Assembly: GCF_000315055.1 (NCBI RefSeq)
Contig: NZ_BAER01000028.1
Coordinates: 1 to 53,773, forward strand
Direction of reading: 5' to 3'
Length of the DNA: 53,773 nt
From: Paraglaciecola polaris LMG 21857
GTDB lineage: Bacteria > Pseudomonadota > Gammaproteobacteria > Enterobacterales > Alteromonadaceae
Every line of letters starts with the position of its first letter. Position 1 is the stretch's first letter. Both the position numbers and the translations under genes were made by a program. This document shows positions 1 through 53,773 of the stretch, in pieces. The notes under the pieces were generated by a model, which ran no database searches, was not told the origin of the DNA, and saw nothing but the letters and a program-made list of their open reading frames with translations.

Positions 1-259
1 TACCTAATAACTAAAAAACTATCGTTACCGAATCGAAAACAGGGTCAGATAACATAGCGCTATTCATAGCATAGTGATTATCGCTAACTTTCGATATTAA
101 TCAATTGGTTAACTTTTCATATTTACCTTCATTTATTTCTTTGCGTGTATTCGTGCAAAATCTCCCGACTAAACTGCGACTGACAAGGCGAAACCTATGC
201 AAATTAGCCATATTCCGTGCGTTTTTTGCAAATACATGACTCACTTGCCAGCCTTTAGT

Positions 260-271
260 CACAATATTGTG
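260..271. promoter_or_regulatory. Perfect 12-bp palindrome, candidate operator
   Basis: CACAATATTGTG reads identically on both strands. It sits about 300 bp upstream of the porin start in non-coding DNA. The bound protein is unknown. The SorC-type regulator at 8572-9531 is the obvious local candidate, but nothing in the sequence proves it. Confidence 0.3.
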
Positions 272-335
272 TATTCCCACACATTTACGCAACATTTTTA
301 ACAAATGTAAGCTACTGAATTTTATTAATTTAAAT

Positions 336-351
336 ATTTAATGCATTAAAT
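336..351. promoter_or_regulatory. Perfect 16-bp palindrome, candidate operator
   Basis: ATTTAATGCATTAAAT is a perfect inverted repeat with no spacer, in the AT-rich region upstream of the porin gene. It may be a binding site for a dimeric regulator. Perfect 16-mers are rare by chance, but AT-rich DNA raises the background. Confidence 0.3.
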
Positions 352-453
352 GTGAACATTTTGTAAGCAAAAACGATTGACGATGTTAAATCAATCTGGG
401 AATATGCTCACTAGTCGGGCATATCCCCAAAATACAATCATTAACTCAGATCT

Positions 454-467
454 AGGGCTTACGCCCT
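454..467 (+). other. Short leader hairpin upstream of the porin gene
   Basis: AGGGC-TTAC-GCCCT can form a 5-bp GC-rich stem with a 4-base loop, about 100 bases before the porin start, followed by GTTTGTG. The T-run is too weak for a typical terminator. It may stabilise the leader or act as an mRNA structure. Confidence 0.3.
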
Positions 468-564
468 GTTTGTGAAGGCAGTTAACGGATATATCGGCTT
501 TAGTTGATTTCCATTTGAAATCTATAAGACCACACACAACACTTACTTTCATAAGGGCGTAAAC

Positions 565-1992
565 ATGTCTAACTCAAACATCTGCACAACTCACTGTCAT
601 CGTAACAATGCTCGACCTGCGTCGGTCTTCGGCAAGCTAGGATTACTCGCGGCAGCAGTTATGGCTGCATCAGCACCTACGCTGGTACATGCTGAAAAGC
701 TAAGCAAAACAGCACCGGCGTACGTACCCGCTACCCAAGTAAACTCGTTTCTTGATGGTCGTGTAGAAGTTAACTTTCTAGCTATGCAAAACTACCAAGC
801 AATTCAAGCCAAAGAAGGCGCGTTTCGCCCTGTAGATGAAGAACAGTCTTCTGGTTTTGGTCGTATCAGAGCAAACCTCATGCTTAAGTTTCACATCACG
901 GAATACATCACCGCTGATATCGATATCGCTGAAGAGCCAAATGATTTCGGTAACAACGGCGACCGTGATTTTGCTTTTCACAATGACTACTCGGGTATCG
1001 AGTTTGACTTATTTGGTCTTACTGAGTATGCGCGTGAAAATGCTAACTTGACCCTGCGCGTTGGTACCATTGGCGGAGCTCCTTTCCAATTTAAAGGGTT
1101 TCAAGACGGCGCTGACAACCAAGGTAACGCCCTCATTGGTAACGGAATAACGGACTACGCAACCGCAGAGAATGGTGCACAATTAAGATATACCGAGACA
1201 TTCGATGATGGTGTAATCCGCAGCTACAATGTTACCGGCCACATCACCACATCCAGTTTTGGCGAAGCGTTCCAAGAAGATCGCGGTTTTAACTACTTGC
1301 TTCAAGGTAGCTTAGAGTTCGCTGGTGGTTTTAAAGCCGGGATGAGTTTTTTACAGGCCAACCAAGGCGACCAATTGCGCTTTGAAAACGGCGTAGCAAG
1401 CCTTGACGGTTTAACCACCACTAACTATCGCTTTGGGGATGGTGAAAACTATAACTTTTCGGCATCAGCTTCAAGTGAGCGCGACACCCATGTTGGTATT
1501 ATGCCAGGGCTTGAGCAGACAACAATTCAGTTGAACTTAGCGTACCAGCCAACGCCTGAAACCAGTTTAATTTTTATGATTGGTAAGTCCAGTGACGATT
1601 ATACTTTCGCAGATACGGCAGGAAACGCAGTAGCCGGTATTACTTACTTCGGCGTAGACGGGGTCGCTGATCCGGCAGGAACAACGTTCGATTCAAATAG
1701 CGTGATTAAAGGAGATTCGTCAGTTGAGTATTGGACTGTTGAAGCCCAGCATTATTTCATTCCTCGCAAGTTCTATGTCGCCGCACGTTATGCAGAAGCT
1801 GAAAACACCTCAGATTTAATCGCCCAAACAGATAACACAGTTGAGCGCCTACAAGTGGCTGCAGGTTACTGGTTCAATGATAGAACGCTTCTAAAGTTCG
1901 AATATGTTGATCAAGACGAAGGAATTAACTCTGGCGGGCAAATCGGTAAAGGGTTTGACGGCTTCACCTCAGAGATATCCGTTAAATTCTAA
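565..1992 (+). CDS. Outer-membrane beta-barrel porin, probably for sugar alcohols
   Basis: The 475-residue product starts with a long basic N-region followed by a hydrophobic stretch and a likely signal-peptidase site after VHA (about residue 43). The rest alternates short amphipathic strands rich in aromatic residues and ends in a C-terminal phenylalanine (SVKF), the usual BAM recognition signal of Gram-negative porins. It is the first gene before an ABC transporter for a sugar alcohol, so it probably lets the substrate cross the outer membrane. The porin family is not certain. The substrate role rests on gene context only. A 148-bp gap separates it from the binding-protein gene, so that gene may have its own promoter. 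Confidence 0.65.
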   Translation: MSNSNICTTHCHRNNARPASVFGKLGLLAAAVMAASAPTLVHAEKLSKTAPAYVPATQVNSFLDGRVEVNFLAMQNYQAIQAKEGAFRPVDEEQSSGFGRIRANLMLKFHITEYITADIDIAEEPNDFGNNGDRDFAFHNDYSGIEFDLFGLTEYARENANLTLRVGTIGGAPFQFKGFQDGADNQGNALIGNGITDYATAENGAQLRYTETFDDGVIRSYNVTGHITTSSFGEAFQEDRGFNYLLQGSLEFAGGFKAGMSFLQANQGDQLRFENGVASLDGLTTTNYRFGDGENYNFSASASSERDTHVGIMPGLEQTTIQLNLAYQPTPETSLIFMIGKSSDDYTFADTAGNAVAGITYFGVDGVADPAGTTFDSNSVIKGDSSVEYWTVEAQHYFIPRKFYVAARYAEAENTSDLIAQTDNTVERLQVAAGYWFNDRTLLKFEYVDQDEGINSGGQIGKGFDGFTSEISVKF

Positions 1993-2140
1993 GTTATTAG
2001 TCTACTTGATGTGGCCATGTACCTAACAATGGCTGCATCACACTGAACTACAATAAGTTATGAAAACCGTCTTATTTACCCCTGCGAAGCAAAATAGCGG
2101 TACGTAAGATACCTAACCGAAAACATAAGGGGAATGCCCG

Positions 2141-3448
2141 ATGTTGAAAAAAATTACCATGTTAACCTGTGCAGCGCTAACGCTGAGTACTGCCGTAACC
2201 GCTGAAACCATCACCATCGCCACGGTAAACAACGGCGATATGATCACCATGAAAGAGCTAAGCGCTGATTTTGAAGCTAAGCATCCAGATATCGACCTGC
2301 AGTGGGTCACATTAGAAGAAAATATTCTACGTCAACGTGTGACGACCGATGTTGCTACCAAGGGTGGCCAATATGACGTCATGACGATCGGTACATACGA
2401 GGTGCCTATTTGGGGCAATCAAGGTTGGCTAACTGAACTTGACGACTTAGGCGCTGAGTACGACGAAGAAGACTTACTTCCGGCTATCAGAAGTGGCCTG
2501 TCGGTAAATGACAAATTATATGCGGCCCCTTTTTACGGTGAAAGTTCGATGGTCATGTACCGCAAAGACTTGATCGAAAAAGCCGGTCTTGAAATGCCCA
2601 CCAAACCCACCTGGAAATTTATTCGCCAAGCTGCCAAAGCCATGACAGATAGTGACGCCGGTGTGTATGGGATCTGTCTGCGAGGTAAAGCTGGGTGGGG
2701 TGAGAACATAGCGTTGATTACCGCCATGTCAAATTCTTTTGGTGCCCGCTGGTTTGATGAAAATTGGAAGCCACAATTTAACACGCCTCAGTGGAAAGAC
2801 ACCTTGCAATACTATGTTGATATCATGACAGAATCTGGCCCTCCTGGCGCATCTTCAAACGGATTCAATGAAAATTTAGCGTTGTTTCAAACAGGTAAGT
2901 GCGGCATGTGGATAGATGCCACTGTTGCGGGTGCCTTTGTGACCAACGAAAAAGATTCGGAAGTCGCCGATAAGGTGGGCTTTGCCATGGCTCCGGATAT
3001 GGGCTTGGGTAAACGTGGAAACTGGTTATGGGCATGGACGCTTGCTGTACCTTCTAGCAGCGAAAAAAGCGCAGCAGCAATGAAGTTTATCAGTTGGGCA
3101 ACATCCAAAGAGTACCTTGCTCTCGTCGCAAAAGAAAAAGGTTGGGCTAATGTACCTCCAGGTACTCGTACATCTTTGTACGCCAATCCTGAATATCTAA
3201 AAGCCGCTCCCTTCGCTGAAATCACCTTGGCGTCTATTGAGTCTGTTGATCCGAAAAACCCAACGGTGCAACCCGTGCCTTATGTGGGCGTTCAATTTGT
3301 TGCCATACCTGAGTTTCAGGGTATTGGTACTGCCGTAGGCCAACAATTTGCCGCTGCATTGACTGGGCAGATGACGGTAGAGCAAGCATTGGCTAGCTCA
3401 CAGCGCTTGGTCGAACGCGCAATGCGTAAAGCACGTTATCCAAAATAG
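2141..3448 (+). CDS. Polyol ABC transporter, periplasmic substrate-binding protein (family 1)
   Basis: This 435-residue protein has a classic Sec signal peptide (basic MLKK, hydrophobic core, cleavage after VTA near residue 21). The mature part has the architecture of family-1 extracellular solute-binding proteins of the sorbitol/mannitol type (SmoE/MtlE). It would capture a hexitol or related sugar in the periplasm and deliver it to the permeases encoded next. The ribosome-binding site is AAGGGGA upstream of the ATG at 2141. A strong hairpin follows the stop codon, consistent with differential expression of the abundant binding protein over the permeases. The exact substrate cannot be read from sequence; the polyol dehydrogenase downstream makes mannitol, sorbitol or arabitol the best guesses. 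Confidence 0.85.
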   Translation: MLKKITMLTCAALTLSTAVTAETITIATVNNGDMITMKELSADFEAKHPDIDLQWVTLEENILRQRVTTDVATKGGQYDVMTIGTYEVPIWGNQGWLTELDDLGAEYDEEDLLPAIRSGLSVNDKLYAAPFYGESSMVMYRKDLIEKAGLEMPTKPTWKFIRQAAKAMTDSDAGVYGICLRGKAGWGENIALITAMSNSFGARWFDENWKPQFNTPQWKDTLQYYVDIMTESGPPGASSNGFNENLALFQTGKCGMWIDATVAGAFVTNEKDSEVADKVGFAMAPDMGLGKRGNWLWAWTLAVPSSSEKSAAAMKFISWATSKEYLALVAKEKGWANVPPGTRTSLYANPEYLKAAPFAEITLASIESVDPKNPTVQPVPYVGVQFVAIPEFQGIGTAVGQQFAAALTGQMTVEQALASSQRLVERAMRKARYPK

Positions 3449-3463
3449 TTAAATTTTGATGGG

Positions 3464-3486
3464 GGGTAAGTGCAGGTCACTTACCC
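3464..3486 (+). other. Intercistronic hairpin between binding protein and permease
   Basis: GGGTAAGTG (3464-3472) and CACTTACCC (3478-3486) form a perfect 9-bp stem with a 5-base loop, 16 bases after the binding-protein stop. The downstream sequence ATGGTTTTCAC has only a weak T-tract. In sugar ABC operons such structures typically protect the upstream binding-protein mRNA from 3' decay or cause partial termination. Confidence 0.6.
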
Positions 3487-3515
3487 ATGGTTTTCACTTG
3501 AAAAAGGTCTAGATT

Positions 3516-4388
3516 ATGGCGACGATGCAATCTCGTAACTTAGCTAGAATGATGTTATTTCCATCCGTCGTATTGTTGTTGGCGTGGATGATAGTACCGC
3601 TGTGTATGACATTGTATTTCTCATTTTTAGATTACAATCTACTCACACCCGGAAGCGAAGAATTTATTGGTTTTCTAAATTATGAGTTCTTTCTGACAGA
3701 TCCTGCTTTTTTTGCCTCTTTTTTCAATACACTGTTGCTCGTGGGGGGGGTTCTTCTTATCACCATTTGTGGTGGTATTGGCTTGGCGATCTTGCTTGAC
3801 CAAGCCATTTGGGGACGCAACTACGTGCGCATTATGGTGTTAGCGCCGTTCTTTGTTATGCCGACAGTTTCTGCTTTAGTGTGGAAAAATATGCTGATGA
3901 ATCCGGTTAATGGTTTGTTTGCACACTTTGCCATATGGATTGGTGTCGAACCCGTCGACTTCTTTGCTCAAGTACCCTTGTTGTCAATTATTATCATAGT
4001 GTCATGGCAGTGGCTGCCGTTTGCAGCATTGATATTACTCACTTCTATTCAGTCCCTTGACCGTGAGCAATTGGAAGCCGCTGATTTGGATGGTGCCGGC
4101 CCGTTTAGTAAATTTATTTATATTGTTATGCCGCATTTATCTCGCGCTATAACAGCTGTAATTTTAATCGAAACCATCTTTTTACTGTCGATATTCGCTG
4201 AAATATTGGTCACAACCAGTGGTGGGCCGGGCTATGCCTCGACCAATCTTACCTACTTGATTTACACGCAATCATTACTTCAATTTGATGTTGGCGGAGG
4301 CTCAGCAGGAGGTATTGTCGCAGTAATCATTGCCAATATTGTCGCTATTTTCCTTATGCGCCTAATTGGCAAAAACCTGGAGGACTAA
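3516..4388 (+). CDS. Polyol ABC transporter permease (SmoF/MtlF type)
   Basis: The 290-residue inner-membrane protein has about six hydrophobic segments. Its cytoplasmic EAA-type loop reads QLEAADLDGAGPFSKFIYIV (about residues 188-207), the site where sugar ABC permeases contact the ATPase. It belongs to the MalF-like branch of binding-protein-dependent permeases. It pairs with the permease that starts 4 bases downstream, whose ribosome-binding site (GGAGG) lies within the end of this gene, so the two are translationally coupled. The start ATG has AAAGG at the expected distance. Confidence in transport of a sugar or polyol is high; the substrate is inferred. Confidence 0.85.
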   Translation: MATMQSRNLARMMLFPSVVLLLAWMIVPLCMTLYFSFLDYNLLTPGSEEFIGFLNYEFFLTDPAFFASFFNTLLLVGGVLLITICGGIGLAILLDQAIWGRNYVRIMVLAPFFVMPTVSALVWKNMLMNPVNGLFAHFAIWIGVEPVDFFAQVPLLSIIIIVSWQWLPFAALILLTSIQSLDREQLEAADLDGAGPFSKFIYIVMPHLSRAITAVILIETIFLLSIFAEILVTTSGGPGYASTNLTYLIYTQSLLQFDVGGGSAGGIVAVIIANIVAIFLMRLIGKNLED

Positions 4389-4391
4389 ATT

Positions 4392-5222
4392 ATGGCTATG
4401 AATAACAGTAATAAATCTAAAATTATTTATACCGCTTTAGCCTGGGGCATAAGTGGAATGATCTTTTTCCCCATTTTATGGACCTTGCTAACCAGCTTTA
4501 AAACGGAAGCTGAGGCAATATCAGCCAACCCCAGTCTATTTATGTTTGATTGGACACTTGAAAACTATTCAGACGTACTGGCGCGTTCCCCCTACTTTAA
4601 CCATTTCTGGAATTCTGTAGTGATTTCGATTGGTTCTAGTTTGCTAGGTTTAGTCATAGCCATACCCGCAGCTTGGTCTATGGCGTTTGTGCAAACTAAA
4701 CGCACTAAACATTTATTAATGTGGATGCTGTCGACCAAAATGTTACCGCCGGTCGGTGTACTGATCCCTATTTATTTGATGTTTAGAGATTTCTCTTTGC
4801 TCGACACTAAATTGGGCTTGGTCATTGTTATGACACTGGTCAACTTACCGATAATGGTGTGGATGCTTTACACCTACTTTAGAGAAATCCCACATGAAAT
4901 CCTTGAAGCATCACGTATGGACGGATGCAGTATTGCTGAAGAGATATTTCATGTGTTACTACCGCTTGCACTGCCAGGTATAGCTTCTACGCTACTTCTA
5001 AACGTTATTTTAGCGTGGAATGAAGCTTTTTGGACACTGATATTGACCGCAGCAAATGCAGCCCCGTTAACGGCATTTATTGCCAGTTATTCAAGTCCAG
5101 AGGGATTATTTTACGCCAAGTTATCAGCAGCATCGGTGATGGCCATTGTGCCCATACTTATACTTGGTTGGTTTAGTCAGAAACAATTAGTGCGCGGATT
5201 AAGCTTCGGCGCAGTAAAATAG
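4392..5222 (+). CDS. Polyol ABC transporter permease (SmoG/MtlG type)
   Basis: The 276-residue inner-membrane permease is of the MalG-like branch, with about six transmembrane segments. The EAA loop is [19 protein letters not shown] (about residues 167-185), close to the family consensus EAAxxDG. It forms the translocation pore with the preceding permease. The gene ends 10 bases before the ATPase gene. A polyol substrate is inferred from the operon. Confidence 0.85.
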
Positions 5223-5232
5223 GAGAGTTATC

Positions 5233-6255
5233 ATGGGCAGCATTACTTTAAAACAGGTCACGAAAACTTTCGGCGACGTAAATGTAATTAAACCAATAGA
5301 TCTACAGATACATGATGGCGAATTCATCGTATTCGTTGGTCCGTCAGGTTGTGGTAAATCAACTTTGTTGCGGATGATCGCGGGTTTGGAAGATACAACC
5401 AGTGGCAATATTGACATAGACGGACAAGATGCCACTAATACGCCTCCTGCAAAGCGAGGCTTAGCCATGGTGTTTCAATCCTACGCACTGTATCCACACA
5501 TGTCGGTGCGCAACAATATTGCGTTCCCATTAAAACGAGCAAAAATGCCCCCTGCTGAAATTGAGGCAAAAATTGCCTCCGCGGCAAAAATATTGAATCT
5601 GGGTGATTATCTGGATCGCAAACCCGGACAATTGTCAGGCGGTCAGCGTCAACGCGTTGCAATTGGCCGTGCGATAGTGCGTCAACCTTCTGCGTTTTTA
5701 TTTGATGAGCCACTGTCTAATTTAGACGCATCATTGCGCGTTAACATGCGCCTGGAAATTTCCGAGTTACACAAAACTCTTGATACGACGATGATTTATG
5801 TCACCCACGATCAAGTAGAAGCGATGACAATGGCAGATCGCATTGCGGTATTTAATGCAGGTGTGATTGAGCAGGTCGGAACCCCGCTAGAGTTGTACCA
5901 AACTCCGATCAATCGCTTTGTTGCTGGTTTCATTGGTTCGCCAAAAATGAACTTTATTGAGGTTGAAGCAGTTGATGGCGATCCAACCAGTTGCGTGGGA
6001 GTACGTCCGGAGCATTTAAAAGTTACACAGGACAAAGGCCTTTGGACGGGTAAAGTTGGTGTGATTGAGCATTTAGGGTCAGAAACCTTTCTACATATTC
6101 ATGTTGATGGAGTGGGTCCCCTTACCCTTAAAGCTGATGGTGATTGCCCATTGAAATATGGCGACGATGTAAATTTGACCGCACCGCAAAACAAAATTAT
6201 GCATTTTGATGCAGCGGGTAAGACTCTGCCAGCGACTCCATTTTCCGGTAACTAA
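5233..6255 (+). CDS. Polyol ABC transporter ATP-binding protein (SmoK/MtlK/UgpC type)
   Basis: The 340-residue ATPase has all canonical motifs: Walker [10 protein letters not shown] (residues 36-44), signature LSGGQRQR (134-141) and Walker B FLFDEP (155-160) followed by the D-loop. A C-terminal MOI/TOBE-type domain (about 235-340, starting near VGVRPEHLK) marks the sugar-importer subclass. It energises uptake through the two permeases encoded just upstream. The ribosome-binding site is AGGAGAG, and the gap from the preceding stop is 10 bases. A weak hairpin (6271-6288) follows before the dehydrogenase gene. Confidence 0.9.
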
Positions 6256-6270
6256 ACGGCACAGGGGAGG

Positions 6271-6288
6271 CAAACCTTTTTGGGTTTG
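6271..6288 (+). other. Intercistronic hairpin after the transporter ATPase gene
   Basis: CAAACC (6271-6276), a TTTTTG loop and GGTTTG (6283-6288), followed by TTTCC, form a modest stem. It could cause partial termination or mRNA processing between the transport genes and the catabolic genes. It is weak as a terminator. Confidence 0.35.
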
Positions 6289-6366
6289 TTTCCACGTGTT
6301 CACCCGGGAAATGAACCAACCTGATTTATATTAGCATTTTGCTACATAACGTAGGAGCTCAATTCA

Positions 6367-7836
6367 ATGACTATTAAACTTGGTCTTGACACACTTGATG
6401 CCATGCCACCTAACGTGTCTAAACCCGATTATCAACGCGCATTGCTTTCACCCGGTATTATTCACATTGGCGTCGGCAATTTTCATCGTGCTCATCAAGC
6501 GGTTTACCTAGACAAATTATTTAACGCAGGCCTGGCCCATGATTGGGCTATCAGAGGAGCAGGCATTAAAACCTATGACTCGGTCATGCGCGACAAATTG
6601 AAAGCTCAGGACTGGTTAACGACCGTGGTAGAACTAGATGCAAAAGGACTCACCGCTAGGGTTTGCGCTTCGATGCTCGATTTCATCGAAAATGATGCCA
6701 GTACGTTAATTGACGCCCTCACCGATAGTCAGATTCGAATAGTGTCAATGACAATTACCGAAGGGGGTTATTTCATGGATGATAAGACAGGCGGCTTCAA
6801 CCTTGCCCATGACGAAATCCAAAGGGATATTGCTAATATTGAAACCCCCACAACCGTATTTGGCTTAATGATTTCGGCGCTAAAACGTCGTAAGGAACAG
6901 AACAAGCCAGCTTTTACCATTATGTCCTGCGACAATATTCCTCACAACGGTAATATTACCAAACGAGTTGTTAGCGAAATGGCTGCAGCGATCGATGGTG
7001 ATTTAGCGCAGTGGATTAGCCAAAATGTTACCTTCCCGAATTCTATGGTTGACTGTATTACGCCGGCAACATCAGAGCAGGAACGTCAACGTCTGATGAC
7101 TTTATTTGATATAGAAGACCAGGCCCCTGTTTTTTGTGAACCGTTTAGACAATGGGTACTAGAGGATAACTTTGCCAATGGCCGCCCCCCCCTAGAACAG
7201 GTCGGTGTCGAATTTGTTGCAGATGTCGCCCCTTTTGAACTGATGAAATTACGTATTCTAAATGGTGGACATGCCGCAATTGCCTACCCAGGCGCTTTAT
7301 TCGGCATTCACTTTGTCCACGATGTTATGGCTCATCCACTCATAAGCTTGTACTTGAAAAAACTGGTTACACAGGAAATTATTCCTACCTTACCCCAGGT
7401 GCCTGGGGTCGATTTTGATGACTATTTTGCCGTTATCGAATCTAGATTTGCTAATCCTGAAGTGTGCGATACTGTGCCACGGCTATGCCAAGATGCATCG
7501 AACCGTTTACCCAAGTTCATTTTGCCCACTATTGTGGCCAATTTAGAACAAGGTAGAGATTGCGCTGGTCTAGCGTTAGTCGTGGCATTATGGTGTCGAC
7601 TTTGTGCTGAAGGCGACGTTCCCAATAGCAAAATATCTATTGACGACCCACAAGCTAAAAGGCTTATAAAACAAGCATCTATGGCAAAAGTGGAACCGGC
7701 AATATTTTTGCAAATGACGGACATATTTGGGACACTCTCAAGCAACAACGTATTTGTTAAGCATTTTACGTCGATATTAGACATGCTCTGGGTCTCAGGT
7801 ACTGAAAAGACCTTAGAGTGGTATTTAAAACAATAA
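6367..7836 (+). CDS. Mannitol 2-dehydrogenase-family polyol dehydrogenase
   Basis: The 489-residue protein belongs to the long-chain polyol-specific dehydrogenases. The N-terminal NAD(P)-binding region carries GVGNFHRAHQAVY. The family's catalytic signature KxxxxNxxH is present as KLRILNGGH, giving K294, N299 and H302, within one residue of the catalytic trio known in Pseudomonas fluorescens mannitol 2-dehydrogenase. It should oxidise a hexitol such as mannitol to fructose (or arabitol to xylulose) with NAD+. It acts in the cytoplasm on the imported polyol, and the fructokinase at 9609-10574 would take the fructose. A good ribosome-binding site (TAGGAG) precedes the ATG. Family confidence is very high; substrate preference among mannitol, sorbitol and arabitol is unresolved. 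Confidence 0.92.
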   Translation: MTIKLGLDTLDAMPPNVSKPDYQRALLSPGIIHIGVGNFHRAHQAVYLDKLFNAGLAHDWAIRGAGIKTYDSVMRDKLKAQDWLTTVVELDAKGLTARVCASMLDFIENDASTLIDALTDSQIRIVSMTITEGGYFMDDKTGGFNLAHDEIQRDIANIETPTTVFGLMISALKRRKEQNKPAFTIMSCDNIPHNGNITKRVVSEMAAAIDGDLAQWISQNVTFPNSMVDCITPATSEQERQRLMTLFDIEDQAPVFCEPFRQWVLEDNFANGRPPLEQVGVEFVADVAPFELMKLRILNGGHAAIAYPGALFGIHFVHDVMAHPLISLYLKKLVTQEIIPTLPQVPGVDFDDYFAVIESRFANPEVCDTVPRLCQDASNRLPKFILPTIVANLEQGRDCAGLALVVALWCRLCAEGDVPNSKISIDDPQAKRLIKQASMAKVEPAIFLQMTDIFGTLSSNNVFVKHFTSILDMLWVSGTEKTLEWYLKQ

Positions 7837-7856
7837 GAATAATTGCCGGTTATTGA

Positions 7857-8579
7857 ATGACTCCTTCCCACACATCACTTTTGCAGTACCCCATAGAATT
7901 AATCATTTTTGATTGCGATGGGGTACTGATAGATAGTGAAATTATAAGTAAACGTGTATTGCTACACATGCTCTTAGAGCTTGGTGTGCGCATATCCGAT
8001 GAATATTTTGAGTCGAACTTCCTCGGCCATAGTTTTGAGCATGTCACAGCCAAAATTTTGGCTGACTTTGACGTAGCATTAGCGAGTTCATTTTCCCAAG
8101 ACTATCAAACTAAGTTAATGCAAGTTTTCGCTGTGGAGCTTGAGCCCACGGTTGGACTAGAACGAATGTTATCAGAGCTCAAAGTACCTTATTGCGTGGC
8201 GACCAGTAGCAGTCCTCAGCGCGTCAGTCGCGCGCTAGAGATAACGCGTATTGGCCACTATTTTGGTGATCAAGTTTTCACTTCTTCTGAAGTAAAAAAC
8301 GGTAAACCCGCTCCTGATTTGTTTTTATACGCAGCGGAAAAAATGGGTGTTCATCCTCAATGTTGCCTAGTGATTGAAGATTCCCCCGCCGGCATTCAAG
8401 GGGCCAAGGCAGCCCAAATGCAAGTCATCCGATATGCTGGCGCAGGCCATATGCAGCAATGGAGACAACCCGGCGAGTCCTCAGTCGACGATTTGACGAC
8501 TATCAAAAATTGGCAAGCTCTTTATGCGCTTGCACCGACGCTCAACACAATACATAACATGCGAGATAAACGTGGTTAA
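7857..8579 (+). CDS. HAD-superfamily hydrolase (beta-phosphoglucomutase/YieH-like)
   Basis: The 240-residue protein shows the four HAD motifs: nucleophile and acid/base D19 and D21 in FDCDGVLIDSE, a Ser/Thr motif in VATSSSP, a conserved lysine in KNGKPAPD, and the acidic motif VIEDSPAGIQGA. This is the subfamily I cap type that includes beta-phosphoglucomutase and small sugar-phosphate phosphatases. It starts 20 bases after the dehydrogenase, with only a weak ribosome-binding site. Its last bases overlap the regulator's start, so it is co-transcribed. A housekeeping role on a sugar or polyol phosphate that leaks from the pathway is plausible but is inference. Confidence 0.85.
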   Translation: MTPSHTSLLQYPIELIIFDCDGVLIDSEIISKRVLLHMLLELGVRISDEYFESNFLGHSFEHVTAKILADFDVALASSFSQDYQTKLMQVFAVELEPTVGLERMLSELKVPYCVATSSSPQRVSRALEITRIGHYFGDQVFTSSEVKNGKPAPDLFLYAAEKMGVHPQCCLVIEDSPAGIQGAKAAQMQVIRYAGAGHMQQWRQPGESSVDDLTTIKNWQALYALAPTLNTIHNMRDKRG

Positions 8580-9531
8580 GCTTTCCAGTGCCGAAAATAG
8601 ACGATTAGACGACGCCGCTCGAGCCGGCTGGTTATATTATGTTGCGGGTAACACACAAGATGACATCGCAAAAAAACTCGGAATTTCTCGCCAATCGGCT
8701 CAGCGCATGGTGGCGTTATCCGTTAGCGAGAAGTTAGTAAAAGTTAGGCTCGATCATCCCATTGCTAAGTGCATGGACTTGGCTGAAAAAATTTCCAACC
8801 GTTTTGGTCTGCTTTCCTGTGAAGTGGTGCCTAGTGATATTAGCGATCCGACCTCGACCGTGGGTTTAGCCCAGGCCGGAGCCAACGAAATTGAACGTCA
8901 TTTAAAATCAATACAACCCAAAATATTGGCCATGGGCACCGGGCGAGTGCTGCGTACCTGCGTAGATGAACTGGCCCCGCTAGATTGTGCTCAGCATAAA
9001 ATTGTAGCCTTACTGGGTAACATGACATCTGACGGCGCGGCGTCACCTTATGATGTAGTGGTACGCATGGCTGAGCGCGTTAACGCCAAGCATTACCCCA
9101 TGCCTTTACCTGTGTTGCCGCGAAGTGTGAACGCAAAAAATCAGTTACACGCCATGCCCCACATTGCGCAGAATATGAATCTGGCACAACACGCAGATGT
9201 GACCTTTGTAGGTGTGGGTAATTTAGGCACCAATTCGCCCCTGCATCTAGACGGTTTCGTGACCCCTGAAGAGTTAGACGAGTTGCAAACGGGCGGCGCC
9301 GTGGGAGAAATTATTAGCTGGGTATTTGATAAAAATGGGCAGTTACTCGATTGCGGTATCAATCAACGAGTGGCCAGTACGCCGCTTATTGTTGGCTCAG
9401 ATAAACCGGTATTTGCTTTAGCTGCCGGTGAAGATAAGGTCTTTGCAATATTGGGCGCTTTACGATCAAAGCTGGTGAACGCTTTGATTACTAATGAATA
9501 CACTGCCGAGCGCTTATTAAGTATCGACTAA
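8572..9531 (+). CDS. SorC-family sugar-sensing transcriptional regulator
   Basis: This 319-residue protein has an N-terminal helix-turn-helix (NTQDDIAKKLGISRQSAQRM, about residues 28-47) and a large C-terminal sugar-binding domain of the SorC/CggR/DeoR-like type. I start it at the GTG at 8572. That codon overlaps the stop of the HAD gene and follows a GAGA ribosome-binding site, while an in-frame ATG at 8524 would lengthen the overlap to 56 bases with no visible site. It is the last gene of the polyol operon and probably controls it in response to a phosphorylated sugar or the polyol. Palindromes at 260-271, 336-351 and 10641-10654 are untested operator candidates. Confidence 0.85.
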   Translation: MVKLSSAENRRLDDAARAGWLYYVAGNTQDDIAKKLGISRQSAQRMVALSVSEKLVKVRLDHPIAKCMDLAEKISNRFGLLSCEVVPSDISDPTSTVGLAQAGANEIERHLKSIQPKILAMGTGRVLRTCVDELAPLDCAQHKIVALLGNMTSDGAASPYDVVVRMAERVNAKHYPMPLPVLPRSVNAKNQLHAMPHIAQNMNLAQHADVTFVGVGNLGTNSPLHLDGFVTPEELDELQTGGAVGEIISWVFDKNGQLLDCGINQRVASTPLIVGSDKPVFALAAGEDKVFAILGALRSKLVNALITNEYTAERLLSID

Positions 9532-9558
9532 GCTTAAGGCAAACAATCATCGCGCAAC

Positions 9559-9585
9559 AAAAAGGGACCATCAGGTCCCTTTTTT
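9559..9585. terminator. Bidirectional Rho-independent terminator
   Basis: An A-tract, the stem GGGACC-ATCA-GGTCCC and a T-tract lie between the convergent regulator and fructokinase genes. The structure ends transcription from both sides: runs of A on the left serve the minus strand and runs of T on the right serve the plus strand. Confidence 0.9.
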
Positions 9586-9608
9586 ACGGTCCATTGTTAA
9601 AGGCCGTT

Positions 9609-10574
9609 TTATGCTTTACTTTTAAGAACAAAGGTCATGCTGTTCACTTCATCCAACGTGGGTAACGCAGTCATAGCGCCAATTTTGGCACACACCAAGC
9701 CGCTAACCTTACCAGCAAATTCGATAAAGCCTTTAAAGTCGTCATGGTAGAAATTATCGCTTGGCCCACTTTTAGCCATTTGAAACAAAATAGCGCCGAT
9801 GAACGAGTCGCCAGCCCCCGTGGTATCAACGGCGTTTATTTCATAGGCCGGCACTATGTAATGCTGACCATTTTGTGAAATTAAGCAGCCGTCTGGGCCC
9901 AGGGTCACCAGCACAACTTTCACGCCTAAATCATGAAAATACTGACAACCTTCAGCCATATCGTCTTTTTGCGAGAGTAAAACTAACTCTTCATCGCTAA
10001 CTTTTACGATATCAGCTAACGCAAAATAGGTATTACAGATGTCTCTGAATTCAGCGTCTCGTCCGCGCCATAAATCGACTCTGTAGTTAGGATCGAAACA
10101 GATTATATTGCCATTATTCTTACCTTGCTGAGCAATACGCAGATAACTTTCGCCTAACTCTCCGCCAAGTAATGCAGTGGCAGAGCCAAGATGCAAAATA
10201 GAATCCGTCAACAAGGTACTGATGGTGTTGTCGTCTAAGTTCAGTTGTTCATCTGCGCCACGGTTAAAAGCAAATTCTCGCTCTCCGTTATCGCCCAAAG
10301 AGACAAATGCCAAGGTAGTGGAAGTAGATAAAGACGCAACGTGGTCAGTGTTGACGGCATAACGTTTGACTTCTTCAATCAAAAACTCACCAAAAGGGTC
10401 GTTACCAACTGAGCCGACCAATACTGGCTCACCGCCTAACTTACCGATACAGGCTGCAACATTAGCGGGTGCACCACCAGATTTTTTAACGTAATTAACG
10501 CCATTGACCAAACCACTGTTGGTATCTGTACACACAAAATCGATGAGCATCTCACCAATGCAAATTATCTTCAT
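9609..10574 (-). CDS. PfkB-family fructokinase
   Basis: The 321-residue protein is a PfkB carbohydrate kinase. The N-terminal sugar-binding motif GGAPANVA is at 33-40. The C-terminal ATP/anion-hole signature DTTGAGDSF is at 250-258, with catalytic aspartate D256. The start ATG at 10574 follows AAAGAGATT; longer frames have no ribosome-binding site and add an unrelated hydrophobic leader. It would phosphorylate the fructose produced by the polyol dehydrogenase to fructose-6-phosphate. It lies convergent to the operon across a shared terminator, so it has its own promoter, which probably lies in 10600-10850. Fructose is the most likely substrate; other keto-sugars are possible. Confidence 0.85.
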   Translation of the reverse strand: MKIICIGEMLIDFVCTDTNSGLVNGVNYVKKSGGAPANVAACIGKLGGEPVLVGSVGNDPFGEFLIEEVKRYAVNTDHVASLSTSTTLAFVSLGDNGEREFAFNRGADEQLNLDDNTISTLLTDSILHLGSATALLGGELGESYLRIAQQGKNNGNIICFDPNYRVDLWRGRDAEFRDICNTYFALADIVKVSDEELVLLSQKDDMAEGCQYFHDLGVKVVLVTLGPDGCLISQNGQHYIVPAYEINAVDTTGAGDSFIGAILFQMAKSGPSDNFYHDDFKGFIEFAGKVSGLVCAKIGAMTALPTLDEVNSMTFVLKSKA

Positions 10575-10640
10575 AATCTCTTTCCGTATAAAAATGTTTA
10601 ACAATATTGATATGACGAGAAACGGCATAAAAGAACGCCG

Positions 10641-10654
10641 AACACCTCGGTGTT
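10641..10654. promoter_or_regulatory. Palindrome in the fructokinase leader, candidate operator
   Basis: AACACC-TC-GGTGTT has perfect 6-base arms with a 2-base spacer, 66-80 bases upstream of the fructokinase ATG. It could be a regulator site or form a short 5-bp mRNA stem. No second copy was seen in the polyol operon. Confidence 0.3.
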
Positions 10655-11058
10655 ACAGATCTGTTCTAGCTGACTTTGAACATGGATATTTAAGGGTTAA
10701 GCCCAGCCTAATCAAGCCTAAATAGTATGTTGCAAAATTTGCGTTTGTCGTTACGTAAATACCCTTCGAGTATACGCAAAACAGGTTCTGATTAACATCT
10801 TTGCAGCCCTTTGTTTATCGATATTTTGTATAATTTAGACAATAAAAATACTGTGACTCAGGCAGGTTTAATTAGCAAAAACACACTCTTTTTTAGTGAC
10901 ATTATCGTTCATCGACTATTGCCGTAACTTAACTACCAACTAACCAATTTTAATGTATTTTAGCGACACAGTTTGTAAGTAAGGATGAGGTTACAACCTA
11001 AAATATAATTGAAAGGCAGTCGAGGGGGATGTGACGGTAAGCGGAATATTTTAGATAA

Positions 11059-11102
11059 AAACGCACTGCCTGTTATCTTGTATTAGCTAAAACTAGGCAG
11101 TG
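11059..11102 (-). terminator. Rho-independent terminator of the TetR gene
   Basis: On the minus strand CACTGCCT and AGGCAGTG form an 8-bp stem (11095-11102 pairing with 11064-11071) with a 23-base loop, followed by CG and a T-run. It lies just downstream of the TetR stop at 11112. Confidence 0.6.
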
Positions 11103-11111
11103 ACGTATAAA

Positions 11112-11723
11112 TTAACGACGAGGGAAGCTGGCTAACGCTAATTTAGCGACGCCAACAAGCTGAGCTTCCGTTGCACCGCTACTGGCTTGAATCGCTATGC
11201 CATTGATAACCGTACATAAATATCGAGCTAAGGTTGACGCATCAGCTTCATCTGTCAAATCCCCTTGCTGTTGGGCTAACTCAAGGCGACTGCGTAATTC
11301 GTTTTCACCTTGATGACGCCGCTTAGTGAGTACATCTTTTACACCGGCTGCGGCTTCACTACAGGCCAAAGCACCTTGCACCATCACGCATCCTTGAGGA
11401 TGAGATGAGTCGGACATATTTTTAGCCGCACCTAACAGCATAAACTCAGCCACTTCATATGCTGTTTTTTGCTCAAGCGCAGGCTTGAAAAAACCACAGG
11501 GACGATTTTCATAAAACTCAATGGCTTTTAAAAATAGCTGCTCTTTGTTACCGAAGGCAGAATACAAACTGGGTTTATTAATACCCATAGCAGTGGTTAA
11601 ATCTGACAGCGATGCACCGTCATATCCTTTCGCCCAGAAAACATCTAACGCTTTCTCTAAGGCTATTTGCATGTCAAAAGCCCGTGGTCTTCCCACTGCG
11701 GCAGTACAACTAACAGTGCTCAT
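11112..11723 (-). CDS. TetR/AcrR-family regulator divergent from the efflux operon
   Basis: The 203-residue protein has an N-terminal TetR helix-turn-helix (SLSDLTTAMGINKPSLYSAF, about residues 38-57) and a C-terminal ligand-binding domain with a conserved CVMVQGALAC patch (about 111-120). The start ATG is preceded by AGGAG. It is transcribed away from the MexEF-OprN-like operon, with 427 bp between the starts, the usual arrangement for a local repressor of a multidrug pump. Two related partial palindromes near 12033 and 12083 are candidate binding sites. The effector is unknown. Confidence 0.85.
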   Translation of the reverse strand: MSTVSCTAAVGRPRAFDMQIALEKALDVFWAKGYDGASLSDLTTAMGINKPSLYSAFGNKEQLFLKAIEFYENRPCGFFKPALEQKTAYEVAEFMLLGAAKNMSDSSHPQGCVMVQGALACSEAAAGVKDVLTKRRHQGENELRSRLELAQQQGDLTDEADASTLARYLCTVINGIAIQASSGATEAQLVGVAKLALASFPRR

Positions 11724-12032
11724 TATTCAGCTCCTGATATAAATGTGTTCACATAGTAAACAGGTAATTAACCCTTGTCTATATGGGGTTATTTACTATT
11801 AAGTACAGAAAGAGTAGAAAATTCCCATTTGTAGCTTTAGGCAAACAATGTGAAGTATTCGACATTCAACTTGCCTCTCACCCTGCGTACCATTCACCAA
11901 GTAGTTAGTCTCACTGGCCGAAACTAAGTTCAAATTAGGCGGCGTTTTCTCTATCTATTTTAGTCATGTATCTGCCTTTAACCAGCTCGGCAATCGTGCA
12001 TATAAAAAACGTCTACATTATATTAAAAATAA

Positions 12033-12048
12033 CTTACCACTCGGTACA
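12033..12048. promoter_or_regulatory. Candidate TetR operator, copy 1
   Basis: CTTACCACTCGGTACA contains TACC-ACTC-GGTA and matches the element at 12083-12098 at 12 of 16 positions. It lies upstream of the possible -35 box of the efflux operon. Confidence 0.35.
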
Positions 12049-12082
12049 TAAATCAATTGACTACGCCTACTAGATCTATATT

Positions 12083-12098
12083 CTTACCGACCAGTACA
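12083..12098. promoter_or_regulatory. Candidate TetR operator, copy 2
   Basis: CTTACCGACCAGTACA is the second copy of the partial palindrome, directly after the possible -10 box TATATT and 50 bp from copy 1, about five helical turns. This position would suit repression of the efflux operon. Confidence 0.35.
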
Positions 12099-12150
12099 AA
12101 ACATTATTTCATACCTACCTCAATCGCCGTAAACTTTAGGAATTAACCCT

Positions 12151-13398
12151 ATGAGCAAAAAACACACGTTCAGAAATATCATTTTTAGCGGGATCACTAG
12201 TCTGGTGTTGGTTGCTTGTGGCAACACAGAGCCAACTAAACAACCATCAGCTCCCATAGACCCACAAGTCAGCGTCGCCCGTGTCGTGAATGAACGCATC
12301 ACTGAGTGGGACGAATTCACCGGTCGTTTACAAGCACCACAAACCGTCACCTTGATACCTAGGGTCTCTGGATATATTGAAAACGTTTTGTTCGAAGAAG
12401 GGGCTGTAGTTGGCAAGGGTGATGTATTGTTTCGAATCGACCCACGTGCTTTTAAAGCAGAAGTTGATCGCCTTAAAGCTGAGTTACAAAGTGCCGAGAG
12501 TGCGTTTATCCAAGCACAAAACGACTTTACTCGCGCTGAAACCCTTAGCGAACAGCGAGCTGTATCCATCGAAATTCTCGATGGCCGATTGGCACGCAAA
12601 CAGCAAACGTCTGCGACTGTGGCATCCGTTTCAGCGGCCCTAGCCCTCGCCGAGCTTGACTTGTCATACACCCAAGTGACTGCACCTATTTCAGGGCGTG
12701 TTTCCTACGCGTTAATTACCGAGGGTAACTTTGTGACGGCGGGACAAAGCGCACTAACCAGCTTGGTCTCTATGGATAAAATGTATGCCTATTTCGATGT
12801 CGATGAGCAAACCTATCTTAAGTACGCTCAGTTAGCTGAGTCTGGTAAACGCTCTGACACTCGAGATGTCGCGGCTAATCCTGTGTACATGGCATTAGCC
12901 AGTGAAATAAATTTCGAACATATAGGTAACGTCGACTTTGTTGATAACGCGGTAAACCAACAGACCGGCACCATTCGTATTCGCGCCACTTTCCCAAATC
13001 ATGATCATGCATTATTACCTGGGTTATTTGCCCGAGTTAAATTAACCGGTAGTAACTCCTATCAAGGCATTTTGATCGACGAGAAAGCCATAGGTACGGA
13101 TCTGAACAGAAAATTTGTATTAGTCGTTGATCAAGATAACCGACTGGAATATCGCAACGTGGTATTAGGCGAGAAAAACAATGGTTTGCGCATCATTACT
13201 GACGGTTTAACCCCCACTGACACCATAGTGGTGAATGGCTTACAACGTGTTCGCCCGAAGATGAAAATACAGCCCAAATTGGTCGACATGACCTCACAAG
13301 AAGCACTGACCGCTTTGCGTCAGCAACAAAAATTACTCGACCAAACCAGCAATGAATTGACAGCGCAAGCTGACAAAACATTAGCTGAACGCGGTTAA
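12151..13398 (+). CDS. RND efflux periplasmic adaptor lipoprotein (MexE-like)
   Basis: The 415-residue membrane-fusion protein has a lipoprotein signal with lipobox LVAC (C23). Then come the paired biotinyl-lipoyl half-motifs (around GYIENVLFEEGAVVGKGDVLF and VTAPISGRVSYALITEGNFV), an alpha-helical hairpin between them (about 100-170), and a beta-barrel. The length matches MexE/AcrA family members. It links the inner-membrane RND pump to the outer-membrane channel encoded downstream. It is the first gene of a three-gene operon with gaps of 11 and 10 bases. The C-terminal tail after about residue 385 is glutamine-rich and probably disordered. Confidence 0.92.
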   Translation: MSKKHTFRNIIFSGITSLVLVACGNTEPTKQPSAPIDPQVSVARVVNERITEWDEFTGRLQAPQTVTLIPRVSGYIENVLFEEGAVVGKGDVLFRIDPRAFKAEVDRLKAELQSAESAFIQAQNDFTRAETLSEQRAVSIEILDGRLARKQQTSATVASVSAALALAELDLSYTQVTAPISGRVSYALITEGNFVTAGQSALTSLVSMDKMYAYFDVDEQTYLKYAQLAESGKRSDTRDVAANPVYMALASEINFEHIGNVDFVDNAVNQQTGTIRIRATFPNHDHALLPGLFARVKLTGSNSYQGILIDEKAIGTDLNRKFVLVVDQDNRLEYRNVVLGEKNNGLRIITDGLTPTDTIVVNGLQRVRPKMKIQPKLVDMTSQEALTALRQQQKLLDQTSNELTAQADKTLAERG

Positions 13399-13409
13399 AG
13401 GGAACCCCA

Positions 13410-16400
13410 ATGTTTTCGCAATTTTTCATACGTCGTCCGATATTCGCGGCCGTTATATCTATTATTTTCTTTATCGTAGGTGCCATATCAGTATGGCAAC
13501 TGCCTATAACCGAGTATCCAGAAGTGGTGCCACCCACAGTTGTGGTTACAGCTAACTATCCTGGCGCAAACCCCAAGGTCATCGCTGAAACGGTTGCCTC
13601 TCCTTTGGAGCAAGAGATAAACGGCGTGGAAAACATGCTGTACATGTCCTCACAGGCCACATCTGACGGGCGTATGACGCTAACGATCACCTTTGCCATT
13701 GGCAGTGATGTAGATTTAGCCCAAACACAAGTACAAAGTCGAGTTGAGCGAGCCAAACCACGCTTACCCGAAGAAGTGCAGCGCTTAGGCGTGGTAACCG
13801 AAAAATCATCACCGGATTTAACCATGGTGGTGCATTTAACCTCGCCAGATAAGCGTTACGACATGTTGTATTTGTCAAACTACGCGGTACTAAACGTTAA
13901 AGACGAACTAGCGCGTATTGAAGGCGTCGGTCAAGTGCGTATATTTGGAGCGGGTGATTACAGCATGCGCGTTTGGCTTGACCCAAATAAAGTCGCTGCT
14001 TTAGGTTTGTCACCAAGTAATATTGTTGCCGCTATTCGCGAACAAAACCAACAGGCTGCTGCTGGTAGTTTAGGTGCTCAGCCCACGGGAAAAAGTGATT
14101 TTCAACTTTTAATTAACGTTAAAGGTCGTTTGACCAAGGTTGAAGAATTTGAAGACATCATTATTAAAGTCGGTGAGCAAGGCCAAGTCAGTCGCTTAAA
14201 AGATGTGGCCCGCGTTGAGTTAGGTGCATCCACTTACGCTTTACGTTCGCTGCTTGATAACCAAGACGCTGTGGCTATGCCGGTGTTTCAGGCATCAGGT
14301 TCCAACGCCATTCAAATATCCAATGACGTGCGCAGTAAAATGGCAGAGTTGTCAGCCACCTTCCCGGACGGTTTGAGTTACGACATCGTTTACGACCCCA
14401 CTGTGTTTGTGCGCGGTTCAATCCAAGCTGTGGTTAAAACACTTTTTGAAGCGCTACTATTAGTGGTGCTGGTTGTGGTGCTGTTCTTACAAACTTGGCG
14501 CGCATCCATCATTCCTTTAGTGGCCGTACCTGTATCCTTAGTGGGCACTTTTGCCTTCATGCATCTGCTGGGCTTTTCCCTCAATGCCTTGTCGTTATTT
14601 GGTTTGGTTTTAGCCATCGGCATAGTGGTAGACGACGCCATAGTCGTAGTAGAGAACGTCGAGCGAAATATCAAAGAGGGTTTGTCACCGGTAGCGGCCA
14701 CGCAAAAGGCCATGAAAGAAGTGACAGGACCGATAGTAGCAACGACCTTGGTATTGGCGGCCGTGTTTATTCCAACGGCATTTATGTCGGGTTTAACCGG
14801 CCAGTTTTATAAGCAATTCGCCTTAACCATTACTATTTCAACCTTTATTTCGGCGCTTAACTCATTGACCTTGAGCCCCGCTCTGTCGGCGTTATTGCTA
14901 AAAAGTCCCCATGAGAAAAAGGACGTACTCACCCGTACAATGGACAAACTATTAGGCGCTTGGTTGTTTAATCCCTTCAACCGCTTCTTTGCAAAACTAT
15001 CAGACGGTTACGGCTGGGTGGTAAAAAAGGTCTTGCGCTTTGGCTTACTCGTTGGGGTGATTTACATTGCCTTAGTCGCCTTGACGGGACTGCAATTCAC
15101 GACCACGCCTACAGGTTATGTACCGGGACAAGACAAACAATATCTTGTGGCTTTCGCCCAGTTACCTGATGCCGCATCGCTTGAGCGCACAGAAGAAGTC
15201 ATCAAAGAAATGTCACGTATTGCCCTTGAACAACCTGGTGTTGCCCACTCGGTAGCGTTTCCGGGTTTGAGTATCAATGGCCTGACCAATAGTACCAACA
15301 GTGGAATCGTGTTTACCCCGCTAGATGACTTTGCCGAGCGCACCGACCCATCGTTATCAGCAGGCGCGATTGCGGCTGCACTTAACCAGAAATTTGCCGC
15401 CATTGAAGATGCCTACATTGCGATATTCCCACCGCCGCCAGTGCAAGGCTTAGGCACTATAGGTGGGTTTAGATTACAAATTCAAGACCGCGCTAATTAT
15501 GGTTACGACGAGCTATATAAAGTGACTATGCAAGTTATGCAAAAAGCCTGGGCCACGCCTGAATTAGCCGGCGTTTTCTCTAGCTATCAAATCAATGTAC
15601 CGCAACTTGATGTGGACATAGATCGCACCAAAGCCAAGCAACAATCGGTTTCTTTGGATGAGTTATTTACCACGTTACAGGGTTATATGGGTTCGGTGTA
15701 CGCCAATGATTTCAACCAGTTTGGCCGTACCTATCAGGTAAACGTGCAAGCAGATGAGCAATTCAGACAAACGCCGGAACAGATCGCTCAACTAAAAGTG
15801 CGTAACAATAACGGTGACATGGTGCCTATCGGCTCATTTATTAACGTGAGCAATACTGCCGGTCCTGACCGCGTCATGCACTACAACGGTTTTACCACAG
15901 CAGAGATCAATGGCGGAGCAGCACCAGGCTTTAGTTCCGGTGAGGCACAAGCCGCTATTGAGAAAATACTCGCCCAAACCCTGCCCAACGGCATGAGTTA
16001 CGAATGGACTGAGTTGACCTATCAGCAGATTTTGGCGGGTAATGCAGGCATGTATATATTCCCGCTGATCATCCTGTTGGTATTTATGGTGTTGGCGGCT
16101 CAATACGAGAGCCTAAGTTTACCACTGGCTATCATTTTAATTATCCCGATGACGTTATTGTCGGCCTTGAGCGGCGTGCTTATCGCAGGAGGCGACAACA
16201 ACATATTCACCCAAATCGGTTTTATTGTACTGGTGGGGCTGGCAACCAAAAACGCGATTTTGATTGTTGAGTTTGCTAAAGAGCTACAGGACGAAGGTAA
16301 AAGCGCCAGAGAAGCCATATTAGAGGCTGGTCGATTACGGTTACGGCCCATTCTGATGACGTCTATTGCGTTCATTATGGGCGTAGTACCCATGGTGTTT

Positions 16401-16571
16401 TCAACCGGACCAGGCGCTGAAATGCGCCAAGCTATGGGCGTTGCAGTGTTCTCAGGCATGATAGGTGTCACGCTATTTGGCCTACTACTTACCCCATTAT
16501 TCTATTACGTGCTCGCTAAACGCGGCGAGCAAAAAACACCTGAATCCAACCCATTAAACACTGCCAAATAG
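13410..16571 (+). CDS. RND multidrug efflux pump, inner-membrane transporter (MexF-like)
   Basis: The 1053-residue protein is a full-length HAE1-family RND pump starting with the typical MFSQFFIRRPIFAAV. Twelve transmembrane segments and two large periplasmic loops are apparent. The proton-relay aspartates in TM4 are D408 and D409 in GIVVDDAIVVVENV, one residue off AcrB D407/D408. The signature LPITEYPEVVPPTVVV lies near the N-terminus. It exports hydrophobic compounds using the proton gradient, together with the adaptor and channel in the same operon. Sequence style is closer to MexF/OqxB than to AcrB (for instance the QRLGV and GFVPGQDK-like motifs), but the substrate range cannot be read. 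Confidence 0.94.
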   Translation: MFSQFFIRRPIFAAVISIIFFIVGAISVWQLPITEYPEVVPPTVVVTANYPGANPKVIAETVASPLEQEINGVENMLYMSSQATSDGRMTLTITFAIGSDVDLAQTQVQSRVERAKPRLPEEVQRLGVVTEKSSPDLTMVVHLTSPDKRYDMLYLSNYAVLNVKDELARIEGVGQVRIFGAGDYSMRVWLDPNKVAALGLSPSNIVAAIREQNQQAAAGSLGAQPTGKSDFQLLINVKGRLTKVEEFEDIIIKVGEQGQVSRLKDVARVELGASTYALRSLLDNQDAVAMPVFQASGSNAIQISNDVRSKMAELSATFPDGLSYDIVYDPTVFVRGSIQAVVKTLFEALLLVVLVVVLFLQTWRASIIPLVAVPVSLVGTFAFMHLLGFSLNALSLFGLVLAIGIVVDDAIVVVENVERNIKEGLSPVAATQKAMKEVTGPIVATTLVLAAVFIPTAFMSGLTGQFYKQFALTITISTFISALNSLTLSPALSALLLKSPHEKKDVLTRTMDKLLGAWLFNPFNRFFAKLSDGYGWVVKKVLRFGLLVGVIYIALVALTGLQFTTTPTGYVPGQDKQYLVAFAQLPDAASLERTEEVIKEMSRIALEQPGVAHSVAFPGLSINGLTNSTNSGIVFTPLDDFAERTDPSLSAGAIAAALNQKFAAIEDAYIAIFPPPPVQGLGTIGGFRLQIQDRANYGYDELYKVTMQVMQKAWATPELAGVFSSYQINVPQLDVDIDRTKAKQQSVSLDELFTTLQGYMGSVYANDFNQFGRTYQVNVQADEQFRQTPEQIAQLKVRNNNGDMVPIGSFINVSNTAGPDRVMHYNGFTTAEINGGAAPGFSSGEAQAAIEKILAQTLPNGMSYEWTELTYQQILAGNAGMYIFPLIILLVFMVLAAQYESLSLPLAIILIIPMTLLSALSGVLIAGGDNNIFTQIGFIVLVGLATKNAILIVEFAKELQDEGKSAREAILEAGRLRLRPILMTSIAFIMGVVPMVFSTGPGAEMRQAMGVAVFSGMIGVTLFGLLLTPLFYYVLAKRGEQKTPESNPLNTAK

Positions 16572-16581
16572 GAGGCTGATC

Positions 16582-17964
16582 ATGACTAATATATTAAAAA
16601 TTGGCACACTCGCAGGTCTGCTAGCTGCCCTTAGCGCCTGTGCCGTAGGGCCTGATTATCAGGCTCCCACCAAGGTAGAGAATATCGCGTTAACAGACAC
16701 TTACCAACAAGCAGCCAAACTGACAAATTGGTGGCAAGCGTTTGGTGATGAAGATCTTAATCATCTGATTAAGATCGCATTAGATGAAAACCGTACACTG
16801 TTCCAAGCTCAGGCCAATGTGCTACGTGCCTATGCCATATTTCGCGACAGCGCTAATGATTTGATGCCCAAAGGCACCTTGGATGCAGGTTACCAAGCAG
16901 CAAAGAATCCAACGGTGCTTAGCAGCGATAACGAGGCAATTACCCGTGGTTATAGCACAGGCGCTAACTTAACTTGGGATATTGATTTGTTCGGTAAGGT
17001 TCGCCGTGCCGTTGAAGCATCGTTAGCTGAAGCTGAGCAAGCGGACATCTTATGGCAAGATGCTCAGTTGCAAATTATCAGTCAGGTTGCTGCCAGTTAT
17101 GGGGACTATCGAGGAGCCCAATTTCGGTTAAAAGTAGCCGAGCAGAATTTGGCCAACTTACGCCAAACTCGCACCATAGTACGTGCACGGTATCAGGCAG
17201 GGTTCGCCTCTGAACTAGAAATAGCGCGCATTGACGCCCAGGTGTTTCAAGTTGAAGCCAGTGTGCCACAAATGCGTACTTTGTTAGCCCGTGCCGATGC
17301 CACTTTATCTGCGTTATTGGCTAAAAAGCCGGGACAGCTCGCACTGAGTAACGAACCGGATCTACCCCAGTTATCGCAACCTGTTGCTTTAGTACAGGGC
17401 GAAAACTACTTGCGTTACCGTGCTGACGTCGCCAGTTCAGAACGTGCATTAGCCGCCAGCACTGCGCGGATCGGCGTAGCGACCGCTGATCTTTACCCAA
17501 ACGTGTCCGTTAGCGGCTTTTTAGGCTTTTTATCCGGCCCAGGGTTAACGCTGGGCGGAGAGACAAAAAGTTGGAGTGTTGCACCAACCCTGAGTTGGCA
17601 AGCTGCTGATTTAGGCTCAGTGAAAGCGCGTATTCGCCAAGCTGAAGCCAGCTCTGATATTGCCCTTGCCCAGTTTGAACAACAGGTTTTTGATGCCCTC
17701 GCCGACATGCAGTTTTCATTGCAAAGCTATAATTTCAGTCGGCAGCAACAACAAAGCACTGAATACCAATGGCAAGCAAGTGAAAAGGCCATGACAATAG
17801 CACGTCAACGTTTTGAAGCAGGCAGTGGTGAGTTTCTTGAATTATTAGAAGCTCAACGTGATGCTTTACAGAGTCGAGATCAACTTGCTTTACTCGAGCA
17901 ACAAAGTTTCAACCGTTTAGTGGATATTTATCGTGCCTTTGGCGGCGGTATTAGCGTGATCTAA
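16582..17964 (+). CDS. Outer-membrane efflux channel lipoprotein (OprN/NodT family)
   Basis: The 460-residue protein has lipobox LSAC (C20) followed by AVGPDYQAP, the hallmark start of NodT/OprM-type channels. Two repeated outer-membrane efflux domains follow (about 60-250 and 270-455), rich in heptad-like alpha-helical segments such as those around 375-440. It completes the tripartite pump. A strong AGGAGG ribosome-binding site precedes the ATG, 10 bases after the pump gene. A terminator follows at 18046-18078. Confidence 0.92.
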   Translation: MTNILKIGTLAGLLAALSACAVGPDYQAPTKVENIALTDTYQQAAKLTNWWQAFGDEDLNHLIKIALDENRTLFQAQANVLRAYAIFRDSANDLMPKGTLDAGYQAAKNPTVLSSDNEAITRGYSTGANLTWDIDLFGKVRRAVEASLAEAEQADILWQDAQLQIISQVAASYGDYRGAQFRLKVAEQNLANLRQTRTIVRARYQAGFASELEIARIDAQVFQVEASVPQMRTLLARADATLSALLAKKPGQLALSNEPDLPQLSQPVALVQGENYLRYRADVASSERALAASTARIGVATADLYPNVSVSGFLGFLSGPGLTLGGETKSWSVAPTLSWQAADLGSVKARIRQAEASSDIALAQFEQQVFDALADMQFSLQSYNFSRQQQQSTEYQWQASEKAMTIARQRFEAGSGEFLELLEAQRDALQSRDQLALLEQQSFNRLVDIYRAFGGGISVI

Positions 17965-18045
17965 GCTGATAAACCGTTAACCAATATTCATTACTCATGA
18001 AGTGAAGTTAACGTACGTCATGGCACCAAGCAGGTTATATAAACC

Positions 18046-18078
18046 CACAAAAGCCGGATTAAAAATCCGACTTTTGTG
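18046..18078. terminator. Bidirectional terminator between efflux operon and MFS gene
   Basis: CACAAAAG-C-CGGATT, an AAAA loop and ATCCG-A-CTTTTGTG form a long near-perfect stem followed by a T-rich stretch, between the convergent efflux operon and the MFS pseudogene. Confidence 0.8.
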
Positions 18079-18110
18079 TTTGAGGCAAGCCACCTAGCGC
18101 TGTTTAAATG

Positions 18111-19306
18111 CTAAACGCCTTGTTCAGATGTGACCAAGGTTTGCTTTTTATCTAGTGCCCCAGAGAAGGTCGTTAATATCAAAGCCAACACCACTATGAG
18201 CCCTCCGATCCATGGTGTATCAGTCAATTCCATGTTCTCGACTACACCGCCACCGATAATTGAGCCCAGTGCAATGCCTACGTTAAAGGCCGCGATGTTT
18301 AAGCCTGCCGCTACATCGACTGCGTTCGGGCTGTACTTTTCGGCAAGTTGCACCACGTAAACCTGTAATCCTGTAATCCTGGGACATTACCAAAGGCAAA
18401 TGCCCCCCAAACCAATACTGTCAGTACTGCCGCTATAGGATGACCAGCAGTAAAGGTGAAAACAAATAGTACTGCGGCTAAGGCAGCAAAAATGAATTGT
18501 AGTGCTTTAACGGGCCCATGTTTATCAGCTAACTTTCCGCCCCATATATTACCGATAGCAACCGACACACCATAAACCAACAAGATTAAACTGATCGCTC
18601 CTGCTGAAAATCCGGATACCTGCTGCAACATTGGCGCAAGATAAGTAAAGGCGACAAATGTACCGCCATAGCCCACCGCTGTCATGGCATAAACCAAGAG
18701 CAAACGTGGTTGTGTCAGCACTTTAAGTTGTTGGGAAAGTGTCGCTGGAGGTGACTTTCTGAGCTTACTCGGCAACAAGATAGCACTTCCAATCAACGCA
18801 ACTACACCAAGTAAAGCAACAATCAGGAAGGTTGCGCGCCAGCCAAACGTTTGCCCTATCCAGGTGCCTAATGGTACGCCTGTCACTAAGGCAACCGTTA
18901 ATCCGGTAAACATGATAGCTATGGCGCTGCCCTCTTTATCTTTACTCACTAAGCTGGTCGCGATCGTTGAACCAATGGAGAAAAACACACCATGGGCTAA
19001 ACCCGTTAAAATACGCGCGGTAATCAAGGAATCATAACCCGGTGCCAGCCATGCCAGAATATTCCCAGCAATAAACAAAGACATAAGCGCCAAGAGTACG
19101 ACTTTACGATTCCAGCGTCCGGTCAAAGCGGTGAGTACCGGAGCACCAATCGCTACGCCCAGGGCGTATAAGCTGACCAACAAGCCAGCGGAAGGAAGTG
19201 ATACGCTCAAGTCTTGAGCGATAGTAGGTACCAAGCCGACAATAACAAATTCGGTGGTACCAATAGCGAAGGCACTTAAGGTTAAGGCCCATAATGCAAG
19301 TGGCAT
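18111..19306 (-). pseudogene. Sugar/drug efflux MFS transporter (DHA1, AraJ-like), frameshifted
   Basis: A typical 12-segment DHA1 major facilitator begins at the ATG at 19306, preceded by GGAG at 7 bases. It carries the N-terminal signature SAFAIGTTEFVIVGLVP. About residue 310 the frame breaks, and the remaining two or so helices continue in another frame down to 18111. The break coincides with a direct duplication of 8 bases (18362-18377). Removing one copy restores VPGLQVYVVQLAEKY, so both parts were one gene of about 395 codons. The broken product would end after a short foreign tail and lack its last helices, so it is probably inactive. The other possibility is an assembly error. It lies downstream of a TetR gene on the same strand and may have been part of its operon. 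Confidence 0.85.
18362..18377. repeat. 8-bp tandem duplication that breaks the MFS gene
   Basis: CCTGTAAT occurs twice in a row, followed by a partial third CCTG. On the coding strand this is a repeated GGATTACA unit. Eight bases is not a multiple of three, so the duplication shifts the frame. Only two full copies are present. Confidence 0.9.
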
Positions 19307-19459
19307 AATTAAACTCCAATGATGATAGTGCGGAGCATTATGCCTAATTAAATTTTTGCTAAAAATACCACCAATCGCAAAATACTTTATCAAATTTTAC
19401 AATAATAATTAAACGACTTACTTTGTGTAATCGCGCTAAAAACGACGAATACAGGTGTG

Positions 19460-20005
19460 TTAACGAGCCTCGAGCAAGCCTGCGCTAGCGGTGATAAATA
19501 TACTGTTGTCATTCATTGCTTTACTGACCAACATGGCACCTTCAAGTAACGATAGTGCTGCCACAGCGCGATTTGTTGCTTGCTGTTCGGTGTTACGCTC
19601 ATCAAGCGCGTAGGCTTGAGTTAACCACTGAATATTCTGTTCAAAGAAACGCTGAGTTTGCAATTTAACCTTATCGGGTAACCCATCTGTTTCCGCGCCG
19701 AGTAAACCACACAAACACATTTTTTGATCTTCCGTTAAGGCGCATTGAAATTGCTGTAAATACACTTCGATGGGCTTTTTACCTTGAACGACGAGATCTT
19801 CCGGCGAGCCTAAATTAGCAAGAAAATTGTCTGTGTATTGACGCGCAAGCTCTGCCCCCAAGTCAGCTTTGGTGGGAAAATGATAATGCACGCTGGAGCT
19901 TTTAATACCGATCTCATCCGCCAACTCACGAAAGCTAAAATTGTTGTAACCACCGGTTCTGACTTTATCTTCAGCCGCTTTAAGTAATTGTTGTTTCTTG
20001 CTCAT
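19460..20005 (-). CDS. TetR-family regulator controlling the GST gene and itself
   Basis: The 181-residue protein has a TetR helix-turn-helix (FRELADEIGIKSSSVHYHFP, about residues 24-43) and a C-terminal domain with the CLCGLLGAE patch seen in a common TetR_C subgroup. I start at the ATG at 20005 because GGGAG lies 5 bases upstream; the GTG at 20011 would sit on that site. The promoter (TTGTAC-17 bp-GATAAT, 20053-20025 on the minus strand) contains an operator palindrome at 20026-20043. The same palindrome, in better form, sits at the GST promoter. The regulator therefore very probably represses itself and the GST-cupin pair. The ligand is unknown, likely an electrophile. Confidence 0.88.
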   Translation of the reverse strand: MSKKQQLLKAAEDKVRTGGYNNFSFRELADEIGIKSSSVHYHFPTKADLGAELARQYTDNFLANLGSPEDLVVQGKKPIEVYLQQFQCALTEDQKMCLCGLLGAETDGLPDKVKLQTQRFFEQNIQWLTQAYALDERNTEQQATNRAVAALSLLEGAMLVSKAMNDNSIFITASAGLLEAR

Positions 20006-20024
20006 ACGCACTCCCTTTTGCTTA

Positions 20025-20053
20025 ATTATCTATCAGTAGATACACAGGTACAA
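20025..20053 (-). promoter_or_regulatory. Sigma-70 promoter of the TetR gene
   Basis: Reading the minus strand, TTGTAC (20053-20048), a 17-base spacer and GATAAT (20030-20025) form a good -35/-10 pair 20 bases before the start codon at 20005. Confidence 0.65.
20026..20043. promoter_or_regulatory. TetR operator in its own promoter
   Basis: TTATCTATCAGTAGATAC is an imperfect palindrome matching the GST operator (20316-20333) at 13 of 18 positions. It overlaps the -10 box and spacer of the TetR promoter, which implies autoregulation. Confidence 0.7.
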
Positions 20054-20287
20054 GCTAACTCATGTGTTAACACTATCAGCGTGACGGTTACGTCTCGTAA
20101 CTGTACTCATTAATGACTCATCGTGAAGTCGTGGGTAGCAAGATAGCTAATCACAGATCAATCCGGCCAACTGACCTGAAGATATTATCACTCGTTCAAA
20201 TGGCACTAAGTACATGAAATCAAATAATAAAAATGTTATTCGCTAACAGTTTTTAGTAATCGATATTCAATGCTAACCAAGTAAAAA
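20054..20287. other. Intergenic stretch between divergent TetR and GST genes
   Basis: AT-rich non-coding DNA between the two divergent promoters. I see no gene and no clear structure apart from the promoter and operator elements listed at its two ends. Confidence 0.5.
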
Positions 20288-20316
20288 TTGACAGCTTTCA
20301 ATCAAAAGCCTATAAC
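20288..20316 (+). promoter_or_regulatory. Strong sigma-70 promoter of the GST-cupin operon
   Basis: TTGACA (20288-20293), a 17-base spacer and TATAAC (20311-20316) are near consensus. The operator begins at the last base of the -10 box, so the repressor would sit over the transcription start. Confidence 0.8.
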
Positions 20317-20333
20317 TACCTACCAGTAGGTAG
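20316..20333. promoter_or_regulatory. TetR operator at the GST promoter
   Basis: CTACCTACCAGTAGGTAG has perfect 8-base arms (CTACCTAC and GTAGGTAG) around a 2-base centre. It covers the predicted transcription start of the GST gene and resembles the operator in the TetR promoter. Confidence 0.8.
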
Positions 20334-20398
20334 TTAGTTATTTTCATATGAAAATAAAACAAGACTTTTACCTTTAACCATTCCTTATGGAGACAGCC

Positions 20399-20896
20399 AT
20401 GATAATTTATGATGTAGAAAACTTTCCCAACCCCCTTCGTGTACGCATTGCATTAGCAGAAAAGAACGCCCTAGATACGGTCACGTTCAAACCGGTTGAT
20501 CTCATGAACGCCGAACACAGAAGTGACGCCTTTCTAGCAAAAAATCCATTTGCTGGTGTGCCCGTTCTTGAACTTGACGATGGCACATTTATAGCCGAAT
20601 GCCCTGCGATTACCGAATATATTGATCACCACTTTGCCGGCCCAGCACTGGAAACCGACCAACACAAAGAGTGGGGTCAAAAGCAGCATACACGTGCATT
20701 AAAAGGCCTTGAATATTTTGATTCTGTGCTCGCGAAAACCACTTATGTGGCAGGCGACGCATTCACCGTTGCGGATATCACATTGTGGTGTGGGTTAGTA
20801 TTCGGGGGGTTCTGTAACGTAACCATACCTGCTAGCTTGATACACCTGCAGTCCTGGCATGATCGGGTTGCAATACGCCCAAGCATCACTGTGTAA
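20399..20896 (+). CDS. Glutathione S-transferase, shortened
   Basis: The 165-residue protein has the thioredoxin-like N-domain of a GST (NPLRVRIAL near the glutathione site, then the cis-proline and glutathione-contact motif GVPVLELDDGTFIAE, followed by CPAITEYID). The C-terminal helical domain carries the folding motif FTVADITLW. I start at the ATG at 20399, which has GGAG 6 bases upstream; the ATG at 20387 actually overlaps that site. GSTs of this type are usually around 200 residues. Here the part between EYIDHHFAG and HKEWGQ is about 35 residues shorter than I expect, removing much of the first helix of the second domain, so activity is uncertain. It is controlled by the adjacent TetR and is followed after 43 bases by a cupin gene. 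Confidence 0.8.
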   Translation: MIIYDVENFPNPLRVRIALAEKNALDTVTFKPVDLMNAEHRSDAFLAKNPFAGVPVLELDDGTFIAECPAITEYIDHHFAGPALETDQHKEWGQKQHTRALKGLEYFDSVLAKTTYVAGDAFTVADITLWCGLVFGGFCNVTIPASLIHLQSWHDRVAIRPSITV

Positions 20897-20939
20897 AGTC
20901 GATTAGCTATACATACGAGTAAGAAATAGGAGCCAGAAA

Positions 20940-21647
20940 ATGAATATCAATGCAGACTTCAAGCAGCGCGTGGTCGTACACAGCCAACAGCAACCTTGGG
21001 TCGCGTCCCCGATGGCAGGTGTTGAACGTCGACCACTGGATCGTGTGGGTGGTGAAGTTGCACGGGCGACGTCTATTGTTCGTTATGCGCCTGGTAGCCA
21101 TTTTTCACCCCACGTACATACTGGTGGCGAAGAGTTCATCGTCCTTGAAGGCGTATTTCAGGACGAGCATGGTGACTTCCCCGCTGGCTCTTATATCCGT
21201 AATCCACCCCAGTCATCCCACACACCCGGCTCAGAAAAGGGTTGTGTCATCTTTGTAAAACTTTGGCAATTTAACCCAGACGACAGGCAGTACATAAATG
21301 TACCTGCTCGCGTCGATACAGCGCTAGCATCGGTCGAATTTACGCCGCCAGCGCTAGGCGTCACCAGCAAGGAGTTGTATCGCGATGAGTTTGAAGTAGT
21401 CAGTGTTTACGAGTTAGCCCCTAACACCGCGCTAAATCTCGACGCAGTAAAAGGGCTGGAAATGCTTGTCCTTGATGGCGAATTTTGCGAAGGCAGTGAT
21501 ATCCTAGAAAAGCACAGTTGGTTGCGCTTACCCACAGACAGTGAATTACATGGTAGAGCTGGGAGCAAAGGCGCAAGGTTATGGGTAAAAACCGAGCATC
21601 TACCCTTTGTGGATGATCAAATAGCACGGGTGAAAAATACTCGCTAA
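20940..21647 (+). CDS. ChrR-like double-cupin protein
   Basis: The 235-residue protein contains an anti-ECF-sigma ChrR-type cupin. The first barrel has the metal-binding motif HFSPHVHTGGEEFIVLEG (about residues 55-72), with two histidines and a glutamate, and the second motif ends in NPPQSSHTP. The C-terminal half (about 125-225) looks like a second cupin that lacks an obvious HxH motif. Enzymes of this group often act in oxygen or peroxide chemistry, but the reaction is unknown. It follows the GST with a good AGGAG ribosome-binding site and is probably co-regulated by the TetR at 19460-20005. Confidence 0.8.
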   Translation: MNINADFKQRVVVHSQQQPWVASPMAGVERRPLDRVGGEVARATSIVRYAPGSHFSPHVHTGGEEFIVLEGVFQDEHGDFPAGSYIRNPPQSSHTPGSEKGCVIFVKLWQFNPDDRQYINVPARVDTALASVEFTPPALGVTSKELYRDEFEVVSVYELAPNTALNLDAVKGLEMLVLDGEFCEGSDILEKHSWLRLPTDSELHGRAGSKGARLWVKTEHLPFVDDQIARVKNTR

Positions 21648-22033
21648 TGTTATTGGCTAGCAGTAAAGACTTATCCCGACCCATGCGGATTGCAAGTGTA
21701 CGGCTTGATCAATAACGTGATGAGAGAGCGATGAAAATACTACGAAAAAGTGATAATGATGAACAAGCACCAAAGCCGTATTGGGCTCACACGAAAAGCG
21801 CTACCGCGACGTTAAACCACACGGCCTTTCTTGGTTACTTCTTTCGGCTGTAGACCAATATTTACAGGATAAATATGGAACAGCTTTAGCTGGCCTTTAG
21901 GTAAAGTGCATGGACGCATTTTATAAAAGAAGTAACTGGATGGTCTGTCATATCCAGCAGGGAGGCTGATACGCCCAGCGTATGCTGTTGTGGCCGCAGA
22001 CCATAAAGTAAGCACAGCTCATAAAAAATAGAT
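21648..22033. other. Intergenic region with a possible micro-ORF
   Basis: No recognisable gene. A 40-codon frame (21731-21853) has a passable ribosome-binding site and is listed separately. The rest has no family match and may be decayed coding DNA. Confidence 0.4.
21731..21853 (+). CDS. Possible 40-residue peptide, unrecognised
   Basis: ATG at 21731 is preceded by GAGAGAGCG, and the frame runs to TAG at 21851-21853. The product is lysine- and tyrosine-containing and soluble-looking, with no motif I recognise. It may be a chance frame or the remnant of a larger gene. Confidence 0.2.
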   Translation: MKILRKSDNDEQAPKPYWAHTKSATATLNHTAFLGYFFRL

Positions 22034-22062
22034 AAAAAAATACCCGCTTAAGCGGGTATTTT
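22034..22062. terminator. Rho-independent terminator of the BON-protein gene
   Basis: ACCCGCTTAAGCGGGT is a perfect stem flanked by A7 on the left and TATTTTA on the right, 14 bases beyond the BON gene stop on the minus strand. It may also stop plus-strand transcription. Confidence 0.85.
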
Positions 22063-22075
22063 ATAAGCTGAGGGG

Positions 22076-22651
22076 TTAATGTTTTTTAGACATTGTACCT
22101 TCTTCTTCCGATTTCAACATATCCACAACGCTTTTGACGTCATTGGTATTCTCTGCGATTTGAACCGCTAACTGACGCTCAGCGTCATTATCGACCGTAC
22201 CAGAAAGGGTCACTTTGCCCATTTTTGATTCTACTTCGATGTCCATACCGCTGACTTCAGATTCGAACATTAGACGCGTTTTCACCACAGTCTCAATTTT
22301 CGCATCATTTAGACTTTGCATGACTTCGCCATCTTGCTCGTCATCCATTTCATCAATGACGGTTAACTGGTTATCTACATCTTTCACGCCGTCGAGTGAC
22401 ATGACTAACTCAGTGGCTAAGGCCTTATCTACTTCACGGTTAACTTTTCCGGTCAAGGTTACTTTGCCGTTTTTGACATCAGTGTTGATGTCAAATGAGT
22501 CCAAATTACCGTTAAGCATCAATGTGGTTTCGGCTTTGCCGTCTATCCAAGCATCGCTCGCGGTATCTTTCCACGTATTCTCTGCATTCGCAGCTAGAGA
22601 TGCAGTTCCTAATGATACGGCTACTAATACTGAAATGATTGAATGTTTCAT
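22076..22651 (-). CDS. Periplasmic BON-domain stress protein (OsmY-like)
   Basis: The 191-residue protein has a signal peptide (cleavage after ANA near residue 23) and two BON domains (about 38-105 and 122-185), each containing the glycine-containing core GKVTLTGKV or GKVTLSGTV. OsmY-type BON proteins are periplasmic and made under osmotic and envelope stress. I start at the ATG at 22651 with AAGGAGATATTT upstream; a longer frame to 22690 lacks a signal and is not used. The linker between domains is very acidic (MDDEQDGE). It sits in a block of stress-related envelope genes. A terminator follows at 22034-22062. Confidence 0.9.
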   Translation of the reverse strand: MKHSIISVLVAVSLGTASLAANAENTWKDTASDAWIDGKAETTLMLNGNLDSFDINTDVKNGKVTLTGKVNREVDKALATELVMSLDGVKDVDNQLTVIDEMDDEQDGEVMQSLNDAKIETVVKTRLMFESEVSGMDIEVESKMGKVTLSGTVDNDAERQLAVQIAENTNDVKSVVDMLKSEEEGTMSKKH

Positions 22652-22998
22652 AAATATCTCCTTATTAAGATTCGTAGTGACTAATGCCAATTCGATGCCA
22701 ACAAGTTAACCTATTGAAATAATTAACTTATTTTGACATAAAACAAAAATTAATCGCCTATGCCTAGGTAAATTATTACCAAGGTGTTGTAAATAATTCT
22801 TCAAAACAGCTCGGCGATTGACACCACCTTTTCTTGTAAAAAGGAATTGGTACCTGTGGGCTTACTTGATTATCCCTGTCCTAGTAACGAGTCTTTGTAA
22901 CGATATAGCTCAGTGCCACCGATAAAGGGTATTTACAACACAAGCAACTGAGTTTAGGTTGGCGCAGTCGAAATGGCATTAAGTAACACACATAAAAA
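22652..22998. promoter_or_regulatory. Upstream region of the BON gene, no gene seen
   Basis: The 347-bp gap must hold the BON promoter, which I could not locate with confidence. No coding potential was seen. The neighbouring reductase ends at 23082, with its terminator at 22999-23020. Confidence 0.4.
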
Positions 22999-23020
22999 AA
23001 CCGCTAAGGATCTAGCGGTT
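22999..23020 (-). terminator. Terminator of the aldo/keto reductase gene
   Basis: AACCGCTA-AGGATC-TAGCGGTT has perfect 8-bp arms, and the minus strand continues into a T-run (A7 on the plus strand). It lies about 60 bases after the reductase stop. Confidence 0.85.
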
Positions 23021-23081
23021 TGTTTGGGTGAGCAATATTCGGTGAAATCTATCCGTTAACACCTAGGGTAGCCATCAATCT

Positions 23082-23888
23082 CTACCAATCTGGGGCAAAG
23101 TCAGGATCCACAATACGTTCTTGGGGCTCAATAGCATCAATTTTTGCCAGCTCATCTGCGGTTAACATCAACTGTTTGCCAGTGAGATTATCGCGCATAT
23201 GTTCAACATTTGTTGAGGAAGGTATCACCACTATTTTTTTGTGATTTAACCAAGATAATGCCACTGCAGCGGGAGTAGTTTGATGTGCTTCGGCTAACGC
23301 TTTCAACACATCATTTTCCATCACTTTACCTACGCCGAGTGGCATATACCCAGTCACCTGAATATTGTTGCGATGGCAATATTCCACTAGCTCTTTGTTC
23401 TGGAAATTCGGATGCACCTCTATCTGGTTCGTCAGAATGTGATCCTTGCCTAGGATCGCCAAAGCCTCATCGAGCTGGCTCTGGGTAAAATTCGAAACCC
23501 CAATATGCTCAGTCAACCCGCGCTCTTTGCACGCCTTCAATTCGTGTAAATAGTCGGCCATAGGCACTTTATTATCTGGCGAAGGCCAATGAATAAGCAA
23601 CAGATTGACGTAATCGGTATTAAGTAACGTTAAGCTGTTTTGCACACTGGTAATGAACTTATCTGAGCTCAAATTTTCGTGCCACACCTTAGTGGTCACA
23701 AAAAGCTCGCCTCTCGGTAAGCCGGATGCAGCAATAGCGTCACCCACTTCAGACTCATTTTCATAAATTTGAGCCGTATCAATATGCCTATAGCCAACAT
23801 CAAGGGCATTCTCGACCGCCAACTTAGCTTCGTCACCTTCTAAACGATACGTGCCGAATCCTGGGGTAGGTATTGGAAAAGTATGCAT
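23082..23888 (-). CDS. Aldo/keto reductase (2,5-diketogluconate reductase type)
   Basis: The 268-residue protein is a single TIM-barrel AKR with an intact catalytic tetrad: D37 in GYRHIDTAQIY, Y42, K67 in FVTTKVWHEN and H100 in NLLLIHWPSPD. The C-terminal NADPH-binding segment has the expected VVIPSSTNVEHMRDN (about 215-230). It reduces aldehydes or ketones with NADPH. AKRs of this group often detoxify methylglyoxal and other reactive carbonyls, fitting the stress gene block. The substrate is not determined. The start has AGAGGA 7 bases upstream. Confidence 0.92.
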   Translation of the reverse strand: MHTFPIPTPGFGTYRLEGDEAKLAVENALDVGYRHIDTAQIYENESEVGDAIAASGLPRGELFVTTKVWHENLSSDKFITSVQNSLTLLNTDYVNLLLIHWPSPDNKVPMADYLHELKACKERGLTEHIGVSNFTQSQLDEALAILGKDHILTNQIEVHPNFQNKELVEYCHRNNIQVTGYMPLGVGKVMENDVLKALAEAHQTTPAAVALSWLNHKKIVVIPSSTNVEHMRDNLTGKQLMLTADELAKIDAIEPQERIVDPDFAPDW

Positions 23889-24073
23889 AAGTAAGTCCTC
23901 TCGTTAATCGTATAAGCCAGAACCCGGCTTATACTGTGCGCATGTGACTAATTACATTCGAATACTGTGCCAGTTATTAAGTAATTGAAATAATTGAATT
24001 TAAAAACAAAGCAAAAACAGTTTTTGTGGCTTAACTGAAATATTTGCCATAACAATTGAAGTCATTACCGACT

Positions 24074-25411
24074 TTAGCTGGGTGAAGACGGGTCTGAGTC
24101 TAAGTGACGTTTAATTTCGTCTAAACGGCGCTTAATATCATGCCAGTCATGCTCGCCCAATGTTAAGTTGCTTTGGATTTGTTCGATCATTGTGGCTTGT
24201 TGACGCACAAATTGCCGATGTTCTGGGGTTTGGCTAAAGCGTAGGATGCTGCTCAGACCTTCAAGCAAGCGTATGGTAACCGCTAAACTGTCTTTTGAGT
24301 ATTGGCGAATTTGATTGAAGGCGGCCTCTCCTAGCCCAGTAAAAACGATAGGCTTGCACTGCAAGCGTATCACACCATTTTCGTCTTCATGAATAGCTTG
24401 AGGAAAGGGTTTGGCGGTTAAAGTACATAATACTGCACTGAGCTTGTCCACCACGGTAACCGCGGTATAAGGATCATTGATCCCTGGCGAGAGGGCACGT
24501 ACGGCTATTTCAACTAACTGCCGGATGGCAAATTCAACATCTTGAATCGGTGTACGGTGTGCCCCCAAACGCATTAACTCGGATATTTTCTGTGGTTCAC
24601 ATCCGAATGTTGTGCCATGGAAATAAGCCGTCCCGATGACAGCGCCTTCAACCACAAAATCACCTGGCATATAATGAATTTTTAGCGCCATATCACATTC
24701 TTTCGCTAACTTACTGAGGTACGCTAAATTGAGCGTTTGGATATAACCACTTTCCTCGGAGAATATGTCTTGTTGATTGGGGTAGCGCTGACTAAAGTCG
24801 GGCATTTCACTGCTCACTATAGCTGGTTGCTGGGCTCTGCCGGTTGGGAATAATCGTTCAATAATCTCGTTTAATTCACAGTAGACGTTGTCGATCACTG
24901 TGTCAGCCTGGATAGCACGTGCCACGTGGTGAATAAAATAAATTAATACCCCAACCCCCAAGACAGCTAATAACACAGAGGTGAGTATGCTCAATCCTGG
25001 TACGAAGTTTTGCTCATCGAATGACTTGGTCGCTTGAATAATAAGTAAGCAGTAAATAAAGGTAGACAAGAAAAAACCCAACACGCATTGAGTTCCGGTA
25101 TCCATCATAAAGTTTCGGATAAGTCGCGGGCCAAATTGAGATGATGCCAAGCTTAAGGCCACCACGGTAATCGAGAACGCAATACTGGTAACTGTGATCA
25201 TCGACGAAGCTATGGTCGTCAACAGCGCTCGGGCTGATTCTGGAGAGGTCTGATAGAAATCAGCGAATATTTTTAACTCGCTGCTTGCGCCAAAATGATC
25301 GAATGCTAGGCCTACTTGGGATAATCCTATGGCCACCAGCGCCATAATCGATGGTACAAACCAAAAACTGGTTCTAATGGTTTCCCACAGTGTGATGAGC
25401 CGCGTATTCAT
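24074..25411 (-). CDS. DUF2254 membrane protein
   Basis: The 445-residue integral membrane protein has four hydrophobic segments in the first 170 residues (about 15-35, 55-85, 107-127 and 138-162), then a large soluble C-terminal part with ALSPGINDPYTA, a conserved DUF2254 feature. The function of the family is unknown. It starts at the ATG at 25411 after AAGGGAAACAT. It stands alone on the minus strand between the reductase and a block of tiny membrane proteins. Confidence 0.85.
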   Translation of the reverse strand: MNTRLITLWETIRTSFWFVPSIMALVAIGLSQVGLAFDHFGASSELKIFADFYQTSPESARALLTTIASSMITVTSIAFSITVVALSLASSQFGPRLIRNFMMDTGTQCVLGFFLSTFIYCLLIIQATKSFDEQNFVPGLSILTSVLLAVLGVGVLIYFIHHVARAIQADTVIDNVYCELNEIIERLFPTGRAQQPAIVSSEMPDFSQRYPNQQDIFSEESGYIQTLNLAYLSKLAKECDMALKIHYMPGDFVVEGAVIGTAYFHGTTFGCEPQKISELMRLGAHRTPIQDVEFAIRQLVEIAVRALSPGINDPYTAVTVVDKLSAVLCTLTAKPFPQAIHEDENGVIRLQCKPIVFTGLGEAAFNQIRQYSKDSLAVTIRLLEGLSSILRFSQTPEHRQFVRQQATMIEQIQSNLTLGEHDWHDIKRRLDEIKRHLDSDPSSPS

Positions 25412-25495
25412 ATGTTTCCCTTCATTTTAACCCGGTTTTAATCCAATTGGCGCTGGACCGTGTAAATATTAGGCCAAGACCCTTAAAAACTGCGC

Positions 25496-25687
25496 CTACG
25501 GGCCTTTTTTAGCATTCTTTTTCTTAATAAAGACAATTGCCGCGCCGAGTGCGACGATAACAAAAAGTCCAAATGCAGCTAAGAAAGTAGTTAAAAAACT
25601 CGCTCCCCCTGTTCCGCTTACACCGACGATCACACCAACAGCAATAATTAAAATAATCACGGTAATTTGCATTAACACGTTACACAC
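25496..25687 (-). CDS. Small two-helix membrane protein, unknown
   Basis: About 63 residues with two hydrophobic helices (about 6-28 and 33-54) and a strongly basic C-terminus (KKKNAKKGP). Three starts are possible: GTG at 25687, GTG at 25678 or ATG at 25672. The GGGAG ribosome-binding site is best spaced (8 bases) for the GTG at 25678, so the protein is probably 60 residues. No known family is evident. Neighbours are other small envelope proteins. Confidence 0.6.
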   Translation of the reverse strand: MCNVLMQITVIILIIAVGVIVGVSGTGGASFLTTFLAAFGLFVIVALGAAIVFIKKKNAKKGP

Positions 25688-25803
25688 TCCCAGGCGAAGT
25701 TCGCCTTATTCGTTATTCAACCCCACTGATGCTCTACTCGCCAATGATCTCTTGTCATCAGTCACACCCACCACCTTGTGAAGTAGTATTAAAAAATAAA
25801 CAA

Positions 25804-25828
25804 TAAAAAAGGGTGCGAACACCCCTTT
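25804..25828 (-). terminator. Terminator of the small lipoprotein gene
   Basis: AAAGGGTG-CGAA-CACCCCTTT forms a stem with one unpaired base, followed on the minus strand by a T-run. It lies 35 bases after the lipoprotein stop. Confidence 0.8.
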
Positions 25829-25862
25829 AACTTAAACTAGTTTGTGAACTTGCAAAAGCAAA

Positions 25863-26057
25863 TTAACAGTCTGTATCTTTAGCACCTGCGCCATCTTTAA
25901 CATCTTCACAAGCGTCTTCGATCGCATTGCCAGCATCAGTTGTCATTTCATCAACTTTTTCGCCAGCACTTTCAGCGTTGTTATCATTACAGGCTGTCAC
26001 TAACGTAAGTGAACTGAAAACCATGGCTAAAAGAGTAAATTTTTTAAGTAAGTTCAT
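25863..26057 (-). CDS. Small acidic lipoprotein (entericidin-like in layout)
   Basis: The 64-residue product has a lipoprotein signal with lipobox LVTAC (C23) and a very acidic mature part of about 40 residues ending in DTDC. The size and layout resemble entericidin-like or similar small outer-membrane lipoproteins. Its sequence shares only that general layout, so no function is assigned. A good ribosome-binding site (TGGAG) is present. It lies 45 bp after the DUF1328 gene on the same strand and is followed by a terminator, so the two may form an operon. Confidence 0.7.
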   Translation of the reverse strand: MNLLKKFTLLAMVFSSLTLVTACNDNNAESAGEKVDEMTTDAGNAIEDACEDVKDGAGAKDTDC

Positions 26058-26102
26058 AATGAATCTCCATATTGTTATTTAAAGTAAATGTGTGATGTAT
26101 AT

Positions 26103-26279
26103 CTAGACTCTGGGACCTTTACCGCGAATAGCATTCGCGACTAACGACAGTACCAATAGCACTAAAAATACAAAGAAAATGATTTTTGCAATTCCGGCCG
26201 CGGTTCCAGCTATACCACCAAAACCCATTACACCGGCTAATATTGCGATAATTAAAAACGTTAATGCCCAACCCAACAT
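26103..26279 (-). CDS. DUF1328 small membrane protein (YtjA-like)
   Basis: The 58-residue protein starts [10 protein letters not shown] and has a central glycine-rich [17 protein letters not shown], exactly the DUF1328/YtjA pattern, with two hydrophobic helices. It has an AGGAG site 7 bases before the ATG. The family is widespread in proteobacteria, often with stress-induced genes, but its job is unknown. Confidence 0.9.
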
Positions 26280-26476
26280 AATATTCTCCTTACCTGTTTA
26301 AATTTGTTTGTCGAATAGCTTAATGCGTCATTCATGCCACGCCGCAAACAAAATTACAAGCAGTTGATTTTAAACAATTAATTCTCAATTCAATTAAGAT
26401 TATCAAGGTTAACATGTAAGTAAAAGTTGAAATATTTACAATATGAAACGGAACATGTTTCCCAAATTTTAGCCGT

Positions 26477-27454
26477 CTATTTAAGGCAAAGTTCCGTTAA
26501 CAATGGGAAGTGATCAGACCCAATCTCTGGCAAGCGTGCCAAACGGACTAGTTCAAAACTGTCACTGTGGAAAACATGATCAAGAGGCCAGCGAGCCATT
26601 ACATATTGGGCGTGAAACGTATTAAAGGCTCCTCGTCCAATGCGTGGGTCGCACAAGCCACTTACCCTCAGGAATGCTTGCGTCGTCGGCGACCAGGCCA
26701 CATCATTCAAATCACCGCTAACAATTATTGGTAACCCGTCGGCGCTATCAGTTTGTGCAATCTCTTTGGCTAAACCTAACAATTCAATATCGCGTTCGGT
26801 GGCTTCTTCATTTTCTGTGGGGCTTGGCGGTGCTGGGTGCACAAAATGACACTTAATCCGTTCACCGCTTTCCAGCTGAGCAACGCAATGGACTGACGGT
26901 ACCCCTTTTTCAACTCGCTCGGCTGTGATGATGTCACTTAGGGGTAGACGGCTAAATACATGCATACCGTATAAGTTATCTAACGGATAATTCACTCGGT
27001 ACGGGTAAGCTGCATGTAGCGGTGCTAGAGCATCTTGCCACCATTGATTGCTTTCTAATGTCACCAATATATGGGGTTGCTCTTGTTCCACTAGCGTAAT
27101 TAATTTTGCTACGTCATGGTTGGTCATTAATACATTGGCATTTATGATCTTAACGCTGCGCTTAGGCTCGGGATTATTGTTAATTTTAACCGTAGGCTTG
27201 ACCAAAGGCGTGTAGGGTAAAATCCAATACATTTGATACACTAATGCGCCAAGGTTAACGCCTATTAATGATGCGATGACCAATAGGTTGTGATGATAAA
27301 ACCCACCAATGGCGACCAGGTTGACCAAAAGTAACACGGCAATTTGCAGCCGAGGAAATTCCCATACTCTCACCGACCAATGATCGCTAGGAAGCAGCGG
27401 CGCTGCCGTTAAAAGTACCAGCACAAGGCTGATAATGATAAAAGTTGTGAGCAT
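26477..27454 (-). CDS. Membrane-anchored endonuclease/exonuclease/phosphatase-family protein
   Basis: The 325-residue protein has three N-terminal hydrophobic helices (about 3-20, 35-50 and 57-77), then a DNase I-like EEP domain. Motifs are VTLESNQWW (metal-binding glutamate), the SGDLNDVAWSP core and the C-terminal GSDHFPLL with the catalytic histidine. The catalytic domain is expected on the periplasmic or outer face, but topology is not certain. Substrates of such anchored EEP proteins are mostly unknown (phosphodiesters or lipids). It starts at an ATG after GAGAG and precedes the stress genes on the same strand. Confidence 0.85.
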   Translation of the reverse strand: MLTTFIIISLVLVLLTAAPLLPSDHWSVRVWEFPRLQIAVLLLVNLVAIGGFYHHNLLVIASLIGVNLGALVYQMYWILPYTPLVKPTVKINNNPEPKRSVKIINANVLMTNHDVAKLITLVEQEQPHILVTLESNQWWQDALAPLHAAYPYRVNYPLDNLYGMHVFSRLPLSDIITAERVEKGVPSVHCVAQLESGERIKCHFVHPAPPSPTENEEATERDIELLGLAKEIAQTDSADGLPIIVSGDLNDVAWSPTTQAFLRVSGLCDPRIGRGAFNTFHAQYVMARWPLDHVFHSDSFELVRLARLPEIGSDHFPLLTELCLK

Positions 27455-27515
27455 TTTTGACTCTCAGTATAAATAAAGGCTAAAAACGGGAAATGGCTAT
27501 CACACGGGTCAACAC

Positions 27516-28685
27516 TTAGTCTATGTGGCCTACCTTGTCGATGTATCCTGCGTTTATCAGACCGTTACGGTCATCTTGAATATCATCCAGCATAACGCTC
27601 TGGCTAATAACCGGTACAAACACCACGTTATCCACTTTTATATCGAACGATTTAATAAACGCATTTCTAATAATAGCGGTTATCGCCGGCCACAATGGTG
27701 TTTCAATATCGTCTATTTGTCCTTCAAGGGGAATACGGGTAGCAATAAGGTCTTTTTTACCGCCTTCGAATAATTCGGCGATGCCACCCGTCACAGCTTC
27801 AAATATCCATTGGAAAGGGTTATCACCATCTTCAACAACGTCTGCTTGCCAGTCAAAAACTGACAAATCGTATATTCCCGCTTTGACATAACCACTCACC
27901 GCCCCCTGTTTAGACGCGAACTCCATGGCGAAGTCGAGTTGGCCGGCTTCAACATCAAAGGGCGTGTAAAAGCTAATTAAGTGGTCAACATACTTCACGG
28001 GTAAACGCTGCATTTCAACGTCTAGATTAAACGTAGGTTTAGCCGCATAGGGGTCGTAGGACCCTGAGATAGAAAGCGGGCAAACACCAGCAATTTCGCC
28101 GTTTATCTGCATATTGGTAACCAGCGAACCTGAACGGGCTTTGCTGTTAGTTAGATTGCTAATATGACCATGAACATCTTGAATTTCAGTGTGCGTTTTA
28201 CGCTCATCGTTAAAGGTTTCGAATATCAGTTTGCCATCAATAATGTCAATTCGATCGATTGAAAAAGGAACTAAGCGGTTTGCTAAGGTGATCCAAGTTT
28301 GTTCATTTTGCACGTCGTCATTTATGTGTGCTTCGCGCTTCGCTTCATCTGCATAATAAAATTGCGGCTTTATGAACGTCATTTCGGCCACAATACTGCC
28401 ACGCAGTAATGCCGACCAAAGAACGGAAATATCCAATTGGCTAACTTTAATCAAAGGTTTTTGTAAATCGCCGTCAATCAAGTTCAACTCGATATCGTCT
28501 ATCCGGTATGCGCCTCGATATAAAGCGATGTCCACATCGCCCACATGACCACTAATACCTGGGGTGGTATCAATGGCATAGTTCACCCCTTTTTCAACGG
28601 CATAGGGGGCCAATACACGTAGCATGACGAGCACCACCACTAAGCTAATCACAGTGATCATGCTTTTGCGTTTACGCGTTGACAT
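27516..28685 (-). CDS. DUF748 (AsmA-like) membrane-anchored protein
   Basis: The 389-residue protein has one N-terminal helix (about 8-27) and a long beta-rich part of the DUF748/AsmA type, with the motif pattern IDDIELNLIDGD near residue 58 and FETFNDERKT further on. AsmA-like proteins bridge or act on the periplasm and may move lipids between membranes. This one is short, so it may be a partial version. The GGAG site is good. The next gene downstream is the EEP protein. Confidence 0.85.
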   Translation of the reverse strand: MSTRKRKSMITVISLVVVLVMLRVLAPYAVEKGVNYAIDTTPGISGHVGDVDIALYRGAYRIDDIELNLIDGDLQKPLIKVSQLDISVLWSALLRGSIVAEMTFIKPQFYYADEAKREAHINDDVQNEQTWITLANRLVPFSIDRIDIIDGKLIFETFNDERKTHTEIQDVHGHISNLTNSKARSGSLVTNMQINGEIAGVCPLSISGSYDPYAAKPTFNLDVEMQRLPVKYVDHLISFYTPFDVEAGQLDFAMEFASKQGAVSGYVKAGIYDLSVFDWQADVVEDGDNPFQWIFEAVTGGIAELFEGGKKDLIATRIPLEGQIDDIETPLWPAITAIIRNAFIKSFDIKVDNVVFVPVISQSVMLDDIQDDRNGLINAGYIDKVGHID

Positions 28686-28707
28686 AAAGGACTCCAGCTT
28701 AGAAAAA

Positions 28708-28734
28708 CAATCACCCGCTGAAGGCGGGTGATTG
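28708..28734 (-). terminator. Terminator of the YqaE/Pmp3 gene
   Basis: CAATCACCCGC and GCGGGTGATTG form an 11-bp stem, about 100 bases after the YqaE stop on the minus strand, and the minus strand continues as TTTTTCT. It lies before the DUF748 start, so YqaE is a separate transcription unit. Confidence 0.75.
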
Positions 28735-28830
28735 AAGGTTTTTACCTCGTCATGAACTGTAAAAGTTACACGCTTAGCGGTTAATTTTTACCTCGATTGC
28801 ATGCACTCACATCGAGCTCACCACGCGTCA

Positions 28831-28989
28831 TTAACGTTTGGCAATAATCCACACCGCGTGGATGATGCCGGGTATATAGCCCAATAGAGTTAGCAAAATA
28901 TTCAACCAGAATGCGCCTCCTAAGCCGACTTGTAAGAAAACGCCCAGTGGTGGCAGTAAAATAGCAATCAGTATTCTTAGTAAATCCAT
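28831..28989 (-). CDS. YqaE/Pmp3-family small membrane protein
   Basis: The 52-residue protein (MDLLRILIAILLPPLGVFL, then GFW-like and ending GYIPGIIHAVWIIAKR) is a textbook UPF0057/Pmp3 member with two membrane helices. The family is induced by salt and cold stress in bacteria, yeast and plants. Its ATG follows a GGAG-like site (CAGGAGCG). Confidence 0.93.
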   Translation of the reverse strand: MDLLRILIAILLPPLGVFLQVGLGGAFWLNILLTLLGYIPGIIHAVWIIAKR

Positions 28990-29108
28990 GATAACGCTCC
29001 TGTCTTATCTATATGGTTTGGTTTTATCTACTCCACTTTACATAGGCAATTAGCGTTCCGCTTTTTCTATAACAGCGCTTAATAGCTAAACTGAAAACCC
29101 CTGCCGAG

Positions 29109-30065
29109 TTATTTATCAACCAGATCAGCCGGCCGAGTATCCGCTACAACTGCCCCCCGCTCACCCAAGACTTTGTCACTACCGTGAGTACTATCTTGTT
29201 CAGTCTGATGCTCCATGGCGGCATTAAATTCGGCCCCCAGCAATACGATATAAGCCGTAAGGTAAAACCACATCAGCAGGACCACAACGCTTCCAAGAGA
29301 ACCATAGGTTTTGTCATATTGACCGAATTGGCCAAGATAAAACGAAAAGGCGAATGAAAATGCAATCCACAAGAGGCTAGCCATGACCGAGCCAGGTGTG
29401 ACCCAGCGCCATTTAGCGCGACGGCGATGGGGGCCATAACGATAAAAAGCAGCCAAGGCGAGATTAAACAGTACAGCTAAAAATGGCCAAGTCAGCCATT
29501 GAACCAGCAGACTGCTATAATCTTTTAAACCCACATAAGTAAACAGAATTGGCATTAGCGCAATACTGAATAATGCCCCCGCGAGCAAAATAACCGCGCT
29601 TAGTGTCAGTGCGATGCGCATAAATACCATCATCAGAAAGCCTCGATTCTGACGCTGTTCGTAAGTAATGTTACACGCCGTCACCATGGCCTGAGCGCCT
29701 TTACTGGCACTCCAAACAGCAAACAAAGTACTCAGCAACGCACCAGTACTGAGCGCAGCTTCAGACTTGCCCATGATACGACTTACTTGGCTGAGAATAA
29801 TCTCACGACTTTGTGCAGGCACAACACCGATTAAGTGGTTTAAATGCTGTTGCAATTCATCCGCAGAAACTACCAAGCCATATACAGAAATAAACGCTGC
29901 CAACATAGGAAAAACGGCCAATAAAAAGTAAAACCCTACCCCTGCGGCGATAAGTGACAGGTTGTCATCGAGCATTTTTTTCATTGTGCGGCGTAAAATA
30001 TCCCACCAGCCTCGCAATGGGATGTCTTGAGGGGAGTTCGCATGTTGGCCTCTATTTACTTTCAT
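29109..30065 (-). CDS. YihY/BrkB-family inner-membrane protein
   Basis: The 318-residue protein has about six membrane helices and the family core AAGVGFYFLLAVFPMLAAF near residue 41-59 and YGSLGSVVVLLMWFYLTAY near residue 250. Members were once thought to be ribonuclease BN, but the function is unknown. It lies after YqaE in the stress block and faces the MscS gene divergently. The AAGGAA site precedes the start. Confidence 0.92.
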   Translation of the reverse strand: MKVNRGQHANSPQDIPLRGWWDILRRTMKKMLDDNLSLIAAGVGFYFLLAVFPMLAAFISVYGLVVSADELQQHLNHLIGVVPAQSREIILSQVSRIMGKSEAALSTGALLSTLFAVWSASKGAQAMVTACNITYEQRQNRGFLMMVFMRIALTLSAVILLAGALFSIALMPILFTYVGLKDYSSLLVQWLTWPFLAVLFNLALAAFYRYGPHRRRAKWRWVTPGSVMASLLWIAFSFAFSFYLGQFGQYDKTYGSLGSVVVLLMWFYLTAYIVLLGAEFNAAMEHQTEQDSTHGSDKVLGERGAVVADTRPADLVDK

Positions 30066-30195
30066 TATATTTCCTTATTGATGCAGATATCTGTTTGCCT
30101 GTATGGCATCTATCTTGCGTTATCTAAAGCACTTACTTGATTATGCCGTCGCCAGACTCGCAATATCTGCTTACGCAAACTATTGAAGGTGTTAT

Positions 30196-31362
30196 ATGCA
30201 ACCACATGCCCGTTTAAGCCAAATATCAGTTTCGTTGCTTTTCATTGCTGTAACCTATGCCATTTCCATGCCTAACACTTGGGCACAAGCTAAGGTCACC
30301 AGCGAAAAGGTTGCTATCAGCCAGCAACCTTTAGATGTTTGGGCAGATGTGGCGAGCCTATGGCAACGCATCGTTCTGGCATTGCCCATGGTCTCATTAG
30401 GATTATTGTTTTTTGTTATCTGCTACTTACTCGCCAAGCCTCTGTCAACTTTGCTGGTGCGCCCAATTGGTTATGTCAGCCAAAGTCAGTTAATCAAACT
30501 GGTCACCAGGCGCACTATCAGCTTGCTGATTATTTTACTTGGGCTTTACGTATTCCTGCGGTTTGCGGGCTTGAGTGAGTTTGCTATTGCGATTGTTAGC
30601 GGTACCGGTGTGATGGGCTTAATTCTTGGGTTTGCCTTTCGCGATATTGCTGAAAACTTTATTTCTAGTTTGTTATTGAGCGTGCAAAAGCCGTTTAAAA
30701 TCGACGACGTTATTGAGGTGCAAGGTCAGTTAGGGATAGTCAAACAAGTCACAGCAAGAGCCACAACTTTAGTCGATTTCGATGGTAACCATATCCAAAT
30801 TCCCAATGCGACTATTTACAAAAATATCATTCGTAACCTCACCGCCAACCCCAAAATGCGTGGTAAGTTTATTATTGGCATCGGTTATGATTCGAGTATT
30901 TTGGACGCGCAGCAGTTGGCGACTAAGGTACTGGCGTCTCAGCCGACTATTCTACAAGACCCAGAGCCCCAAGTACTGGTGGACGAGCTGGGTTCGTCTA
31001 CTGTCAATCTGAAAGTTTATTTTTGGATTAATGCCCAGCAATATAGCTTACTTAAAGTGTCATCTATGCTGATGCGCCTGATCATGCGCGAGTTTGAGAA
31101 AAACAATATCAGTATGCCTGACGATGCTCGTGAAATTATTTTTCCCCAAGGCGTGCCTGTTCATCAAATACCGTCAGTCCCTGACGAACAGAGCACATTA
31201 GCGACCCCGTCCAGTCAAACCTTACTTGAAAATAAAACGGCTACCATAGAGCGTGATAGCACCGAAGACGAGCATTTGGAGGATTTAAGCAGCGACACCC
31301 ATGATATTCGCCAGCAAGCAAAGCAAGCGCGCGATCCAGAGCAAGGACAGAATATTCTGTAG
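30196..31362 (+). CDS. MscS-family mechanosensitive channel
   Basis: The 388-residue protein has a probable signal peptide (cleavage near WAQA, about residue 32), three membrane segments (about 57-80, 98-118 and 122-145), the pore-lining TM3 (SGTGVMGLILGFAFRDIAEN, about residues 135-154) and the MscS beta domain starting at KPFKIDDVIEV. It opens under membrane tension to protect from hypo-osmotic shock. A long Ser/Glu-rich tail follows the conserved part (about 315-388). The gene is divergent from YihY/BrkB and ends 13 bases from the convergent MFS stop. Confidence 0.92.
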   Translation: MQPHARLSQISVSLLFIAVTYAISMPNTWAQAKVTSEKVAISQQPLDVWADVASLWQRIVLALPMVSLGLLFFVICYLLAKPLSTLLVRPIGYVSQSQLIKLVTRRTISLLIILLGLYVFLRFAGLSEFAIAIVSGTGVMGLILGFAFRDIAENFISSLLLSVQKPFKIDDVIEVQGQLGIVKQVTARATTLVDFDGNHIQIPNATIYKNIIRNLTANPKMRGKFIIGIGYDSSILDAQQLATKVLASQPTILQDPEPQVLVDELGSSTVNLKVYFWINAQQYSLLKVSSMLMRLIMREFEKNNISMPDDAREIIFPQGVPVHQIPSVPDEQSTLATPSSQTLLENKTATIERDSTEDEHLEDLSSDTHDIRQQAKQARDPEQGQNIL

Positions 31363-31375
31363 TCGACGTTAGGGG

Positions 31376-32563
31376 CTACTTTTCTTTTTTCAGCCAATAG
31401 CTTTGCATTAACCCAATGAATAAAAACGCACTCATTAATGGGAGAATTTGCTCACCAATAATGGGATACAAAACCGCATAGACGCCGCCAAAAGCAAGTA
31501 AGACATAACCCACCACTGTGTTTGCCGTGGCCACATATTGGGTACGTGTATTACCGTCTGCGATATCTAATAAATAGGTTTTTCGCGCCGTACGCACACC
31601 GGCATAACCCACGGAAAGAAAAAAGAATAACCCCACATTCAGCCATAAAGACGCGAGTCCAAAACATAAATAAAATACGCCACTTGCCAGCAAACATATC
31701 CCAGTTGCAATGCGGATGGTCAATACCGCACTTTTATCAGACCAAGTCCCCCATACATACGATGATAAAAATGTAGCTAAGGAACTAGCAGCAATAAAAT
31801 ATGGTAGCTGAAAAGTGTCATCCTGACTCGTAGTAATACTGACAAAAAATGGTGCAATAAGCGCGCTGTGCAACAATAAACAGCGGCTGATAATAAGATG
31901 GAGCAATGCCCGGTCATGCTTTAGGGTAAACAGAAAAGAAGCCTGTTGATCATTCTCATCAGACTCCACCTTGGCATGTAGCGTTAAAGACAGCGGCAGG
32001 GTTGCGATAAACAACATACTTGCACTCGCGATGATCCATAACAGCCAAACCTGATCGAAGTGCGCCTCACCTAGAATAAGCGCCAACGCGCTCAATAAGG
32101 AGAGTAAGCCCGAAATACCACTCGCAAAGCCAACCAATTTTCCTCTGCGACCTTTTTCAATCAGCACCCCTTCCATATCTTTCATCGTTAACGAGCACAA
32201 GGCGCGACCGAGACTCAACACGATCAATAAAAAGAGTATCAATAAGCCGCCAGAATAGGGGCTGAGGAAGGCCACAGCTGGGACCATTCCCATGATTGCC
32301 GATGCTTGCACAAATACACCAACCCGCCAAACACGCTGACGCTGGGTGAATTGCTGAATACGCTGCTTCAATGGCCATTGGGGAATAAGCGAGCCTGATT
32401 CACGAACGGGTACCAAGAGCGAAATCATCCAACTTGGCGCGCCGATACTCGTTAATACCCATGGCAAGGTGGTTTTGGCTGAAATTAAGATATCCGCCAA
32501 TTTAGTCATGCTTGATATCACAACCAAGCGCAGGAATGCGCCAGAACCTGATGCTTTACTCAC
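31376..32563 (-). CDS. Major facilitator transporter, substrate unknown
   Basis: About 395 residues with roughly twelve hydrophobic segments, and MFS-like motifs such as GLLILFLLIVLSLGRAL. I start at the GTG at 32563, which has AGGGA 6 bases upstream; a TTG at 32593 has none. It is the last minus-strand gene after NhaA, 64 bp apart, and may be co-transcribed. There is no clear family match, so the substrate is not stated. Confidence 0.75.
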   Translation of the reverse strand: MSKASGSGAFLRLVVISSMTKLADILISAKTTLPWVLTSIGAPSWMISLLVPVRESGSLIPQWPLKQRIQQFTQRQRVWRVGVFVQASAIMGMVPAVAFLSPYSGGLLILFLLIVLSLGRALCSLTMKDMEGVLIEKGRRGKLVGFASGISGLLSLLSALALILGEAHFDQVWLLWIIASASMLFIATLPLSLTLHAKVESDENDQQASFLFTLKHDRALLHLIISRCLLLHSALIAPFFVSITTSQDDTFQLPYFIAASSLATFLSSYVWGTWSDKSAVLTIRIATGICLLASGVFYLCFGLASLWLNVGLFFFLSVGYAGVRTARKTYLLDIADGNTRTQYVATANTVVGYVLLAFGGVYAVLYPIIGEQILPLMSAFLFIGLMQSYWLKKEK

Positions 32564-32627
32564 TGATATTCCCTGTTTCCAGATTACTGACAATCATTAA
32601 GAAAATTGCCCCCGTAAGGATCACATA

Positions 32628-34046
32628 TTAGCCTTCGGTTTGAGGAAGGCCTGCTTTATTGTGATTTTCTTTTTGCGCGGATCCGGCCCCCGTATTGCTG
32701 CTATTTAACATGAACAAGGTCGTGCCCAATAGCGCTGCAATCACCGAGCCTGCCAAAATACCTAGCTTCGCCTGAGCCAGTAATTCTGGCTGACCGGCGA
32801 AACCCAACGAAGCGATAAATAACGACATGGTAAACCCCACCCCCGCCAAACTTGCTAATGCAAATACCTGGGCAAACGACAATCCTGTTGGCAGCCGTGA
32901 TAAACCACTTTTTACCGCCAACCAAGCGAACAAACTAATGCCACATATCTTGCCAAGCACCATAGCCACTGCCACGCCGACCAACACCACTGAATCAAAA
33001 ATTTGGCTGAGGTCACTTGGCAGAGCAACACCTGCGTTGATAAACGCAAAAATAGGCAAGATCAGCAAGCTGACAGGACGATTCAAAACATGTCCCCAAC
33101 GCTGAATGGGTGTGGTGGCCATGGCGGCAATATCTTGGGCTTCTTCAACCAACTCGTGCTGCTCTTGATGCTCTAAAATCGATACGTCTTTTTTATCTAT
33201 TTTTTCGAAGCGATTAACAATATTGCGCATATTACGTGCGAACCACGAGCTCTGGGCATAAGGTTTAGTTGGCACCGCTAAGGCCGCTAAAATACCTGCT
33301 GCGGTGGCATGCACACCGGATTGCAATACAAACCACCAAAGCAGTAAGCCGCCTAATACATAAAAAATTGGCCGCCGAACACCCAGTACATTAAACAGAA
33401 ATAGGCCCAACAATGCCAGTCCCGCATAACTCAATGATAATAAGTCAAGACCGTCGGTATAAAACAGACCAATTACCGCGACGGCCCCCATATCATCGAC
33501 AATGGCCAATGCTGATAAGGTTACCGCTGCTGAACGAGGCGCTTTACTGCCCAATAAGGCCAAAATGCCTAAGGCGAATGCGGTGTCGGTAGCCATGGGG
33601 ATACCCCAGCCATTCATGGCTTCATCGACCCCTGTAAGCGCAATACCTGCGTAAATACTGGCAGGCAGCACCATACCCCCTAACGCCATCGCAATGACCA
33701 AACTCGAGTCACGAAAGTCTTTTAAATCTCCTACCAAACACTCATATTTGATCTCAAGCCCGAGTAAAAAGAAAAATAACACCATCAATCCATCGTTCAC
33801 CCAAGTGTGCAGGGAATGACTCAAGGTAAAATCACCTAATGAGATACTCAATGCCATATGGCTAATTTTTTGGTATAGCTCTCGGCTGTCTGAATTGGCG
33901 ATAACCATGGCTGCAATAGCCGCAAGCAGCAGTATGATACTGGCGGTGGCTTGGCTTTTGAAGAATTGCTCGAATGAGCAAACCACATGATTAAACTCAC
34001 GCTCTAAAGGCGCCAGTTCTCGCTCCTTATCTTTTAGCTCATCCAT
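32628..34046 (-). CDS. nhaA: Na+/H+ antiporter NhaA
   Basis: The 472-residue protein has the NhaA core. MATDTAFALG contains D154 (E. coli D133), and the ion-binding pair D184 and D185 sits in IVDDMGAVAV (E. coli D163/D164); all are offset by 21 residues. It is longer than E. coli NhaA (388) because of an extended N-terminus, a long charged cytoplasmic insert (around NRFEKIDKKDVSILEHQEQH) and a C-terminal tail. It exports sodium for protons, important in a marine cell. A GGGGAA site precedes the start. A terminator for the upstream proBA genes lies between (34118-34150), so it may have its own promoter. Confidence 0.93.
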   Translation of the reverse strand: MDELKDKERELAPLEREFNHVVCSFEQFFKSQATASIILLLAAIAAMVIANSDSRELYQKISHMALSISLGDFTLSHSLHTWVNDGLMVLFFFLLGLEIKYECLVGDLKDFRDSSLVIAMALGGMVLPASIYAGIALTGVDEAMNGWGIPMATDTAFALGILALLGSKAPRSAAVTLSALAIVDDMGAVAVIGLFYTDGLDLLSLSYAGLALLGLFLFNVLGVRRPIFYVLGGLLLWWFVLQSGVHATAAGILAALAVPTKPYAQSSWFARNMRNIVNRFEKIDKKDVSILEHQEQHELVEEAQDIAAMATTPIQRWGHVLNRPVSLLILPIFAFINAGVALPSDLSQIFDSVVLVGVAVAMVLGKICGISLFAWLAVKSGLSRLPTGLSFAQVFALASLAGVGFTMSLFIASLGFAGQPELLAQAKLGILAGSVIAALLGTTLFMLNSSNTGAGSAQKENHNKAGLPQTEG

Positions 34047-34117
34047 ATGCTATTCCCCTGCACGTCGAAAGAGAAGTAATCGATTGAATACAAACAGACC
34101 GAATGGCTAAAACGAAA

Positions 34118-34150
34118 AATGGGCCGAATACGAGTGTATTCGCCCCATTT
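34118..34150 (-). terminator. Rho-independent terminator after proA
   Basis: AAATGGG(C)CGAATAC, loop GAGT, GTATTCG(C)CCCATTT forms a stem of about 14 bp with one mismatch. The minus strand continues into TTTCGTTTT. It lies 120 bases after the proA stop and before nhaA. Confidence 0.85.
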
Positions 34151-34272
34151 AATTGAAAAAATAATGCTTTAATATGCATAAGCCTGAGTACTCTATTTAA
34201 CTGAATACCGAGGAAATATGCAGGAACCTCGCCAACCCCAACCCATCAGTCGGTTAAAGAAGCAGCGCGCAG

Positions 34273-35514
34273 TTATGCGCGTATTTGGCCTGTTCCGCTC
34301 ACTAAGTATTTCTCAGCAGTAAGTGACTCAAGTCCCATTGGACCATAGGCATGCAGCTTAGTGGTAGCGATACCAATTTCAGCCCCAAGGCCAAGTTCGC
34401 TGCCATCAGAGAAACGCGATGATGCGTTAACCATGACCACGGATGCATCAACACTGCGCTGAAAACGCTTAGCGGTGATCTCATTCTTGGTACAAATCAC
34501 TTCAGTATGGTGACTGCCAAAGCGGGATATATGGGCAAAAGCTGCTTCTATATCAGCAACAACACCTACCGCAATCTCTAAATCTAGATACTCTTCACCG
34601 AATTCGTCGTCTTGAATAACAGTAGGGTTATCAAAGTAACGAGCGGCGTCAGCACTGGCATTCACTTTCACTTGTTTACTTTGTAACGCTGCAGCTGCTA
34701 GGGGTAAAAATTTATCAGCAATATCTTGATGTACGATCAACCCCTCAAGGGCATTACACACACCTGTACGGTGAGTCTTGCCATTCACTAAGATATCAAT
34801 ACCCGTTTGTAAATCTGCGTCATTGTCTATGTAAAGATGACACACACCTTTAAAGTGCTGGATAACAGGAATTTTACTGTTGTCAGTCACGTGGCGGATC
34901 AGCCCTTCACCACCACGGGGAATGATCACATCTATGTAATCACTCTGCTGCATTAATTCCATCATCAGCTCACGATCAGGGTTTGGTACAACCGTAATTA
35001 ATTCAGCCGGCAGATCGTGTTTTTTGAGAACGTCTTGTAAAACACCCGCAATGGCTTTGCTGCTACCCAGCGCTTCTTTACCACCACGTAAAATCACCCC
35101 ATTACCGGATTTAAAGCACAAAGCTCCGGCATCGGCGGTAACATTCGGGCGCGCCTCATAAATCATGCATACCACCCCTAATGGAATGCGCATCTTACTG
35201 ATTTTAAGACCATTTGGTCTCTCACCTATGACTCGTTCCTGGCCGGCAGGGTCTGGCAATGCAGCGATAGTTTCGATACCAACAGCCATGCTTTCAACAC
35301 GTTCGGCATTTAACGTTAGGCGATCAATCATTGCTGCACCTAAGCCATCTTTTTCAGCTTGAGCTAGATCCAACTTGTTGGCGGCGTAAATCACTTCCGC
35401 ATTGACACGTAATGCATCGGCCATATCGTGTAAAACGATGTTCTTGGTTTTTTCATCTAATACTGCTAATACTTTTGCAGCTTCTGCTGCCTTTCTTGAT
35501 AATTCTTTAATCAT
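34273..35514 (-). CDS. proA: Glutamate-5-semialdehyde dehydrogenase
   Basis: The 413-residue enzyme has the ProA aldehyde-dehydrogenase fold. The catalytic cysteine is in HRTGVCNALEGL, and the cofactor-binding segment VILRGGKEALGSSKA is at about 142-156. It reduces glutamyl-5-phosphate to glutamate semialdehyde with NADPH in proline synthesis. The ATG comes 2 bases after the proB stop, so the genes are tightly coupled. ProA and ProB normally act as a complex. Confidence 0.97.
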   Translation of the reverse strand: MIKELSRKAAEAAKVLAVLDEKTKNIVLHDMADALRVNAEVIYAANKLDLAQAEKDGLGAAMIDRLTLNAERVESMAVGIETIAALPDPAGQERVIGERPNGLKISKMRIPLGVVCMIYEARPNVTADAGALCFKSGNGVILRGGKEALGSSKAIAGVLQDVLKKHDLPAELITVVPNPDRELMMELMQQSDYIDVIIPRGGEGLIRHVTDNSKIPVIQHFKGVCHLYIDNDADLQTGIDILVNGKTHRTGVCNALEGLIVHQDIADKFLPLAAAALQSKQVKVNASADAARYFDNPTVIQDDEFGEEYLDLEIAVGVVADIEAAFAHISRFGSHHTEVICTKNEITAKRFQRSVDASVVMVNASSRFSDGSELGLGAEIGIATTKLHAYGPMGLESLTAEKYLVSGTGQIRA

Positions 35515-35516
35515 GT

Positions 35517-36620
35517 TTATTGTTTCTCCAATACAGCGATGTTCTTCTTCGAGATGATAGGACCGGTTTTATTTTGGAATTCACCGGCAAATTCACGGTC
35601 TTCTTGGTCAGCAATAAAGCTCAGCAAACAACTGCTGTAATTGGAGCGAGCTTTTGCAATACGTGTCCCGTCATCTTTTCTCAATAAAATAGTGTCACCC
35701 ACAGCAAAACTACCGTTTACTTCAACGATTTCATCACTGGTCAATTGCTGCCCGTCCACAAAGGTCGTGTCGAAATCATTATCAACAACTAACTCCCCTT
35801 GCTCTGAAGCAGTGTGAGTCATCCAATGCACATGCTCCTGCATCGGTTTAGCATAGGGCCTGAAATGCGTACCAGGGTTTTTACCCTCTAATAAGGTATT
35901 AAAGGTGGTAGCGGTAAATCCGTTAACGATAAAGGTATCGATGCCGTGTGAGGTTGCCTTCTCAGCCGCTTCAATCTTAGTTTTCATACCGCCCGTACCA
36001 ACTGCACTGGTGGCTCCGCCGCCCATGGCGAAAATGCGACTGTCGATCGTTGTGACTTCAGGCAACAATACTGCGTCATCATGGGTATTGGGGTTTTTGT
36101 CGTACAAACCGTCAACGTCCGAGCAAATAATTAACGCGTCAGCATCAGCTGATGCTGCAACCATAGCGGACAAATTATCGTTGTCGCCGACCTTAAGATC
36201 ATCCGTGGTCACAGTGTCGTTTTCGTTGATAATGGGTAACACGCCATTATCTAGTAGCGAAAAAATCGTGTCACGAATACTCACGTAACGTTCACGGTCA
36301 CGCAAATCACCATGCGTTAACAGAATCTGTGCCGTTGGGAAATCAAATAAACGATCCCATGTGGCCATCATCTCGGTTTGACCGGCGGCTGCCATAGCCT
36401 TTTTCAGGGCAATATTCACGTTCTCAGTTTCTGGGAACAAGTGCGAACCAGCCGCTACCGAGCCTGATGAAACCAAAACGACCTGAACACCATTGGCTCT
36501 AAGACGCACAATAAATTGCGCGATACTGAGCAAGTAATGGCTACTACACCCTTTACGGTGTGGCGCTATCAGCGCGCTGCCTACTTTAATTACGACGCGC
36601 TTCCATTGTGAAAGATCCAT
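35517..36620 (-). CDS. proB: Glutamate 5-kinase
   Basis: The 367-residue protein has the amino-acid kinase fold (KVGSALIAP near residue 12, VLVSSGSVAAG at 48-58, and the GVLPIINENDTVTTDDL core) and a C-terminal PUA domain (about 285-355). It phosphorylates glutamate, the first and feedback-controlled step of proline synthesis. It lies 11 bases after putP and 2 bases before proA. Its own ATG has AGGAAACATTCA upstream. Confidence 0.97.
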   Translation of the reverse strand: MDLSQWKRVVIKVGSALIAPHRKGCSSHYLLSIAQFIVRLRANGVQVVLVSSGSVAAGSHLFPETENVNIALKKAMAAAGQTEMMATWDRLFDFPTAQILLTHGDLRDRERYVSIRDTIFSLLDNGVLPIINENDTVTTDDLKVGDNDNLSAMVAASADADALIICSDVDGLYDKNPNTHDDAVLLPEVTTIDSRIFAMGGGATSAVGTGGMKTKIEAAEKATSHGIDTFIVNGFTATTFNTLLEGKNPGTHFRPYAKPMQEHVHWMTHTASEQGELVVDNDFDTTFVDGQQLTSDEIVEVNGSFAVGDTILLRKDDGTRIAKARSNYSSCLLSFIADQEDREFAGEFQNKTGPIISKKNIAVLEKQ

Positions 36621-36631
36621 TGAATGTTTCC

Positions 36632-38125
36632 TTAATTTGAATGTTGTTTAGCTAAAACCAGATTGGTTTCGTCGAACATGGCGGCTGTGGCTTCACTTGG
36701 TTCGTCACCGAATAAACTGACGAGCCATATCACAGCGGCACTAACAATAAAGCCGGGGACAATTTCATACATCACGCTTGAAAGCGCTTGCCCATCGGGT
36801 AGCAGTGGTGCATAAATCCAGACCAAAACGGTCACAGCACCTGAAATAATGCCTGCTACAGCGGCTTTGTGGGTTAAGTTTGCTTTGTATAAGCAAAACA
36901 ACACTAACGGTCCAAATGCGGCGCCAAAACCAGCCCACGCATTACTGACCAACGATAAAATACTGTTGTCACTATCTAACGATAACAACAAGGCGATAAT
37001 TGCTACACCCGCAACACCATAACGGCCCATTTTTACGGTTTGCTCGTCACTGACTTCATTTCCGGCTTTCAAGCGGTAAATATCTTCAGTGAGTGAACTC
37101 GCTGATACCAGCAACTGGGACGAGATAGTACTCATAATGGCCGCTAAAATAGCTGCTAACAAAAAGCCACTAATTATCGGATTAAACAGCAATTCAGAAA
37201 AAATAATAAAAATGGTTTCTGGGTCATCTACCGCCAAGGCAAATTTATTTGCATAAGCGACCCCCACTAAACCGGTAGACAGTGCGCCTATAATGGTCAC
37301 TGTCATCCAACTCATGCCAATAGCACGTGCAGTTTTTACCGCTGGTACTGAACGGATAGCCATAAAACGCACGATAATATGCGGTTGGCCGAAGTAACCT
37401 AAACCCCAGGCTAAACTCGACACTAACCCTAACCACGTCATATCACTCATGGTTTGCGAGAAGGTTGGAATAGACTGATAAGCATAACCTAACATTTCGT
37501 TGCTATCGGTGAATTGTTGGTAGGCAACGATAGGCACTAATGCTAAAGCAACGAACATAATACAACCTTGTACAAAGTCCGTTAATGACACAGCTAAAAA
37601 TCCACCAAGCAAGGTATAAGACACCACCACACCTAGGGTGATAATCAGTCCAACTTGGTAATCTAACCCAAATGCCGATTCGAACAACTTTCCGCCAGCC
37701 ACCAACCCTGCAGAGGTATAAAGGGTAAAAAACAGCACAATAATGGCAGCCGAAATAATACGGATACTGCTGGTTTTACGATTAAAGCGTTTGGCAAAGA
37801 ACTCTGGGATCGTCAACGCGTCATTAGCAACCTCGGTGTAGACCCGTAATTTGGGTGCAACCAAAATATAATTTGCTAGCGCTCCCACAAGCAAACCAAT
37901 GGCAATAAACATACTGTCAAAACCACCGACAAACATGGCACCGGGCAAGCCCATGAGCATCCAGCCACTCATATCTGAGGCACCTGCGGACAATGCGGTC
38001 ACTTGGGGACTGACCTGACGTCCACCCAAAATATAACCTGACATATCGCTGGTAGAACGACGATAAGCAAACACACCTATCCCCAGCATAGCGATGAAAT
38101 ATACTGCTAAAGAAATATAACTCAT
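36632..38125 (-). CDS. putP: Sodium/proline symporter
   Basis: The 497-residue protein is a SSS-family symporter with about 13 membrane helices. N-terminal features are TDMSGYILGG-like STSDMSGYILGGRQVSP and SDMSGWMLMGLPG. The sodium-site region is SSQLLVSASSLTEDIYRL, typical of PutP. It takes up proline with sodium. It has a weak ribosome-binding site and follows a small peptide gene by 10 bases. Being in one operon with proB and proA, its role is more likely osmoprotection than proline catabolism. Confidence 0.93.
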   Translation of the reverse strand: MSYISLAVYFIAMLGIGVFAYRRSTSDMSGYILGGRQVSPQVTALSAGASDMSGWMLMGLPGAMFVGGFDSMFIAIGLLVGALANYILVAPKLRVYTEVANDALTIPEFFAKRFNRKTSSIRIISAAIIVLFFTLYTSAGLVAGGKLFESAFGLDYQVGLIITLGVVVSYTLLGGFLAVSLTDFVQGCIMFVALALVPIVAYQQFTDSNEMLGYAYQSIPTFSQTMSDMTWLGLVSSLAWGLGYFGQPHIIVRFMAIRSVPAVKTARAIGMSWMTVTIIGALSTGLVGVAYANKFALAVDDPETIFIIFSELLFNPIISGFLLAAILAAIMSTISSQLLVSASSLTEDIYRLKAGNEVSDEQTVKMGRYGVAGVAIIALLLSLDSDNSILSLVSNAWAGFGAAFGPLVLFCLYKANLTHKAAVAGIISGAVTVLVWIYAPLLPDGQALSSVMYEIVPGFIVSAAVIWLVSLFGDEPSEATAAMFDETNLVLAKQHSN

Positions 38126-38135
38126 AATTTAATAA

Positions 38136-38309
38136 TTAATGGCTTGTAGAAGTTTGGCTTATGCCGCGAGCGCGAGATTGGTTGTGGGTAACAAGTACGA
38201 GTAATGAAATGCAGGTCAAAAACCAAAAACTCGTTATGTGAAAAATTTTGTTAACTACTAAAGTGGCAGGTTGGGTAAGCGTCTTGCCAATCGCCTTAAG
38301 CGTTTTCAT
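38136..38309 (-). CDS. Small single-helix membrane peptide upstream of putP
   Basis: The 57-residue product (MKTLKAIGKTLT, then FHITSFWFLTCISLLVLVTH) has one hydrophobic helix (about 26-42) and a polar C-terminus. The ATG at 38309 has GGAG 6 bases upstream, which is better than a longer frame from 38342. Its stop is 10 bases from the putP start, and putP itself has little ribosome-binding sequence, so translation may be coupled. No family is known to me. Confidence 0.55.
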   Translation of the reverse strand: MKTLKAIGKTLTQPATLVVNKIFHITSFWFLTCISLLVLVTHNQSRARGISQTSTSH

Positions 38310-38502
38310 TTTATCTCCGTAAATGAATAATAAGTTGTGCACACATAATTACAGGTCAATTAATTAGTACACGAAGCATTATGCTCAATTACTGCTCAAA
38401 GATCAAATCTAAATGCGTGCATATCAAGGATAAAAGCTCAGGGATGCCAGAAAAACAGTCCTAAAAATAAACAGTTAGATCAGCGCTAGCACTTATACCT
38501 TC

Positions 38503-38523
38503 AACGCTAGAGCGTTATTTTTT
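38503..38523 (+). terminator. Terminator-like hairpin ahead of the MarR gene
   Basis: AACGCT-AG-AGCGTT followed by ATTTTTT has the shape of a plus-strand Rho-independent terminator. No plus-strand gene lies just upstream, so it may end a short RNA or attenuate the MarR transcript. Confidence 0.4.
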
Positions 38524-38524
38524 A

Positions 38525-38556
38525 AATACACTTTTAACATCAGAAAAAAGTGTATT
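38525..38556. promoter_or_regulatory. Inverted repeat upstream of MarR, candidate operator
   Basis: AATACACTTTT (38525-38535) and AAAAGTGTATT (38546-38556) are perfect 11-base arms with a 10-base spacer, 62 bp before the MarR start. It may be the site where MarR represses itself or the divergent putP operon. Confidence 0.5.
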
Positions 38557-38618
38557 AGGTTGCATTCGAGGGGGAATTTGCTAGGGTTCGCCAGTTATAG
38601 ACCACAGGGGCGTTTGCG

Positions 38619-39116
38619 ATGAGAAAATACGATGAATTACTGGTTTCACTGCGCCGGGTTATCCGGGCAATAGACCTTTACTCAAAAAAGCTCAATAAAG
38701 AATCAGGCTTAACCAGCCCTCAACTGATCGTGATGCAAGAAATTGCCAACAACGAAGATGTGATGGTTAAGGATATCGCGACTCATATTAATTTGAGTTC
38801 AGCTACGGTGACCAGTATTCTCGATCGCCTAGAAGCGCGAGGCTATGTGGTGCGTGAACGCACTCAGGTTGATAAACGCAAGGTGGCGGTTCGCTTAACC
38901 GAATCAGGAACTAACGCGTTCAAAAATGCCCCTACCTTATTACAGGAACACTTCATCAATCGTTTTGAGGCTCTGGATGAATGGGAGCAAACCCAGTTGG
39001 TATCTACCATGCAACGCATTGCTAAAATGATGGACGCCGAAGCATTAGACGCAGCACCATTATTACAAGTCGGTCAAATACACCCGCAAAGCACAGTCAT
39101 CGATAACAGCAAATAA
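38619..39116 (+). CDS. MarR-family transcriptional regulator
   Basis: The 165-residue protein has a winged helix-turn-helix (KDIATHINLSSATVTSIL, about residues 50-67, and a wing with the DKRKVAVRLTESG motif). It resembles regulators such as EctR of compatible-solute genes in general length and style. It is divergent from the putP-proB-proA operon, which suggests it controls osmolyte genes. The start has AGGGG about 9 bases upstream. The signal is unknown. Confidence 0.85.
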   Translation: MRKYDELLVSLRRVIRAIDLYSKKLNKESGLTSPQLIVMQEIANNEDVMVKDIATHINLSSATVTSILDRLEARGYVVRERTQVDKRKVAVRLTESGTNAFKNAPTLLQEHFINRFEALDEWEQTQLVSTMQRIAKMMDAEALDAAPLLQVGQIHPQSTVIDNSK

Positions 39117-39172
39117 AATCAACCTAGCGCCCGGTCAATTAAGTCGTACTCTATTAAAAAGGCGCCTCGCCG

Positions 39173-39745
39173 TTAGTTAAGCTGGTCGTCTTTCCAATAT
39201 TTTGTCCCTTTCACGGTTGCTTGCAAGGCTAGTCCGCTTTCAGTCAACTGATAGATGGTGATATTATCCGCGGTAACCTCGCCACTTTTGGCAGCGCCTT
39301 TATCGCCCGCTTTAGCCGCAGCATCAGCCTGGGCGCCAAATGCCCAACCCTTTTCCACAAAACGTGACATCACGGCTTCATTGTGAAAAACAAATACTGC
39401 GCTGAAATCCTTGATGCCAGCTCCCAGGCCTACACCCACTTCCGCCATTTTCATGTAAGTCTGCTGACCCGTTTGATTATCAGTGACAACCCCGTAACCG
39501 CCGCCAAAACTGGCCAAAATCAAGTTAACATTGGCGTTATCAAACACCGCGTAACCTGGTGCACTGTTAATTTGTGAACGAACACTGGGTTTGAGGGTAA
39601 ATAACTCAGTTAACACTTTGTCTTTCATCGTTTGCACAGCCTGACGCTTTTGCGCGACAGTGGCGTCTGTGGTGGTTGTACAGCCACTCAATAAAACAAG
39701 CGATAACGAGGCAAAAACGCCAAAAAACAATGATTTGTACTGCAT
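39173..39745 (-). CDS. SYLF-domain (YSC84-related) lipoprotein
   Basis: The 190-residue protein has a lipobox LLSGC (C22) and a SYLF domain, with the family features NSAPGYAVFDNANVNLILAS and FGAQADAAAKAGDKGAAKS. SYLF proteins bind phosphoinositides or other lipids in eukaryotes; bacterial ones are of unknown function. It is convergent with the MarR gene, and its ATG has AAGGA 6 bases upstream. Confidence 0.9.
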   Translation of the reverse strand: MQYKSLFFGVFASLSLVLLSGCTTTTDATVAQKRQAVQTMKDKVLTELFTLKPSVRSQINSAPGYAVFDNANVNLILASFGGGYGVVTDNQTGQQTYMKMAEVGVGLGAGIKDFSAVFVFHNEAVMSRFVEKGWAFGAQADAAAKAGDKGAAKSGEVTADNITIYQLTESGLALQATVKGTKYWKDDQLN

Positions 39746-40110
39746 AGGTAGTCCTTAAAAAAATATTACTAGAATCCGAGATGGCTTAGCAATTAACAAA
39801 CCAAAAACAATAACCATTTGTTATTTAAAGATTAAACGAATAAATATTCACTCTCAGTGGGCTTTTGCAGCGTTTTAACGTAATACTGAAGAGCGTATCC
39901 GGTAATAATGTCGCAACCGTTAAGTAGTTTTTTCCTAAATAGAAAGGGCAGCTTGGCAAAATATCCATAAAGACATTTAAATCAATACGTTAACAATGGA
40001 ATGAATTTTGTATCCTATTGAGCGAAGCTTTCCATAAGAGTTGAAATATAAAACCATCAATAACAACTCCGTTATGGCAATCTCGCTTTCATTTGCAGAG
40101 GAATATCAGT
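39746..40110. promoter_or_regulatory. Divergent promoter region of SYLF and MlaA genes
   Basis: The 365-bp AT-rich region holds the start regions of both divergent genes. I saw no gene and no clear -35/-10 pair. Confidence 0.4.
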
Positions 40111-41058
40111 TTGTTAACTAGACCTATACTGAAAAAAATTATCACCGGCGGCGTGCTCAGCATGACGTTACTGCTTACCGCTTGTAGCACGAATGACGTC
40201 CAGCACACGGTCGAGCAACCAGTTAACAGTAATGTTAGCGGTTCTGAATTGGTGATCACCAGTTCCCACGGTACACAGACCATTGAACCTACCGTTGTCA
40301 GTTATCCCGCGCCCAACAGCGTGCAAGACAAACAAAATAGCGATGTCACTACATTCAATGACCCATTAGAATTCATTAATCGACCGATTTTTGCCTTTAA
40401 CGATAAATTGTTTGAGTACGTCTTAATTCCTGCTGCAAAAGGCTACACAAAAGTCGTCCCCGATCCTGTACGAAGTAGTGTTGGACATTTTTTTAGTAAC
40501 ATTCGAGAACCGTTAAACGCGTTAAACCAATTATTTCAAGGTGAAGTGAGCGACAGTGGTAAAAGCGTAGGGCGATTTGCCATTAACTCAACCATTGGTT
40601 TATTAGGCTTCTTTGACCCAGCGACAGCCTGGTTTGAAATCGATGAAAACGTGTCCACAATCAACGACACCTTGATGAAATATGATGTGGGCTATGGAAG
40701 TTATTTAGTCTTACCGTTTCTTGGCCAATCCGATTTGCGCAATGGGTTTTCAACCATAACTGAGTCTATTTTCAGCCCTATTCAATATGTTACAGAAAAT
40801 CCAGAAACCCTTTATATTCAGGCATATGGGGGCTTTCACGCCTTTACTCCTGAAGCACCTACCTACGAAAAATTACGCAGTGAAACAGATGATCCCTACG
40901 TGTTTTTTCGTAACCTATACATGCAAAGCATGTTGCGTGATCAGCAATATCCGGCCCAAGGATCCCTTAATGATAAAGCTCAACAAGGCAACCCCAATAC
41001 CAGTGATGAAAATACGCAAGATTTAGATACCGATGTACCTGCATCGCAGCCGGAGTAA
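40111..41058 (+). CDS. mlaA: MlaA (VacJ) outer-membrane lipoprotein
   Basis: The 315-residue lipoprotein has lipobox LLTAC (C25 from the chosen start) and the MlaA core (NDPLEFINRPIFAFNDKLFEY near 85-105, then a FDPATAWFEIDENVSTINDTLM region). MlaA extracts mislocalised phospholipid from the outer leaflet of the outer membrane. I use the TTG at 40111, with AGAGG 8 bases upstream; no ATG is available before the lipobox except one too close to it. A low-complexity acidic tail (about 280-315) follows the conserved part. It overlaps in spirit with the RND exporter 4-8 bases downstream. Confidence 0.9.
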   Translation: MLTRPILKKIITGGVLSMTLLLTACSTNDVQHTVEQPVNSNVSGSELVITSSHGTQTIEPTVVSYPAPNSVQDKQNSDVTTFNDPLEFINRPIFAFNDKLFEYVLIPAAKGYTKVVPDPVRSSVGHFFSNIREPLNALNQLFQGEVSDSGKSVGRFAINSTIGLLGFFDPATAWFEIDENVSTINDTLMKYDVGYGSYLVLPFLGQSDLRNGFSTITESIFSPIQYVTENPETLYIQAYGGFHAFTPEAPTYEKLRSETDDPYVFFRNLYMQSMLRDQQYPAQGSLNDKAQQGNPNTSDENTQDLDTDVPASQPE

Positions 41059-41065
41059 ATGATTG

Positions 41066-43492
41066 ATGAGTGCATTTTTAGCCAACATTATTATTCGCCA
41101 TGCAAAGCTGATATTGGTCCTTTTTACTATTTGCGGTGTGTTAGCTGCTTGGTCTGCTCAACAGTTTAAAATTGACGCTTCTGCTGACACCTTATTAATT
41201 AAAAATAATAAGATGTTCGTCGAAACCCAAGTGATGAATGAGCGGTTTTCGCCTCAAGAATTCATTTTAGTGGCATACAAACCAAAAGCCCATGAGGTAT
41301 TTAGCCAACAGTCATTTAATGATATTCAACAAATATCCAGTGAACTCAAACGCCTACCCAGAGTGGCTGACGTAACCAATATTCTGAATGTGCCTTTGCT
41401 GTCGTTATCAGGCAAGTTAGATCCTAACCTCAAACCAGAGCAACTAACTTGGCAAGCAAACCATTACTCTAGCGAAAAAATGCGCGAGGTATTTACTGAC
41501 CACCCACTTTTCACCGATCTACTGGTCAATAAAGACCAAACCGCCACCGCGATGCAAATCGTCTTTAAACCCAACGCTGAGTTAAGAGACATTCAAAGTC
41601 AAATCATCGCTATTCAAAAAACTATTCTGGACGGTGAGTTAACTGAACAAGATGAGCAAAAAATTGCTGAGTTGAAAAAACAGGCAGAGCCTATCGAGCA
41701 AAAACTTAAAAAAACTCGGCAACAGGAAATAAAGCAAATATACCAAACGATTGAACCCTTCAAAGACGATGCGGATTTATATCTCGGTGGCGCCTATGTG
41801 CTCGGCCAACAAATGATCGACATCATTCAAAGTGACTTGGTCATCTTCGGCAGTGCGATAGGGCTGGCTATCTGTCTGATCTTATTTATCTTTTTTAGGA
41901 AAATACGTTGGGTTATTTTGCCGCTACTGTGTTGTGGACTAAGTGTCATATTGACTGTCGGTTTATTCGGTTTGTTAGATTTTAGAGCCACTGTCATCTC
42001 CTCGAACTTCATTGCCTTACAGTTAATTTTAACCTTGGCGGTGGTTGTACATCTGATTGTTGAGTTTCGTCAGTTGGAAGAACAAAACAGCGAAGCAAAC
42101 CAACAAGAGTTACTGCGCCAAACATTTGTTAACAAGTTCAAGCCATGTTTGTATGCAGGGATCACGACAAGTGTTGGCTTTGCCTCCTTGATATTTAGCG
42201 GTATTCAACCAGTTGTTAGTTTCGGCTGGATGATGATAGTTGCCATGTGCGTATCGATATTCTCAAGCCTATTACTGTTCCCAGCGGTTCTCGCGTCATT
42301 TAAACGCAAAGGCGATAGTCATGAGAGTCGTATCAGTCAGAAAGTCGTATCTGTCCTAAGTGCTTTCACCTTAAAGCGCCCTACCTTTATTGTGTTCATC
42401 AGTGTGATAGTCGGTGGTGGTCTTATATTCGGCATCGTTAAACTGAATGTGGAAAACAGTTTTTTAAATTACTTTAAGGAATCAACTCAAGTTCGCACCG
42501 AACTAGAGTTTATCGATCGTGAATTCGGCGGCTCAACCCCCTTGGATTTCATCTACACCGTTCCTGAAAGTGAGCGTCGTGACGATCTGGTGATGAGCGC
42601 TAAGACCATTCAAACGCTGCAAAAAATACAGCACGTAATGCGTCAGTACGAGGCAACGGGCAATATAACCTCAGTGGTAAACTTCACCGAGCTGGCAAAA
42701 AAGATCAATCAAGGTCGCCCACTGACTGAATATGAACTCACGGTGATATACACCTTGTTAGATAAATCACTAACCGAACAACTACTAGGTGCCTATTTTA
42801 ACCCAGAGAACAACCAGCTTCGTATTAGTACGCGTATTCAAGACAGTACAGAAAACTTTAATCGCGCAGAATTTCTCGAGACCTTTCGTAGCGATTTAGC
42901 CCTGCTCGATATCGATCCAAAAAGCTATTCCTTAACCAATTTGTTTGTGCTCTATCAAGATATTTTACAACGCTTGTTTTCGTCACAAATTATGACTTTA
43001 GGTTTGGTATTTGCTGCACTGACTCTGGTGTTATTAGTTATCTTTCGCTCGATCAAGGTGGCGCTTATTGCCGTCATCCCTAACATTCTAACAACACTGG
43101 TGATTTTAGGCGTAATGGGCTGGTTAGGTATTGCATTAGATTTAATGACCATCACCATATCAGCTATAGCAATGGGGATCGCAGTAGATGACACCATCCA
43201 TTTTGTGCACCGCTACTTGGAAGAGTTAAACCGTGAAAATAGCGATGGGGATATTGCCATTAAGAAAACATTTAAGTCCGTTGGTTATGCGCTGATCTAC
43301 ACCACCACCATTATTGCCGTGGGCTTCTCGTTACTCAGCTTTTCGGATTTTGTACCCAGTATCTTGTTTGGCTTGTTAACGAGTTTAGCTATGCTACTGG
43401 CCTTTATTACGGACACTACCTTGCTGCCAGTACTACTGAGAAAGTTTGTGAAACCTAAACCGCAAAAAATACAGGCTCAAAGTAATAGCTAG
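41066..43492 (+). CDS. RND/MMPL-family exporter paired with MlaA
   Basis: The 808-residue protein is a single-chain RND with two MMPL halves, about 12 membrane helices and the C-terminal SAIAMGIAVDDTIHFVHRYLE carrying the paired aspartates. The first periplasmic loop contains a charged coiled-coil hairpin (about residues 188-223, ending near IYQTIEPF). Such RND proteins move lipids such as hopanoids or act with MlaA. I start at the ATG at 41066; a TTG at 41063 is directly before it. GGAG at 41052-41055 serves both. The stop of MlaA and this start are only 7 bases apart. Confidence 0.9.
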   Translation: MSAFLANIIIRHAKLILVLFTICGVLAAWSAQQFKIDASADTLLIKNNKMFVETQVMNERFSPQEFILVAYKPKAHEVFSQQSFNDIQQISSELKRLPRVADVTNILNVPLLSLSGKLDPNLKPEQLTWQANHYSSEKMREVFTDHPLFTDLLVNKDQTATAMQIVFKPNAELRDIQSQIIAIQKTILDGELTEQDEQKIAELKKQAEPIEQKLKKTRQQEIKQIYQTIEPFKDDADLYLGGAYVLGQQMIDIIQSDLVIFGSAIGLAICLILFIFFRKIRWVILPLLCCGLSVILTVGLFGLLDFRATVISSNFIALQLILTLAVVVHLIVEFRQLEEQNSEANQQELLRQTFVNKFKPCLYAGITTSVGFASLIFSGIQPVVSFGWMMIVAMCVSIFSSLLLFPAVLASFKRKGDSHESRISQKVVSVLSAFTLKRPTFIVFISVIVGGGLIFGIVKLNVENSFLNYFKESTQVRTELEFIDREFGGSTPLDFIYTVPESERRDDLVMSAKTIQTLQKIQHVMRQYEATGNITSVVNFTELAKKINQGRPLTEYELTVIYTLLDKSLTEQLLGAYFNPENNQLRISTRIQDSTENFNRAEFLETFRSDLALLDIDPKSYSLTNLFVLYQDILQRLFSSQIMTLGLVFAALTLVLLVIFRSIKVALIAVIPNILTTLVILGVMGWLGIALDLMTITISAIAMGIAVDDTIHFVHRYLEELNRENSDGDIAIKKTFKSVGYALIYTTTIIAVGFSLLSFSDFVPSILFGLLTSLAMLLAFITDTTLLPVLLRKFVKPKPQKIQAQSNS

Positions 43493-43563
43493 TTATCGAA
43501 ATGAAATTGATAAAATGTACACATCTATGTCGTTATTTTTCACACTATGGTGCATGAAAACTA

Positions 43564-43597
43564 GGCACTGAAAATATAATTCAATAATTTCAGTGCC
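43564..43597 (+). terminator. Hairpin after the RND exporter gene
   Basis: GGCACTGAAA (43564-43573) and TTTCAGTGCC (43588-43597) form a perfect 10-bp stem with a 14-base loop, 70 bases after the exporter stop. The T-tract after it is poor, so termination strength is uncertain. Confidence 0.5.
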
Positions 43598-43729
43598 TTA
43601 CAAATTTGCATGGAAATTGCTAAATACACTTTACAGTGCAATAGAAAATACGACACGGAACGAGTCAACGAACCATGTCACCCGTTTGCTGAGATAGCGC
43701 GTTATCAAAAGCGTTACCTTGCTACCGTT

Positions 43730-43794
43730 TTCGTTGGGGCTGGGGCGTTAACACTCCCTTGATACTGCTACTATCTAGCCCCAACGAATTCTTT
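43730..43794 (+). other. Long stem-loop with a trailing T-run
   Basis: TTCGTTGGGGCT (43730-43741) and AGCCCCAACGAA (43777-43788) form a perfect 12-bp stem around a 35-base loop, followed by TTCTTTTTTG. On the plus strand this could end a short RNA transcribed from 43600-43790. No protein gene upstream needs a second terminator, and no clear promoter was found. Confidence 0.4.
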
Positions 43795-43857
43795 TTTGCC
43801 AAAAGCCAAGGTGCCTAATGTAAAGGTAGATAAAAGCGTTGTGAAGGGAGGAGGAAA

Positions 43858-43932
43858 ATGCGTCAGTTTGGCGACGAAAATTGCAGTCATGGCAGCAGAA
43901 CGGCCATGAATAAAGCACTAATCTTTGACTAA
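43858..43932 (+). CDS. Possible 24-residue peptide with a very strong ribosome-binding site
   Basis: ATG at 43858 is preceded by GGGAGGAGG (43844-43852), the best ribosome-binding site in the window. The frame ends at TAA (43930-43932) and overlaps the 3' end of the convergent hybrid kinase by 15 bases. No promoter or family is known. The purine run could be chance. Confidence 0.25.
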   Translation: MRQFGDENCSHGSRTAMNKALIFD

Positions 43933-45921
43933 ATCGCTCAATACTTGTTTATTGATAGGCTTTAAAATAAATTTTGAAATCTCTGCTTCTGCCATTTCGT
44001 TCACGTCAGGCTCTTCCCCGCTCAGTATGACCATTTCGACTGCCGGCGCACTTTGACGTAATTCTTTGGCCAAGCTCAAACCATTAGTATCAGGCAAGTT
44101 TAAGTCCAGTAACACCTTACTCCAATCATCGCGTTGCTTAAACACGTCGACCCCCTCTTTACCAGAATGTGCCACATGTACCGATGCCCCTAAGCTTTCT
44201 AACAACAAAGCGGTGATATCTGCGGCGTCTATATCGTCCTCGACCAAGAGTATATGCTGCTCACTACTGACCTTTGCAGGTTGTTCGCTTATTGCACTTG
44301 ATGCAACACCCGCTTCATCTTGGCTTGGCTCTACACATGATGTCACAGTCAAGTAGGCATCAAGCGCACTCATCAGTGCTTGTGGATTAATTGGTTTTTC
44401 TAAAACATTGCTAAACCCTTGGCTGATCAGTTGCTCCCTTACCCCTTTCATTGTCGCTGCGGTCATAGCAACCACGGGAGATAATATGCCGGCAGCGCGA
44501 ATTTGCTTTATCGCCTCGGAGCCGTCCATCACAGGCATATGAATATCAATCAACACGAGATCGAAAGGCTTATCCTCACTACGCGCGTTAATGATCTTGT
44601 CTAACGCTTCTAGGCCGTTCTTGCCGTATTCCACCAGCACACCGGTGCTGGACACCATATGGCCAACCAACATACGTATATCGTTTACATCGTCGACCAC
44701 CAATACTTTGCCTTGATACTGCAAGGACTGCACATCTTTAATCACCAGAGGCTTAGCATCGAATTTAAGCCGTTCATGGGGCACCTGACTCACATCACCA
44801 GTTTGAATATAGGCGGTAAAACAACTGCCCTTGCCAAATTGCGATTGTAAACTGACCGTTCCGCCCATCTTAGCCACCAGCTCATTACAAATAGCCAAAC
44901 CCAGACCACTGCCACCCTGGCGTCGTGATACGACATCAGCGACTTGTTCAAACGGCTTAAATACACTGCTTAATTGGTCTTTGGGAATGCCAATACCCGT
45001 GTCTGATACGGTAAAAAACAATAGATCTTCACCATCTCGTTTTTCACTCCATAAACGCACATTCACCTCGCCTTGCTCGGTAAACTTAATCGCATTGCTA
45101 ATGAGGTTAATCAAAACCTGGCGAAAACGAGTGGCGTCGGTTTGTATCTTCAGTGGTAAGGGACTAACTGAATCTACCGTGAGCATGAGTCCTTTATCGG
45201 TCGAAGGTATCGTCATTAATGCGTATACATCTGCAATCAGCGCATCTAAATTTACGTCACTGATATTTAACTCAAGTTTGTCCGCTGCAATCTTCGACAA
45301 ATCGAGCATATTGTTCAGTAAACTTAGTAGGTGCTTGCCATTGCTTAATACTATGCCTAACTCAGTGTGCGCAGACTGGCCAATTTTAGAGTCCATAAGC
45401 AACTCGGTATAACCTAAGATAGAGGTTAGCGGCGTACGTAATTCATGGCTTAGGTGAGCTAAAAATCGGTCTTTAGAGCGGTTTTCGGCTTCCGCTTTTA
45501 AGCGGTCGACCCGCTCCTTTTCAATTTCTCGCCGAGCGAGTGCGTAACGAATCGCCCGGGCAAAGCGACTACCGCTCAATTCACTTTTGATAATGTAATC
45601 AACCGCACCTGCATCCAAGGCCGCCATATCGACTTCTTCGTCAGCTTGGCCGGTTAACATGATAATAGGTGACGTGAACCCAGCTTCAATGCCGAGTTTA
45701 AGGATGGTCAGGCCGTTCTCAGCCCCTAGCTGGTAATCCAACAGGCAGATATCGTGACGGTTCTCGGCCATTTTAGCCAGTGCATCGCGTTGATTAGTCA
45801 CCCAGTCTATTTCAAATTCTAATGTGCTTAATTGGCTTATGTAATCACACGCCAAGACGTAATCGTCTTCGTCGTCTTCGACTAATAGTAAACGAGAAAT
45901 TGAGTTAGACATGATTACCAA
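43918..45921 (-). CDS. Hybrid histidine kinase with three receiver domains (REC-HK-REC-REC)
   Basis: The 667-residue protein has no membrane segment. Domains in order: REC1 (about 10-125, D62 in LLDYQLG), coiled-coil linker, HisKA (about 145-215, H159 in HLSHELRTP), HATPase (about 265-375, N276, DTGIGI and SGLGLAI), REC2 (about 405-525, D459 in LIDIHMPVMDG) and REC3 (about 555-665, D606 in LLDLNLPDTNG). It is the last gene of a five-gene signalling operon. The start is either the TTG at 45921 (AGGA, 5 bases) or the ATG at 45912. The N-terminal receiver probably takes phosphate from a partner kinase to control this one. Confidence 0.92.
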   Translation of the reverse strand: MVIMSNSISRLLLVEDDEDDYVLACDYISQLSTLEFEIDWVTNQRDALAKMAENRHDICLLDYQLGAENGLTILKLGIEAGFTSPIIMLTGQADEEVDMAALDAGAVDYIIKSELSGSRFARAIRYALARREIEKERVDRLKAEAENRSKDRFLAHLSHELRTPLTSILGYTELLMDSKIGQSAHTELGIVLSNGKHLLSLLNNMLDLSKIAADKLELNISDVNLDALIADVYALMTIPSTDKGLMLTVDSVSPLPLKIQTDATRFRQVLINLISNAIKFTEQGEVNVRLWSEKRDGEDLLFFTVSDTGIGIPKDQLSSVFKPFEQVADVVSRRQGGSGLGLAICNELVAKMGGTVSLQSQFGKGSCFTAYIQTGDVSQVPHERLKFDAKPLVIKDVQSLQYQGKVLVVDDVNDIRMLVGHMVSSTGVLVEYGKNGLEALDKIINARSEDKPFDLVLIDIHMPVMDGSEAIKQIRAAGILSPVVAMTAATMKGVREQLISQGFSNVLEKPINPQALMSALDAYLTVTSCVEPSQDEAGVASSAISEQPAKVSSEQHILLVEDDIDAADITALLLESLGASVHVAHSGKEGVDVFKQRDDWSKVLLDLNLPDTNGLSLAKELRQSAPAVEMVILSGEEPDVNEMAEAEISKFILKPINKQVLSDLVKD

Positions 45922-45933
45922 CTTGTTCCTGAA

Positions 45934-46392
45934 TCACCCGTTGTTCACGGGTAATTCAACAAACTCGACCCAGTATTTACCGAGTGCGCTCATCAGTGCC
46001 ACCAATCCCTCAAACGTGACAGGTTTGGTGATATAAGACGCCGCCCCAAGGTCGTAGCCTTTGACCATGTCTTCTTCTTGGGCTGAGGTGGTGAGAATAA
46101 CGATAGGAATACTGCGCAGCTCTGGGTCGAGCTTAATTTGCTCAAGCGCTTCCCGGCCATCCATGCGTGGCATATTTAAATCAAGTAAAATCAGGCCTGG
46201 ACGCGGCGCAGCATCTTTATCACTAAATTTACCTTCCCGGCGCAAGAACTCTAATAATTCCACACCGTCTTCAACACAGTGTAACTCGTTTAACACACGA
46301 CTTTCCCGCAGGGCGTCTTGGGCCAACAGGCGATCATCTTCATCATCGTCTGCCATTAAAATCACTATTGGTTTCGCTTTTGAATAAAGCAC
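45934..46392 (-). CDS. Single-domain response regulator (Rcp1-like)
   Basis: The 152-residue protein is one receiver domain. The acidic cluster ADDDEDD is at 14-20, the phospho-acceptor D71 is in ILLDLNMPRMDG and the conserved lysine K123 is in YITKPV. There is no output domain. The GTG at 46392 is the start, because GGGAG lies 6 bases upstream and overlaps the stop of the CHASE3 kinase; the longer frame from 46425 overlaps that gene by 32 bases. It probably passes phosphate from the CHASE3 kinase to the hybrid kinase. Confidence 0.9.
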   Translation of the reverse strand: MLYSKAKPIVILMADDDEDDRLLAQDALRESRVLNELHCVEDGVELLEFLRREGKFSDKDAAPRPGLILLDLNMPRMDGREALEQIKLDPELRSIPIVILTTSAQEEDMVKGYDLGAASYITKPVTFEGLVALMSALGKYWVEFVELPVNNG

Positions 46393-46393
46393 T

Positions 46394-47875
46394 CTACTCT
46401 CCCATATATTTGTTAACGACAGCATCTATCGGTAAGGTAACGGTAAACGCAGCACCTTCATCAGGGCTACTTAACGCTGTAATGGTGCCGCCGTGACGTT
46501 CAACAATGCGACGACAAACGGCTAAGCCAATTCCCGTTCCTTTGTAAGCAGTACGCCCATGTAAACGCTGAAACGGCGAAAATATCTTGTCTGCATAGGT
46601 TTGCTCAAACCCAATGCCATTATCTTTTATCGTAACAATACAGCACGGGACATCCATATGTTGTAATTCATCACGAATGTCTTTTTGCTCTACTGATACA
46701 GATATAACAGGCGGCACGTCGACTTTACGGAACTTCAAGCCATTGGATAACACGTTTAAAAACAGCTGATACATTTGGCTTGGGTCGGCACAAACCTTGG
46801 GCAATGGCTCAATGTTTATCTGTGCGCCACTTTCGCTTATCGCAATTTCTAAGTCGATGAGCACCTCTTCGAGCACATTGTTTAACTCTACATCAACAAA
46901 GTCTTTGCCTCGAGTGGTAATACGAGAAAACTCGAGTAAATCATTGATTAAAGTAGACATTCTAAACGCAGCTGTGGTCATACGTTTGATATAATCAACG
47001 CCCCTTTCATCGAGCTTGTCTTTATACATGGTGGTTAAGCGGTCACTAAATGCTTGAATTTTACGCAGGGGTTCCTGTAAATCGTGGGACGCCACAAAAG
47101 CAAAATCTTCTAACTCGCGATTGCTCCGCGACAGTTCTTCTGAGTAAATCGTCAGTTCTTGCGTTCGCTGGGCAACCTTGTCTAATAACTGTTCGTTTTG
47201 TTTTTCCAAGTCATCTTGATAACGGGTATTAATACTCAAGTTAATGCGCGCCATCAAAAACATACCTATGACTAATAACCCGCTGGTGATGGCCGACACA
47301 CCAAAGTTAACTTTGGCATCTCGTTGGATCCGTTTTAGTTGGCTGTAGAGCACTTGTCTGTGTTCGTACTCAGTATCAACCAGCTGCTTCATGGTTTTGC
47401 GAATTTCCCGATACAGATCGCGACCGCGGTTAGTCATAATTTGGCGCAGCGCGGACTTTTCACGCTCCTTGAGAGCAAGCTCTACTGTACTGGTCAGTTC
47501 ATGAATTTTTTCATTCACCAATACCAGTAAGTCTTTGATCCGCTCCTGCTGACCAGGAATTTCTGATTCAATACCTGAGACTAAAGCAATTTTTTCATCC
47601 AAGCTCTGTAACTCAGCATGATACGGATTAAGATACTCCTCATACTCAGTCAGCAAATAACCACGTTGGCCCGACTCAGCCACCACTACGGATAAATGCA
47701 GGCTCTCGAGACGCAAAATGATAATGCTGGTTTTATCTAGACTGGTTTGCACAGCAGTCAACTTGTTAACTGTGTTTAAAGCAATAGACAGATTTATGCC
47801 GATAATGCCCACCACTAGGACCGAAATAATGATCCAACTAGCGGTAGTATTACCAAACAACCGGTTTAAGCGCAT
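46394..47875 (-). CDS. Membrane histidine kinase with CHASE3 sensor
   Basis: The 493-residue protein has TM1 (about 13-33), a periplasmic CHASE3 domain (about 37-185, with ESGQRGYLLTEYEEYLNPY), TM2 (about 190-210), a coiled coil (220-255), HisKA with H264 in FVASHDLQEPLRKI and a HATPase domain with DNGIGF and GTGIGLAVC. The kinase core is of the phytochrome-like type, whose partners are usually single-domain receivers such as the one encoded next. The signal is unknown. The AAAGGACGC site precedes the ATG. Confidence 0.93.
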   Translation of the reverse strand: MRLNRLFGNTTASWIIISVLVVGIIGINLSIALNTVNKLTAVQTSLDKTSIIILRLESLHLSVVVAESGQRGYLLTEYEEYLNPYHAELQSLDEKIALVSGIESEIPGQQERIKDLLVLVNEKIHELTSTVELALKEREKSALRQIMTNRGRDLYREIRKTMKQLVDTEYEHRQVLYSQLKRIQRDAKVNFGVSAITSGLLVIGMFLMARINLSINTRYQDDLEKQNEQLLDKVAQRTQELTIYSEELSRSNRELEDFAFVASHDLQEPLRKIQAFSDRLTTMYKDKLDERGVDYIKRMTTAAFRMSTLINDLLEFSRITTRGKDFVDVELNNVLEEVLIDLEIAISESGAQINIEPLPKVCADPSQMYQLFLNVLSNGLKFRKVDVPPVISVSVEQKDIRDELQHMDVPCCIVTIKDNGIGFEQTYADKIFSPFQRLHGRTAYKGTGIGLAVCRRIVERHGGTITALSSPDEGAAFTVTLPIDAVVNKYMGE

Positions 47876-47925
47876 GAGCGTCCTTTTAAGTAACCTTATT
47901 TAGCCGCTTCTACGCAGCTAAAATA

Positions 47926-48159
47926 CTAGCTTGTTTCATCCGTGCGGGCATGTTCAGCCAACTTTTGTAATGCAGCACTGCTATCTTGACAGGCCACCAG
48001 TATTTTATCTAAAGCGGCTATCGCCTTCTCTCTTGGCATATCGTTTTCCAACACAAGCTTGACCATTTCTGCCTGCATTGAAATACGATTTAATGGATTG
48101 CGTACATCATGGATCAACGAATTGGTAGTGGGTGATTGTACGTCTTGTGTTGGTTGCAT
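47926..48159 (-). CDS. Stand-alone histidine phosphoacceptor (HisKA-only) mini-protein
   Basis: The 77-residue product contains a HisKA dimerisation and phosphoacceptor motif, SLIHDVRNPLNRISMQAEMV, with H17 as the likely phosphoacceptor. A second helix follows (about residues 40-68). No HATPase domain is present, so it cannot phosphorylate itself. It starts 3 bases after the stop of the NtrC-type gene, with GGGG as ribosome-binding sequence, and ends 50 bases before the CHASE3 kinase. The protein may act as a phosphotransfer carrier, a decoy for a kinase, or be the remnant of a larger kinase. Confidence 0.75.
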   Translation of the reverse strand: MQPTQDVQSPTTNSLIHDVRNPLNRISMQAEMVKLVLENDMPREKAIAALDKILVACQDSSAALQKLAEHARTDETS

Positions 48160-48162
48160 AAA

Positions 48163-49494
48163 TTACCCCTGAGCTTGGTTTTCCCAAGCATTTAAGCGGT
48201 TGTATAAGGTCTTAGTGCTAATTCCGAGCATTTCCGCCGCTAAGGTTTTATTGCCTTCGACTTTTTCTAAGGTCACGCGTATTAGCTCTTTTTCAACGTC
48301 GTCAATAGTTTGCCCTGCAGTCACCTGATTCGATGTCATTTGATTTTTTGCAAAAGGAGATTCAAAATTCTTTGGCAAGGTAATCTTGTTGCTCGTCGGG
48401 TCGCTCATGATAAATGCGCGATGAATAGCATGCCGCAGTTCGCGGATATTGCCCGGCCAACCATATGCTTTAAGCTGGTCGAGTTGGGCATTCTGCCATT
48501 CAAAATTAGTCTCGTTTTCAGCATTTAACTGTTCGATAAACGCCGTGGCCAATAGTGGAATATCCGCTAAACGCTCACGCAATGGCGGTATCGTGATCGG
48601 AAACACAGCTAAACGGAAATAAATATCTTCGCGCAGTACTTTACTCTGGGCAATTTCTTCAACCGTACGGTTAGTTGCTGAAATAACCCGGCAATCCACC
48701 GACGTATCTTTCACTGCGCCAACGCGAGTCACACGCTTACTTTCAAGCACTCTAAGTAAATTAGGCTGCATTTCCAATGGCATTTCAGTAATTTCATCGA
48801 GAAAAAGGGTGCCATTTTGAGCTTGTTCAAATACGCCGATTTTACGCCCTACAGCGCCGGTAAATGAGCCTTTTTCATGACCAAATAACTCACTACCAAT
48901 GAGTTCACGGGACAATGCACCACAGTTAGTGGCAACTAAGGGCCCCTCAACGTTGCTGGCCGTATGAATGGCATGAGCCACCACTTCTTTACCAACACCA
49001 CTTTCCCCCATGAGCATGACGTTAGCATTGGTTTTGCCGACTCGCTCGATCATCTGATAGAGCTCTTGCATCGCAGCTGACTCACCGACCAAGCAGTCGA
49101 AATGCTTAGTGATGGCAGACGATTTGGCTTTTTTTCTGGCCTTAGATTTACCTGACAGCACCTGCTCTAAATCTTCTCGCTGCAACGGTTTAACCAAATA
49201 ATTAACGGTAGGGCCGCACATGCCTGCAATGATGCTTTTCACCGAGGGGTGCCCGGTAATTAACGTCACAAAAGGCACTTTGTCGTGGGTGTTTAGTTTA
49301 TCAATCAGGTGCAATGCGCTGCCGTCAGGCAACATAAAATCAAGTAGTATGTGGTCAAAGCGTTGAAACTCGATACAGTTGTAGGCTTCTTCTAAACAGT
49401 TCGCGACCTCGACGTCATGGCCTAAGAACTCGATAATATTGCTCGCTACGTCGGTAAATTCCTTATCATCATCGACTAACAGTATTTGAGACAC
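48163..49494 (-). CDS. NtrC-family sigma-54-dependent response regulator
   Basis: The 443-residue protein has an N-terminal receiver (D52 in LLDFMLPDG, K102), a central AAA+ domain with Walker A GESGVGKE (163-170), sigma-54 loop GSFTGA (209-214, a variant of GAFTGA), Walker B LFLDE (230-234), R-finger region PLRERLADIP, and a C-terminal Fis-like HTH (LAAEMLGISTKTLYNRLNAW, about 417-436). It activates sigma-54 promoters after phosphorylation. The start is a GTG at 49494 with AAGGA 6 bases upstream. It is the first gene of the signalling operon. The target genes are not known; no obvious -24/-12 promoter was found nearby. Confidence 0.93.
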   Translation of the reverse strand: MSQILLVDDDKEFTDVASNIIEFLGHDVEVANCLEEAYNCIEFQRFDHILLDFMLPDGSALHLIDKLNTHDKVPFVTLITGHPSVKSIIAGMCGPTVNYLVKPLQREDLEQVLSGKSKARKKAKSSAITKHFDCLVGESAAMQELYQMIERVGKTNANVMLMGESGVGKEVVAHAIHTASNVEGPLVATNCGALSRELIGSELFGHEKGSFTGAVGRKIGVFEQAQNGTLFLDEITEMPLEMQPNLLRVLESKRVTRVGAVKDTSVDCRVISATNRTVEEIAQSKVLREDIYFRLAVFPITIPPLRERLADIPLLATAFIEQLNAENETNFEWQNAQLDQLKAYGWPGNIRELRHAIHRAFIMSDPTSNKITLPKNFESPFAKNQMTSNQVTAGQTIDDVEKELIRVTLEKVEGNKTLAAEMLGISTKTLYNRLNAWENQAQG

Positions 49495-49828
49495 ATTGAT
49501 TCCTTTTTGTTGAGTAACGGTTAATTCAGTTTTAGCTTTATTTATTATCTAGTGCCTGTGGGCTATCGTGATTAGCGAACCAAATTAACGATTACTGTAG
49601 AGTAAATTGCGTACTTACCCCAGAGTATGATTTGGATAGTATTATCCTACTACCCACTGTATCACATTCGTGTCTTGGGCTCGGTGACGAAAGACACAAC
49701 TGAGGCTAAATTCACAACCTAGCTAATAAAGCAAAGCTCAGGCCAGCTGATCACATACGTAGCAATTTAATGAATGGATCACGGTACTTATCCATTATCT
49801 ATCCAGCAAAAACGAGGATTAGAGTCAT
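49495..49828. promoter_or_regulatory. Upstream region of the signalling operon
   Basis: The 334 bases hold the promoter for the NtrC-type gene and no clear gene. A 67-codon plus-strand frame at 49770-49973 overlaps the terminator and the adjacent gene and is rejected. Confidence 0.4.
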
Positions 49829-49853
49829 AAAAAAGCCTGCTGAAAACAGGCTT
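49829..49853 (-). terminator. Terminator after the GNAT-C39 gene
   Basis: AAGCCTG-CTGAAAA-CAGGCTT forms a 7-bp stem. On the minus strand it is followed by TTTTTT, 26 bases after the stop. Confidence 0.85.
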
Positions 49854-49879
49854 ATAAAATACAACATATTGTATTTATT

Positions 49880-51097
49880 CTATTTTTTGGATATTAACAA
49901 AGCCGTACGTAATTTGCTTTTACCAAATGCAGACAGCCTGAAAAAATCTCCCCGAGCAATCGGAATATGCTGACAGTCCATGGGTTGTGGGTGTAAATCA
50001 TCCGGATCAGGGTCATGTAGATACAAACAATCTTCATCTATGTGTGTAACTGTTACCCAATGCGGTATTTTTTTCCCATCCAGCTGATAGGTGCTGATCA
50101 AACTTATCACCGCGGCCCCCTTTGCCAAGCCGGTTTGCAAGGCATTTACATCAGGGTCGGTGTAAATAATGTTTATACCTTGAGCCTTAGCTTGTTGTAA
50201 AAATTGCCGATCAACCGCTTGCATGATGTATTTTTTATGCTCACTACGCACACCATCAATAAATAAAGGCGCTTTAGTGTTCACATACGCTGTGACCGAA
50301 AATCCCAATTGGTGAGCGGCCAGTGCTAAACCAATAGGATGACAGCCGCCGTGACCTGATGTCATAAAGATAGTCGTCGCTTGGCGCCAGATATCCAGCT
50401 CCAAAGACTGGGACATATCCAGTTTGGGGTTCAAATTCGCCATTGCCATCATCAGAGATGACGGCCCGCAGGTAAATTCTGTCGTCTGCTGATACCAAGG
50501 ATAAGTTGGCAGTGTTTGCAGCGACAGACTCTGCCGAATCGGTTTTTGCATACGCAGTGCATCTATCGAACCTTGATAGTAGTTGGCGTAGGTACCAAAT
50601 GTGCGGTAACCCAAGCTCTCATATAACTTAATCGCGCCTGTGTTATTGGTCGCCACTTCAAGACGCATAAAAAGTTTGTCTTGTTCTAAGGTATTTTGCT
50701 CTAACGCTAACAGTAGCTTTTTGCCCACCCCCAAGCCTTGAGCTTGGCGACTCACCGCAATGGAATACAGCCGCGCCAAACGCGTACCTTTGCGCATTAT
50801 AACCAAACCATAACCCAGCAAGACATCATTATGGGTCGCCACCATAAATACTCTGTGGCTATCAGCGGCCTTAAGCCAATGCATAAAACGGCGCTGACTT
50901 AAGCGGTCAGATTCGAAACTAGCATTTTCAAGTGCCACCAGCTGAGTAATATCGCCCAGCATAGCGCTGCGAATGTTTAGCTCACTTTCTTTATGCACAC
51001 CCAGCCCAGCGACATCGGGTAAATCGATATCAGATAAGCTGCGTGCAACAGATATTGGCGCATTTTGGTCTTGTTGCTTTTTGTGTCCCCTGGACAT
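49880..51097 (-). CDS. GNAT acetyltransferase fused to a C39-like peptidase
   Basis: The 405-residue fusion has a GNAT domain (about 40-175) with the acetyl-CoA motif QAQGLGVGKKLL (about 119-130), then a C39-type papain-like domain (about 200-400). Catalytic residues fit C39: Q204, C210 in EFTCGPSSL, H346 in PHWVTVTH and D362 in YLHDPDPDD. I start at the ATG at 51097, with GAGG 8 bases upstream, leaving one base to the preceding stop; a TTG at 51118 would overlap that gene. Operon partner is the ATP-grasp ligase. Likely the pair cleaves and modifies a peptide. The substrate is unknown. Confidence 0.88.
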   Translation of the reverse strand: MSRGHKKQQDQNAPISVARSLSDIDLPDVAGLGVHKESELNIRSAMLGDITQLVALENASFESDRLSQRRFMHWLKAADSHRVFMVATHNDVLLGYGLVIMRKGTRLARLYSIAVSRQAQGLGVGKKLLLALEQNTLEQDKLFMRLEVATNNTGAIKLYESLGYRTFGTYANYYQGSIDALRMQKPIRQSLSLQTLPTYPWYQQTTEFTCGPSSLMMAMANLNPKLDMSQSLELDIWRQATTIFMTSGHGGCHPIGLALAAHQLGFSVTAYVNTKAPLFIDGVRSEHKKYIMQAVDRQFLQQAKAQGINIIYTDPDVNALQTGLAKGAAVISLISTYQLDGKKIPHWVTVTHIDEDCLYLHDPDPDDLHPQPMDCQHIPIARGDFFRLSAFGKSKLRTALLISKK

Positions 51098-51098
51098 C

Positions 51099-52565
51099 TT
51101 ATTTGCCTCGTAACTCAAGACGGTTAGCGAATTCTTGCATCACCAACATGTATAATTCTTTGCCTAAGTATAAATCTTCTACTTTTGATTCTAAGCTCGG
51201 GTTGTCGTTGACTTCAATAACGTAAACTTGATTGTTTACCTGTTTGATGTCCACACCATACAAACCTTTACCTACAATAGCACTCGCTTTAACCGCCGCA
51301 TCGAGTACTGGTTTTGGTACTTCAAAAGTCGGCAATGTTTCAAAATCACCAGAGAAGTGTTTTTTCGAACTGTGGTTGTAAATTTGCCAATGGTTACGCG
51401 CCATAAAATAACGACATGCGTAAATCGCTCGGCCATTTAATACCCCAATACGCCAATCGAAATCGGTATAAACGAATTCTTGAATCAAGACTAACGCTGA
51501 TTGGCGCAACATTTCCACTAGCTTAAGCTTTAATTCAACCAAGTTTTCGACCTTGAAAACGCCAATTGAAAATGAGCTTTCTGGCAACTTCAATACCATT
51601 GGATAGCTAAATTCACCCTCCAGTAGTTCACACGTTTGATCACTGGAGTTAGACACAAAGCGGCTCTTAGGCGACGGTACCTTGTTGTAGCTAAATGCAT
51701 CGTGCAAAAATACCTTGTTGCAGCAACGCAAAATCGAGGTGGCGTCATCGATCACTTCCAAACCTTCTTGCTCGCCTTTGCGGGCAAGTTGATAGGTATG
51801 GTGATTAATTGCTGTGGTTTCACGGATAAATAACGCGTCAAACTGACTGATCATCGGCCCTTGTTTAGCCGTGATCACTTCTGCATTAATGCCCACTTGC
51901 TCTGCCGCTTTAACAAAGTTTTGGATGGCTTTGCTATCACTTGGGGCGGTTTTTTCTTCTGGGTTAACCAAGATCGCCATGTCCCAACGAGAACGTTTTT
52001 TGTTGCCACGACTACGCCAATATTTTTGCGTAAAATGCTCTAATCGCTCAGCAAATAACGGCCACAAGCTTGAATCGATTTCACGTATACCCAAGGCTTT
52101 CGGTTGTACACTCAAGCCTTTTTCATCACGGCTAAACGACAAACGTAAAATTGGCGCAGGGAAACGCTCAAATACATGCTTGGCAATACGCTTATGACGC
52201 TCATTTTGTGACCAGCCGAAAAACACCAATATTTCATCAGGCAATTCGTCGTCAATATGGGCGTACAGATCCGTGCTCATATACTTAGGCACAGGCGTTA
52301 ACATCTTGCTTTGATCATTAAGCGATTCGCTTAAATCATTGATCGTGTTTACGCTTGGCAACACTTTATGTTGACGCGCTTCAGCCAGCAAAGAACAGTA
52401 GTAACCCTGACTCAAATATTTATCTGTGTCACATAGATTAATGATGCGTGTTTTTGGCTCACCGACCTTAGGGTAATCAGCAAGATATTGGGCAAAATCG
52501 ATAACGGTGGCATCCAAACTTGGGAAGCCATCAGCATTATCGACCACAACGATTGTTTTAAACAT
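51099..52565 (-). CDS. RLAN-domain RimK-type ATP-grasp ligase
   Basis: The 488-residue protein has an N-terminal RLAN domain (about 1-155, beginning MFKTIVVVDNADGFPS) and a RimK-like ATP-grasp domain (about 285-485) with SYPMVLKLPESSFSIGVF and the metal-binding VIEVNDNPSLES. RimK-type enzymes join amino acids, often glutamate, to peptide or small-molecule ends with ATP. The ATG at 52565 has GGAG 9 bases upstream; an in-frame TTG at 52628 is not used. Its stop is one base from the next gene, so they are translationally coupled. A sigma-70 promoter lies upstream (52705-52732). Confidence 0.9.
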   Translation of the reverse strand: MFKTIVVVDNADGFPSLDATVIDFAQYLADYPKVGEPKTRIINLCDTDKYLSQGYYCSLLAEARQHKVLPSVNTINDLSESLNDQSKMLTPVPKYMSTDLYAHIDDELPDEILVFFGWSQNERHKRIAKHVFERFPAPILRLSFSRDEKGLSVQPKALGIREIDSSLWPLFAERLEHFTQKYWRSRGNKKRSRWDMAILVNPEEKTAPSDSKAIQNFVKAAEQVGINAEVITAKQGPMISQFDALFIRETTAINHHTYQLARKGEQEGLEVIDDATSILRCCNKVFLHDAFSYNKVPSPKSRFVSNSSDQTCELLEGEFSYPMVLKLPESSFSIGVFKVENLVELKLKLVEMLRQSALVLIQEFVYTDFDWRIGVLNGRAIYACRYFMARNHWQIYNHSSKKHFSGDFETLPTFEVPKPVLDAAVKASAIVGKGLYGVDIKQVNNQVYVIEVNDNPSLESKVEDLYLGKELYMLVMQEFANRLELRGK

Positions 52566-52704
52566 TTTACAGCGCTCCAAATAGCAATTTGACTTGTATT
52601 TAGGGCACCAAAAAGTGCAACAAGCCAAGCGAAATCAATTAGTTAATCAACAGCTCATGCTTGCCACATCAGGTAGGATGGTCTGGGCAATGATATTGGT
52701 GCGG

Positions 52705-52732
52705 AATATAGGCGTTACGTAGATTTAATCAA
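52705..52732 (-). promoter_or_regulatory. Sigma-70 promoter of the ATP-grasp/GNAT-C39 operon
   Basis: On the minus strand, TTGATT (52732-52727), a 16-base spacer and TATATT (52710-52705) match the consensus well. The transcript would have a leader of about 130 bases, with a small stem GCAC-CAAAAA-GTGC (about 52606-52619). Confidence 0.6.
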
Positions 52733-52828
52733 TACTTTTTTTGCAAAAAATGCTAATTATTTTCAGTACAAAATTGCGCAGCAAATAAATGGCTGAATCG
52801 CCGAAAAATAACCATTGAAATCAATACC

Positions 52829-53773
52829 TTAATCAACCAGTTTTTGCAACTTTAAATCTTGGAAATCATAGCTAAAATCGATATCCGAAAACACGGGTAC
52901 AAGCTCGATATACGACAGCTTATTATTTTTGTCTCGATGTAACTGGACAAATACATCTGCCGCTAAGCTTCGGTCGTCCCAGCGCACTAAATAACGGTCT
53001 TTTTTGCTATCCTCATATATACCACCGATCAATTTACTCACTCTGGCTGAGCGCAACTGAATTCGGTCTTCTTTTTGTTCTAGGTAGAAGTCCCCAAGCC
53101 AGTCATCTCGGTATACACCTAATGCAGCTTGAATAAGCTTGTCCTGGGTTAACAGAGCGACCGGTGCGGATGTTTGATTGTGGTTTTTTTCCCTCGCTCC
53201 GCTGTTGGAAGTGCGGGGCGCAAAAGCGGCTAACCAATCCGTTTGATCATCACCCAGATAGGGTTTCATCAGGGTATACATCAAAGCACTACGCCCAGCA
53301 CTGGACTCTTGATTGGTTAATACCACTATACCTAAATCTAACTCAGGGAAGAAACTCACATATGAATACATGCCAGCTAAACTACCGCTGTGATGTACCC
53401 GTAAATGCCCGTCGACGTCATTTAATCGCCAACCTAATCCATAGGCGCTGAAATGAGTATTATTATGCTGTTTATCTGTGCCTGACACCGGCATTATGGT
53501 CTGTGGTGACCACATCTGTTTATGCTGCGCTAACGAAAACAGCCTATTGCCATCAGCTTTTATACCTTTATTTAGTTGCAACTGTGCCCAAACGAGCATG
53601 TCGCTCAAGCTGCATTGAATGCCTCCTGCGGCAGCGGATACATTCGGCCTATTTTCATCAATCTCCCGCTCAATCGTCGCAAGTTGCCCATTCACCACGC
53701 CGTGGGGAGTGGCAGCGAATTTTTGCTGGGCTTGCGGAATATGACCAGCAAAGCAGTACTGCATACCTAACGG
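52829..53773 (-). CDS. Beta-lactamase-family serine hydrolase with DUF3471 tail (partial)
   Basis: The reading frame runs off the right edge of the window; at least 314 residues of the C-terminal part are present. It has the HSG motif (VHHSGSLAGMYSYVSFFPE) that plays the role of KTG in penicillin-binding-protein-like hydrolases, and a C-terminal DUF3471 domain (about the last 100 residues). The catalytic SxxK and YxN motifs lie outside the window. Such proteins hydrolyse esters or amides, rarely beta-lactams. It is on the same strand as the ATP-grasp operon but 263 bp upstream with a separate promoter between, so a functional link is open. Confidence 0.85.
   Translation of the reverse strand, partial: PLGMQYCFAGHIPQAQQKFAATPHGVVNGQLATIEREIDENRPNVSAAAGGIQCSLSDMLVWAQLQLNKGIKADGNRLFSLAQHKQMWSPQTIMPVSGTDKQHNNTHFSAYGLGWRLNDVDGHLRVHHSGSLAGMYSYVSFFPELDLGIVVLTNQESSAGRSALMYTLMKPYLGDDQTDWLAAFAPRTSNSGAREKNHNQTSAPVALLTQDKLIQAALGVYRDDWLGDFYLEQKEDRIQLRSARVSKLIGGIYEDSKKDRYLVRWDDRSLAADVFVQLHRDKNNKLSYIELVPVFSDIDFSYDFQDLKLQKLVD

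Follow-up and report, generated by a model that had tools for sequence, protein, structure and literature searches.

What do two neighbouring genes of Paraglaciecola polaris LMG 21857 make or modify, given that they encode, on the same strand and one base apart, an RLAN/RimK-type ligase and a GNAT-C39 fusion protein? Both are found in the 53,773-nucleotide stretch of DNA analysed here (the window), whose reading frames bear out the positions and the one-base spacing given by the first-pass annotation:

51099..52565, minus strand: RLAN-RimK-type ATP-grasp amide ligase (ATG at 52565, stop ending at 51099, 488 amino acids), assigned by Pfam and residue conservation
52071..52493, minus strand: RLAN domain of the ligase (residues 25-165), assigned by Pfam
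51111..51986, minus strand: ATP-grasp half of the ligase (residues 194-485)
49880..51097, minus strand: GNAT plus C39-like (DUF3335) fusion protein (ATG at 51097, stop ending at 49880, 405 amino acids)
50528..50983, minus strand: RimI/Ard1-like N-acetyltransferase domain (residues 39-190)
49892..50503, minus strand: C39-like papain-fold domain (residues 199-402), with the catalytic set Q204, C210, H346 and D362

The ligase matches PF14401 (RLAN; 126 bits, cut-off 25) and PF08443 (RimK; 39.8 bits, cut-off 21), and its nearest folds in a fold search are LysX/ArgX/RimK. Residues K284, K326, R372, D439, E451 and N453, which we take to bind ATP and metal, show no or almost no variation across 47 aligned sequences, including that of the window, and align with RimK/LysX chains. 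With these residues present, the ligase belongs to the RimK-like ATP-grasp superfamily, as its earlier description as an ATP-dependent enzyme of the RimK type had proposed. The NHWQIYNH loop (residues 391-398) is also invariant and unlike RimK in the alignment, at a place where model confidence is low. Against the RimK family model TIGR00768 the ligase scores 80.5 bits, under the cut-off of 143.4, and two RimK proteins above this cut-off are encoded elsewhere in the genome (contigs C20 and C130), which rules out the ligase as the housekeeping RimK.

The fusion protein matches PF11814 (DUF3335, 'Peptidase_C39 like') with 290 bits (cut-off 25) and Acetyltransf_1 with 55.9 bits (cut-off 20.7), while its score against the sister model Peptidase_C39_2 is 21.9 bits, under the cut-off of 24. 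Q204, C210, H346 and D362 are all unchanged across 42 aligned sequences, the window's among them, in agreement with the previous claim of an N-acetyltransferase fused to a C39 domain with an intact catalytic set. Invariant in the same 42 sequences are E147 and Y159 of the GNAT half, which align with E103 and Y115 of RimI, presumably its catalytic Glu and Tyr. Judged from its sequence, the GNAT domain appears to keep the catalytic Glu and Tyr of RimI/Ard1-like N-alpha-acetyltransferase chemistry, and RimI/Ard1 are its nearest folds in a fold search whose result lists for the fusion protein were taken up by the GNAT half. The GNAT half scores 68.7 bits against RimI TIGR01575, under the cut-off of 86.4; a separate RimI above this cut-off is encoded on contig C31, so that the GNAT is not the housekeeping RimI. 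Members of DUF3335 are frequently fused to GNAT domains, according to an excerpt of a published study (PMC10318531).

A direct search found no solved relative of the C39 half. It is, however, bridged to known C39 peptidases by the C39-like family of one RLAN clade (state B, described below): the profile match between the two (Prob 95, E 3.6e-8) aligns all four catalytic residues, and the state-B profile matches PCAT-type chains and the ComA C39 peptidase 3k8u, the latter with E 8e-5 for the Gln/Cys part and weakly for the segment of His96 and Asp112 (i-Evalue 2.5e+03 alone). Alignment with known C39 structures, which the first-pass annotation had named as a check on its C39 residues, is thus significant by way of the bridging family for the Gln/Cys part, whereas the His/Asp pair lies in the weak segment. 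The spacing also differs, with 136 residues between C210 and H346 in the window protein and 79 between Cys17 and His96 in ComA. In Pfam searches, neither protein of the pair matches PF03412 at E 0.1 or contains a detected ABC transporter domain.

RLAN was sought with Pfam in an even sample of 229 genomes from the class, in a phylum sample of 249 genomes and in a sample of 147 genomes of the window's family, and was present in 50/229, 49/249 and 72/147, respectively. It occurs in 33 of the 34 class genomes with a strong DUF3335 match, against 50/229 overall (Fisher p 4e-26, relatedness ignored; weak DUF3335 matches in G004, G016, G049 and G116, of which two come from RLAN genomes, excluded), G154 being the sole such genome without a detected RLAN. 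The two genes are adjacent or one gene apart in 30 of these 33 genomes (29 loci plus the window), and a GNAT or GNAT-C39 gene adjoins RLAN in 39 of the 40 phylum-sample loci read, of which L137-L156 are about 3.4 kb long and reveal near neighbours only. Among the best 80 of 239 confirmed RLAN loci, which include two of one assembly (L064 and L066), 77 are linked, 71 to a full GNAT-C39 gene (one of these truncated where its contig stops, another, L054, separated from RLAN by a DUF155 gene) and six to a GNAT only; L023, whose contig ends within C39, was assigned by hand to state A (RLAN plus GNAT-C39). Outside state B, RLAN without a nearby GNAT is found at 3 of these 80 loci and also at L091 and at L139, the latter read with flanks of about 0.5 and 1.3 kb. 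Neighbour genes were called with six-frame profiles trained on the same loci, so that the profile scores are not independent, whereas the Pfam counts are. Given the co-occurrence (33/34), the adjacency (39/40) and the four orientations in which RLAN and GNAT are linked, the linkage of RLAN with GNAT-C39 looks selected. The gene pair is therefore conserved in other genomes, as the first-pass reading required, and its linkage supports the idea that the ligase, the acetyltransferase and the C39-like domain act as a single functional unit.

The same annotation regarded the pair as a self-contained operon, for which the flanking DNA contains these candidate signals:

52705..52732, minus strand: promoter-like TTGATT-16-TATATT, found by a scan and conserved in 4/4 close sequences
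52566..52704, minus strand: conserved 5' leader of the operon, found by sequence comparison
49833..49853, minus strand: hairpin terminator-like site (9-pair stem and T run)

Conservation in 4/4 sequences (the window and L002-L004) covers both promoter hexamers and a leader of roughly 140 bases but does not extend to the DNA directly upstream; by eye, a stem also occurs at the terminator position in all four, with changed letters and, in L003, without a clear T run. Comparison thus supports a putative self-contained operon through the promoter-like site and the stem, but in scans of the region both kinds of signal are at chance level (11 promoter sites against 9.8 +/- 3.0 in shuffles; 5 terminator sites against 4.8 +/- 2.2). 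The real blastn matches of the leader are L002-L004 and the window, with two more rows at E 0.27, and the three rows returned by Rfam are all far under gathering scores. Small frames of the window within 1.5 kb of the pair have no blastp matches (E 1e-3, a weak search for peptides of about 20 amino acids) outside L002-L004. The eight most widely shared small-frame sets of other loci consist, by eye, of fragments of adjacent genes or of frames antisense to them. No conserved precursor peptide, including the double-glycine type, was found within 1.5 kb of the pair, which is consistent with the earlier remark that no precursor gene is obvious beside it.

In state B, the partners of the ligase are a C39-like protein encoded on its own, a second ligase of the glutamate-cysteine-ligase type (GCS2) and a hydrolase of FGase type, and no GNAT of the window's family lies beside RLAN. 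The operon in the order C39-like, RLAN, GCS2 and FGase was found at 9 full loci, and none of the mapped state-A pairs, that of the window included, has such a GCS2 gene as a neighbour. An M42 gene is near the RLAN pair in 11/80 loci (best 80 of 239), and this genome encodes an M42 orthologue with 74% identity that is unlinked to the pair. In the family sample, RLAN is present in 23/28 M42-bearing genomes and in 49/119 of the others (p 1e-4, relatedness ignored); M42 of the RLAN-linked kind is found in only 4/229 class genomes, one of them without RLAN. DUF2817 lies beside 3/29 class and 8/27 phylum state-A loci. A strong DUF2817 match (E under 1e-70) occurs in 8/229 class genomes and is beside the pair in all three of these that contain RLAN; it is pair-linked in some lineages only, which rules it out as a general partner. 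ArgE neighbours of RLAN may reflect inherited synteny. The search for a third partner that had been recommended earlier yielded the metallohydrolases M42 and DUF2817, which repeatedly neighbour the pair in part of the lineages. Together, the alternative partner set (C39-like, GCS2 and FGase) and the recurring metallohydrolases favour a small-peptide metabolite.

The C39-like domain is absent from 6/77, 4/33 and 12/39 adjacent ligase-GNAT pairs of the three sets, which suggests that its step is optional and not part of the core. On quick unrooted trees, state A and the GNAT-only state are separated by 15 changes on the RLAN tree and 7 on the GNAT tree. On the latter, the GNAT-only genes of L030, L086, L095 and L097 are placed among fused GNATs and those of L017, L032, L058, L059 and L075 cluster, at a support of 92, with RimI of this genome, so that GNAT-only loci may have arisen either by losing C39 or by recruiting a GNAT separately. 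Against the profile of the fused GNATs, GNAT-only genes reach scores of 104-204 (72 for a second copy in L058), and the nine other GNATs of this genome, including RimI, at most 41.6. On a quick unrooted tree with these nine, the RLAN-adjacent GNATs do not form one clade (3 changes).

We propose, with confidence evenly balanced, that the two genes form the heart of a cytosolic pathway which builds and edits one small peptide-like metabolite; its product is probably a single compound of this type. RimK, LysX and ArgX join amines to carboxylates on glutamate-type substrates in an ATP-dependent manner. In the scheme that we infer, from activities and substrates to step order, product and M42 step, the RLAN-RimK ligase would use ATP to form an acyl phosphate and join the amine of an amino acid to a carboxylate, and the RimI-like GNAT domain would acetylate the alpha-amine of an amino acid or peptide. 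The GNAT-fused C39-like domain may act on this same compound, cleaving or transferring one of its amide bonds for trimming, recycling or editing, a step that we regard as optional because many genomes have the ligase and the GNAT without C39. A metallohydrolase of the aminopeptidase/deacylase type, here the M42-like protein encoded elsewhere, may degrade the product or release a group from it. The scheme would be analogous to the pathway for the osmolyte N-acetylglutaminylglutamine amide (NAGGN), which combines a GNAT, an ATP-grasp and an M42 enzyme, and would use different families. Several observations fit a small metabolite less well: M42 is mostly unlinked and 5/28 M42-bearing family genomes are without RLAN, 5/8 class genomes with strong DUF2817 matches are also without it, some RLAN loci outside state B have no nearby GNAT, and the RLAN-adjacent GNATs are not a single clade on the quick tree. 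Furthermore, RimI and RimK modify proteins, so that a protein target would fit equally.

The main rival to a small metabolite is a writer and eraser of protein tails, in which the ligase would attach amino acids to a protein, the GNAT would acetylate a protein N-terminus and the C39-like domain would take the tail off again; we judge this a serious though less probable explanation. RimK adds amino acids to ribosomal S6, and the closest relatives of the pair point the same way: those of the GNAT half, RimI and Ard1, are protein N-terminal acetyltransferases, and those of the ligase are RimK and LysX/ArgX, the latter acting on the carrier protein LysW. An eraser would also suit the way in which C39 is by turns present and absent (15 changes when traced on the RLAN tree), and in an excerpt of one study RimB is described as counteracting RimK (PMC12239564). 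Against a protein target, however, state B combines GCS2-type and FGase-type enzymes, families known for small molecules; the invariant NHWQIYNH loop, in its region of low model confidence, differs from RimK; true RimI and RimK are encoded separately; and inspection of the neighbouring genes, without a LysW-model search, turned up no gene for a carrier protein.

It is unlikely that the pair belongs to a glutathione- or phytochelatin-like system, in which a GCS2-type enzyme would be the first ligase and RLAN the second, yielding a tripeptide-like compound, with the papain-like enzyme as transpeptidase. The state-B operon at its 9 full loci speaks for such a system, but in state A, where GCS2 of that kind is missing beside all mapped pairs, the first bond would have to come from another enzyme or a ready-made peptide. 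Moreover, the state-B C39 profile matches C39 peptidases, and phytochelatin synthase is absent from its 15 solved-structure rows at E up to 1.

Still less credible is RiPP-type maturation, in which C39 would cut the leader of a ribosomal precursor peptide and the ligase and the GNAT would then modify the peptide. The C39 peptidases found in ABC transporters cleave leaders of the double-glycine type, according to the excerpt of PMC10318531, and the state-B profile does match ComA and PCAT-type chains; yet the pair proteins have no detected ABC transporter domain, no precursor-like small frame was found within 1.5 kb, and C39 comes and goes on the RLAN tree. The role of leader-peptide cleaver first suggested for C39 is weakened by these same observations. 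That the genes are chance neighbours without a common pathway, as the few RLAN genomes without a nearby GNAT and G154 (DUF3335, no RLAN detected) might suggest, is scarcely believable in view of a linkage that survives four different orientations and holds throughout the phylum sample, and of the co-occurrence p of 4e-26.

Iyer et al. in 2009 reportedly predicted RLAN and DUF3335 systems and raised the idea of small-peptide synthesis. The pair shares the Pfam domains of those systems (PF14401 and PF11814) and is of this already predicted kind; the linkage counts, the exchange for C39-like, GCS2 and FGase, and the M42 orthologue come from the present analysis.

Among characterized systems, the NAGGN pathway (Ngg/AsnO/M42; PA3459-PA3461) resembles the small-metabolite scheme in acetylation and peptide-bond formation. 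The GNAT half, however, scores 31.6 bits against TIGR03103 (cut-off 569; best score in this genome 175) and the ligase does not match it. NCBIfam presumably includes a model for the M42 of the NAGGN operon, whereas one RLAN-linked M42, that of L056, matches 0 NCBIfam families at E 0.001 (25.3 bits against PF05343, cut-off 23.2). The NAGGN operon encodes an amidotransferase, a GNAT/ligase and a glutamyl aminopeptidase, as given in an excerpt of PMC8070244; an amidotransferase gene was not noticed beside the pair, and the pair has a C39-like domain. Five of the nine TIGR03103-positive genomes (9/229 class genomes) also hold RLAN, which rules out the pair as a NAGGN substitute.

RimK/RimB and RloC/RloA likewise couple a RimK-type or other ATP-grasp protein to a peptidase, but that peptidase is retropepsin-like and the excerpt of the study does not mention a GNAT (PMC12239564); the ligase of the pair also falls short of the RimK-family cut-off. 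Relative to the carrier ligases LysX/ArgX, it has the additional RLAN domain and a different loop, and no LysW carrier gene was noticed nearby (without a LysW-model search). With the bacteriocin peptidases of family C39, the catalytic Gln and Cys and, weakly, the His and Asp align via the state-B family; the C39-like domain of the pair differs in being fused to a GNAT, not an ABC transporter, and in having no precursor peptide found near it. A literature search, with most subscription journals outside its scope, found no study of an RLAN product.

A conserved set of ligase, acetyltransferase and peptidase-like domain with intact active-site residues suggests that a common, uncharted metabolite or modification lies behind it. 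More tentatively, RLAN modules across Pseudomonadota may produce small acetylated peptides that constitute a widespread but unrecognised class of metabolite. The modules would come in two interchangeable forms, one with the ligase, a RimI-like acetyltransferase and an optional papain-like editing domain, the other with two ligases, a C39-like protein and an FGase-type deacylase. If so, this class might serve as a compatible solute, an amine store or a glutathione analogue. Related compounds would be expected from both partner sets, which makes the idea of a common metabolite or modification directly testable.

The first-pass annotation placed two genes one base apart, and their coordinates bear this out:

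window 51099-52565, minus strand: RLAN-RimK ligase gene
window 49880-51097, minus strand: gene for a GNAT protein with a C39-like DUF3335 domain

The RLAN, RimK, GNAT and DUF3335 domains of the two proteins all exceed the Pfam cut-offs, and no NCBIfam model scores above its cut-off for either protein.

Conservation of the pair was checked across genomes and holds widely. Among the best 80 of 239 confirmed ligase relatives, all from genome contigs, the full fusion protein lies beside the ligase in 71, including L023, which a contig end cuts, and L054, in which a DUF155 gene intervenes; six have a GNAT without C39 (L017, L030, L032, L058, L059 and L075, although a short match to C39 remains in L030), and the last three (L018, L026 and L081) lack both. 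In an evenly drawn class sample of 229 genomes, RLAN is present in 50 and DUF3335 in 34 (E < 1e-70, which omits four weaker matches), and 33 of these 34 also hold RLAN (Fisher p 4e-26, kinship ignored). In these 33 genomes, the two genes are adjacent or one DUF2817 gene apart (L106, L116 and L126) in 29 fetched loci and the window; they are on separate contigs in G060 and, close to contig ends, in G199 and G208. The remaining 17 RLAN genomes of the class comprise 12 with an alternative partner set (state B), four with GNAT only (L086, L093, L095 and L097) and one with neither partner (L091). In a phylum sample, which contains class genomes too and shares G086 with the class count, RLAN was found in 49 of 249 genomes, at 52 places, and a GNAT gene adjoins it in 39 of the 40 loci read (27 full, 12 GNAT only). 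The pair occurs divergently, convergently and in the same direction both ways round, and a linkage that outlasts rearrangement into all four orientations is as predicted by selection for shared function.

The exceptional class genome, G154, encodes a full GNAT-C39 fusion protein (L099), with no RLAN gene detected. RLAN ligases with no GNAT or C39 found nearby, at L091 (G116), L139 (short flanks), L018, L026 and L081, may reveal which partner the system can do without. Eight plasmid records (H1-H8), large replicons of Azospirillum (seven) and Tistrella (one), encode proteins with 39-43% identity to GNAT-C39 as a whole, and Methanosarcina acetivorans, a control genome, also has a DUF3335 match.

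State B, found in 12 of the 50 class RLAN genomes, consists of a C39-like protein (PF13529), RLAN, a GCS2 carboxylate-amine ligase (PF04107) and an FGase (PF05013), as assigned by Pfam from selected members, with no GNAT of the fused family beside the loci of these 12 genomes. It is complete in nine loci (L082-L085, L087, L088, L092, L094 and L096) and partial in L089 (at a contig end) and L090, with C39-like and RLAN genes, and in L098, with RLAN and GCS2. On a quick, unrooted RLAN tree of 113 rows, state B forms one clade, requiring one change, while C39 presence in the GNAT pairs changes 15 times. Thus, the ligase stays constant across the states, the GNAT and the GCS2/FGase pair replace each other, and C39 is optional in the GNAT-containing state (state A).

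Third partners vary. An M42-like hydrolase gene lies immediately upstream of RLAN in 11 of the best 80 of 239 relatives. In a family sample of 147 genomes, M42 is present in 28 and RLAN in 72, with RLAN in 23 of the 28 (p 1e-4, kinship ignored); M42 is rare in the class sample (4/229, one without RLAN). The genome of the window carries an orthologue, which adjoins a phosphoribulokinase-like gene (named by eye):

G000:C18:17315-18358 (L177:7247-8368): M42-like hydrolase orthologue, 74% identical, unlinked to the pair

Within 3.5 kb of RLAN, DUF2817 occurs in three class and eight phylum state A loci, ArgE in eight class loci, M14 in four loci and DUF155 (RMND1/Sif2-like) in 13 of the best 80 of 239, next to GNAT-C39 (L005-L008, L020, L024, L025 and others). 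ArgE-profile genes beside the pair (L108, L109, L111, L113, L118-L121 and L133, the last beside GNAT-C39 at a contig end) may reflect inherited synteny, and a link to arginine metabolism is possible; the one tested, from L109, is a true acetylornithine deacetylase, above cut-off.

The host resembles Paraglaciecola. The surroundings of the pair were compared with three close loci (L002-L004), whose ligases are 95-97% identical to that of the window:

window 52829-53773, minus strand, cut by the window end: upstream gene; its protein has a serine beta-lactamase fold and a DUF3471 domain
window 52566-52740, minus strand: conserved leader of ~140 bases with promoter-like site, in 4/4 close sequences
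window 45934-49494, minus strand: response regulator and histidine kinase (both named by eye) and sigma-54 response regulator, downstream of the pair

The beta-lactamase-fold gene is apparently separate from the operon. The pair had been credited with its own promoter and terminator, and this is supported. The promoter-like hexamers upstream of the ligase are kept in all four close sequences, with diverging DNA upstream of them, but the site scores at chance level in the scan. A hairpin and T run were found by sequence scan 3' of the GNAT-C39 gene; by eye, a stem with altered letters is present there in all four, although the T run is not clear in L003. The leader, which has no convincing relative among the other fetched loci and no fitting Rfam family, may contain a regulatory structure.

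We favor, at about even confidence, a reading that covers both state A and state B, in which the ligase, the N-acetyltransferase and the amide hydrolases would share one small peptide-like compound as substrate. The main rival, writing and erasing of protein tails by the pair, draws on RimI, RimK, LysX and the RimK/RimB pair (PMC12239564, in part) and appears rather unlikely. Literature searches showed no study of the RLAN pair among the papers listed. The portion of PMC4431377 consulted, which is on other operons that combine ATP-grasp and GNAT genes, suggests that the ligase products receive an acyl cap, and that of PMC10318531 states, citing Iyer et al. (2009), that DUF3335 members are often GNAT-fused and that the fused GNAT domains might serve as peptide ligases or acetylate. 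For the small-compound reading, N-acetylglutaminylglutamine amide (NAGGN) is a known parallel by analogy: Ngg acetylates one glutamine and links it to another, amidation is by AsnO, and the operon includes a glutamyl aminopeptidase (excerpts of PMC8070244). The pair does not match the Ngg model. The NAGGN aminopeptidase is of the M42 family; the RLAN-linked M42 tested (L056) is unrecognized by NCBIfam models. Since Iyer and colleagues reportedly proposed RLAN as a name and small-peptide synthesis as a role in 2009, the RLAN pair belongs to an already predicted, uncharacterized kind of system.
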